Source: Armatimonadota bacterium
GTDB taxonomy: Bacteria; Armatimonadota; Fimbriimonadia; Fimbriimonadales; Fimbriimonadaceae
Length of the DNA stretch: 64,000 nt
Reading direction: 5' to 3'
Assembly (NCBI GenBank): GCA_027451905.1
Contig: DAIDHV010000003.1
Coordinates: forward strand, 1 to 64,000
Shown: positions 1 through 64,000 of the stretch, piece by piece
Numbering within the stretch: position 1 is the first letter of the stretch
Layout of the letters: every line of letters starts with the position of its first letter
Notes under the pieces: generated by a model
What the model saw: only the letters and a program-made list of their open reading frames with translations
The model's database searches: none
What the model was told of the DNA's origin: nothing
Program-made: the position numbers and the translations under genes

Positions 1-1
1 G

Positions 2-301
2 GTTGGGGGTCGCTCCTTAGCTTCGATCTGATATACTTTTACAGTCTAGCTAAGAAATTACACAAGCGTTGGGGGTCGCTCCTTAGCTTCGATCTGATAT
101 ACTTCCCAGCGGTGATTATAGCTTGGTTCTTGCGTTGGGGGTCGCTCCTTAGCTTCGATCTGATATACTATAATCACCGCAGGTATCTACAGTCTAGCGG
201 TTGGGGGTCGCTCCTTAGCTTCGATCTGATATACTAAGAGTTATTTCAATTAGTCACACCTGTTTGTTGGGGGTCGCTCCTTAGCTTCGATCTGATATAC
301 T
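2..301 (+). CRISPR. CRISPR array, type II-C, five 36-bp repeats and four 30-bp spacers
   Basis: Five identical 36-bp repeats lie at 2-37, 68-103, 134-169, 200-235 and 266-301, separated by four spacers of exactly 30 bp. The window begins one base before a repeat, so the array very probably continues to the left. The repeat starts GTTGGGGGTC and ends TGATATACT. That end reads as an extended -10 promoter element (TG-n-TATACT), the arrangement known from Neisseria type II-C repeats, where each repeat drives its own crRNA. This and the tracrRNA pairing place the crRNA on the plus strand (spacer followed by the GTTGGGGG end), opposite to the cas genes. The repeats show no drift, which suggests an array that is still maintained. 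Confidence 0.98.
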
Positions 302-328
302 ATCTTGCCGCTGAAATGAGGCAAGATA
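301..328. other. Hairpin at the cas2-proximal end of the array
   Basis: A perfect 9-bp inverted repeat (TATCTTGCC / GGCAAGATA) with a 10-base loop directly abuts the last repeat; its first base is the final T of that repeat. No T-run follows, so it is not a standard terminator. It could shape the 3' end of the array transcript, protect the cas2 mRNA end on the other strand, or mark the array boundary. Function is unknown. Confidence 0.5.
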
Positions 329-352
329 GGTTCAAAATTAAGGCTCTTAGGA

Positions 353-682
353 TTAAAAAAACGCCAGTTGCTGGGGCTGATTCTCGGGAAAATCCCTGAT
401 TTTTCCATTGAACACGAGCATGCGCTCGAACTGTTTGTCGGTAAAGAGAAGAATTCTCACCTGCCCTTCAACCGGCAGGGCTCCTTCGACGCGGCGGCGA
501 TGAACCTGAGCATTTTCATCGGTAGGGCATGGTCTAGCGTAGACGCTGTATTGAAGCTGCAAGAAACCGTTCTCTAATAATGACTTTCTAAAGACGGTGT
601 ACCGCTTCCGGGCCCGCTTTGTATCGGTCGGAAGATCGAACATAACCATCACCCACATTGCCTTGAAACCTCCAAACGTCAT
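353..682 (-). CDS. cas2: CRISPR-associated endonuclease Cas2
   Basis: Cas2 is the structural partner of Cas1 in the spacer-integration complex. The core reads MWVMVMFDLP, with the conserved Asp after the first beta strand (about residue 16), then a ferredoxin-like fold ending in NQPQQLAFF. I chose the ATG at 682 because it overlaps the cas1 stop codon (ATGA), giving 109 aa, the normal size. A longer reading to 811 would overlap cas1 by 130 bases and add a non-Cas2-like tail; an ATG at 658 is the other candidate. It is the last gene of the cas9-cas1-cas2 unit, next to the array. Confidence 0.93.
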   Translation of the reverse strand: MTFGGFKAMWVMVMFDLPTDTKRARKRYTVFRKSLLENGFLQLQYSVYARPCPTDENAQVHRRRVEGALPVEGQVRILLFTDKQFERMLVFNGKIRDFPENQPQQLAFF

Positions 683-1587
683 TTCCTTGTTGGAAACGTG
701 AGCCTTCGCCCTCCCTCGCAAAGGGCCCTTCGCCAATTGGCAGCATAGTAATGAAGCCCGGTCATAAACGGATAAGTTTCCTTGCCAAACTGAACATCCT
801 CGTGAATCCATGAGACGAGTTGCCTTTTGATCGGTGGACCAAATTCAGGTTGGAGGGGATGGGCTTCCCTTGCAGCAGCCAAGACGGCAAGGTCAACGAT
901 GGGGCGTAAGGGCTCCATGGCATCATCGGCAAGGGTAAACGCATCATACTGGTTATGGTGATTCACACCGAAAGCAGGATGAAGCCCTGCGCCAACAAGG
1001 GCCCTGGCGACGGCAGCGCGAAGGACCGCGTAGCCATAGTTTAAGAGCCGATTTGTACCAGGGCAGTCACGGTCTCGAATAAAGTCTTCGCCGAATAGGG
1101 CGGTGAAGTAGATCGCGGCTCCAACTGCCTCTCTATTGTCAGGGTCGCCGCTCTTGACCTCGCTGGCGAGTTCCAATAGTTTTGATACCGTTTTCTTTGA
1201 AGGGCGGTCATTTTTGACAGCGGCAAGGGTGTGGGCTTGAGCCTTGAGCTTGGCGGCCACAGTTTGTTGCCAGCATTGCTTCTTGACAGGCATGGAAGCC
1301 TCAACTTGCTGGCGCATGATTTTTCCGGAAAGGGCGTTACCGCTAAATGGCAAGAGCATTGAGGCGGGCAAATGGCGGCCGTCTGTGATCAGTACGGCTA
1401 CGTTGTTGTCAGCGCAAGCGGCAAGAACTTCTTGAGACAAGGTGATTTGATGCCCATCCAGCAATAGGAAACCAAGATCCTCGATTGGCACACGCCCCGC
1501 AACCACACCACCTTGTTCAACAAGAAGGTGCCTTTTCTCTAGCCGGATGTGGCTTGGATGCGAGACGTCAACAACGCGGGCAATCAC
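679..1587 (-). CDS. cas1: CRISPR-associated endonuclease Cas1, type II
   Basis: Cas1 is the integrase of spacer acquisition. The 302-aa protein has the type II pattern: Glu153 in NREAVGAAIYF, a His cluster near 203-211 (GLHPAFGVNHHNQYDAF) and Glu225 in DDAMEPLRPIVD, matching the Glu-His-Glu metal site. It starts 49 bp downstream of the cas9 stop and overlaps cas2 by 4 bases, so the three genes are probably one transcript. No csn2 or cas4 is present, which defines subtype II-C. Confidence 0.97.
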   Translation of the reverse strand: MIARVVDVSHPSHIRLEKRHLLVEQGGVVAGRVPIEDLGFLLLDGHQITLSQEVLAACADNNVAVLITDGRHLPASMLLPFSGNALSGKIMRQQVEASMPVKKQCWQQTVAAKLKAQAHTLAAVKNDRPSKKTVSKLLELASEVKSGDPDNREAVGAAIYFTALFGEDFIRDRDCPGTNRLLNYGYAVLRAAVARALVGAGLHPAFGVNHHNQYDAFTLADDAMEPLRPIVDLAVLAAAREAHPLQPEFGPPIKRQLVSWIHEDVQFGKETYPFMTGLHYYAANWRRALCEGGRRLTFPTRK

Positions 1588-1635
1588 TTGCCTACATTGT
1601 TCAACAAAAAACTTCAGAATCCAATAGTATTTTCG

Positions 1636-4600
1636 CTAGTTTTCTTTAGCCCTTATAATCTGGCCCAAATATTTGTTGCTTACAATTCTCTGTCCGCCGT
1701 CGACCACCACGGTAGCGGCACCGCCGTGGGTGTCGTGCGCCAACCTGAGGCAAAGGTAGATGTTGGGTACTGTAGAAAACATTGCGACGCGATACGTCAC
1801 TAAATTGCCGCCAACCTCATACTCAACCATGTCATCTTTGTGGAGGGCAATTGCAAGCTTGTCTCTATTCGCTGCATCCTGGTAAATTGGTTCTCCGCGC
1901 CGACGCCTCTCGGTTGCCTCGTAATAGCTAATTGCCTCGGCCCATCTTTCCCCGTTCGCCTTTTCATAAATGGCAAGATGATGGTTACCGCCAGTTGCCC
2001 GCCAACCGATGACGTTGCCCTCGCGATTGCGGAACGGGGCATAACCAGGCCATGTCACGGATCCGCCTGAAGCCGCCTGCACCTTACCCCTCACACTTTC
2101 CGCACAAACTACGGTCTTGACAACCACCTGTTTGCCATTTGGCAAGTTATAGGTGAGCTTGCCATCTGGAAACGCTTTTTTGATATCGCCTGCTTGCTTG
2201 ATTGCCGCCTCGATCCGCCTTCGCAGTTCGGGGCTTCGTACTTGACCCAGCATCTTATCGGTAAGGTTTGAGATTGGCTTTCTAAAGGTTCGTTCCATCC
2301 TCTTCAAATCCAGCCCATAGACGGTTTCTTCAGTAAGGGCGCCGGTCACCTTGCGGTTTGGCTCATGGGACACCAGCATTCGGTCTACGGTTTGCTTGAC
2401 CTCATCTCGAAAACCAGCCCAAGGTGTTGGAATCGATAGGTCATGCTCACCCAGCGCGGCTCCTCCGACCTTCGCAGAAAGGCGGCTAAGCCTCGTCACA
2501 AATTTGAAGTCAGTAAGAGCAATGACGACTGCATCAATGGCATGGTGACGGTGATCATCTCGATTCTTTTCATCCAGCACCTCGCCCGTTTCTGGGTCCG
2601 GCTTTTGAAGCAATGTGTTTAGCCCCCATTTTTTGCGAATGACTGCGGTTGTACCCCCCTTCACCGGCTCGACTTCGCATCCAAGCAAAAGCAGGATCTC
2701 CTTGACGGAACGAGTCATGTAGGACGTATCGCTCAGGAGCCGGCCGGCTGCAAACTCCAGTTCAACTTTTGCATCGTTGGCGGCACGCCCTTTGCCTGGC
2801 ATTCCGTAGATAAATCGTTGCCGCTTGTTCCTTGGGAACGACTTGCAACTTTCAACCCAATCAATCATCTTTTGAAACTGCTCTTTGTTTGCCCCAAACG
2901 CCTGGTACGGAGTCTTGTTGCTCTTTTGGCGATTTGCGTCTGCGTAGCAAACCACTTTATTCTTCATCGAGTCATCAAGAGAAATCGACCAAGGAATGAT
3001 GTGGTCAATCTCGGTTTCAGCAGAAAAGAGTTGGGTTAGGCTAATTGGACGCAGCGTGTATGGGCAAACCTCGCCAGCCTCCTTCCAAAGTTGGTATTTC
3101 TGGATATCAACTCGATTATCTGGCCCCATACCCAAGCCTTTCAGCTTGTCTTGCGCCTCCTTGCGAGTCTTTTCTTGCAATCGTTGGGCTTTGGTGATTT
3201 CCTCTTTTGTGCTTTGGTTGTTGCGCATTTCGCGAGCAAGCTCCACACGAATCACGTCGGGAACTCCATGGTCTCGGATGATTTGATTCACGACCTTGCG
3301 TGTCTGAAAAACGCATTTGCTAACGGAAGGATTATTGATTTTGGGGATTTTTCGACCGCCCTTGCCGGGCCTGTCACCGGCTAGAGCTTCCCATGGGATC
3401 TTTGGCTGTCCTTCTGTTGTCTTTTGATCTCGTCTGAGGTATCCAGCCGATTCAACCGCTTCTGTGTAGCCCTTCCCCTGTTTCATAAATGGCAATATTT
3501 TCCGCATCGCAGCCGAGCTAAGAGACATTGTCTTGGTAGGCAAATCGAGGGTTGCAAGATGGTAAGCATCTTTTGCACTCAGACCGTAGTACTTTCTTAA
3601 GTGACCGAGTAGCGCGCCCGATTCTGAAATTGAAAACAGGTCCTCCATCAAATTATCAACCGTGAGAGTGCGCTTACTACCGTTGACGCCGCTCTGATAA
3701 ACAATCTCACCGCTTGAGAGCCGATCCCACAACCCGGGCACGGTTTTTTCGATAAGGCTTCGTGTTCTAGCTCCGTCCAGCCCTTTTGTCTTGGTGCGTT
3801 CTAGGTTAAAGCTGCACTTTGATGCCTCTTTCCCAAGCTCTTTGCGAATGGCTGCCCAAGTTAACTTCTCCTCTAAGAGGAGCTTTGAGGCAAGTCTTTC
3901 CTTCTCTTCTTGGGTTAGGGATCTCGTAACAGGTAGGTCTAGGTCAGCGAGTTCTTTGTCTGGAAAAAGGGTGTCGTTCTTCTTTCCTTTTTCGTCGTAT
4001 CGCCTGCCCTCGAGTTTCAAATTATTTAGATCTTGCCAAGTTCGAAATTCCTCGGCGATGGGATAGCCGACTCTTGCTCTTTTCCGATTTGGCTCAAACT
4101 GACACTCACCAACGAGGAATCTTTGCACTTTTAGCGGCCTTTGGAAGAAAATAGCCTTGTAGACCTCCGCCTTCAATTTATCACTGAGAACTTTGCTATG
4201 AAATCTGGTCTGGCTCTCCCACAGGAGTTCGAATTCTGCCTCGTACATGTCGCGGGCAGTTCTGGTGCCCCGAACCTTGGCCATTTGGCTCCAACCTCCA
4301 TCTTCAGTTCGGCTAGATACAACGGTGAACAAATACTCACCCAGTGTTCTCGCGTGAATTTCATCCATCTTCCTTCGCAGTTCCGAAATTGCCGCCAGCA
4401 CCACGCCTTCATCATCGGCGGAGTCTGCTGACTCCTTTTTGGATGCTTCTTCTACCTCATCCTCATCCGCTGACTGTCTGCTTGATGCCTTTTGGGCTTT
4501 CGCCTGAGCATCTTCATCAATGACTGCTCTTATTTCTGGATCTAAGTCAACAAATTCCGCCGGCCTACCGCTCCTTCTGCGTATCTCAAGGTCTAAGATT

Positions 4601-5094
4601 TTAATTCCCTTATTTGACTTAAATCCACGCCTTTTGCAGATATGAAATAGGCATCTGCCAAATTCGTGAAGGCTTAGCTCTTCATCAAGACCCTTGGCCC
4701 GAAGAAAGAGGGGATGCATAGCGTGATTGTGGAATAGGCTATCCCATTCAGGACCAGCTTTTGGCAGCATTTGGCTCTCACGCAGAATCTTAGCTAGGTG
4801 ATCAAGCCTCATACGGATGCGCTCGGTCCGGCGGCGAGTACCCCTCGCTTTACGGCGATCTGCATTTTTATAAGACTTCTTAGTTTCGGTGGACTCTTTG
4901 AGCTTAAATGGCGGCTGGTAAATTCGCACGCCAGCCCCAAGGACGTTGCCGGAATCTTGGCTTCCGTCATCGGCTTCTCCATACGTTTTTTCAATGAGTG
5001 CCCATCCAATGGAGGTGACTCCGAGGTCTAGTCCGAGAATTTTTTTTGTTTGGCCGCTTTCTTGTTTAAATAGAGTTGACATTTTTGGTGACAT
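1636..5094 (-). CDS. cas9: CRISPR-associated endonuclease Cas9, type II-C, 1152 aa
   Basis: RNA-guided DNA endonuclease. All catalytic elements are readable: RuvC-I GLDLGVTSIGWA with Asp23, an Arg-rich bridge helix at about 79-100 (RRKARGTRRRTERIRMR), RuvC-II VELAREM with Glu618, HNH EIDHIIPWS with His698 followed by NRQKSNKTP, and RuvC-III HHAIDAVVIAL with His850/851 and Asp854. It should therefore cut both strands. At 1152 aa it lies in the compact II-C range. A very acidic stretch (DEDEVEEASKKESADSADDE) interrupts the recognition lobe near residues 205-230. The ATG at 5094 gives MSPKMSTLF; a second ATG at 5082 (MSTLF) is possible. Neither has a Shine-Dalgarno, and candidate promoter elements lie so close that the mRNA may be leaderless or nearly so. 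Confidence 0.98.
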   Translation of the reverse strand: MSPKMSTLFKQESGQTKKILGLDLGVTSIGWALIEKTYGEADDGSQDSGNVLGAGVRIYQPPFKLKESTETKKSYKNADRRKARGTRRRTERIRMRLDHLAKILRESQMLPKAGPEWDSLFHNHAMHPLFLRAKGLDEELSLHEFGRCLFHICKRRGFKSNKGIKILDLEIRRRSGRPAEFVDLDPEIRAVIDEDAQAKAQKASSRQSADEDEVEEASKKESADSADDEGVVLAAISELRRKMDEIHARTLGEYLFTVVSSRTEDGGWSQMAKVRGTRTARDMYEAEFELLWESQTRFHSKVLSDKLKAEVYKAIFFQRPLKVQRFLVGECQFEPNRKRARVGYPIAEEFRTWQDLNNLKLEGRRYDEKGKKNDTLFPDKELADLDLPVTRSLTQEEKERLASKLLLEEKLTWAAIRKELGKEASKCSFNLERTKTKGLDGARTRSLIEKTVPGLWDRLSSGEIVYQSGVNGSKRTLTVDNLMEDLFSISESGALLGHLRKYYGLSAKDAYHLATLDLPTKTMSLSSAAMRKILPFMKQGKGYTEAVESAGYLRRDQKTTEGQPKIPWEALAGDRPGKGGRKIPKINNPSVSKCVFQTRKVVNQIIRDHGVPDVIRVELAREMRNNQSTKEEITKAQRLQEKTRKEAQDKLKGLGMGPDNRVDIQKYQLWKEAGEVCPYTLRPISLTQLFSAETEIDHIIPWSISLDDSMKNKVVCYADANRQKSNKTPYQAFGANKEQFQKMIDWVESCKSFPRNKRQRFIYGMPGKGRAANDAKVELEFAAGRLLSDTSYMTRSVKEILLLLGCEVEPVKGGTTAVIRKKWGLNTLLQKPDPETGEVLDEKNRDDHRHHAIDAVVIALTDFKFVTRLSRLSAKVGGAALGEHDLSIPTPWAGFRDEVKQTVDRMLVSHEPNRKVTGALTEETVYGLDLKRMERTFRKPISNLTDKMLGQVRSPELRRRIEAAIKQAGDIKKAFPDGKLTYNLPNGKQVVVKTVVCAESVRGKVQAASGGSVTWPGYAPFRNREGNVIGWRATGGNHHLAIYEKANGERWAEAISYYEATERRRRGEPIYQDAANRDKLAIALHKDDMVEYEVGGNLVTYRVAMFSTVPNIYLCLRLAHDTHGGAATVVVDGGQRIVSNKYLGQIIRAKEN

Positions 5095-5104
5095 TGTGTA
5101 TATT
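5076..5104 (+). promoter_or_regulatory. Consensus sigma-70-type promoter for the tracrRNA
   Basis: TTGACA at 5076-5081 and TATATT at 5099-5104 are separated by exactly 17 bp on the plus strand. Predicted initiation is near 5111, the first base of the anti-repeat. The -35 box lies inside the 5' end of cas9 (opposite strand), so tracrRNA and cas9 transcription are divergent and overlapping. Confidence 0.8.
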
Positions 5105-5109
5105 ATAAA

Positions 5110-5118
5110 TGTATATCA
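5110..5118 (-). promoter_or_regulatory. Extended -10 carried by the inverted anti-repeat, facing cas9
   Basis: On the minus strand the anti-repeat begins TGATATACA, almost identical to the TGATATACT at the end of every CRISPR repeat (TG-n-TATAC). Initiation would fall near 5103, giving cas9 a leader of about 9 bases. A second -10 candidate, TATAAT (complement of 5102-5107), would give a leaderless mRNA. Which one works is inference. Confidence 0.45.
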
Positions 5119-5238
5119 GATCGAAGCTTGGTAGCACCTTCAATATGGAGTACGCTCCGCAAGCTCCGTTCCCATGTGGAACAGAAAATAGAGGTCACGG
5201 TCTCGCACAAATTCCCTCCCTTTTGGGTGGGTTTTGTT
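5111..5238 (+). ncRNA. tracrRNA for the type II-C Cas9
   Basis: 5111-5144 is an anti-repeat to the array. The first 18 bases are the exact complement of the repeat end (GTATATCAGATCGAAGCT). After a short bulge region, ACCTTCAAT (5136-5144) pairs with the repeat start GTTGGGGGT using G-U wobbles, as expected for the lower stem next to the guide. Downstream come two small hairpins, GGAG-tacg-CTCC (5147-5158) and GTTCC/GGAAC (5168-5182), and an intrinsic terminator at 5214-5235. The predicted transcript is about 125-130 nt, transcribed away from cas9. Ends are predictions. Confidence 0.88.
5214..5235 (+). terminator. Intrinsic terminator of the tracrRNA
   Basis: CCCTCCC-tttt-GGGTGGG forms a seven-position stem with one T-T mismatch, followed by TTTTGTTGTTT. 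It lies about 70 bases after the anti-repeat on the plus strand. Confidence 0.7.
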
Positions 5239-5359
5239 GTTTATGAGGCCAGTTCGGACCATTTGTCGGTCCCGTTGGCAATTCCCACCTAATTCCCCAC
5301 CCTGCAGGTCACCCAGAGGATACGGGGTGCTGCGAGTCAAGACACCGGTGGCGGAAGAA

Positions 5360-5390
5360 AAGGGGTTTAGGACGTGGTTCTGAACCCCTT
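5360..5390 (-). terminator. Terminator of the metalloprotease gene
   Basis: AAGGGGTT and AACCCCTT form a perfect stem starting inside the stop codon of the minus-strand gene ending at 5389. On the minus strand it is followed by a T-rich run (CCCCTTTTCTT). Confidence 0.7.
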
Positions 5391-6345
5391 AACTATTGCT
5401 AGCGGGGATGGGGGTGCGGCGGATCCAGTCCAAGGCATTTTCAAACAGCAGACGCTCGGACACTCCATAAACACGACGGATGGCTCCATCGGTATGGCTT
5501 CGCATCAAAAGCTCGTCCTCTATGTTCGGTAAAAAAGACTCATCCCCCAGCGACAAAAGGAGCTGAGTTAGCTTCTTCTCTTTCTCTATAGCCACAAGAT
5601 AATGAACAATAAGATTGGCCTGAGCATAGCTATCCGAAATCTTACTCAGCATCTTCTCTTCCCGATTATCAATGCCAACCGATCCGTCTAGTTCAGCAGG
5701 GTCGAGCCATTTTGACTCACCGGACCTAAATCTGATCCTTGCCTGATGGCTTTGCATGCCTTCGGCATAAGTCGATAGCCCTTCGCTTAGCCAGTGGCTG
5801 ATACGGTTGTGACTGAGGCTTGCGCTCACATGGTGCATAAACTCATGGGTTGTCGTGCGGCTAAGCTCTTCAAAGTCTTGAACAAGATAAAATGGCAAGC
5901 AGATCTTGCCGTAAGGGCTCTTAGGTATGTAATAGCCCCAACGTGATGGCATCCATTCGGCGGCGTCGGCGGAAGAAAGGATGGTCACAAGGGCGGCCGG
6001 ATTCCAATCAAAATCAAACTTTTGGGCTACCACTTCACAGGCTTTTTTGATGACCTCACCAACCGGGGTGACCAACGTACCGACTTCCTTTGGTAACAGT
6101 TCCAAAGTTAGCCCTTGCATAAGCCCAATTTGAGTGCCTTCTTTTCTTACAAAAGCTTCGGCTTGAAGGTAATTGTCCCTTCCCTCGGCAATGTTGTCAT
6201 AGGCTTCCACAACTTTGTCTTGGAGATACATCTCTTGTGCTAGCCCCCTCATGATTTCGCTTGGTCGGTACTCCCAATACGATGCCGCTTCAGGAAGATT
6301 TTTGGCTATTGAACCAGTGATGTGAGGAAAGTTCTGACTATCCAT
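5389..6345 (-). CDS. Gluzincin-type zinc metalloprotease (peptidase MA-like)
   Basis: 318 aa with the zinc motif HEFMHH (His167, Glu168, His171) and a downstream Glu in WLSEGLSTYAEG (about residue 188), the HExxH...E arrangement of the peptidase MA clan. It has no evident signal peptide, and the region before the motif shows only a general alpha/beta pattern. The substrate is unknown. It is transcribed leftward and closed by the terminator at 5360-5390, so it is not part of the cas unit despite its position. The family call rests on the motif and spacing; a closer family name cannot be given. Confidence 0.75.
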   Translation of the reverse strand: MDSQNFPHITGSIAKNLPEAASYWEYRPSEIMRGLAQEMYLQDKVVEAYDNIAEGRDNYLQAEAFVRKEGTQIGLMQGLTLELLPKEVGTLVTPVGEVIKKACEVVAQKFDFDWNPAALVTILSSADAAEWMPSRWGYYIPKSPYGKICLPFYLVQDFEELSRTTTHEFMHHVSASLSHNRISHWLSEGLSTYAEGMQSHQARIRFRSGESKWLDPAELDGSVGIDNREEKMLSKISDSYAQANLIVHYLVAIEKEKKLTQLLLSLGDESFLPNIEDELLMRSHTDGAIRRVYGVSERLLFENALDWIRRTPIPASNS

Positions 6346-6433
6346 CTTTTGGCTGCTACTTGATCTTAGACGTACAGATTTGGCGTTCCTTCAGCACAAA
6401 CATGAAGAAAAAATAGATGCTAAACGAATACCT

Positions 6434-6814
6434 CTATCCGCTTGGTAACCGATGGCGCACCCATTCCAGATACCCACCCTGAACATTGGCAACTTTTTGA
6501 AAACCTTGGGACTGCAAGAATTGAGTTGCGATTCCGCTTCGATGCCCAGACCGGCAAATCACATAGATTTCATCTTCTGGGTTAAGTTCACTCACGCGCT
6601 GAGGCAGCTCATCCAACGGAATGCACTGGCAGCCCTCTGGCTTGCCTAGGTCGGTTTCCTCGGGGGTGCGTACGTCAATCAGAATGGCTCCATTTTTACA
6701 CCGGTCATGAGCGTGATGAACAAGAACTTCTTCGATGCGATTTTGAGGGCCCATCTTTTGATTATGAGAAAGTTTCATGGCTTTTAGTGTGCCGATCATC
6801 CTTTTCCAATTCAT
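6434..6814 (-). CDS. Rhodanese-domain sulfurtransferase
   Basis: A single rhodanese domain of 126 aa. The catalytic loop reads CRSGHRS with Cys87, preceded by ILIDVRTPEE and followed by the ending QGGYLEW typical of small single-domain rhodaneses. Such proteins carry sulfane sulfur as a persulfide. It lies 35 bp downstream of a cysteine desulfurase on the same strand, a plausible persulfide donor. The first 25 residues are basic and not clearly part of the fold. Confidence 0.88.
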   Translation of the reverse strand: MNWKRMIGTLKAMKLSHNQKMGPQNRIEEVLVHHAHDRCKNGAILIDVRTPEETDLGKPEGCQCIPLDELPQRVSELNPEDEIYVICRSGHRSGIATQFLQSQGFQKVANVQGGYLEWVRHRLPSG

Positions 6815-6849
6815 TTTTTGTCCCTACTCCTTTTTAATTTTACGTCTGG

Positions 6850-8118
6850 TCACCTTTTCCAAGGTGCCTTCTGCTTATTAGCAATAAATTCAGCCGCCAC
6901 TCGGTTCAAGGTCTCAGCCGCAGTCACCGCCTCAAAGTCGGTCGTGGTAGGGCCAAAAGAAAACCGCAAACCTTCTTTGCTTTCTTGGTGGTTATAGCCA
7001 CATGACTGCAAGACATGGCTTGGCTCTAACGAGCCCGACGAACAGGCAGCTCCGCTTCCGATAGAAATGCCCTCCTGATCCAGCCGGATTACCATCGTTT
7101 CGGAATCAACTCCAGGCACTCTCAGATGAACAATGGAGCCAAGGCGGATATCGGGGTCCGGTACTGTCATCTTAAGATTTGTCCGATCGAGGCTTTGAGT
7201 AAACACGTCAGCCGGCATCGAAGTCGAAGCTGCAGCCTTGTCGCCTTTACCGCTAGTCGGTATTAAGGTTCGCGCATTCAGATCAGAAGTGGCATTCCTA
7301 TCAGGGCTAGGATTCTCAGGACGAGGGTCCAATAATTCCCACCAAGTTTCCAAAGCCGCTGCCATCCCCGTAATTCCAATCACATTTTCGGTTCCTGCCC
7401 TCATTTCCCGCTCTTGCCCTCCTCCTGCCAGCACCGCGTCCAAATTTGTTCCTGCCTTCATGAACAAGGCCCCAACCCCCTTGGGTCCACCCCACTTATG
7501 AGCCGAAAACGATGCCAAGTCAACATCCAGCCTAGGCAGAGTCCACCTAGCACCAAGATAAGGATCGGTGGCGCAGACGGTTTGGGCGCAATCCGCAAAA
7601 ACAAGGGTCCGGTTCTTATGGGCAAGTTCCGCAATTTTATTGAGAGGCTGCCAGGTTCCGATCTCATTATTGGCGTGCATCACGGCTGCTAACAGAACCG
7701 TACCATCGAGATGCTGTTCAATCCAGTCTAAATCGGCCATTCCCTCTCGATTTACGGGAATGTATTCCACTGACAACCCTAGCCTTTGCAGCATCTTGGC
7801 CTGGGCAAGAACGCAATGGTGCTCAATTTGGGTCATCAAAACACGGGTCCTCGCCGCGTTTTTATTGGCCAAAGCGGCTCCAATGATGGCAAGCTGAGCC
7901 GCTTCGGTTGCGCCAGACGTAAAAACCAATTCTCCAAATTCGCAGCCTAATCTTTCCGACATCCCGGCTCTGGCGTTATCAAGCAGAGCCCTGGCTTGCC
8001 TGCCATCAAAGTGCTGACTGCTGGGATTTCCAACCAAATTCATAGCCGATTGCATGGCCAGTTTTGCGCTTTCCGCCAGAGGGGCGCTTGCCGCCCAATC
8101 CAGGTAGATCCTGGTCAC
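6850..8118 (-). CDS. Cysteine desulfurase (NifS/IscS class)
   Basis: PLP enzyme that removes sulfur from cysteine for iron-sulfur clusters and other thio-cofactors. The PLP lysine lies in SAHKWGG (Lys208) and the catalytic cysteine in GAACSSGS (Cys359); the N-terminal YLDWAASAP is typical of NifS/IscS. The start is GTG at 8118, overlapping the TGA of the upstream lipoprotein gene (GTGA). At 422 aa it is longer than the usual 390 or so, because of a hydrophilic, low-complexity insertion at about 263-315 between the PLP domain and the C-terminal domain. It is the likely sulfur source for the SUF operon at 15806-19183, which has no desulfurase of its own. Confidence 0.9.
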   Translation of the reverse strand: MTRIYLDWAASAPLAESAKLAMQSAMNLVGNPSSQHFDGRQARALLDNARAGMSERLGCEFGELVFTSGATEAAQLAIIGAALANKNAARTRVLMTQIEHHCVLAQAKMLQRLGLSVEYIPVNREGMADLDWIEQHLDGTVLLAAVMHANNEIGTWQPLNKIAELAHKNRTLVFADCAQTVCATDPYLGARWTLPRLDVDLASFSAHKWGGPKGVGALFMKAGTNLDAVLAGGGQEREMRAGTENVIGITGMAAALETWWELLDPRPENPSPDRNATSDLNARTLIPTSGKGDKAAASTSMPADVFTQSLDRTNLKMTVPDPDIRLGSIVHLRVPGVDSETMVIRLDQEGISIGSGAACSSGSLEPSHVLQSCGYNHQESKEGLRFSFGPTTTDFEAVTAAETLNRVAAEFIANKQKAPWKR

Positions 8119-8837
8119 TGCTGATAAACCTGAATCGAGAAGTCGGAGATGTCAAGATCGGGGTCGCCATCGCTTATCACGTCCCCGGTAGGTTCAATTT
8201 CACCGAACGTCGCGTTGGTGTAGGTTCCGGTGGTTGTGAGGGGGATCGTCAGCCACTGATTGATGCCGGTGGGGGTGCGATCATCTCCAATTGAGTCAAA
8301 ATTCTTACTTCCGGTTGTGCCACGCGGAACGCGGTCCATTGTCAAAAAATTCATCTGCAAGGATTGATAGGAATTGGCAGTGGCGACGTCGGGGGCAATC
8401 TGAGACAGATCAATTGTGAACTGAATTTGATGAGTTCCTGGCACCACCGGAGTGTAGTTGACAGGAGTCCCTACTGCAATGTAATTGTTTAGCAGTGTAT
8501 CTACAAACTGGTAGATGGTGAACTGGGGCGAGGAGTTGGGGGTGTACTCCACAAAGTACTGGCAGCTTCCCGCAACAAACCCATTTCCCCACGGAGGCGC
8601 AACAACCGGCAAGGGTCCCGTTGATGTTGGATTGATCTGCGTAGACGGGTTAAAAGCAACAATGTAAACATAATTGGGGTTGATGCTGCCCACGACCGTC
8701 ATCGAGATCACCAGCCGCTTGGTGGTTGCACCCCCGGGTCCGGCTGGATATTTGGCACAAGAACATGCCACAAGCACACACATTCCCAACAGCGCAAACT
8801 TACTTATTTTCTTAGCCAGTAAAGTTAGCCAAATCAT
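8115..8837 (-). CDS. Putative lipoprotein of unknown function
   Basis: A 240-aa protein starting MIWLTLLAKKISKFALL with a lipobox LVAC, so a lipid-anchored exported protein. The rest is beta-rich and Thr/Pro/Asn-rich, like many Armatimonadota surface proteins; no family is recognised. I chose the ATG at 8837, three bases after the upstream stop, because it gives a proper lipoprotein signal; a longer reading to 8948 would overlap the upstream gene. Both gene junctions are tight, suggesting co-transcription with the desulfurase. Confidence 0.72.
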   Translation of the reverse strand: MIWLTLLAKKISKFALLGMCVLVACSCAKYPAGPGGATTKRLVISMTVVGSINPNYVYIVAFNPSTQINPTSTGPLPVVAPPWGNGFVAGSCQYFVEYTPNSSPQFTIYQFVDTLLNNYIAVGTPVNYTPVVPGTHQIQFTIDLSQIAPDVATANSYQSLQMNFLTMDRVPRGTTGSKNFDSIGDDRTPTGINQWLTIPLTTTGTYTNATFGEIEPTGDVISDGDPDLDISDFSIQVYQQ

Positions 8838-8839
8838 TT

Positions 8840-9559
8840 TCAGGTCACTCCATCGGTCCAATACAAAATCCGTTGGCAGCTCTCGCAATGCAGCACCTTG
8901 CCATCCCTCACCATCTCCACCGATTTTTCTGCCACTTTCATTCCACATTCACTGCAGTTGAAGGTGGGGGTGATAAGGGCCATTGCCACGCCCTGACGCT
9001 TGGTCCGCAAGGCTTCGTATTGAGGCAACATGGTTGGGTTGACTTCTTTAGCAACCCCTGACCTGCGCCCCGCTAGATGCTTAAACTCTTCTTGTAAATG
9101 GGCCTGGGCAGCCAAGGCTGCCTTGCGCTTCTTTGCGATTTCTAGTTTGAGGGCCTCAATTTTTTGGTCGAACTCCTTCCCTTTTGGCTCTAACGAAGGA
9201 AGGTCTTCCATGATTCCGAGCATCTTGTTTTCAACTTCTTCCAGCTTCTTTTTGAGCCCTTCTTGCTCCACCTCGTAGCCATGAATTTCTTTGGGAGCCA
9301 TTGGCTTTCCACCATAAAGCAATCCATCAATCCGCTTGGACTTGGCAATCAAATCTTTTTCTTGTAATTCAAGATCCTTCAGCTCAGTTGTAAGGAGCTT
9401 GGCCTTGCCTCCAAACGGTTCATTTTCTTCTTCGAGACGCTTGATCTGCTCTGCTTCTCTTTGCCCGATATCAAGCCCCTGGATCTGAGCTTTGATTTGA
9501 AGCAGCCCGTGGTCAACTTGGTGAAGAGCCCATAACCGCCGCAACTCAATCAATGCCAT
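8840..9559 (-). CDS. C4-type zinc-ribbon protein with long coiled coil
   Basis: 239 aa: an N-terminal coiled coil (about residues 5-175, rich in Glu/Lys/Leu) followed by a C4 zinc ribbon with CSEC (about 200) and CESC (about 223). This is the layout of the widespread DUF164/CT398-like family, whose members are linked to flagellar/secretion export or nucleic-acid functions; no precise role is assigned. It heads the group 9559-6434 on the minus strand. Confidence 0.85.
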   Translation of the reverse strand: MALIELRRLWALHQVDHGLLQIKAQIQGLDIGQREAEQIKRLEEENEPFGGKAKLLTTELKDLELQEKDLIAKSKRIDGLLYGGKPMAPKEIHGYEVEQEGLKKKLEEVENKMLGIMEDLPSLEPKGKEFDQKIEALKLEIAKKRKAALAAQAHLQEEFKHLAGRRSGVAKEVNPTMLPQYEALRTKRQGVAMALITPTFNCSECGMKVAEKSVEMVRDGKVLHCESCQRILYWTDGVT

Positions 9560-9603
9560 ACATTCAATGTACCGAATGAACTCATGATTGGCCCTTTGTC
9601 AAC

Positions 9604-9804
9604 TCATTTGCGCTTGGAACGTGGCGGCTGCCGAGAAGCGATCAGCCTCTCTCGAAAGTCATTGTAAACACAAATGGAACGCAGCCCAATGACCTGGCTA
9701 ACTTCCACCGCCGAAGCCCAAGATTGAGGATTGACCTTTCCATCCTTGCACTTTTGCGCATCTAGATCATATCGATGACAGTCTCGGCAGTACAATACAA
9801 ACAC
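9604..9804 (-). CDS. Small cysteine-containing protein of unknown function
   Basis: 66 aa at most. The N-terminus YCRDCHRYDLDAQKC has a Cys-x2-Cys and a third Cys, suggesting a small metal site; the C-terminus is basic. A GTG at 9804 or a TTG at 9795 could start it; the TTG has a better-spaced GAGAGGTG upstream. It lies 44 bp before the zinc-ribbon gene on the same strand. No family is recognised, and its reality rests on position, ribosome site and protein character. Confidence 0.55.
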   Translation of the reverse strand: MFVLYCRDCHRYDLDAQKCKDGKVNPQSWASAVEVSQVIGLRSICVYNDFRERLIASRQPPRSKRK

Positions 9805-9809
9805 CTCTC

Positions 9810-10808
9810 ATGGCACTAGCCCTTGCAGCAATGCTTTTGAATAGTATACAAACGTATCGGTATCGTGTTGATTTTCAACAGGACCACTTTGTGATCACTT
9901 CTACCGCAACCAAAAAGCTTGTGGGCGATGTCTCCATCGTTTCCACCCCTCCAAAGCAAAGCTATGGGGTTGGATTTTCGGCAGGGCATGTTAAGATGAC
10001 GTGGGATCAACGTGGATTAACGATCAAAAGCATTGGCAAACCCTATCGGACAGAGTTTAGGGACGTGCCCACCAGCCCGAGGTTAAGACCCCGAAAAGAT
10101 ATCCGCCTGACTCTAGTGCAGGCCCACACCCAAGGAAGAAAGCTCACCGCATCAGCCCTAAGCGGCTGGCAAGAACAAGGCTCAGACGTCTATCTATTGG
10201 TCCGATGGCAAGATAAGCCGGGATACGCATGGTTAGAAGCCCTAGAAAGGATTGATCTGGGTCAGTCTATTCCCCGCCCAGAAACTCTTGCCATATTGCC
10301 AGGAGTCTCCTTTTCTGCAAAAGCAGTGGATTCTAATCTCCTGAGGATCGGTCAAGATTTGGTTGCCTATGTGCATAGCGGAACAACTTGGGGACGCTGG
10401 AGTTTCAACACGGCAACTCAAAAATCGAGCTACTTAAAACTTGGAGAGAACCCAAAATACATCAACGGTCTGAAAAATGGCGAAGTCCAAGCCATCGAAA
10501 AAACGCCCTACGGATCCTTTAACGCCTCCTTGCTCAACGGAATTTCTGGCGTCCGCCTATGCCACGAAGAATTCGAGAGGATGCCAAAATTTGTCAACCC
10601 TCTTTTGGCAGGGGTGGTTGAGGTGGGAACTGAAAAGAAAGAGCTTGTGAACATCGAGACGGGAGCCACAAAGACGGTGCCTTCTGATTCCCAATATGCC
10701 GTGGTGAAAGGAGACCTTCTCCTTTGGACTGGAGGCGACCAACCGCAACGGGCCTGGTTTCTCAGCCCTGCGGAGTGGTCGCCATTTGGTGAATGGAGTC
10801 AAAGCTAA
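9810..10808 (+). CDS. Exported protein of unknown function
   Basis: 332 aa with a short hydrophobic start (MALALAAMLL), then a soluble beta-rich protein with many Trp/Gly and no recognised motif. It is divergent from the small gene at 9804 and its stop overlaps the end of the sigma-factor gene by 4 bases (convergent). It may be a WD/propeller-like surface protein, but the repeats are not clear enough to say so. Confidence 0.65.
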   Translation: MALALAAMLLNSIQTYRYRVDFQQDHFVITSTATKKLVGDVSIVSTPPKQSYGVGFSAGHVKMTWDQRGLTIKSIGKPYRTEFRDVPTSPRLRPRKDIRLTLVQAHTQGRKLTASALSGWQEQGSDVYLLVRWQDKPGYAWLEALERIDLGQSIPRPETLAILPGVSFSAKAVDSNLLRIGQDLVAYVHSGTTWGRWSFNTATQKSSYLKLGENPKYINGLKNGEVQAIEKTPYGSFNASLLNGISGVRLCHEEFERMPKFVNPLLAGVVEVGTEKKELVNIETGATKTVPSDSQYAVVKGDLLLWTGGDQPQRAWFLSPAEWSPFGEWSQS

Positions 10809-12088
10809 GCGGCTTTGGGCTGCTTTTCTAGATACTCTTTGATTTCGGATGCGGGCCTTGGTTGGGCAGCCTTAATGACCTCGTCATACGTCTTGCCATC
10901 TTCAGGGGCGACAGCTGCGCCGAGTTCTAGCTCGATTCCACTTCTTTCGCTGTACCTTCCGTGCATCCAATCCACTGCCCTTTTCAGAAGCAAGCGGCGG
11001 ACAATCCCTAGCTTGTGTCCCGACTCCGGAAAGACAAGGGCAAACCCAGATTTACCAAAACGGCAAACCATGTCTAACCTTCTTGTATTGCCACGCAGAA
11101 AATCGGCCGCATCAGAGAGAAAGTCCTTGACGCTTTGTTCTCCATAGAACTTCGAAAGTCCCTCGAGGCCATTGAATCTCAGCAGAACAACCGCAACCTG
11201 AGCATCATCCGCATTGGCACGATGAAGCTCTTCCTGCAGGCGAGACTTAAAGAAAGCCTCGGTATAGGCACCGGTTTCTGGATCAATGACGTCGTAGTCT
11301 AGCTCCAAAGCTTGCCGCCGCAAGATGCGATCCTTCTCTTCTTCCACCGTAAGAATCTTTCTCAGTTTAGAAAGTGACTGGCGCAGGATATGGCTGACAT
11401 AATTGCAAGAAATCCCGAGCTTGTCTGCTATCTCAGATTGATTGAGGGCCTCAAAGTGAAACAGAACAAGAACTTCTCGTTCCAAATCTCGCAGCTGCTT
11501 CATGGCCTGCTCCAGCACCAGCCGATCCTCAACCGAAAGCTGGTCGGGGCAGGCAAAGGAAGCCTCTAGTCGATCTGATTCACCGTTGTCATCACCTGGA
11601 TTGGATTGGTCCAAAGAGCCAACCTTAAGCATCTCTTGGGTCTGGAACACTTCTTTAACCGCTGCCTCGCTAACGTCAATTGAATCGGCTATTTCTCGCT
11701 CGGTTGGTACGCGACCAAGCTCTTGCTGCAAAAGGGCAGCAGACCGAACCACCTTTTGACGCAGTTCTTGCAGCCACGCAGGATGGCGGATGGTCATGGC
11801 GCGATCTCGCAAGTAATGCTTGATTTCTCCCGCGATAAGGTAATTGGCATAGGTGTTAAACTTAACTCCTTCGCCGGCATCATATTTCGATAGGGCATTG
11901 AGAAGGCCAATATATCCAACCTGAACTAGGTCTTCAAAATTTTCCATTCCTGTAAAGCGCCTAGCAATGCGCTCTACTAAACCTGAATATTGAACTAATA
12001 TGAGATCTTTGAGATCGGGACGCGGGTTTTGCAAGTACCGCATCACGAGCCCTTCTGTATCCTGATGACAGGACAATGATTCTGACAT
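10805..12088 (-). CDS. Sigma-70-family sigma factor fused to a degenerate GGDEF domain
   Basis: One continuous frame encodes two modules. Residues about 1-250 are a sigma-70 factor of the SigB/SigF/WhiG-like group: region 2 (ENFEDLVQVGYIGLLNALSK, then FNTYANYLIAGEIKHYLRD), region 3 (GRVPTEREIADSIDVSEAAV) and region 4 (ALNQSEIADKLGISCNYVSHILRQSL). Residues about 260-410 fold like a GGDEF domain (DPETGAYTEAFFKSRL ... RFNGLEGLSKFYGE ... ELGAAVAPEDGKTYDEVI), but the signature loop reads GKSGF instead of GGDEF (about 345-349), so cyclase activity is unlikely. The domain may sense nucleotide or c-di-GMP, or mediate dimerisation. I chose the ATG at 12088, with GGAG 5 bases upstream, over the GTG at 12094. 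Confidence 0.9.
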   Translation of the reverse strand: MSESLSCHQDTEGLVMRYLQNPRPDLKDLILVQYSGLVERIARRFTGMENFEDLVQVGYIGLLNALSKYDAGEGVKFNTYANYLIAGEIKHYLRDRAMTIRHPAWLQELRQKVVRSAALLQQELGRVPTEREIADSIDVSEAAVKEVFQTQEMLKVGSLDQSNPGDDNGESDRLEASFACPDQLSVEDRLVLEQAMKQLRDLEREVLVLFHFEALNQSEIADKLGISCNYVSHILRQSLSKLRKILTVEEEKDRILRRQALELDYDVIDPETGAYTEAFFKSRLQEELHRANADDAQVAVVLLRFNGLEGLSKFYGEQSVKDFLSDAADFLRGNTRRLDMVCRFGKSGFALVFPESGHKLGIVRRLLLKRAVDWMHGRYSERSGIELELGAAVAPEDGKTYDEVIKAAQPRPASEIKEYLEKQPKAA

Positions 12089-12202
12089 TTTCACTCCGTT
12101 GACTACTTTTTGGTCCTTTCGGACCTCTTGATGCTCCTCCTCCTGAATCGCGTCAAGTTTTTTTATGGCGGGGCCCTTTGTTAAGAGCCCCAGATAGAAT
12201 GG

Positions 12203-13408
12203 CTAATGGATGCTGCTGACAAGTTTAAAGATCGGCATCATGATAGACATAACAATGAATCCAACAATGCCTCCCATAAACATAATGAGAAGAGGTTCGA
12301 TAAGTGAGGTCAGGCCTTTGACGGTTGCTTCCACTTCCTTATCATAAAAGTCGCCGATTTTCACCAGCATTTCGGAAAGTTTTCCGGATTCTTCACCAAT
12401 ATCAATCATGCAAATGACCATATCGGGGAACAATCCACACTTGGCAAGAGGGGTCGAAAGTTTGTTACCTTCTCGGATGCTAAGTCGAGTCTTGTCGATC
12501 GCATCTATGAGAATGACGTTTCCGAGGGTGTCACCCACAATTTCTAGGCTCCGCATCATTGGTACACCCGAGTTAATTAAGGTTCCAAAGGTTCGACAAA
12601 ACCTGGCAACGCTAAGCTTCATGCCAAGGGGACCAAAAATAGGGGCTCGCATCTTAAGCCAGTCTCGCTGCCATCTGCCTTTGGGGGTTTTTGTATAGAC
12701 CTTAACTCCAATAAAGGCGCCCACTATCATCGCGATGACAAGCAGCCAGTAATGGTTGCAAAAGTCAGAGACGGTGAAGAGAAACTGAGTGGTAGCCGGC
12801 AGCTTGACTTTAAAGCCCTGGAAAATGGTTTTAAAGTGAGGCAGAACAAAAGAAAACATCGCAAACAAGGTGCCCATAGAAGAGATCAAAACCATGATCG
12901 GATACATCATGGCACCCTTGATCTTGCCCTTGATTTCTGCTTCATATTCAAGGAATCCGGCAAGGCGCTCTAAAATGGCGTCAAGAATTCCACCCACCTC
13001 AGCCGCCTTAACCATGTTGACAAACAACTTGTTAAACACGGTGGGATGCTTCTGCATCGCCTCGTTAAGGGTCAAACCACTTTTGACATCAACTGTAATC
13101 TGGGCCAATACCGACTTGAGTGCCTTATCCTTCATCTGGTTGCTTGCAATGTCTAAGCAACGCAGAATGGGGATGCCAGCGTTGATCATGGTTGCAAACT
13201 GCCGAGAAAACACAACCAAGCTCTTAAGAGGCACCTTGGCTTTTCCAATTTGGCCCATTTTGAACCCTTTGGAAGATTTCTTGATCTCGGTGCAGTGGAG
13301 AGCCTGATCACGCAGTTTGGCAAGAACTAGGGTTTCCGATTCAGCCTCGATGGTGGCTTTGACGGTCCTACCGGTTGAATCAACCGCTGTGTATGTGTAA
13401 AATGGCAT
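12203..13408 (-). CDS. pilC: Type IV pilus / type II secretion inner-membrane protein (PilC/GspF)
   Basis: 401 aa with the two-repeat GspF architecture: a cytoplasmic N-terminal region (MPFYTYTAVDSTGRTVKA), a first GspF domain at about 65-190 (FSRQFATMINAGIPILRCLD), transmembrane segments near 165-190 and 220-240, a second domain at about 270-370 (FCRTFGTLINSGVPMMRSLE) and a C-terminal membrane segment (PLLIMFMGGIVGFIVMSIM). It forms the inner-membrane platform for pilus or pseudopilus assembly. No other pilus assembly genes are adjacent. The nearest possible client is the prepilin-like protein at 53315. Confidence 0.93.
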   Translation of the reverse strand: MPFYTYTAVDSTGRTVKATIEAESETLVLAKLRDQALHCTEIKKSSKGFKMGQIGKAKVPLKSLVVFSRQFATMINAGIPILRCLDIASNQMKDKALKSVLAQITVDVKSGLTLNEAMQKHPTVFNKLFVNMVKAAEVGGILDAILERLAGFLEYEAEIKGKIKGAMMYPIMVLISSMGTLFAMFSFVLPHFKTIFQGFKVKLPATTQFLFTVSDFCNHYWLLVIAMIVGAFIGVKVYTKTPKGRWQRDWLKMRAPIFGPLGMKLSVARFCRTFGTLINSGVPMMRSLEIVGDTLGNVILIDAIDKTRLSIREGNKLSTPLAKCGLFPDMVICMIDIGEESGKLSEMLVKIGDFYDKEVEATVKGLTSLIEPLLIMFMGGIVGFIVMSIMMPIFKLVSSIH

Positions 13409-13803
13409 GAAACCTCACGTGCCATCAATAAAGAGGATGGCTACCAAAGATTTTCGGCTTACAAAATGCCAATTCTTCGGGAATTTTTGCCAGGTTTGTG
13501 CCTAAATCCAGCATCAAAATAAGACCTCATCAGCCTTATTAGGTCTTTGCATCCCATACCTAAAGTTGCTTCCAAACTTTTCTGCAAAACTGATTTACTA
13601 TAGTGTTTTCTTGATGACTTTGGAAAAATCGACGAGATTCTGAAAATACAGGCAGAACCATGGCATTCAAGTTGACAAGAAGAATTCTCCTCGCCGCCAG
13701 AATCCAAAATGGTCAAAGTGAGCGCGGACCTCGGTTTTCAAACAAATGCTGGCAAGGCCATTTGATGTTGACATTGCCAGTTCTCTTAGAGGATTGAAAT
13801 CAG
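13409..13803. other. Intergenic region with one hairpin
   Basis: No convincing gene. AAGACCT (13521-13527) and AGGTCTT (13541-13547) form a 7-bp stem; on the minus strand it is followed by ATTTTG, a weak terminator candidate for the oxidoreductase genes upstream. A second possible stem, CTGGCAA/TTGCCAG, lies at about 13749-13780. The rest is probably the upstream region of pilC. Confidence 0.35.
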
Positions 13804-14712
13804 TTATTTTCCGTGCTCTAGGTAGTGGATTTCTTCTGGATCGAGGTGGACCTCAAGCGCTTCCAAGTTATCCAACAGCTGAGCCTTGTTAGCAGGGCCA
13901 ATAAACGCAAAAAGATTCATCGGCTGAGCCAGAATCCACGCTAAAGCAATGCTGTTGGGACTGCAGCCTTTCTTCTTAGAAAACTCCCTGGCCCGTTCCA
14001 ACCGAGCTAAATTGATCTTGTTAAAATAGACCCTTTCGATATCAGGGGTTACAATCTCGGCAAAAAATCCACCTCCTGCTGAACTCCATGAGAACAGAGG
14101 AAATTGAGTGTCTTCGTGCCACATTCTGCTGATCGGATCTAAGAACACTCCATCTTCCCACATCATCGCGTTAGGATAGGCCAATGAAAAGTTTGGACTG
14201 CTCACCGAAAATCCTTGGAGACCGTGCTCTTCAGCGTATTTGTTTCCGGCAATAATGCGGCTGTGGTGGAAGTTTGAACCTCCAAACAAGCTGATCTGAC
14301 CAGCTTGAATGTGCTCGTTTGCCCATTCCACAATCTTGCCAATTGGCACAAGTTGATCGTCTCGATGGAGCACAAAGAACTCGGTGTAATTGGTTCCTAA
14401 GTTGTAATGGTTGTACCAAAGATCGGCGGCCATTGCATCACTGGTGACCCTGCGAACATTGGTATGGTGGCAGCCTTTGTCAAAAAGAACCAGTTTGTCT
14501 CTGCATCCTTTTTCCTTCATGTACTTGCCAAGGACTTTATGAGCTCCACCGTCTGCATAGTTGCGGGCGCAGTCAATCAGGTTTCCACCTGCTGCCATAA
14601 ATGTGTCTAGTAACTCGCAGGAATTGTCATAAGAAAACTGAAAAAATGGGACCGAGCCCAAACCTAACCTAGAAATGGGCTTATCTAACCCACTAACTTG
14701 ACCAAACCTCAT
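13804..14712 (-). CDS. Aldo/keto reductase family oxidoreductase
   Basis: 302 aa (beta/alpha)8 NAD(P)H-dependent oxidoreductase. The family tetrad is visible: Asp and Tyr in IDCARNYADGG, Lys in LFDKGCHH and His in FVLHRDD, followed by the phosphate-binding end (IALAWILAQP). Its ATG starts 2 bp after the stop of the Gfo/Idh/MocA gene, so the two are co-transcribed. The pair suggests sugar or polyol oxidation/reduction, but the substrate is not evident. Confidence 0.88.
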   Translation of the reverse strand: MRFGQVSGLDKPISRLGLGSVPFFQFSYDNSCELLDTFMAAGGNLIDCARNYADGGAHKVLGKYMKEKGCRDKLVLFDKGCHHTNVRRVTSDAMAADLWYNHYNLGTNYTEFFVLHRDDQLVPIGKIVEWANEHIQAGQISLFGGSNFHHSRIIAGNKYAEEHGLQGFSVSSPNFSLAYPNAMMWEDGVFLDPISRMWHEDTQFPLFSWSSAGGGFFAEIVTPDIERVYFNKINLARLERAREFSKKKGCSPNSIALAWILAQPMNLFAFIGPANKAQLLDNLEALEVHLDPEEIHYLEHGK

Positions 14713-14714
14713 TG

Positions 14715-15713
14715 CTATCTTGCTTCTTCTCCATCAAATTTTAGACCGGCTGAAGCCCTCAATTGATCAAGAGCTTGCATTTGCCCCAGCGTATCGGCCC
14801 AAGTCACGCGGGAGGATTCTTTTTTGCCAACGCAAGCGGCAACTTCGTCGGCTTCGTGAGCATACAACATATCATTAGAAGTGGAAAAATCATGAGTCTC
14901 ATAAGGCTCCAGACTATAAGGCTTGTAAAGGCGGACCTTTGAACCAGGCCGAACCTTCCAAGGATCGTCCACAACAAGGTGACCTTCCGTACCATACACA
15001 ATGGCTTGGTTGGCAAGCGCCAAGTGGAACGCGGTTCCAAAATGGCTGTACCTCCCATCACTAAAGCTCAGAGTTCCAACCCCAACCTCATCGTATTTGT
15101 TCTTTCCAATCCTTGCCGAGTAGCTCAGAGAAGTGGGTTCGGTTCCAAAAACTAGCCTAGCGTAAGAAAGGCAGTAACATCCCACATCCATCAGCGCTCC
15201 GGCTCCGAAGGCGTTCACGGTTCGAAAATTATCCCAACCCTCACCAGCTGCAAACCCAAACTCAGAATTCACCATTTCTGGCTTTCCGATCTTTCCTTCA
15301 TCAACCATTTTCTTGACTGCAATCGTCTGAGGATGGCAGCGATACATAAAGGCTTCCATGAAGAACACGCCGGCTTTGTCAACCGCTTCTAATGTTCTTT
15401 GTGCTTCCGGATGGGTGAGGGTAAACGGCTTTTCACAAAGGATCATCTTTCCTGCCTGGGCGGTTTTGATGGTCCATTCACTGTGCATGTGATGAGGCAA
15501 AGCAATATAAACCGCGTCAACTCGCGGATCATCAATTGCCTCTTGATACGAAGCATAGGCTCTGCCGCCAAACTCATCTGCAAACTTTTGCGCTGATTCC
15601 AACGATCGCGAACCTACCGCGGTCAAGGTGCCGGTTTGGGAAGCCCTCAACCCTCCTGCAAACTGGCGCGCGATACTGCCAGTTGCTAATATTGCCCAAT
15701 TTAATGAAGCCAT
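14715..15713 (-). CDS. Gfo/Idh/MocA family oxidoreductase
   Basis: 332 aa with an N-terminal Rossmann fold (WAILATGSIARQFAGGL), the family motif CEKPF (Lys) near residue 95 and the C-terminal substrate domain with GALMDVGCYCLSY. These enzymes oxidise sugars or inositol-like compounds with NAD(P). It is the first gene of a two-gene unit with the aldo/keto reductase. The specific substrate is unknown. Confidence 0.9.
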   Translation of the reverse strand: MASLNWAILATGSIARQFAGGLRASQTGTLTAVGSRSLESAQKFADEFGGRAYASYQEAIDDPRVDAVYIALPHHMHSEWTIKTAQAGKMILCEKPFTLTHPEAQRTLEAVDKAGVFFMEAFMYRCHPQTIAVKKMVDEGKIGKPEMVNSEFGFAAGEGWDNFRTVNAFGAGALMDVGCYCLSYARLVFGTEPTSLSYSARIGKNKYDEVGVGTLSFSDGRYSHFGTAFHLALANQAIVYGTEGHLVVDDPWKVRPGSKVRLYKPYSLEPYETHDFSTSNDMLYAHEADEVAACVGKKESSRVTWADTLGQMQALDQLRASAGLKFDGEEAR

Positions 15714-15805
15714 AGGATCATTTTACCGAGGATTGCTCAATCATATTAGCAACGTGGGTTTGCCCCCAATGACCAGGCGGAGCACCTGAACAATAACCTG
15801 ATTTG

Positions 15806-16168
15806 CTACTTCTTTGTAGCAGAAAATTCTGGCTTCAAAGAAAAGCTCGACCCACAGCCACAGCTCTTTTCTGCATTTGGATTCTGAAACTCAAAACCGC
15901 CCCCAATCAAATTGCCAGTGTAATGCAATGTTGACCCTTGCAAAATAGGAGCTGATTTGGGATCACAAACAACTTTTGCCGACTCATATTGAGTTTGCAG
16001 ATCCGATTCCTTGAGGATATCATCAATTTTCATGACATACTCAAATCCGCTGCATCCACCCCCTTTAACGCCTATGCGCAAAAACGATTCTGCATTGCCG
16101 GATTTCTCAAGGAGCTTCTTGACCCTTGTTACGGCTGCATCGGTAAGGATAACCGGAAACTCGCTCAA
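15806..16168 (-). CDS. iscA: A-type iron-sulfur carrier (IscA/SufA/HesB)
   Basis: 120 aa from a TTG start at 16168 that overlaps the stop of the rrf2 gene (TTGA) and has AAAGGTGGGG upstream. The three conserved cysteines of A-type carriers are present: Cys39 in GGGCSGFEY and Cys103/Cys105 in KSCGCGSSF. It holds a cluster and passes it to apoproteins. A longer reading to 16300 would run through rrf2 and has no homology-like character. It is the last gene of the SUF operon. Confidence 0.93.
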   Translation of the reverse strand: MSEFPVILTDAAVTRVKKLLEKSGNAESFLRIGVKGGGCSGFEYVMKIDDILKESDLQTQYESAKVVCDPKSAPILQGSTLHYTGNLIGGGFEFQNPNAEKSCGCGSSFSLKPEFSATKK

Positions 16169-16641
16169 CTTCGCCCCACCTTTTCCGCCTGAATCAAAGA
16201 CACCATCCCTTCTTTGAGCTGAAACCGACTTGTGCCCATTAAATCGGCAAGATTCATATCTCCAATCGCATCGTTGACCGCTTCCTGAATTCTTTGCCAT
16301 AAAGACCGAACTGAACAGCCGGAATCATGAGCGCAGATTGCCTTGGAGCCAGCATGTCTTTCGCAAAAGCTATCGTCGTAGAGGTTGCCGCCAAGCGCAT
16401 CCAAAATATCTTTAACTTTGATGGATTCTGGTGATCGTGACAAAACGTACCCCCCACTTTGGCCTCGCAATCCCTCGATAAATCCCTCATTTTTTAACAT
16501 ATGGAGGATTTTTGCCACATTTGTAGAAGTTAGCCCTTCCCTTTGGCTGATCTCTAGGATTGTCATTGGCTTGGCAACTGTCCCGGTTGCAATCTGAATG
16601 AGGCACCTTAGGCCGTATTCTTCTTGGGTTGAGAATTTCAA
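16165..16641 (-). CDS. Rrf2-family transcription regulator (IscR/SufR-like)
   Basis: 158 aa winged-helix protein. It begins MKFSTQEEYGLRCLIQIA with the typical Rrf2 helix, has RGQSGGYVLSR in the wing and three cysteines (FCERHAGSKAICAHDSGC) spaced as in [2Fe-2S] IscR proteins. It probably senses cluster status and represses the operon it lies in; a candidate operator is seen upstream of sufC. It is translationally coupled to iscA. Confidence 0.9.
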   Translation of the reverse strand: MKFSTQEEYGLRCLIQIATGTVAKPMTILEISQREGLTSTNVAKILHMLKNEGFIEGLRGQSGGYVLSRSPESIKVKDILDALGGNLYDDSFCERHAGSKAICAHDSGCSVRSLWQRIQEAVNDAIGDMNLADLMGTSRFQLKEGMVSLIQAEKVGRS

Positions 16642-16658
16642 AGTGCCCTCTCCACTTT

Positions 16659-17060
16659 TTAGTCCAACCCCAGCATAACACGGATTTCGTAGGGAATCCG
16701 ATCAATAGTAAAAGGAGGATCCCACGTCAGTTCTACACTGGTTCTTCCAATCCCTGGCGTTTGGCGCGCCGCCATTTCTACCTCGCCAGGCAATGAGCCC
16801 GCTACGGGGCAGGCGGGAGACGTCAAGGTCATCACGATATGGGTGTTCTTGTTTTCATCGACTTGGATATCGTAGATGAGGCCAAGATCATAAACATTAA
16901 CCGGAATTTCGGGATCGTAAACCGTGCGAATTTGCTCTGCGACCTGAGCAACAAACAAGGACTGCTCAATGGGATTTAGCCCTCGAGGAGCCTCACCGTT
17001 CACCGTTTCCTCGGTTGGGGTTGGTTTCGGTTCGGTTGCAAGTTCAACTGGTTTTGGCAT
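16659..17060 (-). CDS. sufT: SufT-like iron-sulfur assembly protein (MIP18/DUF59 family)
   Basis: 133 aa. After a Pro/Thr/Glu-rich extension (1-30) the DUF59 core runs to the end with YDPEIPVNVYDLGLIY and the conserved LTSPACPVAG containing the functional Cys. SufT assists maturation of iron-sulfur proteins. It lies 3 bp after sufD and 17 bp before rrf2. Confidence 0.88.
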   Translation of the reverse strand: MPKPVELATEPKPTPTEETVNGEAPRGLNPIEQSLFVAQVAEQIRTVYDPEIPVNVYDLGLIYDIQVDENKNTHIVMTLTSPACPVAGSLPGEVEMAARQTPGIGRTSVELTWDPPFTIDRIPYEIRVMLGLD

Positions 17061-17063
17061 GAC

Positions 17064-18416
17064 TCACGCTTCTTCGCTAGGCATCAACTTAGCAAACAAT
17101 TTTGATTCCAATTTCTGCCTCAGCTCCTCGTTGGGGATGCGCTCCAAAACTTCGGCCGCGAAAGCATAAACAAGGATTGCCTTTGCCTTTTCATAAGGAA
17201 TGCCCCGGCTTCTTAAGTAGAAAAGTGATTCTTCCGCGATCTGTCCGACCGTTGCTCCGTGGGTGCATTTGACGTCATCGGCAAAAATCTCAAGCTGGGG
17301 CTTGGTGTCGATTGAAGCCCGCTTCGATAGCAGTAAGGTTTGATTTGTTTGCTTGGCATCTGTCTTTTGGGCATCTTGGTACACAAAAATCTTGCCATTA
17401 AACACCCCTTTGGCATCATCACCAAGAACCGTCTTATACACCTCAAAAGAGTTGCAATTTGGCAGGGCGTGATCAATCCTTGTATGGTTGGCAATGGTTT
17501 GGCCGCTGAGCCCTACCGAAACTCCGTCTAACCTGGTATGGCAACTTTCGCCTTCTAAAAACACATTGAATTCGTTTCTGGCAAGGTGGGCACCAAAATT
17601 GACGTTGTAGCTGGTGTAGGAAGACGATTCGGACTGCCTTACGCTGACATTGGAAATGTGAAACGCATCGTCGTTTTCGTCTTGCAACTTCACATGGACG
17701 AGTTCAGCTTCGCCGCCAATGACAATCTCGGAAACCGAATTACCCAAGGTTGCGCCGCTAAAGCCTAAATAGCTTTCCAAAACCTGGGCTCGACTCTTGT
17801 TGCCAAGCACGATGAGGTTTCGAGGATAAAAGGCTAGCGGTCCATGATCGGCCTTGCTTACCCAAAGAAGATGAATAGGATGCTCTACCTCCACGCCATC
17901 TTCAATGTACAAAAAGGCACCTTCACCCAGATGGGCGTTGTTGAGGTCCACGAATCTCTGATCGTTATTGCTTCCTAACTTGCCCGATAGATCCGCAACT
18001 TTGCCCAGATATGTTTGAATGATCTCGGATTCTTCAGAACTCGCTTGGTCAAATGGGACCAAGTGCAGACCTTGAGGAAGGTTTTCTACACTTGAAATTT
18101 CTGGCGCAAATTGACCATTGATGAAGGCAATGGTGTAAGCAAATTGGTCGTCGAATTGGGATACGGAAGCAAGTTCGCCTCGGTGAATCGTCGCCCCGTA
18201 AGCAGGCTGAAATTCGATTTCTCCTAACTGACTAAGGGTAATAAACCGAAATTCCTCGTCATGGCGGGTTGGAAGACCAACCTGCTGGTATCTCTTGACT
18301 CCCGCTTCTCGAATTTGGTCAAACCAAGAGGGGCTGACTGCCTTCAGCAAGGGCAGATACTGCTCATACTGACCCATCAGGGGCACATTTGGAGGGGCAA
18401 GAAGGGACAGACTCAA
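17064..18416 (-). CDS. sufD: Iron-sulfur scaffold component SufD
   Basis: 450 aa with a right-handed beta-helix core. The C-terminal pattern is typical of SufB/SufD: KTDAKQTNQTLLLS, KPQLEIFADDVKCTHGATVG, and LFYLRSRGIP. The N-terminal region (SWFDQIREAGVKRYQQVGLPTRHDEEFR) is SufD-like rather than SufB-like. The start is TTG at 18416 overlapping the sufC stop (TTGA). It partners SufC and normally SufB; no sufB occurs in the window, so either it lies elsewhere or this protein serves alone with SufC. Confidence 0.9.
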   Translation of the reverse strand: MSLSLLAPPNVPLMGQYEQYLPLLKAVSPSWFDQIREAGVKRYQQVGLPTRHDEEFRFITLSQLGEIEFQPAYGATIHRGELASVSQFDDQFAYTIAFINGQFAPEISSVENLPQGLHLVPFDQASSEESEIIQTYLGKVADLSGKLGSNNDQRFVDLNNAHLGEGAFLYIEDGVEVEHPIHLLWVSKADHGPLAFYPRNLIVLGNKSRAQVLESYLGFSGATLGNSVSEIVIGGEAELVHVKLQDENDDAFHISNVSVRQSESSSYTSYNVNFGAHLARNEFNVFLEGESCHTRLDGVSVGLSGQTIANHTRIDHALPNCNSFEVYKTVLGDDAKGVFNGKIFVYQDAQKTDAKQTNQTLLLSKRASIDTKPQLEIFADDVKCTHGATVGQIAEESLFYLRSRGIPYEKAKAILVYAFAAEVLERIPNEELRQKLESKLFAKLMPSEEA

Positions 18417-19183
18417 GCCTCCACCAGGGCATTTTCTAGAAATCCATATCCCTTTTCTTCCAGTTCCAGTGCAAGCTCTTTACCACCGCTTTTGACAATT
18501 TTGCCCTCCATCAGCACATGGACAAAATCGGGAACGATGTAATTGAGGAGCCGCTGGTAATGGGTTACAACAATGACGGCGCGGTCCTGGCTTCTGAGCG
18601 CGTTAACCCCGTTGGCAACGATTTTAAGGGCGTCAATATCAAGGCCAGAATCGGTTTCATCTAAGATCGCAAGTTTTGGCTGCAAAACCGCCATCTGAAA
18701 AATTTCGTTTCGCTTTTTTTCTCCTCCAGAGAAGCCTTCATTCACCGATCGGCCCAAAAGCGAAGAGTCAAGTTCCATCAGTTGGGCTTTTTCTTTGACT
18801 AACTTTGTGAACTCAGACATGCTCATTTCTGGCTGATTATGGTGCTTGCGGATGCTATTAAGAGCGGCCCTCAAGAAATAGGTGTTGGTAACCCCTGGAA
18901 TTTCTACCGGATACTGAAACGCTAAAAAGACACCTTCTGCGGCTCTTACCTCCGGCTCCATTTCTAGCAAGTCAGCCCCCTCAAAAGTTACGGTGCCGCT
19001 GGTGACTTCGTAGCCATCCCTTCCTGCTAGAATGCTGGCGAGAGTGCTTTTACCGGACCCGTTTGGTCCCATGATTGCATGCACTTCACCCTTGTTGATC
19101 TGAAGGCTGATCCCTTTAAGAATCTCTTTTTTATCGCCTTCTTCGATCGAGGCATGAAGATTTGAAATTTCTAAAAATGGCAT
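18413..19183 (-). CDS. sufC: SUF system ATPase SufC
   Basis: 256-aa ABC-type ATPase. Walker A GPNGSGKST (about 39-47), signature SGGEKKRNEI and Walker B LAILDETDSGLD with the SufC-specific form are all present, as is the H-loop (VVTHYQRLL). It drives conformational change of the SufBD scaffold. It is the first gene of the operon sufC-sufD-sufT-rrf2-iscA. Confidence 0.96.
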   Translation of the reverse strand: MPFLEISNLHASIEEGDKKEILKGISLQINKGEVHAIMGPNGSGKSTLASILAGRDGYEVTSGTVTFEGADLLEMEPEVRAAEGVFLAFQYPVEIPGVTNTYFLRAALNSIRKHHNQPEMSMSEFTKLVKEKAQLMELDSSLLGRSVNEGFSGGEKKRNEIFQMAVLQPKLAILDETDSGLDIDALKIVANGVNALRSQDRAVIVVTHYQRLLNYIVPDFVHVLMEGKIVKSGGKELALELEEKGYGFLENALVEA

Positions 19184-19214
19184 AGCAGTTTCTACTCTTA
19201 TTTTGCCATGAAAG

Positions 19215-19230
19215 TTGACCTAAAAGTCAA
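19215..19230 (-). promoter_or_regulatory. Candidate Rrf2-type operator upstream of sufC
   Basis: Inverted repeat TTGAC-N6-GTCAA with an A/T-rich centre, 31 bp before the sufC start. It resembles IscR type-1 sites (GAC ... GTC around A-rich spacer) and overlaps a possible -35 TTGACT on the minus strand. Binding by the Rrf2 protein of the same operon is inferred. Confidence 0.45.
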
Positions 19231-19235
19231 GATTA

Positions 19236-19268
19236 AAAGGAACCACATTTCCAATGAATGCGGTTCCT
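19236..19268 (-). terminator. Terminator downstream of the first PEP-CTERM gene
   Basis: AGGAACC-a-CATT pairs with AATG-c-GGTTCCT (one mismatch). On the minus strand the stem is followed by CCTTTTAA. It separates the gene ending at 19334 from the SUF operon promoter. Confidence 0.55.
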
Positions 19269-19331
19269 CCTCAATTTGTTGGACCTGCCAAGTGCCGATG
19301 ACTGGTGAGTAGGCTCAAAACCTACCGAGCC

Positions 19332-19374
19332 AGTCACCTTCTGGTCTTTAGGGCAAGGACGCCAATTCCAAGCA
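19332..19374. repeat. 43-bp direct repeat, copy 1 (paired with 20536-20578)
   Basis: A stretch identical to 20536-20578. It covers the stop and C-terminal sorting signal of the two PEP-CTERM genes, and similarity continues further into both genes. It marks a tandem duplication and could allow recombination between the copies. Confidence 0.85.
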
Positions 19375-20194
19375 TCAGCGGAAGCCATGCGGCTGGTTCG
19401 GGAACTGCGTAAACCGTTCCGCTTCCGCTTATATACTGACCACCGGTTGGGCTGAATACGTAAAGCTGATCGGAAACCGAAGTTGTTTCGCGATCTTCTT
19501 GCTGGTATTGAGGGTCATTGGTACCCGCAAAGGCTTCCGTATCCGCAATCATGCTCAAATCAAGAGTTTGGCCAGCGGTGAGGCTGAAGGACAAAAAGCA
19601 GTCCGATTGGCCAGTTGACCGAAGGATTGTGTTTGTACTTCGATCCGAACCTTGGACTCCATCAATGGAGCCTTCAAGGACGCTTCCAACTAAAGCCATG
19701 TTGGAACCTTGAGCAGATTGTATAGTTTGCCTTGAGAATCCTGAAAGCATCTCAAAGTCCAGAACCATATTGGATTGAGCCGTAAAGGTATCTTCCATAG
19801 CTCCTACGTACTCGGGATTGGTCTGATAGTCAGAACTAACTCCCGCACTTATGGCTTGGCTGGGTCCACCAGTGCCTGCATCTGTATTCGTTCCCGACAC
19901 GGCGTCGCAATCTATATTGATTGCTATGCTGCCAAAATGGATTAGATCTGAATACTGGATGCTTGCAAGAGCTGTATTATAGCCCTGTGAGCCGCTGTTG
20001 TATGAGTGAGATACAGTCGGATTCAATCCACCTGGATTCGTGTAAGGCTGGTAATTGATATCTTCGGCAATGGTATTGCTCGAGGTCCAAATTTTTGAGT
20101 CGCTTTGGTCGCTTAATCCAACACTCTGGGCGAAGGTGGCAATGGGATGAGCCACTGCCGCTACAGAAATGGCAAAGAATTTCAAGTGTTTCAT
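19334..20194 (-). CDS. PEP-CTERM sorting-domain protein (copy 1)
   Basis: 286 aa from the ATG at 20194 (MKHLKFFAISVAAVAHPIATFAQ, a signal peptide). The body is beta-rich (Thr, Ser, Gln, Gly) and ends VPEPAAWLPLMLGIGVLALKTRR: the PEP motif, one membrane segment and a basic tail, the exosortase sorting signal. It is probably an extracellular or surface protein. A longer reading to 20245 would add a basic tail before the signal peptide. It is a close paralogue of the gene at 20538. Confidence 0.88.
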   Translation of the reverse strand: MKHLKFFAISVAAVAHPIATFAQSVGLSDQSDSKIWTSSNTIAEDINYQPYTNPGGLNPTVSHSYNSGSQGYNTALASIQYSDLIHFGSIAINIDCDAVSGTNTDAGTGGPSQAISAGVSSDYQTNPEYVGAMEDTFTAQSNMVLDFEMLSGFSRQTIQSAQGSNMALVGSVLEGSIDGVQGSDRSTNTILRSTGQSDCFLSFSLTAGQTLDLSMIADTEAFAGTNDPQYQQEDRETTSVSDQLYVFSPTGGQYISGSGTVYAVPEPAAWLPLMLGIGVLALKTRR

Positions 20195-20537
20195 TGTGAT
20201 TCGGAATTCGGCAAAAGGACGCCGACTCCTTAAATTCTGCACCAATCAGGCTCTTTGTTAGTGGTAGGAAGATGACATTTACTTGTCTTTTTTCACTACT
20301 TTTCTGCGCAGCTTAATGCTTGGGCCCAGCGGCGGATAGTGACGAGGACAGGACCATGAAATGCGACACTTCAAGGGTTGAGTGCCCGAGACCTTCGAGT
20401 CAAGTTTGAAACTGCCTTTGGGAGTTAAAAAGAAGCCGCATACTCATGGGATGCGGCTTTAGTTCAATGAAAGTGTTCAATCGCATTTGGCAAGCAACCC
20501 GCACCTCAATAGAATCTAACTCTGGCTTAGCAACAAG
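20195..20537. other. Intergenic region between the two PEP-CTERM genes
   Basis: Holds the terminator of copy 2 (20425-20460) and presumably the promoter of copy 1. No coding frame of credible character is seen. Confidence 0.5.
20425..20460 (-). terminator. Intrinsic terminator of PEP-CTERM gene copy 2
   Basis: AAGCCGCAT (20433-20441) and ATGCGGCTT (20451-20459) form a perfect 9-bp stem; on the minus strand it is followed by CTTTTTAA. Confidence 0.85.
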
Positions 20538-20578
20538 TCACCTTCTGGTCTTTAGGGCAAGGACGCCAATTCCAAGCA
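20536..20578. repeat. 43-bp direct repeat, copy 2 (paired with 19332-19374)
   Basis: Identical to 19332-19374; see that entry. It includes the last 13 or so codons of the PEP-CTERM gene. Confidence 0.85.
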
Positions 20579-21398
20579 GCAGCGGAAGCCATTCGGCTGG
20601 CTCGGGAACTGCATAAATGTGCCCGCTACCAGTTGTGTAGGTTCCTCCTGTAGTTGAGTACACCAAAAGTTGATCGTTTACCGCTGTAATGGCCTTATCT
20701 TCCTGCTGGTATTGAGCGTAATAAGTCCCTGCAAAGGAGTCAAGATTCGAGATCATATTGATATCCACGGTTTGTCCTGCCGTTAAAATGAAGCTAATCG
20801 TACCGTTCTTCCATCCTGATGATGTTTGGAAAGCACCTGTTGATTCTTTGGTTGCACCATTTCCATCAATTTCCCCTGTAAGGGTCGTACCGACATAGCT
20901 ATTGTCTGTTCCCTGAGCAGAATGAATTCCGGTTGAGCTGAAGCCGGCCAACATCTCAAAATCTAGGGTCATATTTGTGGTCGCAGTAAACGTGTCCTCA
21001 AAGGCGCAAATATATGTTGGATATGTGTCGTAATTTGTGCTGATACCACTGTACAAGTCTTGGCTAGGATTGTTGAAGTAGACGCCGGGTGCAGTGCCAG
21101 AAACAATATCCGAATTGGTGTTGATTTGGATGCCTCCGAATTGGACTTGATCCGAGTATTGAACCCTGCCGGTTGCGGTATTGAAAGTTTGAAGACCACT
21201 GTCCCAGTTGTGAGAGATGGTTGGATTAAGCCCCCCTGGATCAACCCAACCAGTGTAATTAAAATCTTGAGCAAGAACATAGCTTGCGGTGACATTAAGA
21301 GAGGAAAAGCTATCTTCGCCAAGGCCAACTCCTTGAGCATGAGCGATTAGAGGTGCAACGGCCAAAAGGCCCATTGTGATGAAGCATTTGTGTTTCAT
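20538..21398 (-). CDS. PEP-CTERM sorting-domain protein (copy 2)
   Basis: 286 aa: signal peptide MKHKCFITMGLLAVAPLIAHAQ, a beta-rich body and the ending VPEPAEWLPLLLGIGVLALKTRR (PEP motif, membrane helix, RR). It matches copy 1 in length and along its whole length (for example NPGGLNPTVSHSY versus DPGGLNPTISHNW, and DFEMLSGFS versus DFEMLAGFS). The function is unknown; a matrix or surface role follows from the sorting signal. The exosortase gene is not in the window. Confidence 0.88.
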   Translation of the reverse strand: MKHKCFITMGLLAVAPLIAHAQGVGLGEDSFSSLNVTASYVLAQDFNYTGWVDPGGLNPTISHNWDSGLQTFNTATGRVQYSDQVQFGGIQINTNSDIVSGTAPGVYFNNPSQDLYSGISTNYDTYPTYICAFEDTFTATTNMTLDFEMLAGFSSTGIHSAQGTDNSYVGTTLTGEIDGNGATKESTGAFQTSSGWKNGTISFILTAGQTVDINMISNLDSFAGTYYAQYQQEDKAITAVNDQLLVYSTTGGTYTTGSGHIYAVPEPAEWLPLLLGIGVLALKTRR

Positions 21399-21625
21399 AG
21401 ATCTTCAAATGGCGCTAAATATCTGCAACCAGATTCATTGTATAAAAATCCTGAATGCAGTTAGTGGTATTTAGAATGTAATTGCTGGTATTAATTTGAC
21501 ATTTTCTTGCACGAGGATCGAGATCGCCTCGACAGCAACTCGTTTCAAGCATCCAAATCCGGCGGTAAGATGATGAACAGGAGTATCCAACTGTTCCAAT
21601 AAGTTGGATTTAACGTAAGACGAAG

Positions 21626-22786
21626 ATGTCAAGATACATTCGATTAGGGGAATTGCCACCCAAAAGGCACATTCAGTTCAGGCAGCCGGATGGTTCACTT
21701 TACACTGAGCAAGTCTTTGGGACTCGAGGCTTTAGCGGGCCGATGTCGACCCTTTATCACATCCACATGCCCACCGAAGTGGCTTCCTTTGAGGATCGGG
21801 GTAGCGTTAAGGTTGAATTTTTAGAAGACGGCCCATTGCAGCATCGACATCTTAAGACGAAAGGAATGAAGCCCTGTGGAGACGCCATTTCTGGCCGAAT
21901 CCCACTGATGGGAAACCAAGATGTCACATGGAACCAAGTGGTGGTTGGTGAGCAAATGGACACCTACTACAAGAACGCGGATGGGGATGAAGTGCTTTTC
22001 ATCCACGACGGCTCTGGAACCCTAGAATCGCTTTTTGGCACCCTGAAGTTTAAGGAAAAGGACTACTTAGTTATTCCAAAAGGAACGATCTATAAAATCA
22101 ACTTCGATCGGCTGCCGGTTAGAATGTTGGCGATCGTGTCTTATGGCCCCGTAGAAGTGCCTCGCCGCTACCGCAATGAATATGGGCAGTTGTTGGAACA
22201 TGCGCCGTATTCAGAAAGAGACCTTAGAGCACCAGACGCGCTACCAGTCCATCGTGAAAAGGGAAATTTTCAGGTTTTAATTCGGGCTAGGGACCGCCAT
22301 ACCATGTACACCTACCCTTATCATCCACTAGATGTGGTTGGTTGGGATGGATATGTCTTTCCTTTTGCCTTCAATATAGAGGACTTCTCTCCGATAACCG
22401 GCAAATTGCACATGCCCCCTCCCATCCATCAAACCTTTGCAGGGCACAACTTTGTGGTTTGTTCTTTTTGCCCCCGCATGTTGGACTACCATCCTCAGGC
22501 AGTTGCGATTCCCTACAACCACTCAAACGTGGATTCAGATGAAGTTTTGTATTATGTCAACGACAAATTTGGATCGAGAAAGGGCATAGAAGAAGGTTCC
22601 ATTACCCTTCATCCCCTTGGGATACCCCACGGGCCACAGCCTGGCGCGGTGGAAGCCTCTTTGGGTGCCACCAAGACCGAAGAGCTTGCGGTAATGGTTG
22701 ATACTTTTCACCCATTTAAGCTCACCAAGAACGCCTTGGCAATTGAAGACCCGCATTATTGGCAGAGTTGGAAGACTTCCTCGTAA
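21626..22786 (+). CDS. hmgA: Homogentisate 1,2-dioxygenase-like cupin
   Basis: 386-aa protein of the homogentisate dioxygenase family, which opens the ring of homogentisate in tyrosine/phenylalanine breakdown. Typical stretches are DGDEVLFIHDGSG, DYLVIPKGTIY, SFCPRMLDYHPQA, NVDSDEVLYYV and LHPLGIPHGPQPGAVE, the last two carrying His/Glu iron ligands. It is shorter than the classical 430-450 aa enzymes, as is common in this bacterial branch. No other genes of the pathway (hppD, fahA) are nearby, so a related aromatic substrate cannot be excluded. Confidence 0.85.
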   Translation: MSRYIRLGELPPKRHIQFRQPDGSLYTEQVFGTRGFSGPMSTLYHIHMPTEVASFEDRGSVKVEFLEDGPLQHRHLKTKGMKPCGDAISGRIPLMGNQDVTWNQVVVGEQMDTYYKNADGDEVLFIHDGSGTLESLFGTLKFKEKDYLVIPKGTIYKINFDRLPVRMLAIVSYGPVEVPRRYRNEYGQLLEHAPYSERDLRAPDALPVHREKGNFQVLIRARDRHTMYTYPYHPLDVVGWDGYVFPFAFNIEDFSPITGKLHMPPPIHQTFAGHNFVVCSFCPRMLDYHPQAVAIPYNHSNVDSDEVLYYVNDKFGSRKGIEEGSITLHPLGIPHGPQPGAVEASLGATKTEELAVMVDTFHPFKLTKNALAIEDPHYWQSWKTSS

Positions 22787-22815
22787 TTTTTTTGGTTTTT
22801 TTTTAAAATTGTCCC

Positions 22816-22843
22816 TAAAGAAAAAAGCACAATCTACCGTTAA
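22816..22843 (+). promoter_or_regulatory. Possible sigma-28-type promoter for the riboswitch-flgM unit
   Basis: TAAA (22816-22819) and ACCGTTAA (22836-22843) are 16 bp apart, similar to the FliA consensus TAAA-N15-GCCGATAA. Transcription would start near 22850, about 45 bp before the riboswitch. In other bacteria flgM is partly sigma-28 dependent. The match is imperfect. Confidence 0.3.
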
Positions 22844-22895
22844 TCAAAATGTAATGAAAACGCGATCGCAAAAGTTGTTGAACTGCAGCTGATGC

Positions 22896-23003
22896 GATAG
22901 GCAGAAAAAGGCAAGACCGAGGTGACTCGGATCACGCAAAGCCTATGGGTCTCAGAAAGTTGCGCTAGAGGCAACATTCCGAGAAAGCCGGGTTACCTGT
23001 CTG
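22896..23003 (+). ncRNA. GEMM-I riboswitch (cyclic di-GMP class I)
   Basis: Conserved GEMM-I features appear in order: GGCAAGA, a 5-bp stem CCGAG/CTCGG closed by a GNRA tetraloop GTGA (22917-22930), ATCACGCAAAGCCTATGGG, a second arm with GTTGC/GCAAC (22959-22975), then AAGCCGGGTTACC (22985-22997). The basal stem is GGCAG (22900-22904) with CTGTC (22997-23001). The order and the CGCAAAGCC and GGGTTACC blocks match the Vibrio Vc2 type. The base equivalent to Vc2 G20 seems to be G, favouring c-di-GMP over cGAMP, but I aligned this by eye. It ends 24 bp before the flgM start, so control of translation is likely. Confidence 0.88.
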
Positions 23004-23026
23004 AGGTGGACATTGGTGGTAACACG

Positions 23027-23308
23027 ATGCGAATATCAGACACAGAAGTAAAGAAATTGCTGTCCCAAACCGAAGGGACTACGCCGTCATCGATCCTTGA
23101 AGACATTCAAAGGATCGCACTAGAAAACGATCAAAAGGCGGATAAAGACTTGGTGAGGCAAGTTGTGGAAGCCATTCATAACATGCCTGATCGTGAAGAC
23201 TTTGTTGCCGATCTCCGTGCCCGCATCGAGGCTGGCACTTACAATCCTACTGGCGATGAGATTGCCGATGCGATGATTCGGCGTGCCATTGCCGATCGGG
23301 TGCGCTGA
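23027..23308 (+). CDS. flgM: FlgM-like anti-sigma-28 factor
   Basis: 93 aa, starting MRISDTEVKKLLSQ at the ATG of 23027 with GGTGG upstream; a longer frame to 22922 runs through the riboswitch and is not translated. The C-terminus VADLRARIEAGTYNPTGDEIADAMI matches the sigma-binding part of FlgM proteins, and the middle is polar and probably disordered as in the family. FlgM holds FliA (sigma-28) inactive until the flagellar hook is complete. No flagellar genes are adjacent. The riboswitch in front suggests that c-di-GMP sets FlgM level. Confidence 0.8.
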   Translation: MRISDTEVKKLLSQTEGTTPSSILEDIQRIALENDQKADKDLVRQVVEAIHNMPDREDFVADLRARIEAGTYNPTGDEIADAMIRRAIADRVR

Positions 23309-23325
23309 CCAAGTGAACTCTCCTA

Positions 23326-23367
23326 AAAGGATGGCTACCGCACCTCTGCGGCAGCCATCCTTTTTTC
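23326..23367. terminator. Strong bidirectional intrinsic terminator
   Basis: AAAAGGATGGCT and AGCCATCCTTTT form a long stem, continued by CCGC/GCGG, with T-runs on both sides. It serves flgM on the plus strand and pepC on the minus strand. Confidence 0.88.
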
Positions 23368-23383
23368 TTTGCCCCCTATGCCT

Positions 23384-24748
23384 TTAGGCTAGGCTTCCCA
23401 TCGGATCCCACGGTTCCAATTCAATAGGAGGCGACTTGAGGGCTTTGGCTAAATGTGCAGGCAGGAGATCTTTGTCCACAACAACCTCATAAGTAAATTC
23501 ATCAAACCATCTGTCTGTCATCTGAAAGAATCCCTTGTCGCCAGGTTCTGCACTCCACGAATTCTCAACCCTCCACCGGTTTGGTTTGCCATGAGAATCT
23601 AAATTGACGCCAGTAAAAACCATCGCATGGGTCATTTGGCTATCGCCATACATTAGCCTTTCCGCTTTAGAAATCTCGGGAGCTGGGCCAAAAAGAGGCT
23701 CCATTTGATAGACGTCCAGGTCCATAAGGCCAAGGTCTCGGTGCAGCCGTTTCCCAACATCGCATCCAAACCAAACTGGCTGATCCTTGCGGAGCTGCTC
23801 AATTGCAATCGCTTTGATCGTCGAAAGCTCGGTGTTCAAATACAGGGTTGGGTGGCCACCCACCACATTGCCAAGGAACTTGACGGTGTAAGTTTTTGAA
23901 AAATCATGACCGGGCCGAGGATCGTGAATCAAACAGACCATCTGCGAAAGATCAAATCCGATATGAGCTGCGTAAAACTCCTGTGGAGTCATCTCTTGCT
24001 CTCGGTGCATTTCTTTGTCTTTATCCCTCCATTGAAACTGGAACGATTTGGGCGGTTCACCCAAATGAATGCACAAAACTCGATACACGTCGGCCATGAT
24101 CTCTTCTTTGCGCTGCTGAAGGTCTCCTTCTGACTTGCCAGATTCAGCCAAGGATCGCAATTCGCAACCCCAGCCTCGCAAGCAAGAGGTCAGGTAGCTG
24201 TTGAGTGAGCCAGTATTGCTACTGCTTTCCGATTCTGGCATGACCGACTTCGGCACGACGCCATATTTAATGACCAGATTCACAAACATGTCCCACTGGC
24301 CGCCATCTTGAACCGGACTTTGCAAGAGCCAGTCCAAGAGTCGACTCCCAACCGGCTGATCTAGGGAGGCAAGAATGTTTTCTAAAAAGTAGTTTGCCTT
24401 TTCAAATTTATCCCAAAACATTGTGTAGTTCTGAGAAAGTTCAAACCCTGGCTCGAGGTTCAAAGACTCTTGGGCGCGGGTCCTCAGCAAATTTAAGGCT
24501 GCAAACATCCAGCAGCGCCCGCTTCTTTTTTGGCTGGTCGCCGGATTCTCTTTGAGCTGAATGCTGTAGGTGTGATTCAGGGCCGCAACAACATCTCGAT
24601 TCAAGGCAATTTTATCAACTGGACTTGCGCAAACCGCGTTCATCGCGGCAACCGAAGTTGTGGACTTTCTGAACAACTGCGAGAATTTGCGAATTTGAGA
24701 AGGCGTTATCTGCCCCGCAGAATCAATATGGGATAGTATCGAAGTCAC
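23384..24748 (-). CDS. pepC: C1-family aminopeptidase (PepC / bleomycin hydrolase)
   Basis: 454-aa papain-like cytosolic aminopeptidase. Active-site Cys79 lies in SGRCWMFAALN, the His in MTHAMVFTGV and the Asn in RVENSWS, the family triad. The family also shows EYPxxF-type stretches, here QEFYAAHIG. These enzymes form hexamers with the active site inside and trim peptides from the N-terminus. It has no signal peptide. It is a single gene ending at the bidirectional terminator. Confidence 0.95.
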   Translation of the reverse strand: MTSILSHIDSAGQITPSQIRKFSQLFRKSTTSVAAMNAVCASPVDKIALNRDVVAALNHTYSIQLKENPATSQKRSGRCWMFAALNLLRTRAQESLNLEPGFELSQNYTMFWDKFEKANYFLENILASLDQPVGSRLLDWLLQSPVQDGGQWDMFVNLVIKYGVVPKSVMPESESSSNTGSLNSYLTSCLRGWGCELRSLAESGKSEGDLQQRKEEIMADVYRVLCIHLGEPPKSFQFQWRDKDKEMHREQEMTPQEFYAAHIGFDLSQMVCLIHDPRPGHDFSKTYTVKFLGNVVGGHPTLYLNTELSTIKAIAIEQLRKDQPVWFGCDVGKRLHRDLGLMDLDVYQMEPLFGPAPEISKAERLMYGDSQMTHAMVFTGVNLDSHGKPNRWRVENSWSAEPGDKGFFQMTDRWFDEFTYEVVVDKDLLPAHLAKALKSPPIELEPWDPMGSLA

Positions 24749-24869
24749 AACTTCACTATATCAGGTTCAAGAAAAGAACGGGCATCAGACCTTCAATGTC
24801 GAACTCCGCCCACTCATTTTTGAATTTTCCTGGCGTTAATATGATGCTGACACGAGTAGAATTTTAGCT

Positions 24870-26366
24870 ATGAACTCACCGGAATTCAAGCTCCTTGATA
24901 CGATGTCGGGAGAAGTGAAACCTCTTGAAACTTTGGAGCCGAACCACTTAAAGTTCTATTCTTGTGGGCCCACCGTATACAACTACGCTCATATTGGCAA
25001 TTTCAGAACGTTTCTTACTGCCGATTTAATTGTTCGCACCGCAGAAGCGATTGGATGGAAAGTTTCCTATGTTAGCAACATCACCGACGTTGGGCACTTA
25101 ACCGAAGACAGTTTTGTCGATTCTCAGGGCGAAGACAAGATGGCCCGCGCCTTGGCCAGTAAAGAAGGCGAGCACTTTCATAATGTTTGGGAACTTGCCG
25201 AATTTTACGAACGAGCCTTTATTGAAGATTGGCAGAGGCTAAACCTGAGGGAGCCCTATGTTCGCCCAAAGGCAACTCAGCACATGAGAGAGCAAATCTT
25301 GGCCGCAAACCAATTGGTCAGTCAAAAAAATGCCTATGAAACGCCGTCTGGAGTCTATTTTGATGTCGAATCATTCGAGAGTTACGGCAAGCTCAGCGGC
25401 AATACTCAGGACAAACTCAGAGAAGCGGTTCGCGAAGTTGTGCTGGATGAAAACAAGCATAAACAAGCTGATTTTGCCCTTTGGAAAAAAGACGATCAGC
25501 ATCTGATGCAGTGGTATTCGCCCTATGGCTGGGGATTTCCCGGCTGGCACCTGGAGTGCTCGGTGATGGCAAGGGCGTACCTTGGCGACACGATTGACCT
25601 CCATGGCGGAGGTGAAGACCTGATTTTTCCCCATCACGAGTGTGAAATCGCGCAAAGTGAAAGTCTGACTGGCAAGCCCTTTTGCAGCCACTGGGTTCAC
25701 ACCCGCTTTTTACTGGTTAATGGCGAAAAAATGTCTAAATCTTTGGGCAACTACTATACAGTGAGAGATCTGCTTGCCAAAGGCGTTGATCCGCTTGCAA
25801 TCCGGTACGCGCTGATGGGCGGGGTCTTTAATAAGCAATACAACTTCACCGATCAGGGCCTTAGAGACGCGGGAAGGATCATCGAAAGGTTTGCGGAAGC
25901 GGATCGAGCCGCCGACGTTGCCTCTGGAGCCGATGACAGCTCTTCAGCCAGTCTTAAGGAAGAGTTGGAGGTTCTTTACCAAGAGTGCCTAGAAGCCATG
26001 CTCAATAACCTGAATACCTCGGTTGCGTTAGCCAAGGCGCTGGAGGGTCAGCGCATCATCCTTCGGCAAGGAGGCAAGCTCAATGCCAAGAGCGGAGCCA
26101 TTGCCAAAGAGTTTCTCAACAAAATCAACCAGCTGCTTGGAATTGTGCGGCCAGAATACAGCCTAGAGATCAGCACCTCCCAAAGTCAAGCGGAAACTGA
26201 CTTAGATTCCGCGCTTATTGAAAGGCTAATTGAAGACCGAAAGTCTGCGAAAAAGAATAAGGACTTTACCCTTGCCGATTCCATTAGAAAACAGATTGAA
26301 GATATGGGAGTCGAAGTTCAAGATACTCCAACGGGAACCATTTGGAAAGTAAAATCAGGCATTTAG
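24870..26366 (+). CDS. cysS: Cysteinyl-tRNA synthetase
   Basis: 498-aa class I synthetase. It shows [18 protein letters not shown] with the HIGH-like motif HIGN, the KMSKS loop EKMSKSLGN, zinc ligands in SCGPT, LECSVMA and [10 protein letters not shown], and the typical C-terminal [23 protein letters not shown]. It charges tRNA-Cys in the cytosol. Length is normal. It is monocistronic and transcribed toward lexA. Confidence 0.98.
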
Positions 26367-26466
26367 GCATAGCCACAATGAACGGATTGGAAGTACCAAG
26401 ACGGTAGTCAACCGAAGCAGGATTGCACTTCACCAAAACCCACGGCGTAGTTTCGGCGGAGTGAAT

Positions 26467-27096
26467 TTAGAAACTATATCCTTCGTAGTCCCGAAGAAGG
26501 CCGATGACCTTACCAATGACGTACGAATCTTCGGAGTTGACCGGAATCGGCTGATAGGCATCATTGGCGGGCAAGAGGGTTACCGAATTGCCAACTTTCT
26601 GGAATGTTTTGACGGTGGCTTCCCCATCAATGCTAAACGCAACAATGTCTCCGTTGTTGGCCTCATGCTGCTCTCGGACAACCACCAAATCTCGAGGCAA
26701 AATACCCTTGTTAATCATAGAATCACCATAGATTCTAAGCAAATAGGTCGTTTGATTTGGCTTAACCATATCAATCGGGACTGGCAAATGGCCCTCTATA
26801 TTCTCTTCGGCAAGGATAGGAGTACCGGCCGCGATTGTACCGACGATGGGAACCATCGCATAGCGGCCCGAGTACTGAAAAGCGGGGTGAATAATCTTAA
26901 TTGAGCGAGGCGTGTTAGTGCGAGCTATATAGTTTTTGCGCTGCAATGCATCGAGGTGAACCGTGACCCCTCGCAAAGAAGATATGTTGAAGTTGGTGCC
27001 AATCTCTCTGATCGAAGGCGGGTATCCGTTCTCTGCAACATACTCCACCAGGTACCTTAAGATTTCTTCTTGCTTCTTAGTTAGATTTCTTGCCAC
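26467..27096 (-). CDS. lexA: LexA repressor
   Basis: 209 aa. The N-terminal winged helix (KKQEEILRYLVEYVAENGYPPSIREIG) binds SOS operators. The C-terminal S24 domain has the Ala90-Gly91 self-cleavage site (TIAAGTPI), Ser126 in GDSMINKG and Lys163 in GEATVKTFQ. It is cleaved when RecA filaments form and then releases DNA-repair genes. I saw no clear LexA box in the 117 bp before it. Confidence 0.95.
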   Translation of the reverse strand: MARNLTKKQEEILRYLVEYVAENGYPPSIREIGTNFNISSLRGVTVHLDALQRKNYIARTNTPRSIKIIHPAFQYSGRYAMVPIVGTIAAGTPILAEENIEGHLPVPIDMVKPNQTTYLLRIYGDSMINKGILPRDLVVVREQHEANNGDIVAFSIDGEATVKTFQKVGNSVTLLPANDAYQPIPVNSEDSYVIGKVIGLLRDYEGYSF

Positions 27097-27213
27097 AACT
27101 TTCTACCAGTATAACCCTAGTGACGTTTATTTGTCTACTATTGAAGCGAGCGCGGGATAAATCTTGCCATTTTAAGTTCAGACATGCCATAATTTGCAAG
27201 TCTAGAAGGTCTT

Positions 27214-29085
27214 TTGGTGTCAATTCGTACATTTAATAAGTTTGTGAATGGCTCTGGCTGCGTCATTGTCATTTCAGTCGGTCTCGCTTTATTGTTCCTG
27301 CTTCAGTTTGCAGGCAAAGGACTCTTCGGAGGAAGTCAGTCTAAGCAATCAGGGCCCGCACCTCAGCCAATTGTGGATGTTTATGGCACGACAATCACCG
27401 ATAAAATGCTTCAAGACAAGTTTAATGCTCTTTTATCGGCAACGATTCAAAGAGGAAGCTCACCAACCCCCCCTCCCAGCAGTTATGCGGCTTTCTACTA
27501 CGAAACCTTCACTGGCATCATAACTCCCGCCCTTGCCCTGCAAGAGGCCAAAGCCCACAACCTGAAAATAACCGATCAAGACTTGATTGATGCCGCCAAT
27601 ACGGCTACTCAGGACCAAATTATGCAGGCTGAACTTCAGCTATTGCAGTCAGGGCAGATTAAGGGCAGCCCAAGTCAGGCAGCTATCGCCGCCGCCTTTA
27701 CCAAAGCTACCGGCCTCAGCCCAGATCAGATCATCGCGAAAACCACACAAAACGCCAAAAAAGCGGTTGCAGACCCCAGCCAAAGAACCCAGCTTGAACT
27801 CAGTTTTGCAGACACCATCGTCCCCAGTAAGCTTGCCGCCCAGATGACACCCACCGTGGCTCAGCTCAAGGCGACTTACGTGAATATGACTGCCCAACGT
27901 GTTTTTCTGACTGGTCCAGACGCAGCGCAAACAGCAGCCACCGTTGAACAAAAGGCCAAGAGTGGAACCGCATTTGGAGATCTCATCACCCAGTATTCCA
28001 AAGACACGTCCAATACCAAGCAGAAGCCGTCCGCCGTTATTTTAAGCCTGGGGCAGTCCGACCTCTCCATTCCGCCTCTCAATGTTCTTGCCGGCCTTAA
28101 GCCGGGAGCAATCAGCGATCCAATTGACGTCCCCGGTGGAGTTGCCATCTATAAAGTGCTTACGATCACTCCCGCTTTGCCGAAAGATTTTGCTAAAAAC
28201 CAAGCGACTTTGTTAGCAACCTACAGCAAAAATCTGGCTCAAGCCCAGTACAATGCCGATATCGCGAAGCTGCAATCGAGTTCTCAGGTGGATTGGAAGA
28301 GCACTCGGTGGAAGGCTCTTTATGACGTTGGCGCGGCCGTCGCCAGCCAGAACCCAACCAAACCGAATTGGACCAGTTTGGTTAAGGAAGCCCAAGATGC
28401 CCAAAACGGACCTTTAGCAAAAAATCACATTATCGGAGAGAACAAGGCGGGGGCCATCGCCCTGTATGTGTCCCTTCACTATGCCTATTTGGGCGCCACT
28501 GCAGACGCAAAGAAGTCTCTTGCCACTGAACTTGTTCAAGCCGCCAGCGCCGTGAAATCGTATGTCCCTGGCGGTGATCCAGATTTAGTGATTGCCCAGA
28601 CTTTAACCGATCAAGGAATGAAGTCGGGGATCGGGCAGGCCCTGATTTCTTCCGCCAACAATAATCAAGACCTAACTCAAGAAGGGCAATCCATTTACGA
28701 AACCACCCAATCTTTGGCCCAGCAAGACCTCAAGAAGGGTCTCATCACTCAAGATGACTTCAATCAAGTACAAAGCGCTCTCAAGACCTATCGTCAGTCT
28801 CGAGCCGATGAGCTGAAGCAACAGGAAGAAGCCCAACAGGAAAAAGCGGCAGCCGCTGCCGAAACCGCCAAGGAAAAAGCACAGTATGATGCGGCCCAAA
28901 AGAACGCAGGTGCCAAAGGTCAAACCGCGCCGACAACCGGTCCTGCAGCTCCCGGAGCTTCCAATTCTGCCCCAGGACCAAACCCTCCCGCTTCCGGCGG
29001 CCAGGTTCCGTTTGGCACGCCTCTTGCGCCCCAGTCTGGATCAACAAGTGGAAAGAGCCAGTCAAAGCCGGCTGGTAAAGGATAA
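27214..29085 (+). CDS. SurA/PpiC-type peptidyl-prolyl isomerase, membrane-anchored
   Basis: 623 aa starting with TTG at 27214 (AGAAGGT upstream; a GTG follows at 27217). A membrane segment at about 16-37 (CVIVISVGLALLFLLQF) anchors it facing outward. SurA-N-like helices with many Gln/Ala (about 60-210) precede a PpiC-like rotamase domain at about 225-320 (FGDLITQYSKD, LKPGAISDPI). A helical region and a Lys/Glu/Ala coiled stretch lead to a Pro/Gly/Ser-rich tail. It is a likely extracytoplasmic folding factor. It may be cotranscribed with rsmI, which starts 8 bp after its stop. Confidence 0.85.
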   Translation: MVSIRTFNKFVNGSGCVIVISVGLALLFLLQFAGKGLFGGSQSKQSGPAPQPIVDVYGTTITDKMLQDKFNALLSATIQRGSSPTPPPSSYAAFYYETFTGIITPALALQEAKAHNLKITDQDLIDAANTATQDQIMQAELQLLQSGQIKGSPSQAAIAAAFTKATGLSPDQIIAKTTQNAKKAVADPSQRTQLELSFADTIVPSKLAAQMTPTVAQLKATYVNMTAQRVFLTGPDAAQTAATVEQKAKSGTAFGDLITQYSKDTSNTKQKPSAVILSLGQSDLSIPPLNVLAGLKPGAISDPIDVPGGVAIYKVLTITPALPKDFAKNQATLLATYSKNLAQAQYNADIAKLQSSSQVDWKSTRWKALYDVGAAVASQNPTKPNWTSLVKEAQDAQNGPLAKNHIIGENKAGAIALYVSLHYAYLGATADAKKSLATELVQAASAVKSYVPGGDPDLVIAQTLTDQGMKSGIGQALISSANNNQDLTQEGQSIYETTQSLAQQDLKKGLITQDDFNQVQSALKTYRQSRADELKQQEEAQQEKAAAAAETAKEKAQYDAAQKNAGAKGQTAPTTGPAAPGASNSAPGPNPPASGGQVPFGTPLAPQSGSTSGKSQSKPAGKG

Positions 29086-29093
29086 AGACATCT

Positions 29094-29861
29094 TTGGTTG
29101 AAGAATCGGACCAAGGCAAGCTTTTTGTTGTTGCCACTCCGATTGGCAACCTCGATGATTTGTCTCCTCGCGCCAAGCAAGCCCTTTCCGAAGCCGAAGG
29201 ATGGCTGGTGGAAGACACCCGTGTCAGTGGGAAGCTAGCCACTCATCTTGGTCTTAAAAAGCCCATGAGGCTGCTGACTGATGTCACGCCGGAATCAGCA
29301 GTAGAAAAGTACGCGAAAGAACTAGAATCCGGCAAAAAATTTGCGGTGCTTACCGATGGAGGCGCGCCGTGCATCAGTGATCCAGGTTCTAGATTGGTAG
29401 ATTTAAGCGCCCAAACAGGTGTCTGCATCGAAGTGATTCCCGGCCCGAGCGCGGTGATTACTGCCTTGATGGCAAGCGGATTCTATGGCCAAAGGTTTGT
29501 ATTTTTGGGGTTCTTGGGGCGAAAACCCGGCTCAATCAGATCAGAACTGGCTCCGTTCTTAGACAGTCCTCTCACTTTAGTTCTCTTTGAAAGCATTCTG
29601 AGGATGGAAACTCTACTCAACACAGCTCTGGAAGCACTTGGTGAAAGACGGTACGCCTTATGCCGCGAGCTCACCAAGAGCCATGAACAAATCTATTACG
29701 GCAAACTTGGCGAAATCCCCTCTGAAAATGAATTTATGAGGAAGGGCGAACTCACGATCGTCATTGAAGGGCGCCGATCAGCAAGCAGACAGGCAGACAG
29801 GCCCCCTATGCGATCTTCCAGCCGGACACAACGGAAACATTCGCCCGCAAAGAAGCGATAA
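29094..29861 (+). CDS. rsmI: 16S rRNA (cytidine1402-2'-O)-methyltransferase RsmI
   Basis: 255 aa, TTG start at 29094. The SAM-dependent tetrapyrrole-methylase fold shows the RsmI hallmarks VATPIGNLDDLSPRA, EDTRVSGKL, LTDGGAPCISDPGSRLV and GPSAVITAL. It methylates the ribosomal decoding centre. The C-terminal 35 residues are basic and Ser/Arg-rich, and their coding region overlaps the convergent osmC gene by 56 bp. Confidence 0.95.
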   Translation: MVEESDQGKLFVVATPIGNLDDLSPRAKQALSEAEGWLVEDTRVSGKLATHLGLKKPMRLLTDVTPESAVEKYAKELESGKKFAVLTDGGAPCISDPGSRLVDLSAQTGVCIEVIPGPSAVITALMASGFYGQRFVFLGFLGRKPGSIRSELAPFLDSPLTLVLFESILRMETLLNTALEALGERRYALCRELTKSHEQIYYGKLGEIPSENEFMRKGELTIVIEGRRSASRQADRPPMRSSSRTQRKHSPAKKR

Positions 29862-30219
29862 CCGAACAGTATTTTTCGTCGCTAAGCTGCACCGCGCGCT
29901 CAACTGCAGCCGGATCAAGATCTTCTCCGGCCAAGACATGGGTCAACCGCAGGCCCGTAATGGGGCGAGGATAATCGCCTTCTTCTTGCCGATCATAGTC
30001 AATTGTGATGTGATAGGAAGTGACGACTTGACGCTTTTTTTGGAGGATTGATATGACATCCATTGCCGAGCATGCCGCCGCCGAGCAAACCAGCGCCTCG
30101 ATTGGGGAAGGTCCCAGTCCCTCTCCGCCATGGTCTCGGCTTGCATCCATCACAAAGGAAGACCCATTCTTTGAGTGGCCTTCAAACGCCAAGTTTCCTT
30201 TCCAGGTTACGGAATTCAT
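29806..30219 (-). CDS. OsmC-family protein
   Basis: 137 aa of the OsmC/Ohr fold. It has a cysteine in a helix (EALVCSAAACSAMDV) and a second in the C-terminal region (SDEKYCSVIASL), the pair that forms the peroxidatic site in OsmC/Ohr. The N-terminal TWKGNLAFEGHSKNG and GGEGLGPSPIE are typical of the YhfA/OsmC subgroup. A role in organic peroxide or sulfur chemistry is likely but unproven. Its 3' end overlaps rsmI tail-to-tail. Confidence 0.88.
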   Translation of the reverse strand: MNSVTWKGNLAFEGHSKNGSSFVMDASRDHGGEGLGPSPIEALVCSAAACSAMDVISILQKKRQVVTSYHITIDYDRQEEGDYPRPITGLRLTHVLAGEDLDPAAVERAVQLSDEKYCSVIASLRANVSVVSGWKIA

Positions 30220-30365
30220 AACCGTAGAGTACTCGGCTTTAGGCTAAGGCTAAGCGTCGGCAGATCAAGTTCTCACAGCCAAAATCAGATGGAATTTCTA
30301 ACCAGAATTCACCCCTGCCTGGTTTTGTCTGGCTAGAATCAAGCTAAATCTTGTAAATTTATCAA

Positions 30366-32357
30366 ATGGTTTTCTTTACCGTTGCTTCCTACGCCATGCC
30401 CACGAGCTGGCGCCCACTCATCCCTGGAAAACCAACCTTTACCCATTCTGCCCAAACCTATACCGTTCAAAATAACGCGCTGCAAGCAACTTATAGACAA
30501 GGTCATGGTGGCGGGCTTGACATACTTGGCTTTAAAGACCTTTATACAGGCCAAGACTTGGCGATCAACGCCCCCGTATTTACTCTGACCCTGGCCGATG
30601 GAACAACTCTAAGCTCTGCCCAAATGGTACTTAGCCAACCCCCCACCTCTTACAAGGTTCGAGGCAACCGCCGCGCGCTTAAAAAAGCCCACCAAAAGGA
30701 TGGTCAAGGGCTCCAGTGTCAGTTCACAAACGCACAATATGGGCTGACAATTTCGCTGAAAGCCTTTGTGCGGACCAATGAAGACTACATCCGAGAAGTC
30801 CTCACTTTTTCCACAAGCCGCCAATCGGTTCCGATTAGCGAAATCAACTTTGGGGGCTTTACCGATAGCTCCGCCAAAGTTGTAGGAACAACCTTAGGTA
30901 GCCCGATCGTGGATCATGACGTCTTTTGGGGGGTCGAACATCCTATGTCGGTCCAGGCCGTCGATCCAAATGGGGTTGTTGAAGCGGCAATGCTGCGCAA
31001 ACTGCCGATTGCCGCCAATTCAAGCGTGACGTACTCGTTTGTTCTTGGAGCCGCCCCCAAAACCCAGTTGAGGAGATGCTTTGCAAACTATGTAGAAGAA
31101 GAGCGAGCCAGACCCTACAAGCCGTTTCTTCACTACAACTCTTGGTACGACTTAGGCTATTTCAATACCTATACCGCTGACCAATGCGTCAACCGAATCA
31201 ACACGTTCGGACAAGAGCTGGTTGCCAAACGCCACGTTAAGCTCAGTTCGTTTCTGTTTGATGATGGTTGGGATAATCACCACTCGGTTTGGAAATTTGG
31301 CAAAGGCTTTCCCGATGGGTTTACTCCCTTGACTAAGGCGGCAGAAAAGTACGGTGCCAACCCCGGCGTTTGGCTGTCTCCTTGGGGTGGATACGGGCCA
31401 CCACGCGAGAAGCGATTGGCCTTTGGCAAAACTCAAGGAATGGAGGAAGACAGCCAAGGCTATGCCCTTTCGGGACCAAAATACTTCAAACGGTTTCTCT
31501 TTGTGACTAGTCGGTTTGTCAACAAGTACAAGGTGAACCAGTTTAAGTTTGATGGAACTGGCAGCCCCGACAAAAAGTATCCCGGCAGCCAATTCGACAG
31601 CGATTTTGATGCCGCGATTACCTTAATCAAGGACCTGAGAAAAGACAATCGCAATCTTTTCATTAACCTCACCACCGGAACTTGGCCGTCTCCATTTTGG
31701 CTGAAGTATGCCGATTCTACTTGGCGCGGTGGAGAAGATCATGCCTTTGCCGGAGTTGGTACCAACCGAGAGCAATGGATGACGTATCGAGATGGCGACA
31801 CCTATCACGGAGTTGTTGAGCGAGGGCCCCTTTATCCCATCAACTCTCTGATGCTTCACGGCATCATCTATGCACGGTACACCAACCGGCTGCATGATGA
31901 TCCCGGTAATGACTTCCGCAAAGATGTTCGCACGTACTTTGCCAATGGGACTCAGCTTCAAGAGATGTACATCACTCCTAAGCTTTTGACCACCCAAAAC
32001 TGGAATGACCTTGCCGAATCGGCAAAATGGTCTTATCGGAACCAAAAAATCCTTAGGGATAATCATTGGGTTGGTGGCGATCCCTTAAAGCTAGAAGTGT
32101 ACGGCTGGGCAGCATGGTCTTCGTCGAAGTCCATCCTCTCTTTGCGGAATCCCAGCAATCACCCTCAGGCATTTTCCGTTGACATTGCCAAACTTCTTGA
32201 ACTTCCTCCCGGAGATGTCAAGTCGTTTACAGTGACGGCTGCCTATAAAGACGAAACTGGTTTTCCTCACCGGTTTGAAGTGGGGACTTCCAAAGTGATT
32301 ACCCTTCAGCCATTCCAAATCTTAGTTATGGAATTGCATCCCGAGACTCAACCATGA
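30366..32357 (+). CDS. Clan GH-D-like glycoside hydrolase (alpha-galactosidase-type barrel)
   Basis: 663 aa. An N-terminal beta-sandwich (about 25-235) precedes a (beta/alpha)8 barrel with HYNSWYDLG, FLFDDGWDNHHSVWKF, GVWLSPWGGYG and NQFKFDGTGS; the Asp residues in FDDGWD and FKFDGTG sit where GH27/GH36 enzymes carry substrate contacts and the nucleophile. A C-terminal beta domain follows. Proteins of this type are often poorly named in databases. Alpha-galactosidase or alpha-N-acetylgalactosaminidase activity is possible. The next gene overlaps it by 4 bases, suggesting one transcript. Confidence 0.72.
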   Translation: MVFFTVASYAMPTSWRPLIPGKPTFTHSAQTYTVQNNALQATYRQGHGGGLDILGFKDLYTGQDLAINAPVFTLTLADGTTLSSAQMVLSQPPTSYKVRGNRRALKKAHQKDGQGLQCQFTNAQYGLTISLKAFVRTNEDYIREVLTFSTSRQSVPISEINFGGFTDSSAKVVGTTLGSPIVDHDVFWGVEHPMSVQAVDPNGVVEAAMLRKLPIAANSSVTYSFVLGAAPKTQLRRCFANYVEEERARPYKPFLHYNSWYDLGYFNTYTADQCVNRINTFGQELVAKRHVKLSSFLFDDGWDNHHSVWKFGKGFPDGFTPLTKAAEKYGANPGVWLSPWGGYGPPREKRLAFGKTQGMEEDSQGYALSGPKYFKRFLFVTSRFVNKYKVNQFKFDGTGSPDKKYPGSQFDSDFDAAITLIKDLRKDNRNLFINLTTGTWPSPFWLKYADSTWRGGEDHAFAGVGTNREQWMTYRDGDTYHGVVERGPLYPINSLMLHGIIYARYTNRLHDDPGNDFRKDVRTYFANGTQLQEMYITPKLLTTQNWNDLAESAKWSYRNQKILRDNHWVGGDPLKLEVYGWAAWSSSKSILSLRNPSNHPQAFSVDIAKLLELPPGDVKSFTVTAAYKDETGFPHRFEVGTSKVITLQPFQILVMELHPETQP

Positions 32358-33280
32358 TCGTCATTTCATGTCTGGTCGCCGCCCACTTCATGGGTCGGCG
32401 ACCCTTAAACTTCTCTAACCAAGATCACCTTATCAATGTGCTTGGCGGCCAAATTGGCAACCAGATCCCCGATGAAATTGCCGATGCCGGCGGCGCAAAC
32501 GGCATCAGGGTCATTCGTTACAGTCAGCTTCAGAAGCCCGGATTCCACTTTCTGCCTGCTTCACAATCGGTGATTGTGCTTCACGCCCCTGCTGAAACCC
32601 AATGGTCCAAATCTAGAAATCAGTATGTGCCTCAGCTTGAGGCTCTGATTAAGCAGATGATGACCCAATCCCAGAGCCAATCTTTACTTCTTATCATCCC
32701 TCCAAGAAGAATGGATATGAGCCGATCTTGGTATCAAGATCAATATCTGCCGCTGACCCATCAAGCGGCAAGAGAGACGGGGGCGAAGATCATGCAAGCC
32801 AGCTCAAGCTCAACAAAGCTTCGAGTGCAGATTGATGATCGGTTTACCAATTGGAAGCACTATCTGCACGGCTGGAAAGTGGTGGGATATGACAGCTACG
32901 AAAAAGGAGAAGGAAACCCAAAATATGCGATTGATGGAGACCCTGATACCTATTGGCACACCCAATATTCCCCCACCGCAACCCCTTATCCTCATTTCAT
33001 CGAAGTGGATACCGGTTCCGTGCAACAATTTCTAGGATTCCGGTACTTGCCTCGGCAAGACGGCGGCGTCAATGGAGATGTAGCCCTTTTTAACTTAGAG
33101 ATTAGCCCAGACGGAACCCATTGGACAACGGTGCTGCAGAATCAACCGGTCAAAGGAAGTCTGGAATCGGTTTTTGCGTTTCCCAAGCCGATCTATGCTC
33201 GCTACTATAAGTTTGTGGCCCTTAAAGAGCAAAATAAGGGACCGTGGGCGTCTGCTGCAGAACTCGATATGATCCCCTAA
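32354..33280 (+). CDS. Discoidin (F5/8 type C) domain protein, probable carbohydrate binding
   Basis: 308 aa. The C-terminal half (about 175-308) is an F5/8 C/CBM32-like beta-sandwich: YAIDGDPDTYWHTQYSP, YPHFIEVDTG, LEISPDGTHW, ARYYKFVAL. The N-terminal half alternates beta/alpha (SVIVLHAPAE, LLLIIPPRR) and may be a degenerate hydrolase or esterase-like fold. The start overlaps the upstream glycoside hydrolase (ATGA), so it likely helps that enzyme reach its substrate. The signal sequence is short and uncertain. Confidence 0.75.
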   Translation: MIVISCLVAAHFMGRRPLNFSNQDHLINVLGGQIGNQIPDEIADAGGANGIRVIRYSQLQKPGFHFLPASQSVIVLHAPAETQWSKSRNQYVPQLEALIKQMMTQSQSQSLLLIIPPRRMDMSRSWYQDQYLPLTHQAARETGAKIMQASSSSTKLRVQIDDRFTNWKHYLHGWKVVGYDSYEKGEGNPKYAIDGDPDTYWHTQYSPTATPYPHFIEVDTGSVQQFLGFRYLPRQDGGVNGDVALFNLEISPDGTHWTTVLQNQPVKGSLESVFAFPKPIYARYYKFVALKEQNKGPWASAAELDMIP

Positions 33281-33350
33281 GTTATAAATTAGGGAGGCAA
33301 ACCGATGGGCCTGCCTCTCTTCTGACGCCTCGCTTGGGGAATCGACTGCT

Positions 33351-33662
33351 TTAGCTGTGATGGGCGCCAATACATTCCAGCAAAAAGAGGATGTTTGGGT
33401 TGGCAATGGAATACAGCATCGTAGTGCCATTCCTTTCGCACTTCAAGATGCCTTGGTCCTTCAAGATGCGTAAATGCTGGCTAACAATGGCCTGAGGCTG
33501 TTGACACGCTTCCACGATTTTCATAACCGATTGAGGCTCAGCATTATGGTTTAGGAAGTCCAATATCCTCAGCCTCGTCGGATGGGCGGCAACCCGTATC
33601 ACGGGAGCGATCTTTTCTAACAGTTCCAGAGATATGAGCTCTTTTGTTATGCTACAAGCCAT
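33351..33662 (-). CDS. ArsR-family transcription regulator
   Basis: 103-aa winged helix: RVAAHPTRLRILDFLN, then the recognition helix QPQAIVSQHLRILKDQGIL and the wing CERNGTTMLYSI. The metal-binding cysteine motif of ArsR/SmtB sensors is not seen; a Cys at 3 and one in the VEACQQ helix are the nearest, so the inducer could be a metal or not. It is the third gene of the efflux operon, 3 bp after the RND gene, and probably represses it through the palindrome at 38450-38471. Confidence 0.9.
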   Translation of the reverse strand: MACSITKELISLELLEKIAPVIRVAAHPTRLRILDFLNHNAEPQSVMKIVEACQQPQAIVSQHLRILKDQGILKCERNGTTMLYSIANPNILFLLECIGAHHS

Positions 33663-33665
33663 TGG

Positions 33666-36600
33666 TTACGATTCCTCCACCGGCATTGATGTTTGGGGTG
33701 CCGAACTTTCATACCCAGCCGCGTCTTCACCATCAATGGGTTCTACGTTTTTTCCGCCATTTTTTCTTTCTGATGAAGACTCCGCCATGTAGTATAAAAC
33801 CGGCACCGCGAACCGAGACAGCAGAGTCGAAGCCACTTCACCGGCCATCAATGAAATCGCTAGCCCCTGAAAAATGGGATCGGTAACGATGACCGAAGAC
33901 CCTGCAATAACGGCGGCCGCGGTTAAAAGCATCGGTCGAAACCTTGTCGCCCCTGCGTCAATCACCGCATCAGCAAGGGCTAAGCCTTCCCTCCTTCTCA
34001 ATTCAATAAAGTCAACTAAAATGATTGAGTTCCTGACGATGATTCCGGCTCCTGCAATAAAGCCAATCATGGACGTTGCGGTAAAAAAGGCTCCAAAAAT
34101 GGCATGCGCTGGCAAGATTCCAATGAGGGTCAATGGTATGGGTGCCATGATCAACAGTGGAGTCCTGAAGTGCTGGAACCAAGCCACGACCAGAATATAA
34201 ATTAAGACCAAAACCACCGCAAACGCAACCCCTAGGTCTCTAAAAACCTTGAATGTGATTTGCCATTCGCCATCCCATTTCACAACCGGTGTTTGGGTGT
34301 TGCTTGGTTCGTGGGTCATGAGGACCCTGAGCCCTTCATCAACGCCAGTGTGCATCTTGGCAAGGGCGCGATTGATCTTCAAGATATCGTAAATCGGGCT
34401 CTCAAGCCTGCCGGTGACATCTCCGGTTACATAGATCACGGGCAACAGATTCTTGCGATATCTTGTCTTATCGGTGGCAGTTGGCACTGGCTTTACAAGC
34501 TCAGCCAAAGGCACAAGCTGCCCTCCTGCCGAGCGTACAGACAAGGAGGAAACAAAAGCGGGGCCTGAACGCAATGGCTTTGGAAGTCTCTCAATAATAG
34601 GAACCGTTTCTCTGGCATTGGCGTCGTGAAGAATTCCTACTTGATTTCCTGCCAATGACGTCTGGATGGCTTGATTGATGGAAGAGACGGAAACGCCCAT
34701 CTGGGCCGCCTTTTGCTGATCGGCAACATAGGTCACCGTTGGCTGATTATCATCAACGTACCAATCCACATCGGTTACCGCGCTGGTTGTTTGAAACAGC
34801 TTTTTGACTTGGCTTGCAACTGCCAACCGGCTTTGACTTGTTGGACCGTAAACTTCAGCGACCAAAGTTTCTAAAACGGGAGGTCCCGGTGGCACTTCCG
34901 CGATTTTCAATCGAACCCCATATTTCTTAGCCAAGTCAGAAAGAGGCTTCCGGATCATTTTAACGATCTCATGGCTTTGGAGCTTGCGATCTTCCTTATC
35001 CACCAAATTAACCTGGATATCAGCCTGGTATCGGTTATTTCTTAAGAAATAGTGCCTCACCAGCCCGTTGAAATTGATGGGGCTGCTTGTGCCTACATAC
35101 ACTTGGTAATTCTTAACTTCGGGGATCTTAGCGCCGTAGTCAGCAAAGGCCCTGGCGACCTCGGCAGTGTGTTCTAATGTGGATCCGGTTGGCATGTCTA
35201 AAATGACCTGAAACTCATTTTTATTGTCAAAGGGAAGCATCTTCACAACCACGCTCTTGGTCATAACCAAGCTCATTGACAACAGCAAAAGCACCACAAC
35301 TCCGCCAAGGAAAGACCACCGGTAAAGGGGCTTCTGAAGCAATGGAGTCATGATTTGCCGGTAAACCCTTGTCAAAAAGTCTTCTTTTCCAGCCTTTTCC
35401 ACGTGCTTCAGGGCGTCTTTTTTGCGCAGAATCCGGATTGCAATATAAGGCGTCACTGTAAAGGCAATGAGCAAAGAAAAGATCATGGCTGCGCTAGCCC
35501 CCACCGGAATCGGCCTCATGTATGGCCCCATCAGGCCGCCAACAAACGCCATAGGCAAAATGGCAGCAATAACCGCAAAAGTCGCCAAGATCGTGGGGTT
35601 GCCCACTTCATCAACCGCCTCTATCGCGATCTTAACCGCCGCCTTTTTTTGATTGCCTGGCATTCTGTAGTGACGAACAATGTTTTCGACAACCACAATC
35701 GCGTCATCAACCAAAATACCAATGGAAAAGATTAACGCAAAAAGCGTAATTCGATTCAGGGTGTATCCATACAAGTAAAAAACCAAGAGCGTAATCGCTA
35801 GCGTTACCGGAATCGCCACAAGCACAACCAAGGACTCCCTTCTTCCCAGTGCCACCGCGACAAGCAAGGTAACGCTAATTACAGCAATACCCATGTGAAA
35901 AAGCAGATCGTTGACCTTGCTCTGGGCGGTTGCCCCGTAGTCTCGAGTGACCGTTACTGTCACATCGGAGGGGATCAAATTGCCCTTTAGCTGCCGGACT
36001 TTTGCCATGACGCTGTCGACTAGCCCGATCGCGTTGATTCCTTTCTGCTTGGCAACGCTGATTGTGACTGCGTTTTGAAAAGCGGAAGGACTGTGGTTTT
36101 TGGTCCCTGCCCCGTACCCAAAAAACACATAGTTTGTAGAATCGTTGGACCCATCAATAACGTCAGAAACTGATCCTAACCTCACCGTGTTGCCATCGGC
36201 TGTAGAAATCTGCAAGTTTTTGGCATCTTCAGCCGATTTGATGTACTCACCCGCATTGATTGCAAATTCTTCATTTTGCTGAGAGTAACTGCCCGACTGA
36301 TTGCGGTTATTGACGCTTTGAATGGCCTGGGCAACATCGGCTAGAGTCAAATTGTGAGCCGCTAATCGAACCGGATCAATCCGCACCTTCAGCACCCGCT
36401 GAGGGCCACCGATCACGTTGGTTTCACCCACGTTTGGCACCGTCTTGATATCATTAACCACGCGGTCTGCCAGTTGCCTTAACTCGAAAGGAGAAAGAGA
36501 ATTGCTGTGAAGGGTTAGCGCCAGAACAGGAATATCATTGATTGATCGGGGCTGAATCAAAGGCGGATTGACTCCTTGAGGCATTTCATCAAGGTGGCTT

Positions 36601-36968
36601 TGAATTTTGTGGCGCAGGTCCGAAATTGCGGTTTGAGAATTGAGTCCAACCCGAAATCTCACGATCAAAAGGGATTCTGCCGGCTTCGTGATCGCGTAGA
36701 GGTACTCCACGCCAGGGATCTCCCAAATGTATTTCTCTAGGGGAACAGAAATGCGTTGTTCGGTTTCTTTTGCAGACGCGCCCGGCATCTGGGTGATCAC
36801 GTCTGCCATGGGCACCTTGATCTGAGGTTCTTCTTCTCTCGGCAAGTTGATCGTTGCAAAAGCACCCAGAAGTATGGCGGTAAGAATAATGAGGGGGGTG
36901 AGTTTGCTGTTAGCAAAGGCAGCCGCAATCTTCCCCGCGATTCCAAGCTTTTGAGGACCGTGGCTCAT
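33666..36968 (-). CDS. RND efflux pump permease (AcrB/CusA superfamily)
   Basis: 1100 aa inner-membrane proton-driven transporter with the duplicated RND layout: a membrane helix near 12-35, a large periplasmic loop, a six-helix bundle with the TM4 proton-relay aspartates in GILVDDAIVVVENIV, a second periplasmic loop (VKMLPFDNKNEFQVILDMP) and a second bundle ending with GATRFRPMLLTAAAVI and DPIFQGLAISLM. Its ATG overlaps the adaptor gene stop. Substrate is not evident: it looks more like the broad hydrophobic or organic type than a pure metal pump. Confidence 0.95.
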   Translation of the reverse strand: MSHGPQKLGIAGKIAAAFANSKLTPLIILTAILLGAFATINLPREEEPQIKVPMADVITQMPGASAKETEQRISVPLEKYIWEIPGVEYLYAITKPAESLLIVRFRVGLNSQTAISDLRHKIQSHLDEMPQGVNPPLIQPRSINDIPVLALTLHSNSLSPFELRQLADRVVNDIKTVPNVGETNVIGGPQRVLKVRIDPVRLAAHNLTLADVAQAIQSVNNRNQSGSYSQQNEEFAINAGEYIKSAEDAKNLQISTADGNTVRLGSVSDVIDGSNDSTNYVFFGYGAGTKNHSPSAFQNAVTISVAKQKGINAIGLVDSVMAKVRQLKGNLIPSDVTVTVTRDYGATAQSKVNDLLFHMGIAVISVTLLVAVALGRRESLVVLVAIPVTLAITLLVFYLYGYTLNRITLFALIFSIGILVDDAIVVVENIVRHYRMPGNQKKAAVKIAIEAVDEVGNPTILATFAVIAAILPMAFVGGLMGPYMRPIPVGASAAMIFSLLIAFTVTPYIAIRILRKKDALKHVEKAGKEDFLTRVYRQIMTPLLQKPLYRWSFLGGVVVLLLLSMSLVMTKSVVVKMLPFDNKNEFQVILDMPTGSTLEHTAEVARAFADYGAKIPEVKNYQVYVGTSSPINFNGLVRHYFLRNNRYQADIQVNLVDKEDRKLQSHEIVKMIRKPLSDLAKKYGVRLKIAEVPPGPPVLETLVAEVYGPTSQSRLAVASQVKKLFQTTSAVTDVDWYVDDNQPTVTYVADQQKAAQMGVSVSSINQAIQTSLAGNQVGILHDANARETVPIIERLPKPLRSGPAFVSSLSVRSAGGQLVPLAELVKPVPTATDKTRYRKNLLPVIYVTGDVTGRLESPIYDILKINRALAKMHTGVDEGLRVLMTHEPSNTQTPVVKWDGEWQITFKVFRDLGVAFAVVLVLIYILVVAWFQHFRTPLLIMAPIPLTLIGILPAHAIFGAFFTATSMIGFIAGAGIIVRNSIILVDFIELRRREGLALADAVIDAGATRFRPMLLTAAAVIAGSSVIVTDPIFQGLAISLMAGEVASTLLSRFAVPVLYYMAESSSERKNGGKNVEPIDGEDAAGYESSAPQTSMPVEES

Positions 36969-38449
36969 TGAGCTTGTCCTTCTGATAAAGAAACAGACAT
37001 GGCGTCCTTGAGCCCATCGTGATTGCTGACAACAACTTCATCCCCGATGGAAAGGCCGGATGTCACTTCAACCTCGCTTCCCGCTTGATCGCCCAAACTT
37101 ACTAGCCTTAACCGCAAGATCTTGTTGGAATTGACGACATAAACATAGTGGAGCCCCTGCGTGGTCCAGGTTGCATTCTGGGGAATCAAGATGGATTGCC
37201 TCGAGCCCGTTTGGATGGAGGCTTCTCCAAAAAGCCCCGAAGCCAGTTGAGGGCTTAACGGCAAATCGATCTTAACCGTAAAAGTGTGAGTTGAAGGATC
37301 GCCAGCAGAAGCAATTTCCGAAACAACTCCATCGAATTGTCGATTAGTCCCTGCTAATTGAACCGGAACCGTTTGGCGTAGGCGGCAGTCTGCCTTCACC
37401 GATTCAGGGACCGTAGCTTGTAGCCGATAGATTCCACCTTCTATTTGAAGCAAAGGGGTTCCAGGCGTTGCCAAGGTTCCTACGTTCACCAGCTTTTGAG
37501 TGATGATTCCGCTGAATGGCGCCCTGATGACCGTGTCGCCAAGGGCAATTCTTGCGCTTCCTTCTTCAGCCTGAGATTGCCGAGCCTGAGCTTGGGCAGC
37601 CTCGGCCTGAGCCTGGGTAACAGCGACTTGGGTCACGCCGGCTTGGGCGGACCTCAAATTGGCCTGAGCCTGCTTAACCGCCGCTTCCGCTTGCTGCACT
37701 TGAGCGATGTCCGCATCCAACTGTTGCTTTCTGGTGCCATCTTTGACAATCGATTCACTTTGGAGGGCATTGTTGTAATCATCGAGAGCCGCTTGGTACG
37801 CAGTTTGAGCTTGGTCCAACCTTTCTCGAGGCAAAGCCCCGCTTTGCACCAGTGAGGAGATTCGATTCTTGTTGATGGTTGCCAAATTGAGAGCGGCGAG
37901 GGCTTTTTGGACATTCAACTTAGCTTGAACTCGTTCTTGCTGCCGTGGACCTTCTCGATCCAAGTTCAGTTTGGCTTGGCTGGAAGCAAGAGCCGCTCTT
38001 GCCTGAAGAACACCACTTTCAGCTGCTAAAACTCCTGCTTTGGATTGAGCCGCCTGCATGGCAGCCGTCGCAACCAAACTTTGATGATTTGCCTTTGCAG
38101 ATTGGACAGCAGCAGATGCGGCTTGTAGATTCGATTGATAAGTGGCTCCATTCAACTCAATGAGGGGTTGCCCCTTGGTGACAATCGAACCGGCATGAAC
38201 ATAGACCGCGGTGACCTTGGCCGATACTTCCGCCGAGACGGTTGTTTGGAATTGAGCGGCAATGGTGCCAGCCGCTCTGTAGAAAGAGGGCACCGCTTGC
38301 AAATGAACGGCTTGCACATCCACCGTTGCCACGCCCTGGTTTTGAGGCAACGATGGCGTGGACGGAGAAGCCGCACATCCTGATAAGAACATTCCTAACG
38401 GCAATGCGGCTAAAACTACGGGTTTCCAAAATGTCACGGCAGTTTTCAT
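36965..38449 (-). CDS. RND periplasmic adaptor (membrane fusion lipoprotein)
   Basis: 494 aa from the ATG at 38449. The lipobox LSGC at about 20-23 anchors it in the inner membrane. Then come a beta-barrel/lipoyl half (VSAEVSAKVTAVYVHAGSIVTKGQPL), a very long Ala/Gln coiled coil (about 90-310), the second lipoyl half (VIRAPFSGIITQKLVNVG) and the C-terminal barrel (DEVVVSNHDGLKDAM). The long hairpin should reach an outer-membrane channel; no channel gene is adjacent. The frame remains open to 38542, but that would run through the operator palindrome. Confidence 0.93.
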   Translation of the reverse strand: MKTAVTFWKPVVLAALPLGMFLSGCAASPSTPSLPQNQGVATVDVQAVHLQAVPSFYRAAGTIAAQFQTTVSAEVSAKVTAVYVHAGSIVTKGQPLIELNGATYQSNLQAASAAVQSAKANHQSLVATAAMQAAQSKAGVLAAESGVLQARAALASSQAKLNLDREGPRQQERVQAKLNVQKALAALNLATINKNRISSLVQSGALPRERLDQAQTAYQAALDDYNNALQSESIVKDGTRKQQLDADIAQVQQAEAAVKQAQANLRSAQAGVTQVAVTQAQAEAAQAQARQSQAEEGSARIALGDTVIRAPFSGIITQKLVNVGTLATPGTPLLQIEGGIYRLQATVPESVKADCRLRQTVPVQLAGTNRQFDGVVSEIASAGDPSTHTFTVKIDLPLSPQLASGLFGEASIQTGSRQSILIPQNATWTTQGLHYVYVVNSNKILRLRLVSLGDQAGSEVEVTSGLSIGDEVVVSNHDGLKDAMSVSLSEGQAQ

Positions 38450-38471
38450 AATATCGATATATATAGATATT
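38450..38471. promoter_or_regulatory. 22-bp near-perfect palindrome, probable ArsR operator
   Basis: AATATC-N-ATATATAT-N-GATATT matches its reverse complement at 20 of 22 positions. It ends one base before the adaptor start codon, so a bound repressor would block initiation. A/T-rich 12-2-12-like palindromes at promoters are typical ArsR/SmtB targets. The regulator encoded at the end of the operon is the obvious candidate. Confidence 0.72.
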
Positions 38472-38551
38472 ACTATATACAAGGAATTGTTTGCATTTTT
38501 TTTAGCCAGGACTAAAAATTTCCTAAAAAAGAGGACCTGCAAAAGGCAAAG

Positions 38552-40027
38552 TTATTTTAAGGTCTTCAGGGTCCGGTACCCGCCTTTGAGAGAATAGACT
38601 TTCTTGCCTATTGCAGCACGCAATTGCTTGGCTTTGACTGCGCTCTTCCAGCCACGGCTGCAAACCAGCAAAACTGGCCTCGATTCATGGGCAAGTTCAT
38701 TTTCTACTTCTACGGTCAGGGCTTCAAATTCAAATCCGGTTGTGATGTTTGAAGGTTTTTCACTGGCATCTCTGATATCAAGAATCCGATAAGGAGACAA
38801 GTCAGCCAGAGAATGCACCTCAATTTGGATGTCATCCTGCAATGGCAAAGCCTTGTGAAGGTCCCCCGCATTTGGATTGCAAACTGGGCAATTGCGATAG
38901 CAACCCACCAGTACCTTCTTGATGGTGAGTTGATGCCCGTCAACAAGAAGCAAGGTCCCTGGTCCAAGCCCGTCACTTATTTTCAACAGCTTTTTGATTG
39001 CCTCATGGGCAACCAATGCGCCGATTAAATTTGGCAACGTGCCAATCACGCCCGAATCTTGACAAGTGCCAACACACCCGTCTTGCGGTTCCTCACGCCA
39101 TAAGCACCGAAGGCAAGGATGACCAGGCTCGACAAACATGATTTCGCCCTGCCACTGAGATAATGCGGCATGAAGAAATGGAATTCCCAGCTCTAAGCAA
39201 GCATCGTTTATAGCAAGTTTGCCGGCAAAGGTGTCTACCGCGTCAATAACAAGATCAGAATTAGCGAGGAGCTCGGCTGCGTTGCTTGAGTTGATTTCGG
39301 CACAAATGGCTTTAAGGGTGATTCGGGGGTCAAGCAATCTCAGTTTTTGGCAAAGGCGGGTGGCTTTATGCCTCTTTAAGTCTCGCCGATCATACATGAT
39401 CTGACGGTGCAGATCCGGTTCGGAAACAAGGTCGGGGTCCAAAATCCTCAATTTGCCGACTCCAGCCCCTGCAAGCAGTCTGGAAATGATGCTGCCTAGC
39501 CCACCTGCCCCAACAATGGTGATGGTCGAGCCTAGAAGCGTGCCTTGCCCGGTTTCTCCAACTTCAGGAAGAAGCATTTGTCGTTGGAAGATTGCATTTT
39601 GTGTACTAAGGTTCTCGCCAAGGCTCCATTCGGATGAGCCGTCCGAGTAAAGCTCCCGCTTCCAAATCGGGACTTCAGCCTTGATCCGATCCATAATTGT
39701 CATGCAAGCTTCAAAGGCCTCTAAACGGTGGGGTGACGCACACTCCACAAGAATGGAGGCTTCTCCGGGCATGACATTGCCAACGCGGTGAAGACAAGAA
39801 GCCCTCTCTAACCCATATTCCTGGGAGACACCATCAAGAATCCCCAGCCCTGTTTTGATCGTTAATTCGGGGTGGGCTTGATAGTCAATGCCGGTCACGG
39901 TTCTCTCCCCAAATGTGTCGGCCCGTACGATCCCTTCAAATCGAACTACGGCTCCAGAATGGTTGGTTGTGTCGTTGATCACCCTTGGCAATTGGGCATA
40001 GACAACCTCAAAGGAACAGTTTTTCAT
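38552..40027 (-). CDS. MoaE-MoeB/ThiF-rhodanese triple fusion
   Basis: 491 aa in one frame with three modules. Residues 1-135 are MoaE, the catalytic subunit of molybdopterin synthase, with SPHRLEAFEAC and lysines 116 and 123 in IKAEVPIWKRE. Residues 140-385 are an E1-like MoeB/ThiF domain with GAGGLG (173-178), DLHRQ and two cysteine pairs (CLRC and CPVC) for zinc. Residues 395-491 are a rhodanese domain with Cys456 in VCSRGWKSA. One protein could thus adenylate MoaD, load sulfur on its C-terminus and use it to make molybdopterin. The partner MoaD is encoded at 41214. Both lie on the minus strand but with an opposing gene in between. Confidence 0.92.
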   Translation of the reverse strand: MKNCSFEVVYAQLPRVINDTTNHSGAVVRFEGIVRADTFGERTVTGIDYQAHPELTIKTGLGILDGVSQEYGLERASCLHRVGNVMPGEASILVECASPHRLEAFEACMTIMDRIKAEVPIWKRELYSDGSSEWSLGENLSTQNAIFQRQMLLPEVGETGQGTLLGSTITIVGAGGLGSIISRLLAGAGVGKLRILDPDLVSEPDLHRQIMYDRRDLKRHKATRLCQKLRLLDPRITLKAICAEINSSNAAELLANSDLVIDAVDTFAGKLAINDACLELGIPFLHAALSQWQGEIMFVEPGHPCLRCLWREEPQDGCVGTCQDSGVIGTLPNLIGALVAHEAIKKLLKISDGLGPGTLLLVDGHQLTIKKVLVGCYRNCPVCNPNAGDLHKALPLQDDIQIEVHSLADLSPYRILDIRDASEKPSNITTGFEFEALTVEVENELAHESRPVLLVCSRGWKSAVKAKQLRAAIGKKVYSLKGGYRTLKTLK

Positions 40028-40205
40028 TGGCTCTACGATTCAAAATGGCGCCTTTTTGCCGATCGGCACAAAGAATCCCACGACAAAACGATGACAAAAC
40101 CTAAAGTAATGCGCAAAAAACCTCGTTAAATCCTCATAACTTCGGTAATTTATGCCAACTTAATTAACAGAGTACTTCACTAGAAGTCGGAATCATTGAA
40201 CTACC

Positions 40206-41186
40206 ATGGAACTCTTTGACAAACTGGAAACCCCATCTTTGTTCGAAAGCTCTGCCAAAAAAATCTTAAGCTTCCTCAGCGGAGAATTCGGATTTACCAC
40301 GGTAGCCATCTCCAGAGTGGTAGGAACCCACTATCAAATACTCCTTACGATTGATTCTCATTTTGGGCTGCAAGAAGGAGACCTTTTTGAATGGAGCCGC
40401 GCTTATTGCCCAATCATGTTAGGAGGTGACGGGCCCAACATAGTGCACGATGTAAATCTGGTGCCGTGCTACGCGGAAGCACCGGTCACTCAAGAGTTTG
40501 GGATCGGAGCCTATTTTGGATATGGTCTGGTCAACGAATCTGGCTCACTATTTGGCACTGTGTTTGGCGTCAATCCAACCCCGGTCGATAAGTCAATTGG
40601 ATCCAAAATCTCTTGCCTTTCGGGAGCCTCAAGTGGGCTTAGCTGTATCATCCATCAAGAGCTAAAAATTGACTCCTTGCTTCGAGAAGTCGCCCATTTC
40701 AAGTCCGCGTCCCTCGTGGACACCGCAACCGGAATGCCCCTTCGGAACGCATGGGATAGGCGGCTTAAATTTGAATGCGCCCACACAAGGAAACTAGGAA
40801 CGCCAGTAAAGGTGGTTGCCGTTCGCACAGAAAGCAGCCAACTTCCTGTGGAAAGTTCCCTCGCCCAACGGCCCTCTTGCCTTAGAATTCACTCCGAACA
40901 AAATCGAATTATAGGCAGCGTCTTAGAAAAGTTTGTGAAGAAAGACGACTTTTTTGCAAGAATCTCCGACGACGAGTTTGGAGTTATGCTAGTTGGCAGC
41001 CACGCCCATTCCGAAGAATTTGAATTGAACTTGGTCGAAAAACTACGTAACACTGGCATGCAAATCATAGCCGCAAGCGCGTGCAACACCCCCCGAGAAG
41101 ACCTTTGCCGAACCTTCACCTTAGCAAGACGAAGAACGATTACTCAGGCGTTTTCCGACGATCTAAACCAGCCCCAGGCCGCGTAA
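40206..41186 (+). CDS. GAF-domain protein with degenerate GGDEF (SDDEF)
   Basis: 326 aa. Residues about 5-155 look like a GAF sensory domain (SAKKILSFLSGEFGFTTVAISR ... SGSLFGTVFGVNP). Residues about 165-310 look like a GGDEF domain (DTATGMPLRNAWDRRL ... FFARISDDEFGVMLVG) in which the motif is SDDEF: the two glycines are replaced but D-E-F remains. Loss of the glycines usually abolishes diguanylate cyclase activity, although binding may remain. It is divergent from the MoaE fusion with a shared 178-bp promoter region. Confidence 0.8.
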   Translation: MELFDKLETPSLFESSAKKILSFLSGEFGFTTVAISRVVGTHYQILLTIDSHFGLQEGDLFEWSRAYCPIMLGGDGPNIVHDVNLVPCYAEAPVTQEFGIGAYFGYGLVNESGSLFGTVFGVNPTPVDKSIGSKISCLSGASSGLSCIIHQELKIDSLLREVAHFKSASLVDTATGMPLRNAWDRRLKFECAHTRKLGTPVKVVAVRTESSQLPVESSLAQRPSCLRIHSEQNRIIGSVLEKFVKKDDFFARISDDEFGVMLVGSHAHSEEFELNLVEKLRNTGMQIIAASACNTPREDLCRTFTLARRRTITQAFSDDLNQPQAA

Positions 41187-41213
41187 ATAGCAGCCATAGA
41201 CTTGGCGTTCATT

Positions 41214-41459
41214 TTAACCTCCAGAAGCAGGAGGTAAAAACTCAACTTCATCGCCATCAACTAATGGTTCATCCGGCTCACAAAAGCCGCTCAATTTCAC
41301 AAATCTTATTAGCCTCGATTCCACGGTTAACTTGTGCTTGGCTGCCAACTCCTGATAAAGCTCAGCTGCCGAATTTGCGGAGGTGGAAACCTCTTCAGAA
41401 GAAAGCCCTCGCTGGTCCCTGAGAGCCGCAAAATAGCCGACCTTGACTTTTATTGACAT
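41214..41459 (-). CDS. moaD: Molybdopterin synthase small subunit MoaD
   Basis: 81-aa ubiquitin-like protein (VKVGYFAALRDQRGLSSEEV ... DGDEVEFLPPASGG) ending in the Gly-Gly that becomes thiocarboxylated. It is the sulfur carrier for MoaE, here part of the triple-fusion protein at 38552. It is convergent with the GAF-SDDEF gene and 9 bp downstream of the DUF1003 gene. Confidence 0.93.
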   Translation of the reverse strand: MSIKVKVGYFAALRDQRGLSSEEVSTSANSAAELYQELAAKHKLTVESRLIRFVKLSGFCEPDEPLVDGDEVEFLPPASGG

Positions 41460-41468
41460 CTCCCTTTG

Positions 41469-41900
41469 TTACGATTGATCGGGCAGATGTTTTAGCAGCT
41501 GGTCTAGCTTTTGTTCGATAACGGTTAGCCTCTGCTGGATGTCTCTGACTCTTCTTTCTGCCCGAATATCCACTTGATAGTCATGCTCTGACCTTAATTC
41601 GGCGTGGGCGCCCTGAAGATTCTGCCCCACCATGATAAGCGGCATCAGCAAAATTTGAAGCATATTGCTGATAAACAGCCAAAACACAAACCCCATCGGC
41701 GGGTCAAATTTCAACTTTGCCGGCGCCAAAAAGTTCCAAAGCAGCCACAGAATGGTCCAGGCAAGGATGATTAAAAAAAAGCCAAAACTGCCAACCTTTT
41801 CCGTGATGACAAGCGCAATTTGCTCCATTGGCCTGATCTTGGCTTTATGAATAACGTTGACGTTCTTTATTTCAGCATGTTCTTCGTGAGCAGACATCAA
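41469..41900 (-). CDS. DUF1003 membrane protein
   Basis: 143 aa with two membrane helices (about 38-58, GFFLIILAWTILWLLWNF, and 70-92, FVFWLFISNMLQILLMPLI) and a C-terminal coiled coil (VRDIQQRLTVIEQKLDQLLKH). The order and the helix pattern match the DUF1003 family, whose role is unknown. It is upstream of moaD on the same strand. Confidence 0.82.
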   Translation of the reverse strand: MMSAHEEHAEIKNVNVIHKAKIRPMEQIALVITEKVGSFGFFLIILAWTILWLLWNFLAPAKLKFDPPMGFVFWLFISNMLQILLMPLIMVGQNLQGAHAELRSEHDYQVDIRAERRVRDIQQRLTVIEQKLDQLLKHLPDQS

Positions 41901-41947
41901 CTTATTCTAGTTGATTGACATCTTCCTGTCCTACCCGCAGATTGAAT

Positions 41948-41974
41948 TCCCACCCTATGGAAATGAGGGTGGGA
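41948..41974. terminator. GC-rich hairpin downstream of the cytochrome gene
   Basis: TCCCACCCT (41948-41956) and AGGGTGGGA (41966-41974) form a perfect 9-bp stem with a 9-base loop, just after the stop of the gene at 41986. There is no clear T-run, so termination may be partial or it may stabilise the 3' end. Confidence 0.45.
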
Positions 41975-41985
41975 GTTGTGGCCGG

Positions 41986-43503
41986 TTATTGAGAAACGGC
42001 TTGCCTAACTTGTTGAACAAGCTTTAGCCTTGGTGAACCAGTCTTTGCGAGAAAGCTGGCCATGATTCTTATTTGGCTTAATTCCTCGGCAGGATAAACC
42101 ACTTTGCCAGATTGCTGAATTGCCTCGATTTGCCAGTAAAGGGAAGCCTCAAAAAGTGCGCGAACTCCTTGGATAAAAAGAGACTTTGCCGGTTCCGCAG
42201 AAGGCGCAATCTCTTGTATTTTGTCACTGTAGATCAGAGGATCAAATTCAAATTGAAAACCAGTTCCAAGCGCGGTAGAAGGATGCTCTTTGGCTTCTTC
42301 AAACTGGGCTGCGGTCTTTTTGGCAAGCAAGTAAAGCATGTGGCTTGGATACTTGTCTCCATCGAGTAAGGCATCAACCAGATATTTGGCGCGAGGCACA
42401 TCCTTTCTTGGACCAGAGTGTTCTAGGCTTGGGTCAAAGCAAAATCCCAACCAAAGCCAAGCCAATTCCATTGCCTTCATCTGCTTCTTAAAGGATGGAC
42501 CTCGCTCCTTTTCTGCCAAAACATCGGGGGCCAATCCGTAAGACCTCAATTGTAAAAACTGGCTAAGCCGACACGTGTTTCCGACCTCCCAAAATGGATT
42601 TTGGCCGAGAGCCTCAAAAAGAGAAATCGGCATCGGTTTTGATGGAATCAACCCTTCCTTCATTCTCAGCGCGTGTTGAAAGATTGTTAATGCTAAGAAC
42701 TTCTCTCGGGAAAGCGCATCCGCCTCCGATTTCATCCCCTTCATTTTGACCACTGCCTCTAACATGGTTTGCAGCGTCTTCCAATTTGGATGAGCAAGGT
42801 AGGCATCTTGCAGGGTTGAAAAGGCAGGATCGTTCGGCAATGAGTTCTCAGGAAGCCATTCATTAACAAGGGCGTGTTGGGAGCCAAAAAAACCGTCCTC
42901 GCTTAGTCGGCTCATTTTAATGCCGACCCTCAGGTGCATGGGATTAGATTGCCTAAGAGCCTTCAACAGATCATTGGCTTGTTGAAGGCTAACAACTTCA
43001 TGAAAGAGCTGCGGAATCTGCTGGCTTAGCCTTTTAACAAACTCATCGTCTTTCTGGATCGGGGAGTTGCCAGGCAAGATTTTGCCTCCCGGCTGCATCA
43101 AAGGCTCTCCGATCGTATTTTGAAACCTCACCGGCAATCCTTGCCTTCTCCACTCAACCAAGTCAACCGCTTTTTCAGCCTCAGTAGGCGAGAGATGCCG
43201 AAGGGCGCGACGCAAGATGTCTTGTTTATTGAAATCAAAATCGGCTAAGTCCAGTCCGTCCGGAGCATGGCATTTGGAGCAAGACCTTCCCAATGGATCG
43301 CTTGTTCTCCAGGCAGCTAAAAGAGCGGATGGAGGCAACCCTTTGTTAGCCAGCGGGCTGACTTGAAGCCGGTCCGGAGGAACCTGACGAGGAACCTTTG
43401 CCTTAGGCAAGTTCACCAGCCCGAGGAACAAGAGGGGGCCGATGCCTGCCCAGCACCAAGCCGTTTCGCGATTCCGAAGCTTACTGAAGCTAAATTTACT
43501 CAT
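41986..43503 (-). CDS. Exported single-heme cytochrome c-like protein
   Basis: 505 aa from the ATG at 43503; the longer frame to 43599 overlaps the neighbour. A membrane or signal segment lies at about 15-33 (AWCWAGIGPLLFLGLVNL). One heme c motif CSKCH appears at about residue 75 (SCSKCHAPDGLDLADFDF). The remaining 400 residues are helical, of no recognised family. It follows a secreted beta-propeller-like protein by 49 bp, suggesting a two-gene unit in redox or surface metabolism. Confidence 0.72.
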   Translation of the reverse strand: MSKFSFSKLRNRETAWCWAGIGPLLFLGLVNLPKAKVPRQVPPDRLQVSPLANKGLPPSALLAAWRTSDPLGRSCSKCHAPDGLDLADFDFNKQDILRRALRHLSPTEAEKAVDLVEWRRQGLPVRFQNTIGEPLMQPGGKILPGNSPIQKDDEFVKRLSQQIPQLFHEVVSLQQANDLLKALRQSNPMHLRVGIKMSRLSEDGFFGSQHALVNEWLPENSLPNDPAFSTLQDAYLAHPNWKTLQTMLEAVVKMKGMKSEADALSREKFLALTIFQHALRMKEGLIPSKPMPISLFEALGQNPFWEVGNTCRLSQFLQLRSYGLAPDVLAEKERGPSFKKQMKAMELAWLWLGFCFDPSLEHSGPRKDVPRAKYLVDALLDGDKYPSHMLYLLAKKTAAQFEEAKEHPSTALGTGFQFEFDPLIYSDKIQEIAPSAEPAKSLFIQGVRALFEASLYWQIEAIQQSGKVVYPAEELSQIRIMASFLAKTGSPRLKLVQQVRQAVSQ

Positions 43504-43552
43504 TCTGAGACATGCATGATTGCCAAAAGGGTCAGTTGCATGCTCTTTCCGC

Positions 43553-45106
43553 TTAGTGGTGCCGAACCTGGGGCTTAGAAGGAGGGTCACCCACGGCATA
43601 CAGCCTCGCGTTGCTCATTCCGTAAATGGTGCCATTAACTCCTACAACGGTTGGGGTGTAGGCTTCTCCGATTCCACCGGTTAAAGTGATGGACTGGGTT
43701 ATTTGGTTGAGCCCTAAGTTCCACCGGTACATATTTCCATCTTCTGAATTCAAGATCAAACTATCGGTGCCAGGATCAACCGCAATGGTGTCAACGCACC
43801 ATTCATAAACCGCGGTGGGAATGTTGGGGAATCTTGGATCATGTTTGGGCCCAGAAAGGGTCATGACCTCATTCATGACGGTGGCTCCGGTTACGGGATC
43901 CACTTCGGTTGCGTTGGGATCCAAAACTCCGATTCGGTTATTGCCGTCTCCGCCTCCTTCAACGTAATTGTTATATTTCGTAGCAATCAAATAAGAAGAG
44001 GTGCCGGAATAGCTTGGGACCATAGATGTAGGAACAACCGAAGCGGTGTCATCCCATCCAAAAGCGCCAGGAGTCTTGGTCTGAGACAGGTCTCCTGAAT
44101 AGTGCAGCATCCAGCCCCGCAAGTGATTAGAACCCCACGGATTCTCTAAAACGCCAATATACACATCTCCATCGGGGCCAACCATTGGGCAGGCAGTTCC
44201 ATCATCATCGACATAAGCGGAGGAGCCTGAGTTTGGATCTTTTAGGGGTACCTTAGCCTTGAGCTGAAGGGTCGTGGCATCAAGTTTCAGCAGATATCCC
44301 GCCGAAAAGTTGCCAGAATTCACCACAACGTAAATAGAGTTTCCGCTATTAGAGACTGCTGGTCCACAGTTCTGCTTTACATCTGTGATATTAGAATCAC
44401 CGGACACATCCTGAGCATAAACATAGGTTGCGGTTCCATCTTGGGCTACGCGGGCAAACCCCGATTTTAATCCCAAGGGATTACTGCCGGTAACCGTGAA
44501 TCCAAAATAGATGCAGTTGTTGGGGCCAGGCGTGATTGGCGTATCAATATAAACGGTGCTGTTATAGGCGGCAGGATTGGCCTGATAATTTGAGGCTCCC
44601 ATAAAATACAGAGGGAACGGTTTACTCTTGAAGTAGTCCGCACTTCGCTCGACGACGACTCCTCCCGCATCGGGAACAAAAACATACTGGCTTTGCCCTA
44701 CCATATTGAGGGAAAGGGCAATTCCACACATCGGAATCCAATCATGAGGAGGCAAAATGTAGTTGGACTTCTGGAAGAAATTGGGTTGGTAGGTGCTTCC
44801 ATTGACGCTCTCGACCTCAAATGGGCCGTTGACCCCGAACTTGATGGGGAATAAAATGCTGTTCTTGAACGAAACCACCGGAGACCCATAATGAGTCAGC
44901 AAATCGTTTCCGCTGTAGGTTGGTCGTTTGTCAACGGTTTGAGACCAAAGGATTTGGCTCATTGACTGAGAGGCAGACTGCACTATGCCAGTGTGTTGAG
45001 GATTTCCACCTTGGCAGTACCAACTCCAGTTTGTTTGAAGGAAAGGGTTAGGATTCTGGTGAGCGGTAGTGCCAGACAGCAGAACAGCGGCTATGAAACA
45101 GATCAT
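43553..45106 (-). CDS. Secreted beta-propeller-like protein
   Basis: 517 aa with a signal peptide (MICFIAAVLLSGTTA). The body has repeated Trp/Gly/Asp blades (GGNPQHTGIV, VVVNSGNFSAGYLLKLDATT, GPDGDVYIGVLENP, GGIGEAYTPTVVGVNGTIYGMS) as in PQQ-like or WD40-type propellers. GNPQHTG at the N-terminus resembles the opening of PQQ-type repeat proteins. Enzymatic residues are not evident. It is the first gene of a unit with the heme protein. Confidence 0.72.
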   Translation of the reverse strand: MICFIAAVLLSGTTAHQNPNPFLQTNWSWYCQGGNPQHTGIVQSASQSMSQILWSQTVDKRPTYSGNDLLTHYGSPVVSFKNSILFPIKFGVNGPFEVESVNGSTYQPNFFQKSNYILPPHDWIPMCGIALSLNMVGQSQYVFVPDAGGVVVERSADYFKSKPFPLYFMGASNYQANPAAYNSTVYIDTPITPGPNNCIYFGFTVTGSNPLGLKSGFARVAQDGTATYVYAQDVSGDSNITDVKQNCGPAVSNSGNSIYVVVNSGNFSAGYLLKLDATTLQLKAKVPLKDPNSGSSAYVDDDGTACPMVGPDGDVYIGVLENPWGSNHLRGWMLHYSGDLSQTKTPGAFGWDDTASVVPTSMVPSYSGTSSYLIATKYNNYVEGGGDGNNRIGVLDPNATEVDPVTGATVMNEVMTLSGPKHDPRFPNIPTAVYEWCVDTIAVDPGTDSLILNSEDGNMYRWNLGLNQITQSITLTGGIGEAYTPTVVGVNGTIYGMSNARLYAVGDPPSKPQVRHH

Positions 45107-45439
45107 CGCAGTTTCATTGTAACAGCAGCCTTGCTTTTTTGAGCAGCAAAACTCAGAAATTCCCTAAATCCAGCAATTTTGCTAGGATTTAGTATCGTTT
45201 CCCCCACCTGCTTCACGGTTGGGTTACCATTAGGCCTCAAACCGGACTTTGCTCAGCGCTAGCACCAAAGGCTTTTGCGCCCAAGTCATATCAGCCGTTG
45301 ACCTTTACACAAACAGTGAGGCCTGTTCCTTACCCTCCGAAGTTGCATTCCACCCCAATGGAACCGTCTGAGAAGTTTGGTTAGTTAAAGGTAGTATTGT
45401 CTCAACAAGTACTATTCTTTTGAATGAAGAGATAACCGA
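45107..45439. other. Divergent promoter region, no gene seen
   Basis: 333 bp between the propeller gene (minus) and the metal efflux operon (plus). An imperfect inverted repeat around TAGTATTGT ... AACAAGTACTA at 45391-45413 lies about 30-50 bp before the first efflux gene and could be a regulator site. No RNA family is recognised. Confidence 0.35.
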
Positions 45440-46057
45440 TTGAAACACAGTCCAATCAGCAAAAGGGTATCAAAAAAGGCCTCGACACGCCTACGAAGCT
45501 TGGTGTTCTTTTGCCTCATACTGGGCCTTGTCAGCAGCGCCCTCAGTCTTGGAGTGCCAACTCAGACATTTGTTTGCTTAAACCCTTCGGTTACAGCCTC
45601 ATCACGGGCTCCCGCACATATTCAGCCGACTTGCCGGGCACCGCACGGTTCACCTCTTCCGCAAAAGGTGATTGGCTGTTGCTGCTCAGGATTATCAGGC
45701 CACAAATCCGAGTGCCTCTTTTGTAAGTGCCAAATGGCAAACCAGCTGGACGCAGGTTCTGGCCTCGCAAAAAATGTCAGCCAAAACCACAAAAAAGCTT
45801 CCGTTCATCAAGCTAGAAGATTCCTTTTTTCAACCGGCTCAACCTGCTTGAGAGTCGTTCGAAGCCACGGAACTTTGTTCCTATCAAACGATTCTCACGC
45901 AGTCCAGCATATCCACTGGAACCTTGACCAAAATCGAATAAACCTCGATTTCCCTTTCTCAACCAAGGCGTCTGCTATCCCTATTCACACGGGACTAGAC
46001 CCTCCAATCAAGCCATCTCTCTTAGCCCATTCTTTAAGAGCACCTCCGATTCTCTGA
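45440..46057 (+). CDS. Small exported cysteine/histidine-rich protein of a metal efflux operon
   Basis: 205 aa, TTG start. It has a basic N-terminus and hydrophobic segment (LVFFCLILGLVSSALSLGV), then CCCSGLSGHKSECLFCKC with seven cysteines in under 25 residues, and several His near the end (HAVQHIHW). It ends HSLRAPPIL, like proteins often found in front of copper efflux genes. It is probably a metal-binding accessory. No formal family can be assigned. Confidence 0.6.
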   Translation: MKHSPISKRVSKKASTRLRSLVFFCLILGLVSSALSLGVPTQTFVCLNPSVTASSRAPAHIQPTCRAPHGSPLPQKVIGCCCSGLSGHKSECLFCKCQMANQLDAGSGLAKNVSQNHKKASVHQARRFLFSTGSTCLRVVRSHGTLFLSNDSHAVQHIHWNLDQNRINLDFPFSTKASAIPIHTGLDPPIKPSLLAHSLRAPPIL

Positions 46058-46114
46058 ACTAGATCTTCTTACGTCAGACCATTCTGGTTTGACCCAGTCT
46101 TTGTTCAGATTATC

Positions 46115-48583
46115 ATGCAAGCACTTAAAATTCATTTCTCCCTACTTAGGCTAATTATTATTGTTAGCGTTATCGTCCTTGTTTCCCCGGCTTCCGCTGC
46201 GGTTAAGGCTAGAATTGGTCCTTACCAAGTTACTTTAACAACCCAACCTTCCAAGATTCTCCTTGGTTCTTCAACACTCCACGTTCAAGTTTCCAACTCA
46301 GAGGGCCAATCTCAACAGGGGCTCACTATTTCTGCCCTTACCCAAATGCCAGGCATGCCAATGGGCGAAAAAACTGAAGTTGCACGGAAGGGACATAGCA
46401 TAGGCAGTTACGTGATCCAAGCCAATTTCGGGATGTCAGGAACGTATTTTGTGAACCTAGACATCAAGGGGCCTCTAGGAGAAGCCAGAGGCAGAATCCC
46501 CCTCACTACTGGTGAAGACACCGCTCTGAACACGACTTCTCATTCACAAAACCTTCCAGTCATCGCAGTCGGATTGGCAGCGGTGGTCCTAGTACTTGTT
46601 GCATTTGCCGCGAAAAGAATCCCATGGAAGCCGCTTCTTCGGGCCGGCAATCTGGGTGCAATCCTTGTTTTTGTGGTTGTGGTGCTTGTCGCCCGCTCTA
46701 TCCTAATCCACTGGAAGAAGCCGGGAACAATGAACCCGCTGGAAGCGCAGACCATGAGAATGACAATTCCAGCCCCTCCCGGATCCTTTGCGGTCTCTGC
46801 ATACAAAGCAGAAAATACGGCCCTGATACCTTCAATAAAAGTGCCAGGTTACGTTCTTGCCTACAATTCGGTTGCCATAGTCGCGCGGGTACCAGGGCAG
46901 GTCATGACCATGCCCTTTTATCCTGGAGATAAGGTCCGAAAAGGCGAAGTGCTTGCAAACTTGGACGTAAGCAGTCTAGCGCCGGCCTATTCCAAAGCCG
47001 CTGCTCAATTTAGCCAATCCTTAGAGTCTATTCACGGCGAGAAAAGCCTTTTGGCAAAAGCCCAGGAAGAGTTGAAACAAGACATCGCCAACCGTCAAGT
47101 CGCCGAAGAAGCTGTTTCCGAGTCTGTAGCGGTAGCTTCGGAAACTCAATCAAGTCAGTTGGCAGCTAAGGCAGAGCTTCAATCGGCTGAGGCCCAACTT
47201 CCCATGGCTCAAGCGGCAGTCAAAAGCGCTCAATCTCAACTTCATTACCAAACCTCCGTCGCGGCTCGGGACAGCTCTCTGTTTTCAAAAGGCTACATCT
47301 CAAAAAATGAACTAGAATTAGCCCAGGTTGCCAAAAGCGAGGCCGAATCTCAATATGAGTCCTCAGTAAGCCAACTTAGCCAAGTCAAAGCGCTCATTTC
47401 CTCCGATTCAAGTAAGGTCGCAAGGGAGACATCTGCGATTGCCGCTGCTCAAGACGGAGTCCGCCAAAATCAAGCCCAAGTTCAATCCCAGATCCATAAA
47501 ATCCGTGCTGATGAGGCAGCTGTATCGGCAACAAGCTCCGCGGTTCATGAGGCCTTGGACGGGGCGAAAGCGGCATCTGCCCAGCAGTCCATTGCTTCTG
47601 CAAACCTAGGGTACGCCACAATTCTTAGTCCCACCGATGGGGTTGTTGCAGAAAGGGTGGTCGCACCAGGAACGTTGGTTCAACCCGGGCAAACCCTTCT
47701 TAAAGTTAATTCGGCAGGATCACTCAGAGTTGACTTTCAGGTCTCAAGCTTAACTTTGCAAAGCCTCAAGATTGGCGAAAATGTTCAGATTTCCTACGGA
47801 AGCGGTTTGAGCCTTTCGGCTCCGATCTCATCTCTCTCCCCCACTGCAGACCCCGTGACTCATACAGGGACGGTTGAAGCGATCGTCCAACAGCCTCACT
47901 CCGGACTCCATCCGGGAGACTTTGTGGAGGGGACGTTGTTCACTGGTGCCTCCACTCGATCCATTACGATTCCCTTGCGGGCGGTGGTGCCAGCAGTTGG
48001 AAGTGAGGGGAGCTATGTTTGGATTGTTGGCGACGACGGATTCGTCAAAAGAAGCCTCGTCCAACTGGGAACTGCCAGCGGGGATTGGGTGCAGATCATA
48101 TCTGGTGTCAACAGTGGTGATTCCGTGGTTGTGGACGGAGCCTCTGAACTCAATGCCGGTGATCAAGTCACGGTAACACATCTAAGCTTGTCGCCTCCCG
48201 CTTCATCTAGCGCAGCCAGTTCTCTCGACTCGGCGGCATCAGAAAAGAAGTCCAATTCTGCTCCGGCACTTCAGAATCTTGCTCCTATCGGCAGTGGTGG
48301 TGCGGCCCCTCCGAGCAAGAAAAAGCCTTCCTTGACCGTTCTTGTAACCTCCAGCGGATTCCAGCCTCATGTGCTTGAGGTACCTACCGGAGTGACTAGC
48401 ATCTTCTTTAAGCGAGTTACCGATACAACGTGTGCTCGCGCGGTCCTCTTCCCTGCCGAGAACAGAAGCGCCGCGCTTCCCCTTGGGAAAAGAGTAAAAG
48501 TCTCGTTAACTGGCTTTCCTAAAGGCCCCATTTCTTATGTGTGCAACATGCACATGCTTCATGGAAAGCTGGTGAGGAAATGA
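46115..48583 (+). CDS. RND adaptor fused to YtkA/FixH-like and cupredoxin domains
   Basis: 822 aa. Domain order: signal/membrane segment (10-29); YtkA/FixH-like beta domain (about 34-130; VTLTTQPSKILLGSSTLHV, TQMPGMPMGEKTEV); two membrane helices (about 150-168 and 182-200); HlyD/CusB-type adaptor (about 225-690) with lipoyl halves (VPGQVMTMPFYPGDKVRKGE and ILSPTDGVVAERVVAPGTLV) around a long coiled coil; a Ser/Pro linker; a C-terminal cupredoxin (about 738-820) with Cys773 (DTTCARAVLFP) and Cys810-Asn-Met-His-Met. The last domain matches metal-binding cupredoxins of copper/silver exporters and suggests direct metal loading. It overlaps the RND gene by 4 bases. Confidence 0.88.
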   Translation: MQALKIHFSLLRLIIIVSVIVLVSPASAAVKARIGPYQVTLTTQPSKILLGSSTLHVQVSNSEGQSQQGLTISALTQMPGMPMGEKTEVARKGHSIGSYVIQANFGMSGTYFVNLDIKGPLGEARGRIPLTTGEDTALNTTSHSQNLPVIAVGLAAVVLVLVAFAAKRIPWKPLLRAGNLGAILVFVVVVLVARSILIHWKKPGTMNPLEAQTMRMTIPAPPGSFAVSAYKAENTALIPSIKVPGYVLAYNSVAIVARVPGQVMTMPFYPGDKVRKGEVLANLDVSSLAPAYSKAAAQFSQSLESIHGEKSLLAKAQEELKQDIANRQVAEEAVSESVAVASETQSSQLAAKAELQSAEAQLPMAQAAVKSAQSQLHYQTSVAARDSSLFSKGYISKNELELAQVAKSEAESQYESSVSQLSQVKALISSDSSKVARETSAIAAAQDGVRQNQAQVQSQIHKIRADEAAVSATSSAVHEALDGAKAASAQQSIASANLGYATILSPTDGVVAERVVAPGTLVQPGQTLLKVNSAGSLRVDFQVSSLTLQSLKIGENVQISYGSGLSLSAPISSLSPTADPVTHTGTVEAIVQQPHSGLHPGDFVEGTLFTGASTRSITIPLRAVVPAVGSEGSYVWIVGDDGFVKRSLVQLGTASGDWVQIISGVNSGDSVVVDGASELNAGDQVTVTHLSLSPPASSSAASSLDSAASEKKSNSAPALQNLAPIGSGGAAPPSKKKPSLTVLVTSSGFQPHVLEVPTGVTSIFFKRVTDTTCARAVLFPAENRSAALPLGKRVKVSLTGFPKGPISYVCNMHMLHGKLVRK

Positions 48584-51500
48584 CCAGCAAGCCATCCCAG
48601 GTCAATTCAACCCAGGGCAAACCAACTCAGGGCAACTCCGCGCTGCACCAAATCCACCGCTGGTCCATTGACCATCCTCAAGCAGTTGTTGCCTTCTATT
48701 TGGGAGTGGTCTTGGTTGCAGTTCTAGGCTCCATTCAATTCATCCCCCGCAGATTTGCACCCTATATTCACAGCCCGGTTATCGCGGTGGTGACTTATGA
48801 TGCAGGGCAGAATCCCCATGATATTGAACTCAAGGTTACAAATCCAATTGAACAGCAGCTAGATTCAATTCCTGGCGTCAAGTACATCCGGTCCTCCAGC
48901 CAGCCTGGCCTTTCCACCGTGACCCTAGAGTTTGCCTATGGATCAGACATGAACCGTATGGAGCAGTTAGTTCAGGATCAGTTGCCAGTCATCAATAGCA
49001 AACTTCCTCGTGATGATCCTGGCCTTTCTCAGCCCTACGTGGTGCAAGACGATCCCCTAAACCTACCGATTTTGTCTTTGGCCCTAACAGGCACGAAAAG
49101 CGATGGCTGGACCCAAAGCCAATTAAGACAGTTGGCTGGCAACGATATTCGCAACACTCTCAAAAGAGTCCAAGGGGTTGCCGCGATTTCCGTATTCGGA
49201 GGAGAACGACGGCAATTGAGAGTGACTCTAAAGCCCGCCCTTCTTACCGCAGTGCACATTCAGGTAAGTGATGTCATCCATGCGATTGACTCCAACAACA
49301 TCCTCGTGCCAGCGGGATCGATAGCGGGGCAAAACACAGAATTGACGATGCAATTTGACGGTACAGTCATGACGCCTGCTGAAGCTGCAAAGATACCGAT
49401 TGCCTCCTTTGGCACCCCACCAAGAGTTGTGACAATTGGCGATGTTGCCACGGTTCAGGAAGGTGTTTGGCCAAGGCGCAGCTCGTATACTGCCATTCTT
49501 CATCCTCGTGGAGCTCCCGCTAGAGTCCTCAATGCTATTGAAATTGCCGTCACTCAAGATCCCCAAGGAAGTTCGGCCCTTATTGTGCCTCAAATTATGA
49601 GATCGGTTGCCCAGCTTGAGGCGAAGTATCCAGGAATCCATTTTAGCGTTGCTTACAACAACTCTAAATTCGTTGATGTTCTGTACCACAACGTTTGGGA
49701 TGAGCTAGGCGTTGGTATCTTGCTGACGGCTCTAGCTGTCTTGCTTTTTCTTGGAGACCTTCAGGCAACTGCCATTACTCTCTTTACACTTCCAATTGGC
49801 ATGGCGGCCGCCATCGCTTTGTTTCTCCCATTTCATCTGACCTTTAACAGCGGCAGCCTTATTGGACTCCTGTTGGCAGTTGGCAGGATGGTAGACGACA
49901 CGATCATTGACATCCACAGTGTTCAGCGGCATTTAAAAATGGGGATGAGCATTCGAGACGCAACCATCGATGGCATTGCCGACGTCAGGAAGGCGGTTAT
50001 CGCTTCAACCGTTATGATTGTGATCGCCTTAACTCCTCTCTTATTTGCGGGTGGCTTGGTCCAGGCAATGTTCACCGAACTTGTATGGCCCCTCATTTTC
50101 GGTCTGCTTGCCAGTTTGCTGGTTTCCCTCACCTTAACCCCCGTCCTTTGCGTTGCCTTTCTGAAAAGAAGTTCGGAAGCTGAGAACACCGTCCCAACCT
50201 GGCTTCGCCCTGTGCAGTCAAAAATCAACAAGCTAGAGAATGCTTATGAAAAATCGGTTCTATGGTGCTTAAAGAACCGATTTGCCAACGTCATTCGGAT
50301 AGGGGCAACCCTTGTTATTGGCTTAACCTTGTTTTCTTTCATCGGCAGCGAGATGATGCCACTTTCTGATACGGGTCAAGCCTATGGCAGCTTGGAAATG
50401 GCTCCTGGTACTTCTTTTTTAGCAACCAAAAGGGCAGTTCAGCAGTTAGAGAAAATCATTGTCAAACACCGCAACGTGCTTGCAGCAAGCATTGAAGTAG
50501 GGGAAGAACCGATGATGGAGTCCTTCAATCCCGTTGTTACTGGATACCAAATGCCCCAAGCCGACAGCGCCTCTTTGATGCTGACCTTGACCGATAAGGA
50601 TCGCCGATCTCACACCATTTGGAACGTGATTGATTCGATCCAAAGGGAAGCAATGGCGTCTATCCCCGGACTAAGGAAATTGCAAATCAAAGAAATGGGC
50701 AGCGACGTCATGGCGTCCCCAGATTCTCCGGTAACCATCGACGCGTACGGACCCAACCTTGCTGTTCTTAATCAAATCGGGCACGGGATGATGCAAGCCG
50801 CCCGCAAGATGCCCAACATACTCTATCAGCCGGCAAGGTCTTGGCAACTAGGGGTCCCTCAGTACTCCATCAAGGTTCACAAGGTGCAGGCCCTGCAGGC
50901 GGGGTTAACTCCTCAGTTCATTGCATCACAGCTGAATGATGACTTACGAGGCAGCCCTACCCTTTCACCTTTTTATCATGAGTCCATCCGTCAAGATCTT
51001 ATTTTGATAAGAGGCACGACGCCCAGTGACAAGAGCCCAAATCAACTACTGAACCTCCCCATTCTCAGACCGGATGGTACAGAAGTCCCGCTTGGAGCCG
51101 TTGCTACCCTTATCCAGACGGCAGCTCCCACCGAAATTCAACATGACGGGCTGCGCCGTATCGTTCAACTCAGTGCCTTTTATCGCAAAGGACATCCCGC
51201 GAGTATGGATTCAATCATGGACTGGATACGAAACAGCTTTGGAGGAAATAAGCGACTAGGGATTTCCGCAGTCAACTTTCCTCCTGGATACGGGATTTTA
51301 GTGAGAGGGGATATGACTCAGATGATGGCAAGCATGAGGAGGCTCTCGTTTTCTCTTCTCATTTCCTTGGCCCTGATGTACCTTGTGCTGACTGTCCAAT
51401 TCCGCAGTTTTCTCGCTCCTCTTCAGATGATTGCATCGCTTCCGTTGGAACTTACTGGGGCATTTGCTGCCCTATGCCTGGCTCATGAGGCGTTTTCTAC

Positions 51501-51939
51501 CGTCTCTTTGTTTGGGATTATTGTGCTTACGGGCATGGACATAACAACTGCAATCCTCATGATTGACCTCATTGGAAAATCAAAATCGGCATCAGCTAGC
51601 CGCCTTAGGGAAGATGGTCAGGATTCAACCTTTAGCAAAGAAGCCCGCGATTCAGCGGTTGCGGCAGCCTGCAAGGCTCGGCTTCGACCCATATTGATGA
51701 CCTCAATCATCACTTTGGTTGTGCTGCTTCCGGTTGCGATTCATCCCAAGACTGGGCTCGATGCCTACCAGCCGTTGGCAACTGCGGTGGTGGGCGGGCT
51801 GATTGTTGGAACATTCCTCAGTTTGTTTGACATACCAATCCTTAACACCCTAGTGGAAGATGGAATCAGATATTTGGGCCATTTCCGAACGAAGTCTCAG
51901 CCGTCCTCGTCCAACCAAGTACAGCTGGTCGAGGAATAA
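48580..51939 (+). CDS. RND efflux pump permease, probably copper/silver (CusA-like)
   Basis: 1119 aa from the ATG at 48580 (overlapping the adaptor stop). It has the full RND layout, with TM4 aspartates in LLAVGRMVDDTIIDIHSV and the duplicate bundle ending ACKARLRPILMTSIITL. The Met-containing periplasmic stretch around EPMMESFNPVVTGYQMPQ is compatible with metal transport. Assignment to copper/silver relies on the adaptor's cupredoxin and on the Cys-rich first gene; the permease alone would not prove it. The operon has no outer-membrane channel gene. Confidence 0.88.
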   Translation: MTSKPSQVNSTQGKPTQGNSALHQIHRWSIDHPQAVVAFYLGVVLVAVLGSIQFIPRRFAPYIHSPVIAVVTYDAGQNPHDIELKVTNPIEQQLDSIPGVKYIRSSSQPGLSTVTLEFAYGSDMNRMEQLVQDQLPVINSKLPRDDPGLSQPYVVQDDPLNLPILSLALTGTKSDGWTQSQLRQLAGNDIRNTLKRVQGVAAISVFGGERRQLRVTLKPALLTAVHIQVSDVIHAIDSNNILVPAGSIAGQNTELTMQFDGTVMTPAEAAKIPIASFGTPPRVVTIGDVATVQEGVWPRRSSYTAILHPRGAPARVLNAIEIAVTQDPQGSSALIVPQIMRSVAQLEAKYPGIHFSVAYNNSKFVDVLYHNVWDELGVGILLTALAVLLFLGDLQATAITLFTLPIGMAAAIALFLPFHLTFNSGSLIGLLLAVGRMVDDTIIDIHSVQRHLKMGMSIRDATIDGIADVRKAVIASTVMIVIALTPLLFAGGLVQAMFTELVWPLIFGLLASLLVSLTLTPVLCVAFLKRSSEAENTVPTWLRPVQSKINKLENAYEKSVLWCLKNRFANVIRIGATLVIGLTLFSFIGSEMMPLSDTGQAYGSLEMAPGTSFLATKRAVQQLEKIIVKHRNVLAASIEVGEEPMMESFNPVVTGYQMPQADSASLMLTLTDKDRRSHTIWNVIDSIQREAMASIPGLRKLQIKEMGSDVMASPDSPVTIDAYGPNLAVLNQIGHGMMQAARKMPNILYQPARSWQLGVPQYSIKVHKVQALQAGLTPQFIASQLNDDLRGSPTLSPFYHESIRQDLILIRGTTPSDKSPNQLLNLPILRPDGTEVPLGAVATLIQTAAPTEIQHDGLRRIVQLSAFYRKGHPASMDSIMDWIRNSFGGNKRLGISAVNFPPGYGILVRGDMTQMMASMRRLSFSLLISLALMYLVLTVQFRSFLAPLQMIASLPLELTGAFAALCLAHEAFSTVSLFGIIVLTGMDITTAILMIDLIGKSKSASASRLREDGQDSTFSKEARDSAVAAACKARLRPILMTSIITLVVLLPVAIHPKTGLDAYQPLATAVVGGLIVGTFLSLFDIPILNTLVEDGIRYLGHFRTKSQPSSSNQVQLVEE

Positions 51940-51991
51940 GACGGCTGGAGGAGTTCTGGTCAATTACCGGAATTCGAAAGGAGACGAGCCA

Positions 51992-52027
51992 AGCCCGCCT
52001 GGTCTTTACCGGCGGGCTCATTCTTTT
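51992..52027 (+). terminator. Intrinsic terminator of the metal efflux operon
   Basis: AGCCCGCC and GGCGGGCT form an 8-bp GC stem (extended by GGT/ACC around one bulged T), followed by CATTCTTTT. Confidence 0.8.
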
Positions 52028-52035
52028 GCTAAAAT

Positions 52036-52050
52036 GATTTAGCGTTAAAT
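52036..52050. promoter_or_regulatory. Candidate LacI-family operator (distal)
   Basis: ATTTAGCGTTAAAT is a near-palindrome with the central CG typical of LacI-family sites. It lies about 228 bp (centre to centre) from the second site at 52264, a distance that would allow looping. Confidence 0.4.
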
Positions 52051-52241
52051 GAATTAAGGATTATCAGGTTCACTGAGGACCAATTCCATATCCTTCCATT
52101 CTGATTTGTCGATTAGCCAGATGAAGGACGAACGCACTTTCATGAGGAGGAATGCGCCCTGCTTTTGGGCCAGGCAGAGGCACAGGCAGAAATTTTTGAC
52201 GCCTTTTTGCGATTTTTTGGTCAAATTTCAAAAACCTGTGT

Positions 52242-52247
52242 TACAAT
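52242..52247 (+). promoter_or_regulatory. Extended -10 of the LacI gene promoter
   Basis: TGTTACAAT reads as TG-n-TACAAT, 33 bp before the lacI start codon. No strong -35 is seen, as expected for extended -10 promoters. Confidence 0.4.
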
Positions 52248-52263
52248 ATCCCATATCCTATTG

Positions 52264-52279
52264 GATTTAACATTAAATC
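52264..52279. promoter_or_regulatory. Candidate LacI-family operator (proximal)
   Basis: GATTTAA-CA-TTAAATC is a perfect 7+7 inverted repeat ending one base before the ATG. Its position between promoter and start suggests autoregulation. Confidence 0.6.
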
Positions 52280-52280
52280 T

Positions 52281-53318
52281 ATGAAAGTGACGATCAAAGA
52301 CGTTGCCGAAGCAGCCGGCGTCTCTGCCATGACCGTTTCCACGGTTCTCCACGGCAGCGGAAGCAACGTGCGCTTCAGTGAAGAGACAGCCGAGAGGATT
52401 CGTGCTCTTGCCAAGGAACTACACTACCAGCCCAACTACGTGGCAAGAAGCCTTCGGCTGAAAAGAACAAACACAGTTGGAGTCGTCTTTCAGCACTTTG
52501 ATCGGCTCAGCGAAGACAATCCCTACTATCCAAAGCTTCTTAACGGGGTCATGTCGGCACTTTTTCCGGAAAGCTACACGCTTGCCCTTTGCCCTAGTCT
52601 TGTTCAGGGTGACAACCCGCATTCGATCTGGGATGGCAGGTTTGATGGAGTTTTATGGGCGCGCCCAGATTTTTCCGAGGCCTCCCTGGAGAAGTTTCGT
52701 AATTCCACCGTTCCCCTTGTGATGATGCATGCGCCGGTGGGCACTGCAGATGGGATCAGCAGTTTCACCGCCGATAACGTGGGGGCCCTCGAGCAAGTCA
52801 TTCGACATCTCTCTGGCCTTGGTCACGAAAAAGTCACGTTTGCAGTGGATCCGGTTAACGAGCACACCGCAGAGGGTATTGCTCGGGTTGATGCGTTTCT
52901 CAATGCGGCCAGCGAAGCCAAAATTGAAAGTCGCGTTTGGTTTTGGGATGAAAGAACCCGCACTCTCGATGAGTTCCTATCGAGGAACAGGGATTGCACT
53001 GCTATCGCGTGCTTTAGCGATACTATTGCCGGTCACTTGCTTACCGGCTGCAAAGAACTAGGAATCCAGATTCCCCGTGATCTGTCTGTCATTGGTTTTG
53101 ATTCCACAACCTTTTGCGAAAGAACAACCCCCCGGCTAACCTCAGTTCACCAATCAGTCGAGCAAATGGCATACGATGCCACCAAACATCTTTTAGATTT
53201 AATCAAAGCAAGGAGGGAAGGTGAAATCCTGTCCCTTCCTATCTCGTCAACCTACGCATGCAGTCTCGACGTCCGAGATTCCACTGCTCCGCCTTCAAAG
53301 AAGAAGATCACCAAATGA
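52281..53318 (+). CDS. LacI-family transcription regulator
   Basis: 345 aa. The N-terminal HTH is standard (VTIKDVAEAAGVSAMTVSTVLHG) with hinge helix HYQPNYVARSLRLKR. A periplasmic-binding-protein-like sensor domain follows (TNTVGVVFQHFD ... DLSVIGFDSTTFCERTTPRLTSVHQ). It probably senses a sugar released from plant polysaccharide and controls the following genes. The prepilin-like gene overlaps its stop (ATGA), so the regulator, pilin-like and lipoprotein genes form one transcript. Confidence 0.95.
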   Translation: MKVTIKDVAEAAGVSAMTVSTVLHGSGSNVRFSEETAERIRALAKELHYQPNYVARSLRLKRTNTVGVVFQHFDRLSEDNPYYPKLLNGVMSALFPESYTLALCPSLVQGDNPHSIWDGRFDGVLWARPDFSEASLEKFRNSTVPLVMMHAPVGTADGISSFTADNVGALEQVIRHLSGLGHEKVTFAVDPVNEHTAEGIARVDAFLNAASEAKIESRVWFWDERTRTLDEFLSRNRDCTAIACFSDTIAGHLLTGCKELGIQIPRDLSVIGFDSTTFCERTTPRLTSVHQSVEQMAYDATKHLLDLIKARREGEILSLPISSTYACSLDVRDSTAPPSKKKITK

Positions 53319-54262
53319 GATCATTTAGAAACGCGTTTACGCTTATTGAACTACTCGTTGTTATCGCCATTATTGCGATTCTCGCTGCTATCTTGTTCCC
53401 CGTTTTTGCCCAGGCCAAGCTTGCGGCTAAGAAAACTGTGGACCTGTCTAATATCAAACAAATCTCGCTGGGTGCCATGATGTATGCCACCGACAGCGAC
53501 GATTACTTCCCCCGAAACGATTACCTTGGAATCGGTCGCCAAACTTGGGCACCGTTTACTTATCGAGAGGCTATTGCTCCCTATGTCAAGAATGGAGTCC
53601 AAAATGTCTCCTGGATCATGACAAACCCCAATACGACCGGGCCCCTTGCCGATACCGGACTTTGGAATACGACAACCGGGCCAATGTGGCGCTGGGGCTA
53701 CGGAACAAACCAAGCCTTGATGCCATCTGGCCAGCAAAACCGCTCTACATCAGACTGCGGAGACAACGGAAGTGGTCAAACTATGGGTGATGATCAAAAT
53801 TGCCAAGGTTTGCCAACCGGAAATCCCAGCATCCCCTCCGTAAGCAATACTTCGCTGCCGCGAGTTGCCCAAACCCTTATGATCACAACTCTGGGAACAA
53901 CCGCACAGTATCAACAAAGCAACCCTTACATGCAAAGTGGTGTTTGGTGGTGGCAGGGAGCTGGAGCGGCAATCGCAGGGGCGACAATCCCTCCTCAGTG
54001 GTCTGGAGATCACACCCAAGACGACTACAGCGGAAGCATCACCGGACCTGGACCAGCTTCGGCTCTTCCTGCATTCCGGTTTAGTGGCGTCGCCAACGTG
54101 GGTTGGGCAGATGGTCATGCCAAAGCCGTCCATCAGGGTGGTTTAAGCTGGTGCGAATATATGTTCGTTCCAGGTGCCTACGTTGACTCTTATGGCAGCC
54201 CCACCGACGATAGTTGGGTGTTCCAGCCAGGTAACGCTTGCGCGGGTTATAGCCAGAACTAA
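53315..54262 (+). CDS. Prepilin-type N-terminal domain protein (DUF1559-like)
   Basis: 315 aa from the ATG at 53315, overlapping the lacI stop. The start MRSFRNAFTLIELLVVIAII is a type IV prepilin peptide with cleavage before Phe and Glu at +5, followed by ILFPVFAQAK. A large C-terminal domain follows, with the H-x-G and VGWADGHAKAV ending common to DUF1559-type proteins. Such proteins are abundant in Armatimonadota and Planctomycetes and are thought to be secreted pseudopilins. Its location with sugar genes suggests a role in surface capture or secretion of polysaccharide enzymes. Confidence 0.92.
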   Translation: MRSFRNAFTLIELLVVIAIIAILAAILFPVFAQAKLAAKKTVDLSNIKQISLGAMMYATDSDDYFPRNDYLGIGRQTWAPFTYREAIAPYVKNGVQNVSWIMTNPNTTGPLADTGLWNTTTGPMWRWGYGTNQALMPSGQQNRSTSDCGDNGSGQTMGDDQNCQGLPTGNPSIPSVSNTSLPRVAQTLMITTLGTTAQYQQSNPYMQSGVWWWQGAGAAIAGATIPPQWSGDHTQDDYSGSITGPGPASALPAFRFSGVANVGWADGHAKAVHQGGLSWCEYMFVPGAYVDSYGSPTDDSWVFQPGNACAGYSQN

Positions 54263-54495
54263 TGAAACGTCATCTGATCTTGATTCCCCTATTTGTGATT
54301 GCAGTTGGATGCAGCACCGGTACGGATAATTCGGTGGTCAACACCAAACTTCCTGCTGGTACTGGCAAGCCGACCAATCCATCGGGTGTAATCAATAATC
54401 CAACCGAGCAGAAAATCTCAACCGGCATGTCGGCTTCTGGGCAAAACTCAGAGTCGAACGCCGCGAAAGCTGCCGCCGGATTTAAAGGTCATTGA
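54262..54495 (+). CDS. Small putative lipoprotein
   Basis: 77 aa: MKRHLILIPLFVIAVGCSTG has a lipobox VGCS. The mature part is Ser/Asn/Gly-rich and probably disordered. The start overlaps the prepilin stop (TAATG). No known family; its role in the operon is unknown. Confidence 0.75.
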   Translation: MKRHLILIPLFVIAVGCSTGTDNSVVNTKLPAGTGKPTNPSGVINNPTEQKISTGMSASGQNSESNAAKAAAGFKGH

Positions 54496-54914
54496 TGAAG
54501 TCTAAGAGTTCCCTGTTTTGCGTGTCTATGCTTGTCGCCGTTTTGGCGGCAAGCATAGGCGGATGCAAGGGTTCCGGCGGAGACACGATCACGGCGATTC
54601 CCCATCGAAAAGTTGTCCAATTTCAAGGGTCAATTGATCCCCAATATGTTGGCTCTTGGAAGTCAAAATCTGGCGCTCAGCTTAAGCTCGACAAAGATGG
54701 AACCGCCTCGATCGTTTCAACAGCGGCAACGCCTCATGGCACGGTTTCTCATGTTTTGAGTGGAAAGTGGCTTTTGTCCGGCCAAAACTTGCTCCTTCAA
54801 TACACCCAGCAGCAAACGGTGGTCACAATCCAAAGCAAAGCCGAACTCAAAGGTTCTAGTTTGACCCTTATCCAGGCTGGCAACCATTTCAAAACCATCT
54901 ATTTCAAGAGCTAG
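54495..54914 (+). CDS. Small putative lipoprotein with a beta-barrel-like body
   Basis: 139 aa from the ATG at 54495, overlapping the previous stop (TGATG). The signal segment ends at IGGCKG, a lipobox. The body (VGSWKSKSGAQLKLDKDGTASIV ... LSGKWLLSGQNLLLQYTQ) has the repeated Gly/Trp strands of small lipocalin-like or copper-resistance-like domains. No family is assigned. Confidence 0.75.
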   Translation: MKSKSSLFCVSMLVAVLAASIGGCKGSGGDTITAIPHRKVVQFQGSIDPQYVGSWKSKSGAQLKLDKDGTASIVSTAATPHGTVSHVLSGKWLLSGQNLLLQYTQQQTVVTIQSKAELKGSSLTLIQAGNHFKTIYFKS

Positions 54915-54995
54915 CAATCAGATTGAGAGGCTATGGACAGTTGAACTGCCGTGCCAAAACCCGATCTGGGCACTTCTCTATTTATTTTAAGAATC

Positions 54996-57179
54996 ATGCA
55001 GTTTTCACCCTTTTTTAATGCTCATCACAGCCCGATTGGTGCCTTTTCTACCCTAACCTTTGGATACAAAGGAGCTAGTGGCGGGCCTGGTATTGAGCTG
55101 AAGGGACCTGCCGATGAAAGCCTCTATATTGGTATTGAGAGCCAGGTTCAACCCAATCAATTCTTTGCGTTCCCCTGGTTTGCAGGATCAGACTCGGTTG
55201 CCCAGTCCGATTATGACGTTGAAGGGCTAGCTGACACCCAATTTGCAGAAGCGGTTCGACCTTTTCCAGATTCCCAAATTAGCCGTCAATTTGGAGCCAA
55301 TACCGACGTTTGGCTTGCACCCAATCTTACTTTTTCCACTTATTCTCCTATCAGGCCGGTTCCTAACCCCGAGTCGGCAAGCCTAAGCGGTCTCAAGAAT
55401 AGCCTTTGCCCTTGCGTCACCTGCGAATTGGTGGTAGACAATCTTAAGGGTCAACACGAAGTCAAAGCCTTTTTTGGATATGCGGGCTCCAATCGTGGTC
55501 CCAACATGAGGACTTGGCAAGACCAAGGCGTCACCGGTATTGGTCAGGGCAGAACCGTTGCCATTGCCACCGATGCCAAGTCTGCCTATGCGGGAATTGG
55601 ATTTCAGCCGGAATCGGTTTTAACCCCTCGAGATACTCAAAACCTTTCGTTTATGCTCGGAAACTGTGCCCTCATCGTGGTGCCGGTTCCGGCGGGAACA
55701 AAAGCCGTCATTCGGTTTGTGGTTGGGTTTTATCGAGATGGTTTGGTCACCACCGGCCAGGAATTAAGCTATCTCTATTCGCGCTATTTTCACAACGTCG
55801 AATCGGTTTGCAAGCATGGATTAGAGCATTTTGAAGAGACAAAGCAAGTCTCACTCGCCAGTGATCAAGCCCTCAAGTCAAGACTTTCTGAAGTCAGGTT
55901 CCACCACCTTTCCCATGCTCTTCGAAGCTACTTAGGGGCTACCCAACTTCTTGAAACCCCTGAGAAAAAGCCGGTTTGGATCGTCAACGAGGGCGAGTAC
56001 AGGATGATGAATACGTTTGATCTGACTGTAGATCAGCTTTTTCTGGAATTGGCAATGAATCCTTGGACCGTCCAAAACGTGTTGGAGCATTTTATTGATC
56101 GGTATTCCTATCACGATGAAGTTCGATTCCCAAATAGCGATCAGCAATTCCCCGGGGGCATTGTCTTTACCCACGATATGGGGGTTGGAAACGCATTTTC
56201 TGCCAGGGGATTTTCTTGCTATGAACAGGCCAAATTGAAGGGAGTGTTTTCTTATATGAGCTGCGAAGAGTTGGTCAACTGGATACTTTGCGCCTGCCTG
56301 ACCATAGATGCAACCAGAGACCAAAAGTGGGCAAAGAAGATTTTGCCCACTCTGCTAGAAACGTTGCAAAGCCTTATGAGTCGAGACAATCCCAACCCGT
56401 TGTTGCGCAACGGCATTATGGGCCTTGACTCTTCCAGGTGCAAGGGAGGATCAGAAATTACAACCTACGATAGCCTCGATTCTTCGTTAGGTCAGGCAAG
56501 AAACAACACCTATTTAGGGGTGAAAACCTGGGCTGCTTACACCCTGCTAGAATCTGTCTTAAGACTGCTCAATGAATCGCAAGCAGCCAAAACTGCGGGA
56601 GATCAGGCGAAAAAAGCGGCCGATTCCTTGATAGCGGCTGCCGATGGATTTGGGTTGCTGCCTGCCGTTATTGACGAAGGCAATGATGCCCGCATTATCC
56701 CCGCGATCGAGGGTTTGGTCTACCCCTTTTTAACATCGTTCTTTACCGATCATCCTGATTCTGCCTTGCGAAAAGTCCTTAAAAGGCACTTTGAATTGAT
56801 CCTTAGACCAGGGATTTGCTTGTTTCCCGATAATGGTTGGAGGCTAAGCTCGACCAGCAGAAATTCTTGGCTAAGTAAAATCTATCTCTGCCAGTTTGTT
56901 TCGGAGGCTATTTTGGGGCTTCCAGCCGATACCAAAGCCGATGCCGCCCATTGGAAATGGCTTACTGATGAGGACAACGCTTATTTTGCTTGGAGCGACC
57001 AAATGGTAGAAGGCAAAGCCCACGGAAGCCGCTACTACCCTCGAGGCGTCACCAGCGCGCTGTGGATCTGCACCGACGGGATTAACCCCTTTGAAGCCAT
57101 TCGGAACTGCCTTCTCGGCGAACAGAACTCGCAATCAGTGGCGCAGTCAACACAATCTACCAAGGCTCCGCTTCTGTAG
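54996..57179 (+). CDS. GH52 beta-xylosidase
   Basis: 727 aa from the ATG at 54996; a GTG at 54951 is less likely because the family begins FFNAHHSPIGAF. The opening NAHHSPIGAFSTLTFGYKG, the nucleophile region VNEGEYRMMNTFDLTVDQ and the acid/base region TTYDSLDSSLGQARN match the GH52 family, whose members are retaining beta-xylosidases. The family is small and best known from Geobacillus. No signal peptide is evident, so it probably cleaves imported xylo-oligosaccharides. It lies 81 bp after the lipoprotein gene and is likely controlled by the LacI regulator upstream. Confidence 0.93.
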   Translation: MQFSPFFNAHHSPIGAFSTLTFGYKGASGGPGIELKGPADESLYIGIESQVQPNQFFAFPWFAGSDSVAQSDYDVEGLADTQFAEAVRPFPDSQISRQFGANTDVWLAPNLTFSTYSPIRPVPNPESASLSGLKNSLCPCVTCELVVDNLKGQHEVKAFFGYAGSNRGPNMRTWQDQGVTGIGQGRTVAIATDAKSAYAGIGFQPESVLTPRDTQNLSFMLGNCALIVVPVPAGTKAVIRFVVGFYRDGLVTTGQELSYLYSRYFHNVESVCKHGLEHFEETKQVSLASDQALKSRLSEVRFHHLSHALRSYLGATQLLETPEKKPVWIVNEGEYRMMNTFDLTVDQLFLELAMNPWTVQNVLEHFIDRYSYHDEVRFPNSDQQFPGGIVFTHDMGVGNAFSARGFSCYEQAKLKGVFSYMSCEELVNWILCACLTIDATRDQKWAKKILPTLLETLQSLMSRDNPNPLLRNGIMGLDSSRCKGGSEITTYDSLDSSLGQARNNTYLGVKTWAAYTLLESVLRLLNESQAAKTAGDQAKKAADSLIAAADGFGLLPAVIDEGNDARIIPAIEGLVYPFLTSFFTDHPDSALRKVLKRHFELILRPGICLFPDNGWRLSSTSRNSWLSKIYLCQFVSEAILGLPADTKADAAHWKWLTDEDNAYFAWSDQMVEGKAHGSRYYPRGVTSALWICTDGINPFEAIRNCLLGEQNSQSVAQSTQSTKAPLL

Positions 57180-57253
57180 CTCAACGGCTGCAGACCGCCT
57201 CCTGAGCGTGACTTCGATATTAGCCTTCGCCTAAAATCGGGTCCGAGGGGTGG

Positions 57254-58354
57254 TTACTTCCAAACCCAAAAACCGGGAAGAAGGTTGCCCTTGCGATCGG
57301 CAAGAGCAAGGTTCCACCAGTTATTGGGCCAGGTCTTGGTTTCGATCCAAAGCGGAGCCCAATAAAGGACGCCCCAGCCTTTGCCACATTCCAAAACGGA
57401 GTTGGTTACTGTTTTTAGCCACTTGGCCTGCCCCTGAGGAGTGGCTGGATACCCAGGGATGAGGTTGGTTGCGCTTCCAAACAAAGTTCCGCTTTCGCCT
57501 GGTTTTGGCAATGTGTAGGGCCATGCGGTTTCCGCAATAAGGATCTTGTACGGGTACCGCTTTGCGAGGTCATTGATGTTGGCCTTCATCGCCGCCAGGG
57601 GGCCGTGCCACCAAGAGTAGTAACTCAGCCCCAGCACGTCAAAATGGACGCCGTATTGCCGAAATCTACGAACAAACAGCCGACTCTCGGCATTGTTTCC
57701 GCCCGTATCAATATGGATAATCCTATAAATCTTTGTATGAGAATGGGCTTCTTCCATCCCCTTCATTCCTGCCTTGACTAAAGTTGTTAAATTGAGCCAT
57801 TGAGAAGGCACGTCTCCGGTTAACTTGCCAAGCGGCCAAAGCATTCCTCTTCTGATTTCGTTTCCGAACTCAACTCCATAAATGGGCACCCCGTTTTGGA
57901 TAAAAGTCGAAACCACGTGCCGAGTGTAAGTTGTGACTTTATCGGCAAGCCCCTTCAATGGAAGATGGCTCCATTCAATCGGCGTGATTTGGTGGTGTGG
58001 ATCGGCCCAAGTGTCTGAATAATGGAGGTCCAGTATCACCTTCAGCCCTGCCGCGTGGGCACGCTTGCCAAGGATCAGACAATAGTTAAGGCTGCACCAA
58101 GGATCGGTGGGATGAACCCACAATCGAAGCCGGACTGCAGTCCAGCCCGCTTTCTTCATTTCGTGGAAGATTCTGACCTTCTTACCGTGCCAAAAGTAGG
58201 CTCCGCCGGTTCGCTCTACCCTTAGGATTTCAGTGGGGTCTCCTCCAAGCACCGGCAACTTGTGTTGAATCCGATGAGAATTCACGGTCCGTGACAATGG
58301 CTGCCGAACTGAGCTTGAAGAAAGTGCAACGAGAAATGGTGCTAACCAGATCAT
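57254..58354 (-). CDS. GH53 endo-beta-1,4-galactanase
   Basis: 366 aa, exported (MIWLAPFLVALSSSS). The GH53 barrel motifs are present: TAVRLRLWVHP, DLHYSDTWADP, the acid/base Glu in VEFGNEI and the nucleophile Glu in LIAETAWPY. It cleaves beta-1,4-galactan side chains of pectin. It is convergent with the xylosidase, so the region handles several cell-wall polymers. Confidence 0.93.
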   Translation of the reverse strand: MIWLAPFLVALSSSSVRQPLSRTVNSHRIQHKLPVLGGDPTEILRVERTGGAYFWHGKKVRIFHEMKKAGWTAVRLRLWVHPTDPWCSLNYCLILGKRAHAAGLKVILDLHYSDTWADPHHQITPIEWSHLPLKGLADKVTTYTRHVVSTFIQNGVPIYGVEFGNEIRRGMLWPLGKLTGDVPSQWLNLTTLVKAGMKGMEEAHSHTKIYRIIHIDTGGNNAESRLFVRRFRQYGVHFDVLGLSYYSWWHGPLAAMKANINDLAKRYPYKILIAETAWPYTLPKPGESGTLFGSATNLIPGYPATPQGQAKWLKTVTNSVLECGKGWGVLYWAPLWIETKTWPNNWWNLALADRKGNLLPGFWVWK

Positions 58355-58490
58355 ATCTTCATTATGTTCTGGTCAGCTTCTTCTTTTCTATGAAATGGAA
58401 TTCTTGAATTGCTCACTGTGCAAGCCGTGATCAGACTCGACTCTTGTAGCTCAATGTCCTGAACTGGCAAATGCAGGGTTGAGGCTAGGA

Positions 58491-59108
58491 TTAGTTCCAG
58501 TGCTGGGCAAGTTCACTGAATTCAATCCGAGATGAAACAAACCCTTCTTCGGCTGGCCAGCCCACCGCAACAAGGGCAGGAATCTGCACATTTTGTGCAA
58601 GCCCCAATATTTCCTTCACCCTTTCGGCATCAAAACCAAGCATTGGTGAAGTCCCCAGCCCCAAGCTTGACGCAACCAAAAGCAAGTATCCAAGAAAGAT
58701 GTTGGCTTGGCTTCTTGCCCAGTTCTCTTGTGCATCAGTGTTCATTTTTGCAAAAACGGATCGAACAGAGTCTGCTTGGGAGGCGGCCTTCTCTTGCCCG
58801 AGATACGCAAAACGAGATCCCAAATTGGCCAAAGAAGATTGCATATCGCTGGTGATAACAAGCAAAACCTGAGATGACCCCACTTGAGATTGACTATAAG
58901 CTGCCTGTTGCAGCTTGTTTTTTAGTTCTTGATTTCGAATGACATGAACCTTCCATGGCTGAATGTTCCACGCACTTGGTGCCTTTCCGGCTGCAGTTAG
59001 GAGGGCACTTATTGTTTCTTCTGAAACGGGTTGAGGACTGTAATTGCGGATAGATCGCCTGGCATGAGCGGCATCAACGGCAGAAATAGGAGCTTGAGTT
59101 GTATTCAT
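58491..59108 (-). CDS. Nitroreductase-family FMN oxidoreductase
   Basis: 205 aa. ARRSIRNYSPQPV and the region APSAWNIQPWKVHVI mark the FMN-binding nitroreductase fold; GTSPMLGFDAERVKEIL and ALVAVGWPAEE are typical of the C-terminal half. It reduces nitro or quinone compounds with NAD(P)H. Its substrate is unknown. It sits between the GH53 and GH5 genes on the same strand, with no obvious link. Confidence 0.9.
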   Translation of the reverse strand: MNTTQAPISAVDAAHARRSIRNYSPQPVSEETISALLTAAGKAPSAWNIQPWKVHVIRNQELKNKLQQAAYSQSQVGSSQVLLVITSDMQSSLANLGSRFAYLGQEKAASQADSVRSVFAKMNTDAQENWARSQANIFLGYLLLVASSLGLGTSPMLGFDAERVKEILGLAQNVQIPALVAVGWPAEEGFVSSRIEFSELAQHWN

Positions 59109-59327
59109 ATTGGTTCAAAACTGAGAACGGGCATCACTTGGCTGCCCTTTGTTGACTTCTACGCCAGCCCTTACCAAGTAGTTGCGCGCGCAACAAATTA
59201 AAGGACAATCATTTTTAAACTTTCTTGACTCCTGGTCATCATTCTGCCCGCCAAGGCTGGCAGATTCAAAAACGAAACCCCATGCCGCCGCTGGAAGGTA
59301 AATAAAAATTTTCAGCCCAATATCAAG

Positions 59328-60377
59328 CTATTTCTTGCTTGATAAGGCCCCTTTGACGTAAACGCCAAAATCCGGGGTTGGAGTGTAGTTCCAGTCAGAA
59401 ATGAGAGCTGGTCCCGCCTTGGGGTGTAGGTCCCACGCGGTCCAATTCATGTGGTGCTGGTCCATAAAGGCAAGAACCTGCTGCACCCACGTTGGGTTAT
59501 TTGTTGCTCCGAACTCGCTTACAATGATCGGAATCTTTGCGAGGGCGGTTCGCATTTCCGCCTCCCATTGCTGGACAGATTCTCCTTTAAATGGGTACTG
59601 ATGATTGGCATAAGCCACCCCGTTGCCGTGGTGGTCTTGCAGGGCAAAGCCATTCAAAAATCCCGTCATATCATAGGCCCAATTGAGACCACCCGCCAAA
59701 ACCATATTCCTGGCTCCGCAGGCTCGAATAGCATTAAGGAGTGCTTGCATTCCTGGGGAGGTGTAGGTGAGCTTGTTGTGAGTGGCACGGTCTGTTTCCG
59801 TCACACTTCCTCCGTTTTTCCACAAAGACCAAGATACGTTATGTGGCTCGTTATAGAGGTCAAAAATGACGGCGGGGTTGTTTTTGAACTGAGGAGCAAA
59901 ACTTTTCCAAAACTTGAGGCTGTTTTGATCGGGCATTTTGTGCTGACCTATAAATTTGCCCCAATGATCGGCATCGTTCCAATGGAGATCAAGGATCACG
60001 TAGCAGTTTTGTGATTCAATTTCATCAACAATCTTATGGACAAGCGCGCGGTACGGCTTAAAATTTCCGTGCTGTTCTGGCGCCATGCCAAACCATCGGT
60101 CTTGGCACAAAGGCAGCCTAATGATGTTGGCATGCCACAGCTTGATGGCAACGTGAACCGTTTTGAGAATATGTCCCTCGCCGTTGCTTGTCCACTCCAT
60201 GCTTGCACAATCCACCCCCCTAAGCCAGACTGGCTTATTGTGCGAGTTGACAACGCTATTGCCCTGTACGTGAAGAGGCAAGGGAGAGGCGCAAACAGTG
60301 ACGCTGCTGACCCATAAAGCCAGAATCGAAATGGCTAAGATCTTCTTTGAACACAAACTCATACCAAACTTACGCAC
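59328..60377 (-). CDS. GH5 glycanase (cellulase/mannanase type)
   Basis: 349 aa with a signal peptide (KKILAISILALWVSSVTVCA). The GH5 signature FDLYNEPHN carries the acid/base Glu, and PIIVSEFGATN the nucleophile. Other family points are IRLPLCQDRW, VILDLHWND and ANHQYPFKGE. An endo-beta-1,4-glucanase or mannanase is likely; the subfamily cannot be settled by eye. ATG at 60377 or the second ATG (MSLCSKK) at 60362 may start it. Confidence 0.92.
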   Translation of the reverse strand: MRKFGMSLCSKKILAISILALWVSSVTVCASPLPLHVQGNSVVNSHNKPVWLRGVDCASMEWTSNGEGHILKTVHVAIKLWHANIIRLPLCQDRWFGMAPEQHGNFKPYRALVHKIVDEIESQNCYVILDLHWNDADHWGKFIGQHKMPDQNSLKFWKSFAPQFKNNPAVIFDLYNEPHNVSWSLWKNGGSVTETDRATHNKLTYTSPGMQALLNAIRACGARNMVLAGGLNWAYDMTGFLNGFALQDHHGNGVAYANHQYPFKGESVQQWEAEMRTALAKIPIIVSEFGATNNPTWVQQVLAFMDQHHMNWTAWDLHPKAGPALISDWNYTPTPDFGVYVKGALSSKK

Positions 60378-60463
60378 AAGATTAAAGGATTAATTCCGCT
60401 CAATTTAGGGTTTGCAACCTTCTACGGGTTGAACCGTCTATTAAAACAGATTAGACTGTTGAC

Positions 60464-61033
60464 ATGAAAAGACAATTGCTATTAGGTGCGTCCGCCTTGG
60501 TTTTAGGAGGGGTCTCGTTATTTTCCACGATGGGTTTTACTTTCCAAAAAACTGTGAGCTACCCACCCTACGAGGTGAAAACACTGTACGCTACCCACGA
60601 TCTTAGGGGTAAGTTGGGTCCAAAAATTGTGGTTGCCAAGTGGCTGACAAACCCAAACCCAGATACCAAAGGCAAGTTGGTCCTCGTAGATTTTTGGGCA
60701 ACGTGGTGCCCGCCTTGCCGAAGTTTTATCCCCAAGCTTGATAAGATGGTTAAGGACATGAAAGGGCAACTGGTGGCGATTGGCATCAGCGATGAAAGCG
60801 CGGACACGGTCACAAACTTTTTGAAGACTCATCCTGTCAATTACTCAATTGGAGACGACCCCAACCGAGTTGACATGAAGCAGGTGGGTGTTCAAGGCAT
60901 TCCCCATGTGTTGCTGATGACACCAGACGGAATTGTGCGCTGGCAAGGTTTTCCGGAAGACGGAAAGTACCCTCTTACCGAAGCCATTATCGAGCAGGTA
61001 TTGACCGCCTATCAAGATTCCAAAAAGAAATGA
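60464..61033 (+). CDS. TlpA/ResA-type thiol-disulfide oxidoreductase
   Basis: 189 aa, exported through an N-terminal hydrophobic segment (LLLGASALVLGGVSLFS). The thioredoxin motif WCPPC is in DFWATWCPPCRSFIP; the cis-Pro loop is QGIPHVLLMTPDG. It is an extracytoplasmic reductase or oxidase for cysteines, often for cytochrome c maturation. Its stop overlaps the next gene (ATGA). Confidence 0.92.
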   Translation: MKRQLLLGASALVLGGVSLFSTMGFTFQKTVSYPPYEVKTLYATHDLRGKLGPKIVVAKWLTNPNPDTKGKLVLVDFWATWCPPCRSFIPKLDKMVKDMKGQLVAIGISDESADTVTNFLKTHPVNYSIGDDPNRVDMKQVGVQGIPHVLLMTPDGIVRWQGFPEDGKYPLTEAIIEQVLTAYQDSKKK

Positions 61034-61284
61034 GGTCTCGGCTTAAGAGCCTAGGTTTATTTAGGCTTCTGGGATTGTTCGCCGCGGGAGGGTTCGGACT
61101 TTTGTCGGCTTTGCTCTTTGCCTATGGTCTGTGCCTGCGTCCGCTTGATTGGAGGGATCTTTTGGAGAACTTGATTGTCGTTGTTGCCGCCATCATTTTT
61201 TGCGTGAGGACTCTTGGATGTTGGCAGAGCCCTCAAAGAGGCCAGCCTTCGCGGGCAGATTCTGCTTCGCAGGGTCAGGATTAA
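61030..61284 (+). CDS. Small membrane protein of unknown function
   Basis: 84 aa with two hydrophobic segments (about 12-32 and 45-62) and a polar C-terminal tail. Translation is coupled to the TlpA-like gene by an ATGA overlap. No family is recognised. Confidence 0.65.
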   Translation: MRSRLKSLGLFRLLGLFAAGGFGLLSALLFAYGLCLRPLDWRDLLENLIVVVAAIIFCVRTLGCWQSPQRGQPSRADSASQGQD

Positions 61285-61638
61285 ATGGGCCAGCCGTTAA
61301 AGAATTTGTGAAAAGTGCCCCGCTCTAAGCAACCGTCGGCGACGGCTCAGAGTCAATTCGGGATTTGGTGAACCCAAACAAGCGGCTACGCATAAAAGTT
61401 GATCCTTGGGCTCACAATTCCGAATCAGAGCGGGATGGGGAAAGTTCAGAGCAGGCTGGTTTCCTCTTAGGCTCCCTCGAAGACCATTGGAAGCCCTCTT
61501 GCAGTCGATCTGAGACGTGCTTTGACTTCGGTTGCCCAAATTGGCTGTATTTCATGGGGCACTGAAGTGTCTCACGGCAGCCAGTAACCTAAGTTCTAGG
61601 GCTTTATTATCCAGCTTCGTGCCATAATTCAAGTACAG
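61285..61638. other. Intergenic region before tRNA-Val, no gene seen
   Basis: 354 bp with short frames on both strands but no credible protein, ribosome site or known RNA. It may contain the tRNA promoter. Confidence 0.5.
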
Positions 61639-61713
61639 GGGCGGTTGGCACAGTGGTAGCGCGCTTCGTTCACACCGAAGAGGTCACAGGTTCAAATCCT
61701 GTACCGCCCACCA
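61639..61713 (+). tRNA. tRNA-Val (anticodon CAC)
   Basis: 75 nt including encoded CCA. Acceptor GGGCGGT/ACCGCCC, D-arm with AGTGGTAGC, anticodon stem CTTCG/CGAAG around loop TTCACAC (anticodon CAC), T-arm CAGGTTCAAATCCTG. All stems pair. The IS element begins 11 bp after it. Confidence 0.97.
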
Positions 61714-61769
61714 TTATTTTGAATGTCCATACCGGAGACATGGGTGACATTTCGTTCCGGAGACATAGG

Positions 61770-62945
61770 TTACACCTTTTGCAGTGCGAAAGGGTTTTCA
61801 AGGGGTTGTAGTTTTTTTTCGTCGAGGTCGATGTAACCTAGATCGAAGTTCATGAAAGAAACGAGCCAAATGTTTTCTTCAACTTCCTTTATCCCGAGTG
61901 TCTGCCCTGCCATGACGTGGGAGACGTTGATCTTTTTGCGATGGAGGCATATTCTTCCGCACGAGGTAACCAAGACTGTTCTATCGCGGAATGGGTAGCA
62001 AAGCTCGGTGATACCGTTGTAGGTTCTTGTCGCAGGCACATAAACCTCTGAGGGCGTTTTCATTTCCAGGGCCTCGTGGGGGCGTTCAAAATTGAATTCG
62101 TTAACGAATTCGTCGAACCTTGCTTGTTGCTGAAGGAAATTAGACTTGGCAGGTCTGGTGGCTTCTTTCTTAAGGGTCAGGTGCATCCGTTCATGCCGCC
62201 CATTTTGTTGCGGATTACCTGGCTTGATTCTCTCGATGGAGATCCCAAGCCGCAGCCACCACACGGAGAGTTTGCTAAGCTGGAACAACGCGTTAGGTGA
62301 AGCAAACGGAACTCCATTGTCACTTCGAATCGCACTTGGCAACCCTCTTTCTTTAAAAAGGCTTTCAAAGGCTGTAAAGGCAGTCTCCTCCCGCACCGAC
62401 TCCAGAGCCTCACACATAAGTAAGTACCGAGAGGCATGGTCGGTGACTGTAAGTGGGTAGCAATATCGGCGGTCCCCGAGCATGAACTCTCCCTTGAAAT
62501 CTACACACCACAAGTCATTGGGAGATCTGCCCGTGGAAAGAGGCGTTCCTTGCGCGCGTGTTCTTCGCCCTTTCATTGGCTCAACAAGCTTGTGGCGATC
62601 AAGGACTGCATGAATGGTGCTCACCGCCGGCACCCTGACTTCTGAAGGAAACTTACCAAGCAACAACTCGCGTAACTTACGAGCTCCCCAGTGTGGTTTT
62701 TCCTTCTTAAGCTGGACGATCGCAGTTTCCACCTGAAAGGGCAATTGGTTCGCATAATGAACCGGTCGACGGGACCTATCCGTCAAAGCCTCAAGGCCAC
62801 ACTCATTGTAACGATCCCAAATCTTATAGCCAGTCTTTCGGGAAATTCCGAACTCTCGACATACATGACTCATCTCCTCACCCTCAAGGATGCGAGAAAC
62901 AAAACGCATACGTTCTTCCATTTTTGAACACTCATTCCAAGGCAC
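61770..62945 (-). CDS. IS481-family transposase
   Basis: 391 aa with an N-terminal HTH (VCREFGISRKTGYKIWDRY) and an integrase core. The DDE residues are in WCVDFKGEF, IRSDNGVPFASP and RHERMHLTLKKE. The start MPWNECSKMEERMRFV is typical of the family; here the codon is GTG at 62945 with AGGAG six bases upstream, and that ribosome site lies inside a large palindrome. The frame appears intact, so the copy may be active. Confidence 0.92.
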   Translation of the reverse strand: MPWNECSKMEERMRFVSRILEGEEMSHVCREFGISRKTGYKIWDRYNECGLEALTDRSRRPVHYANQLPFQVETAIVQLKKEKPHWGARKLRELLLGKFPSEVRVPAVSTIHAVLDRHKLVEPMKGRRTRAQGTPLSTGRSPNDLWCVDFKGEFMLGDRRYCYPLTVTDHASRYLLMCEALESVREETAFTAFESLFKERGLPSAIRSDNGVPFASPNALFQLSKLSVWWLRLGISIERIKPGNPQQNGRHERMHLTLKKEATRPAKSNFLQQQARFDEFVNEFNFERPHEALEMKTPSEVYVPATRTYNGITELCYPFRDRTVLVTSCGRICLHRKKINVSHVMAGQTLGIKEVEENIWLVSFMNFDLGYIDLDEKKLQPLENPFALQKV

Positions 62946-62948
62946 GCC

Positions 62949-62982
62949 ATTCTCCTATGACCCTGCAGGGTCATAGGAGAAT
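62949..62982. promoter_or_regulatory. Perfect 34-bp palindrome covering the transposase ribosome site
   Basis: ATTCTCCTATGACCCTG is followed directly by its exact reverse complement (17+17, no loop). The right half, read toward the transposase, contains AGGAGA, the Shine-Dalgarno for the GTG at 62945. In a transcript entering from outside, the hairpin would hide the site; promoters inside the element could avoid it. Comparable protection is known in IS10 and IS200. Confidence 0.7.
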
Positions 62983-63103
62983 GTGTAACCCATGTCTCCG
63001 GAACAATCTGTTACCTATCTGTCACAACGTACACTGATCATTTTACAGGGAACCAGCCAGGGACAGATCCTCGGCATAACCCACTAATGACACAAACCCG
63101 GTC

Positions 63104-63277
63104 ATGGTCACTCACCTCAAACGGATCGAAGAAAGGGTCTGGGCACGGTGACCGATCAACGAGGAGGAATGGCACCTCATTGGGGTGGTGTTTGGCTTAA
63201 TTGAACGCTTTATCGGTCGAGACCCACGATTCAAACGAGATCAACTTTATACGGGAATCACCCATATTCATTTTTAA
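63104..63277 (+). pseudogene. Possible gene remnant with one in-frame stop
   Basis: A plus-strand frame of 58 codons reads MVTHLKRIEERVWAR, stop (TGA), then PINEEEWHLIGVVFGLIERF and on to DQLYTGITHIHF and TAA. The protein-like character on both sides suggests a gene broken by a CGA-to-TGA change. It is not recognised. An open frame on the opposite strand over part of the same DNA makes this uncertain. Confidence 0.25.
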
Positions 63278-63502
63278 CGGCATAACCTTATGAGACTTCG
63301 TTTGCATGAATTGCTTACACCCCTCACGCAAGTACCCCGTCACAATTAAGGAGTGTCCGAGGGTTAGTTTCTTCCACGGTAAGGCGAGCTTAAACTGTTT
63401 CCGAGCGATCTTTTGTATAGGGTAGCCTAAGTCATTCCAGACCCGACTTACGAAATCCGCCCCGCCAGAAGCGGCATAGAAATTGCAGAGGTACGCATTC
63501 TA

Positions 63503-63931
63503 ATGCGGCTGTACGCTGACTCACTTGGCTTTGACCTCAGTTACCAAAACTTTAGTGAAGAGCTAGCCGAACTTCCTGGAAAGTACCGTCCTCCGAATGG
63601 AGAACTCCTACTTGCCTACAACGACTGCGGAAGCGCGGTTGGATGCGTGGGTTTACGACCCTTGTCCGCCGACATCTGCGAAATGAAGAGACTGTATGTT
63701 AGTCCCGAAGGGCGTGGACTAGGATTGGGCCGAGAGTTGACCCAGTCCATCATCCAAGTTGCAAAATCACGAAGGTATAGAGAAATCCGATTGGATACCT
63801 TTCCGAGCATGGAAGTCGCCATTGAAATCTACAAAAAAGAGGGATTCGTCCAGATTCCACCTTACATTGAAACAGGTATGGAAGGTAACGTCTTTATGGC
63901 TAAGAACCTCCAAGATACTTTCGATCTATAA
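63503..63931 (+). CDS. GNAT-family N-acetyltransferase, 5' end uncertain
   Basis: 142 aa from the first ATG. The acetyl-CoA motif RGLGLGRELT (about 69-78), CEMKRLYVSPEGRG and RLDTFPSMEVAIEIYKKEGF mark a GNAT enzyme. The family pattern continues in frame upstream of the ATG: codons from 63446 read YEIRPARSGIEIAEVRIL, which is the usual first strand and helix. The upstream frame closes at a TAA (63428-63430), and between it and 63503 there is no ATG, GTG or TTG. So it either starts at a rare codon (ATT at 63434) or the 5' end is damaged. Substrate unknown. Confidence 0.75.
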   Translation: MRLYADSLGFDLSYQNFSEELAELPGKYRPPNGELLLAYNDCGSAVGCVGLRPLSADICEMKRLYVSPEGRGLGLGRELTQSIIQVAKSRRYREIRLDTFPSMEVAIEIYKKEGFVQIPPYIETGMEGNVFMAKNLQDTFDL

Positions 63932-64000
63932 ACTCTGCCCAACCATTGCCAAAGGTCAGGCGCCAAGCCTGTGTTGGTAATCTTGGGAAATGAGTAGCCT

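Follow-up and report, generated by a model that had tools for sequence, protein, structure and literature searches.

A SigB-like sigma factor fused to a degenerate GGDEF domain, a candidate c-di-GMP receptor, across the Armatimonadota

Results

A sigma-70 factor continues in frame into a GGDEF domain

The window analyzed here is a stretch of 64,000 nucleotides from a bacterium of the family Fimbriimonadaceae (Armatimonadota; contig DAIDHV010000003.1). A gene on its minus strand runs from an ATG at 12088 to a stop at 10805 through 427 codons without a break, and an alternative GTG start two codons upstream would give a protein of 429 aa. The gene has the following parts:

10805..12088, minus strand: sigma:GGDEF fusion gene, a single open reading frame of 427 aa, conserved at full length across the phylum
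11798..11992, minus strand: Sigma70 region 2, residues 33-97 (Pfam PF04542, E 1.2e-14)
11579..11767, minus strand: Sigma70 region 3, residues 108-170 (Pfam PF04539, E 6.8e-9)
11357..11506, minus strand: Sigma70 region 4, residues 195-244 (Pfam PF04545, E 4.2e-13)
10862..11287, minus strand: degenerate GGDEF domain, residues 268-409 (PF00990, E 1e-16, 61.6 bits against a cut-off of 23.8)

The initial annotation of this DNA had described a one-frame fusion of a SigB/WhiG-like sigma factor to a full GGDEF fold. The uninterrupted frame and the order of the Pfam matches, every one above its curated cut-off, agree with that description. For the sigma part, the SigB side of the label held: the top NCBIfam model is SigB/SigF/SigG (TIGR02980, 178 bits), FliA/WhiG scores clearly lower at 116 bits, and a separate WhiG/FliA-type sigma factor is encoded in the same genome. 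Because 178 bits is the best score yet falls below the model's cut-off of 234, the sigma part is best placed as a divergent SigB/SigF/SigG member. Judged by these profiles it is a group-3 (SigB-like) sigma-70 factor with regions 2-4 intact and without regions 1.1 and 1.2, and its region 3 separates it from ECF sigma factors, which have regions 2 and 4 only.

An AlphaFold model, built from only seven sequences of the window's family (mean pLDDT 70, pTM 0.39), matched sigma structures in Foldseek and contains one unbroken helix (228-262) leading from region 4 into the linker, although the model is unreliable for the arrangement of the domains. Residues 255-418 of the model matched GGDEF structures with Z 18-19, including PleD with c-di-GMP (2wb4, Z 18.7). 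Domain search and structure matching thus bear out the GGDEF fold, and the C-terminal part did not prove to be some other fold.

The fusion is conserved in the phylum and has a single origin on the sigma tree

The initial annotation had asked whether a frameshift error had joined two genes and whether the same architecture occurs in other Armatimonadota genomes. A single-copy, full-length and uninterrupted equivalent was found in 58 of 61 close genomes (38-64% identity), and a match at E < 1e-50 in about 184 of the 291 genomes of the phylum. The intact protein in close relatives together with the phylum-wide matches rules out a frameshift, an assembly artefact or chance. Matches at this threshold with listed coordinates cover both domains, except for fragments at contig ends such as those in G152 and G061 (the latter at about E 3e-50), and one relative (G167) has a TGA inside the gene. 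Named records with matches belong to Fimbriimonadaceae, Chthonomonas and other Armatimonadetes.

A tree built from the sigma part unites the fusions in a single group (SH-aLRT 95), and by this tree the sigma:GGDEF fusion has one origin. Inside the group are a branch without GGDEF (L200), which represents one apparent secondary loss, and a truncated contig (L206). The survey covered Armatimonadota genomes and plasmids. No plasmid hit reached 80% coverage of the query; the longest of them, from Methylorubrum, is an RpoD-like open reading frame without the GGDEF part and so is not the same fusion.

The GGDEF domain has lost its active site and kept the I-site residues

We aligned 87 distinct fusions with 33 GG[DE]EF cyclases from the same order. 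The features of the domain that bear on function are:

11042..11056, minus strand: former GG[DE]EF active loop, residues 345-349, now GKSGF as initially annotated
11072..11083, minus strand: RxxD I-site core, R336-R-L-D339, corresponding to PleD R359/D362 (R in 87 of 87 fusions, D in 86 of 87)
11219..11221, minus strand: R290, corresponding to PleD R313 of the secondary I-site (86 of 87 fusions versus 7 of 33 cyclases)

A canonical GG[DE]E or GG[DE]EF loop was found in none of the 87 fusions. Columns that are invariant in the 33 cyclases and lost in most fusions are D304, F308, N312, H317, G320, D321, G346, E348 and D409 (window numbering), among which D304, N312 and D321 are GTP/Mg-binding residues. 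The fusion thus has neither the loop nor the metal/GTP residues of a diguanylate cyclase, and by this alignment the active site is lost throughout the phylum. Three deep members (L103, L105 and L106) retain relics of it, including GGGTF, LDVDGL..N...GD and D/N residues, and because of these relics the domain probably derives from a working cyclase; the three are possibly intermediates on the way from cyclase to receptor.

The four I-site residues of PleD, where c-di-GMP binds as a dimer, are 313, 359, 362 and 390 (PMC7288161), and their correspondence to R290, R336, D339 and R366 was taken from alignment coordinates. R366, which aligns to PleD 389/390, is present in 83 of 87 fusions (95%). When the 33 cyclase-conserved columns were ranked by retention in the fusions, the top three were the I-site residues R336 (100%), D339 (99%) and R366 (95%), and the hypergeometric probability that all three fall among the six columns kept at 90% or more is 0.004. 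R290, R336, D339 and R366 occur all together in 81 of 87 fusions versus 4 of 33 cyclases; by this comparison R290 is a gain in the fusions. Part of the conservation of R336 and D339 may be structural, since the cyclases too often carry RxxD (R in 29 of 33, D in 28 of 33). The window protein is among the four fusions with an altered R366, having L366 flanked by R364 and R365, and its predicted I-site may be weaker because the equivalent of R390 is absent.

A GGDEF fold with RxxD kept and the active site lost is the pattern of degenerate-GGDEF c-di-GMP receptors, and we consider it quite likely that c-di-GMP binds the I-site of the fusion. The domain had been called catalytically dead, which the decayed active site supports but which undersells it, the I-site being kept. 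An early guess that c-di-GMP, GTP or dimerization might gate the sigma factor can be narrowed as well: retention of the I-site beyond that in cyclases favors c-di-GMP, and loss of the GTP-site residues speaks against GTP.

The fusion gene is associated with type IV pilus genes

Two further features lie upstream of the fusion:

12203..13408, minus strand: gene for a pilC-type (T2SSF) inner-membrane platform protein, immediately upstream of the fusion (PF00482, E 7e-64)
about 13450-13457, minus strand: CCGAnAAT box upstream of pilC (across loci mostly 46-72 nt before the gene)

A pilC gene lies directly upstream on the same strand in 34 of 45 distinct fusion loci. Deeper families have the order secretin (pilQ), pilB, pilT, pilC, sigma:GGDEF, in which PilB carries MshEN, a c-di-GMP-binding-type domain, and in Fimbriimonadaceae only pilC and the fusion are left of the pilus cluster. 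On gene order, the pilQ-pilB(MshEN)-pilT-pilC-sigma:GGDEF operon is the ancestral arrangement. Families f12, f13, f14 and f19 have the fusion with no adjoining pilC. Eight genomes of genus g20 have neither the fusion nor a close pilC orthologue, their best pilC being 42-44% identical versus 65-67% in fusion-bearing relatives, which also hold a 44% paralogue; pilus gene and sigma factor have thus disappeared together. At one locus (L198, genome G202), a pilQ-pilB-pilC cluster whose pilC is close to the fusion type lacks pilT and is not followed by a fusion, and the same genome has an rsbW-like-sigB pair at a separate locus (L199). On the other side of the fusion, a gene at 9810-10808 (plus strand) converges on it; it matches no Pfam family, and several Fimbriimonadaceae have relatives of it, 25-30% identical, at the corresponding position.

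Placement of rsbV and rsbW next to a sigma gene is the classical arrangement for partner-switching control. Where a family lacks the fusion, its closest sigma factor (about 35% identical) lies behind a HATPase/STAS (rsbW/rsbV-like) gene or pair. Among the loci tested such genes adjoin only these sigma-only relatives; rsbV or rsbW was not found beside the fusion, whose neighbors are pilC or unrelated genes.

Of 45 pilC genes, 23 have the CCGAnAAT box in the 150 nt before them, versus 0.9 expected from shuffling; in some relatives the box belongs to a CCGACAA-N5-TTGTCGG palindrome. Because similar palindromes recur elsewhere in the genomes, including those that lack the fusion, we did not accept the box as proof of an autoregulated sigma promoter and read it as the probable operator of some regulator.

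The organism very likely makes c-di-GMP

The genome encodes four strong GGDEF proteins and one weaker degenerate one besides the fusion, together with HD-GYP proteins; no EAL phosphodiesterase was found in it. The window also holds:

22900-23308, plus strand: c-di-GMP-I riboswitch (22900-23000; 35.8 bits, gathering threshold 35) followed directly by a gene for the anti-sigma-28 factor FlgM

Given the strong GGDEF proteins, the HD-GYP proteins and this riboswitch, the organism very likely makes c-di-GMP. The riboswitch, which scores against the c-di-GMP-I-GGC variant model as well, occurs once per genome in 34 of 41 relatives; at 29 of 30 loci examined, the window's included, flgM adjoins it. 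c-di-GMP thus appears to reach the WhiG/FliA-type sigma factor through a riboswitch-controlled anti-sigma, an arrangement that looks worth separate study. FlgM was rejected as a fusion-specific partner: it is kept in five of eight fusion-lacking genomes of genus g20, and the WhiG/FliA sigma factor exists. Elsewhere (G000:C2:368909-369253) the genome encodes a second degenerate GGDEF protein, about 424 aa long, and relatives appear to have counterparts of similar size.

Discussion

We propose, with moderate confidence, that the fusion is a one-protein, c-di-GMP-gated sigma factor of the SigB type, with its receptor built in and a tie to type IV pili. c-di-GMP would occupy the I-site of the GGDEF domain. 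Since the I-site of cyclases joins a pair of GGDEF domains to each other by way of (c-di-GMP)2, the ligand would most likely cross-link two sigma:GGDEF protomers, or else clamp the GGDEF domain onto the sigma part through the helical linker. Either event would alter whether the sigma factor can join RNA polymerase. That such gating of the holoenzyme lets c-di-GMP set pilus and surface transcription with no separate anti-sigma factor seems fairly probable to us. If this reading is right, a second sigma factor of the organism would be reached by c-di-GMP, here by direct binding. We lean slightly toward c-di-GMP holding the sigma factor off, by analogy with RsiG and WhiG; the MshEN PilB encoded in that operon points to the reverse sign.

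Precedents support the feasibility of this proposal, and none of them has this architecture. In Streptomyces, c-di-GMP locks WhiG to RsiG (PMC10519070, PMC13232838), which likewise places a group-3 sigma factor under c-di-GMP control, as proposed for the fusion; there the ligand sits between a separate anti-sigma and the sigma, whereas the putative GGDEF receptor here lies within the sigma factor. RmdB also pairs an enzymatically inactive GGDEF domain with sigma-WhiG (PMC13232838), but that domain acts in trans, as part of a phosphodiesterase, and the fusion's is in cis and phylum-wide. In ECF41 sigma factors a fused C-terminal domain controls the sigma (PMC3426412), an anti-sigma-like function in an extension such as we propose; these are ECF (group 4) factors without region 3, with an extension of about 100 aa of a different type and no second messenger known. 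PelD and PopA are GGDEF-type c-di-GMP receptors (PMC10519070, PMC7288161) and, like the fusion with its putative receptor role, have a non-catalytic GGDEF with an RxxD-type site, but their outputs are exopolysaccharide and cell cycle rather than a sigma factor. MshE-type ATPases bind c-di-GMP (PMC4624772), and MshE/PilB control likewise links c-di-GMP to the type IV pilus machinery, with an MshEN PilB in the ancestral operon, but it is post-translational and falls on the ATPase. Within the phylum, the closest relatives of the sigma part (families f24, f41, f42) are of the rsbV-rsbW-sigB operon type, whereas the fusion has GGDEF and pilC instead of adjoining rsbW/rsbV.

The conserved domain could serve instead as a docking module that recruits a diguanylate cyclase (DGC), the pilus ATPase or an anti-sigma factor, or that holds the sigma part intramolecularly. 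The inactive GGDEF domain of RmdB binds sigma-WhiG in Streptomyces (PMC13232838), the fusion-specific conserved residues R283, E286 and E287 on helix 1 would fit an interface, and in a few genomes (G040, G031 and G044) a DGC gene is found next to the fusion or close by. Docking does not predict that precisely the four residues contacting c-di-GMP would be almost invariant, and we regard it as rather unlikely.

Sensing of another nucleotide, whether GTP bound where the active site used to be or 3′,3′-cGAMP bound at the I-site, seems improbable to us. The degenerate GGDEF of CC3396 does sense GTP (PMC7288161) and the match of the window's riboswitch to the GGC variant model also speaks for another nucleotide, yet the GTP/Mg-binding residues D304, N312 and D321 and the GG[DE]E loop are gone from the fusions. 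That the domain is a functionless remnant, kept merely so that the sigma part folds or stays stable, would agree with the missing active site and with the L200 branch, nested among fusions, which appears to have dropped it; we give this account very little credence, given conservation in many families over the age of the phylum and the selective retention of four ligand residues.

Sigma factors are usually switched by separate anti-sigma proteins. Both halves of the fusion are known modules and fused sigma regulators are already known, but in the open-access literature we found no report of a sigma-GGDEF protein and no description of a sigma-70 factor acting as a second-messenger receptor in its own right. 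If our c-di-GMP-gated reading is true, a sigma factor with a built-in receptor would be the shortest path from c-di-GMP to global promoter choice and a compact part for synthetic transcription control, and it would explain how surface life is linked to transcription in a barely studied phylum.
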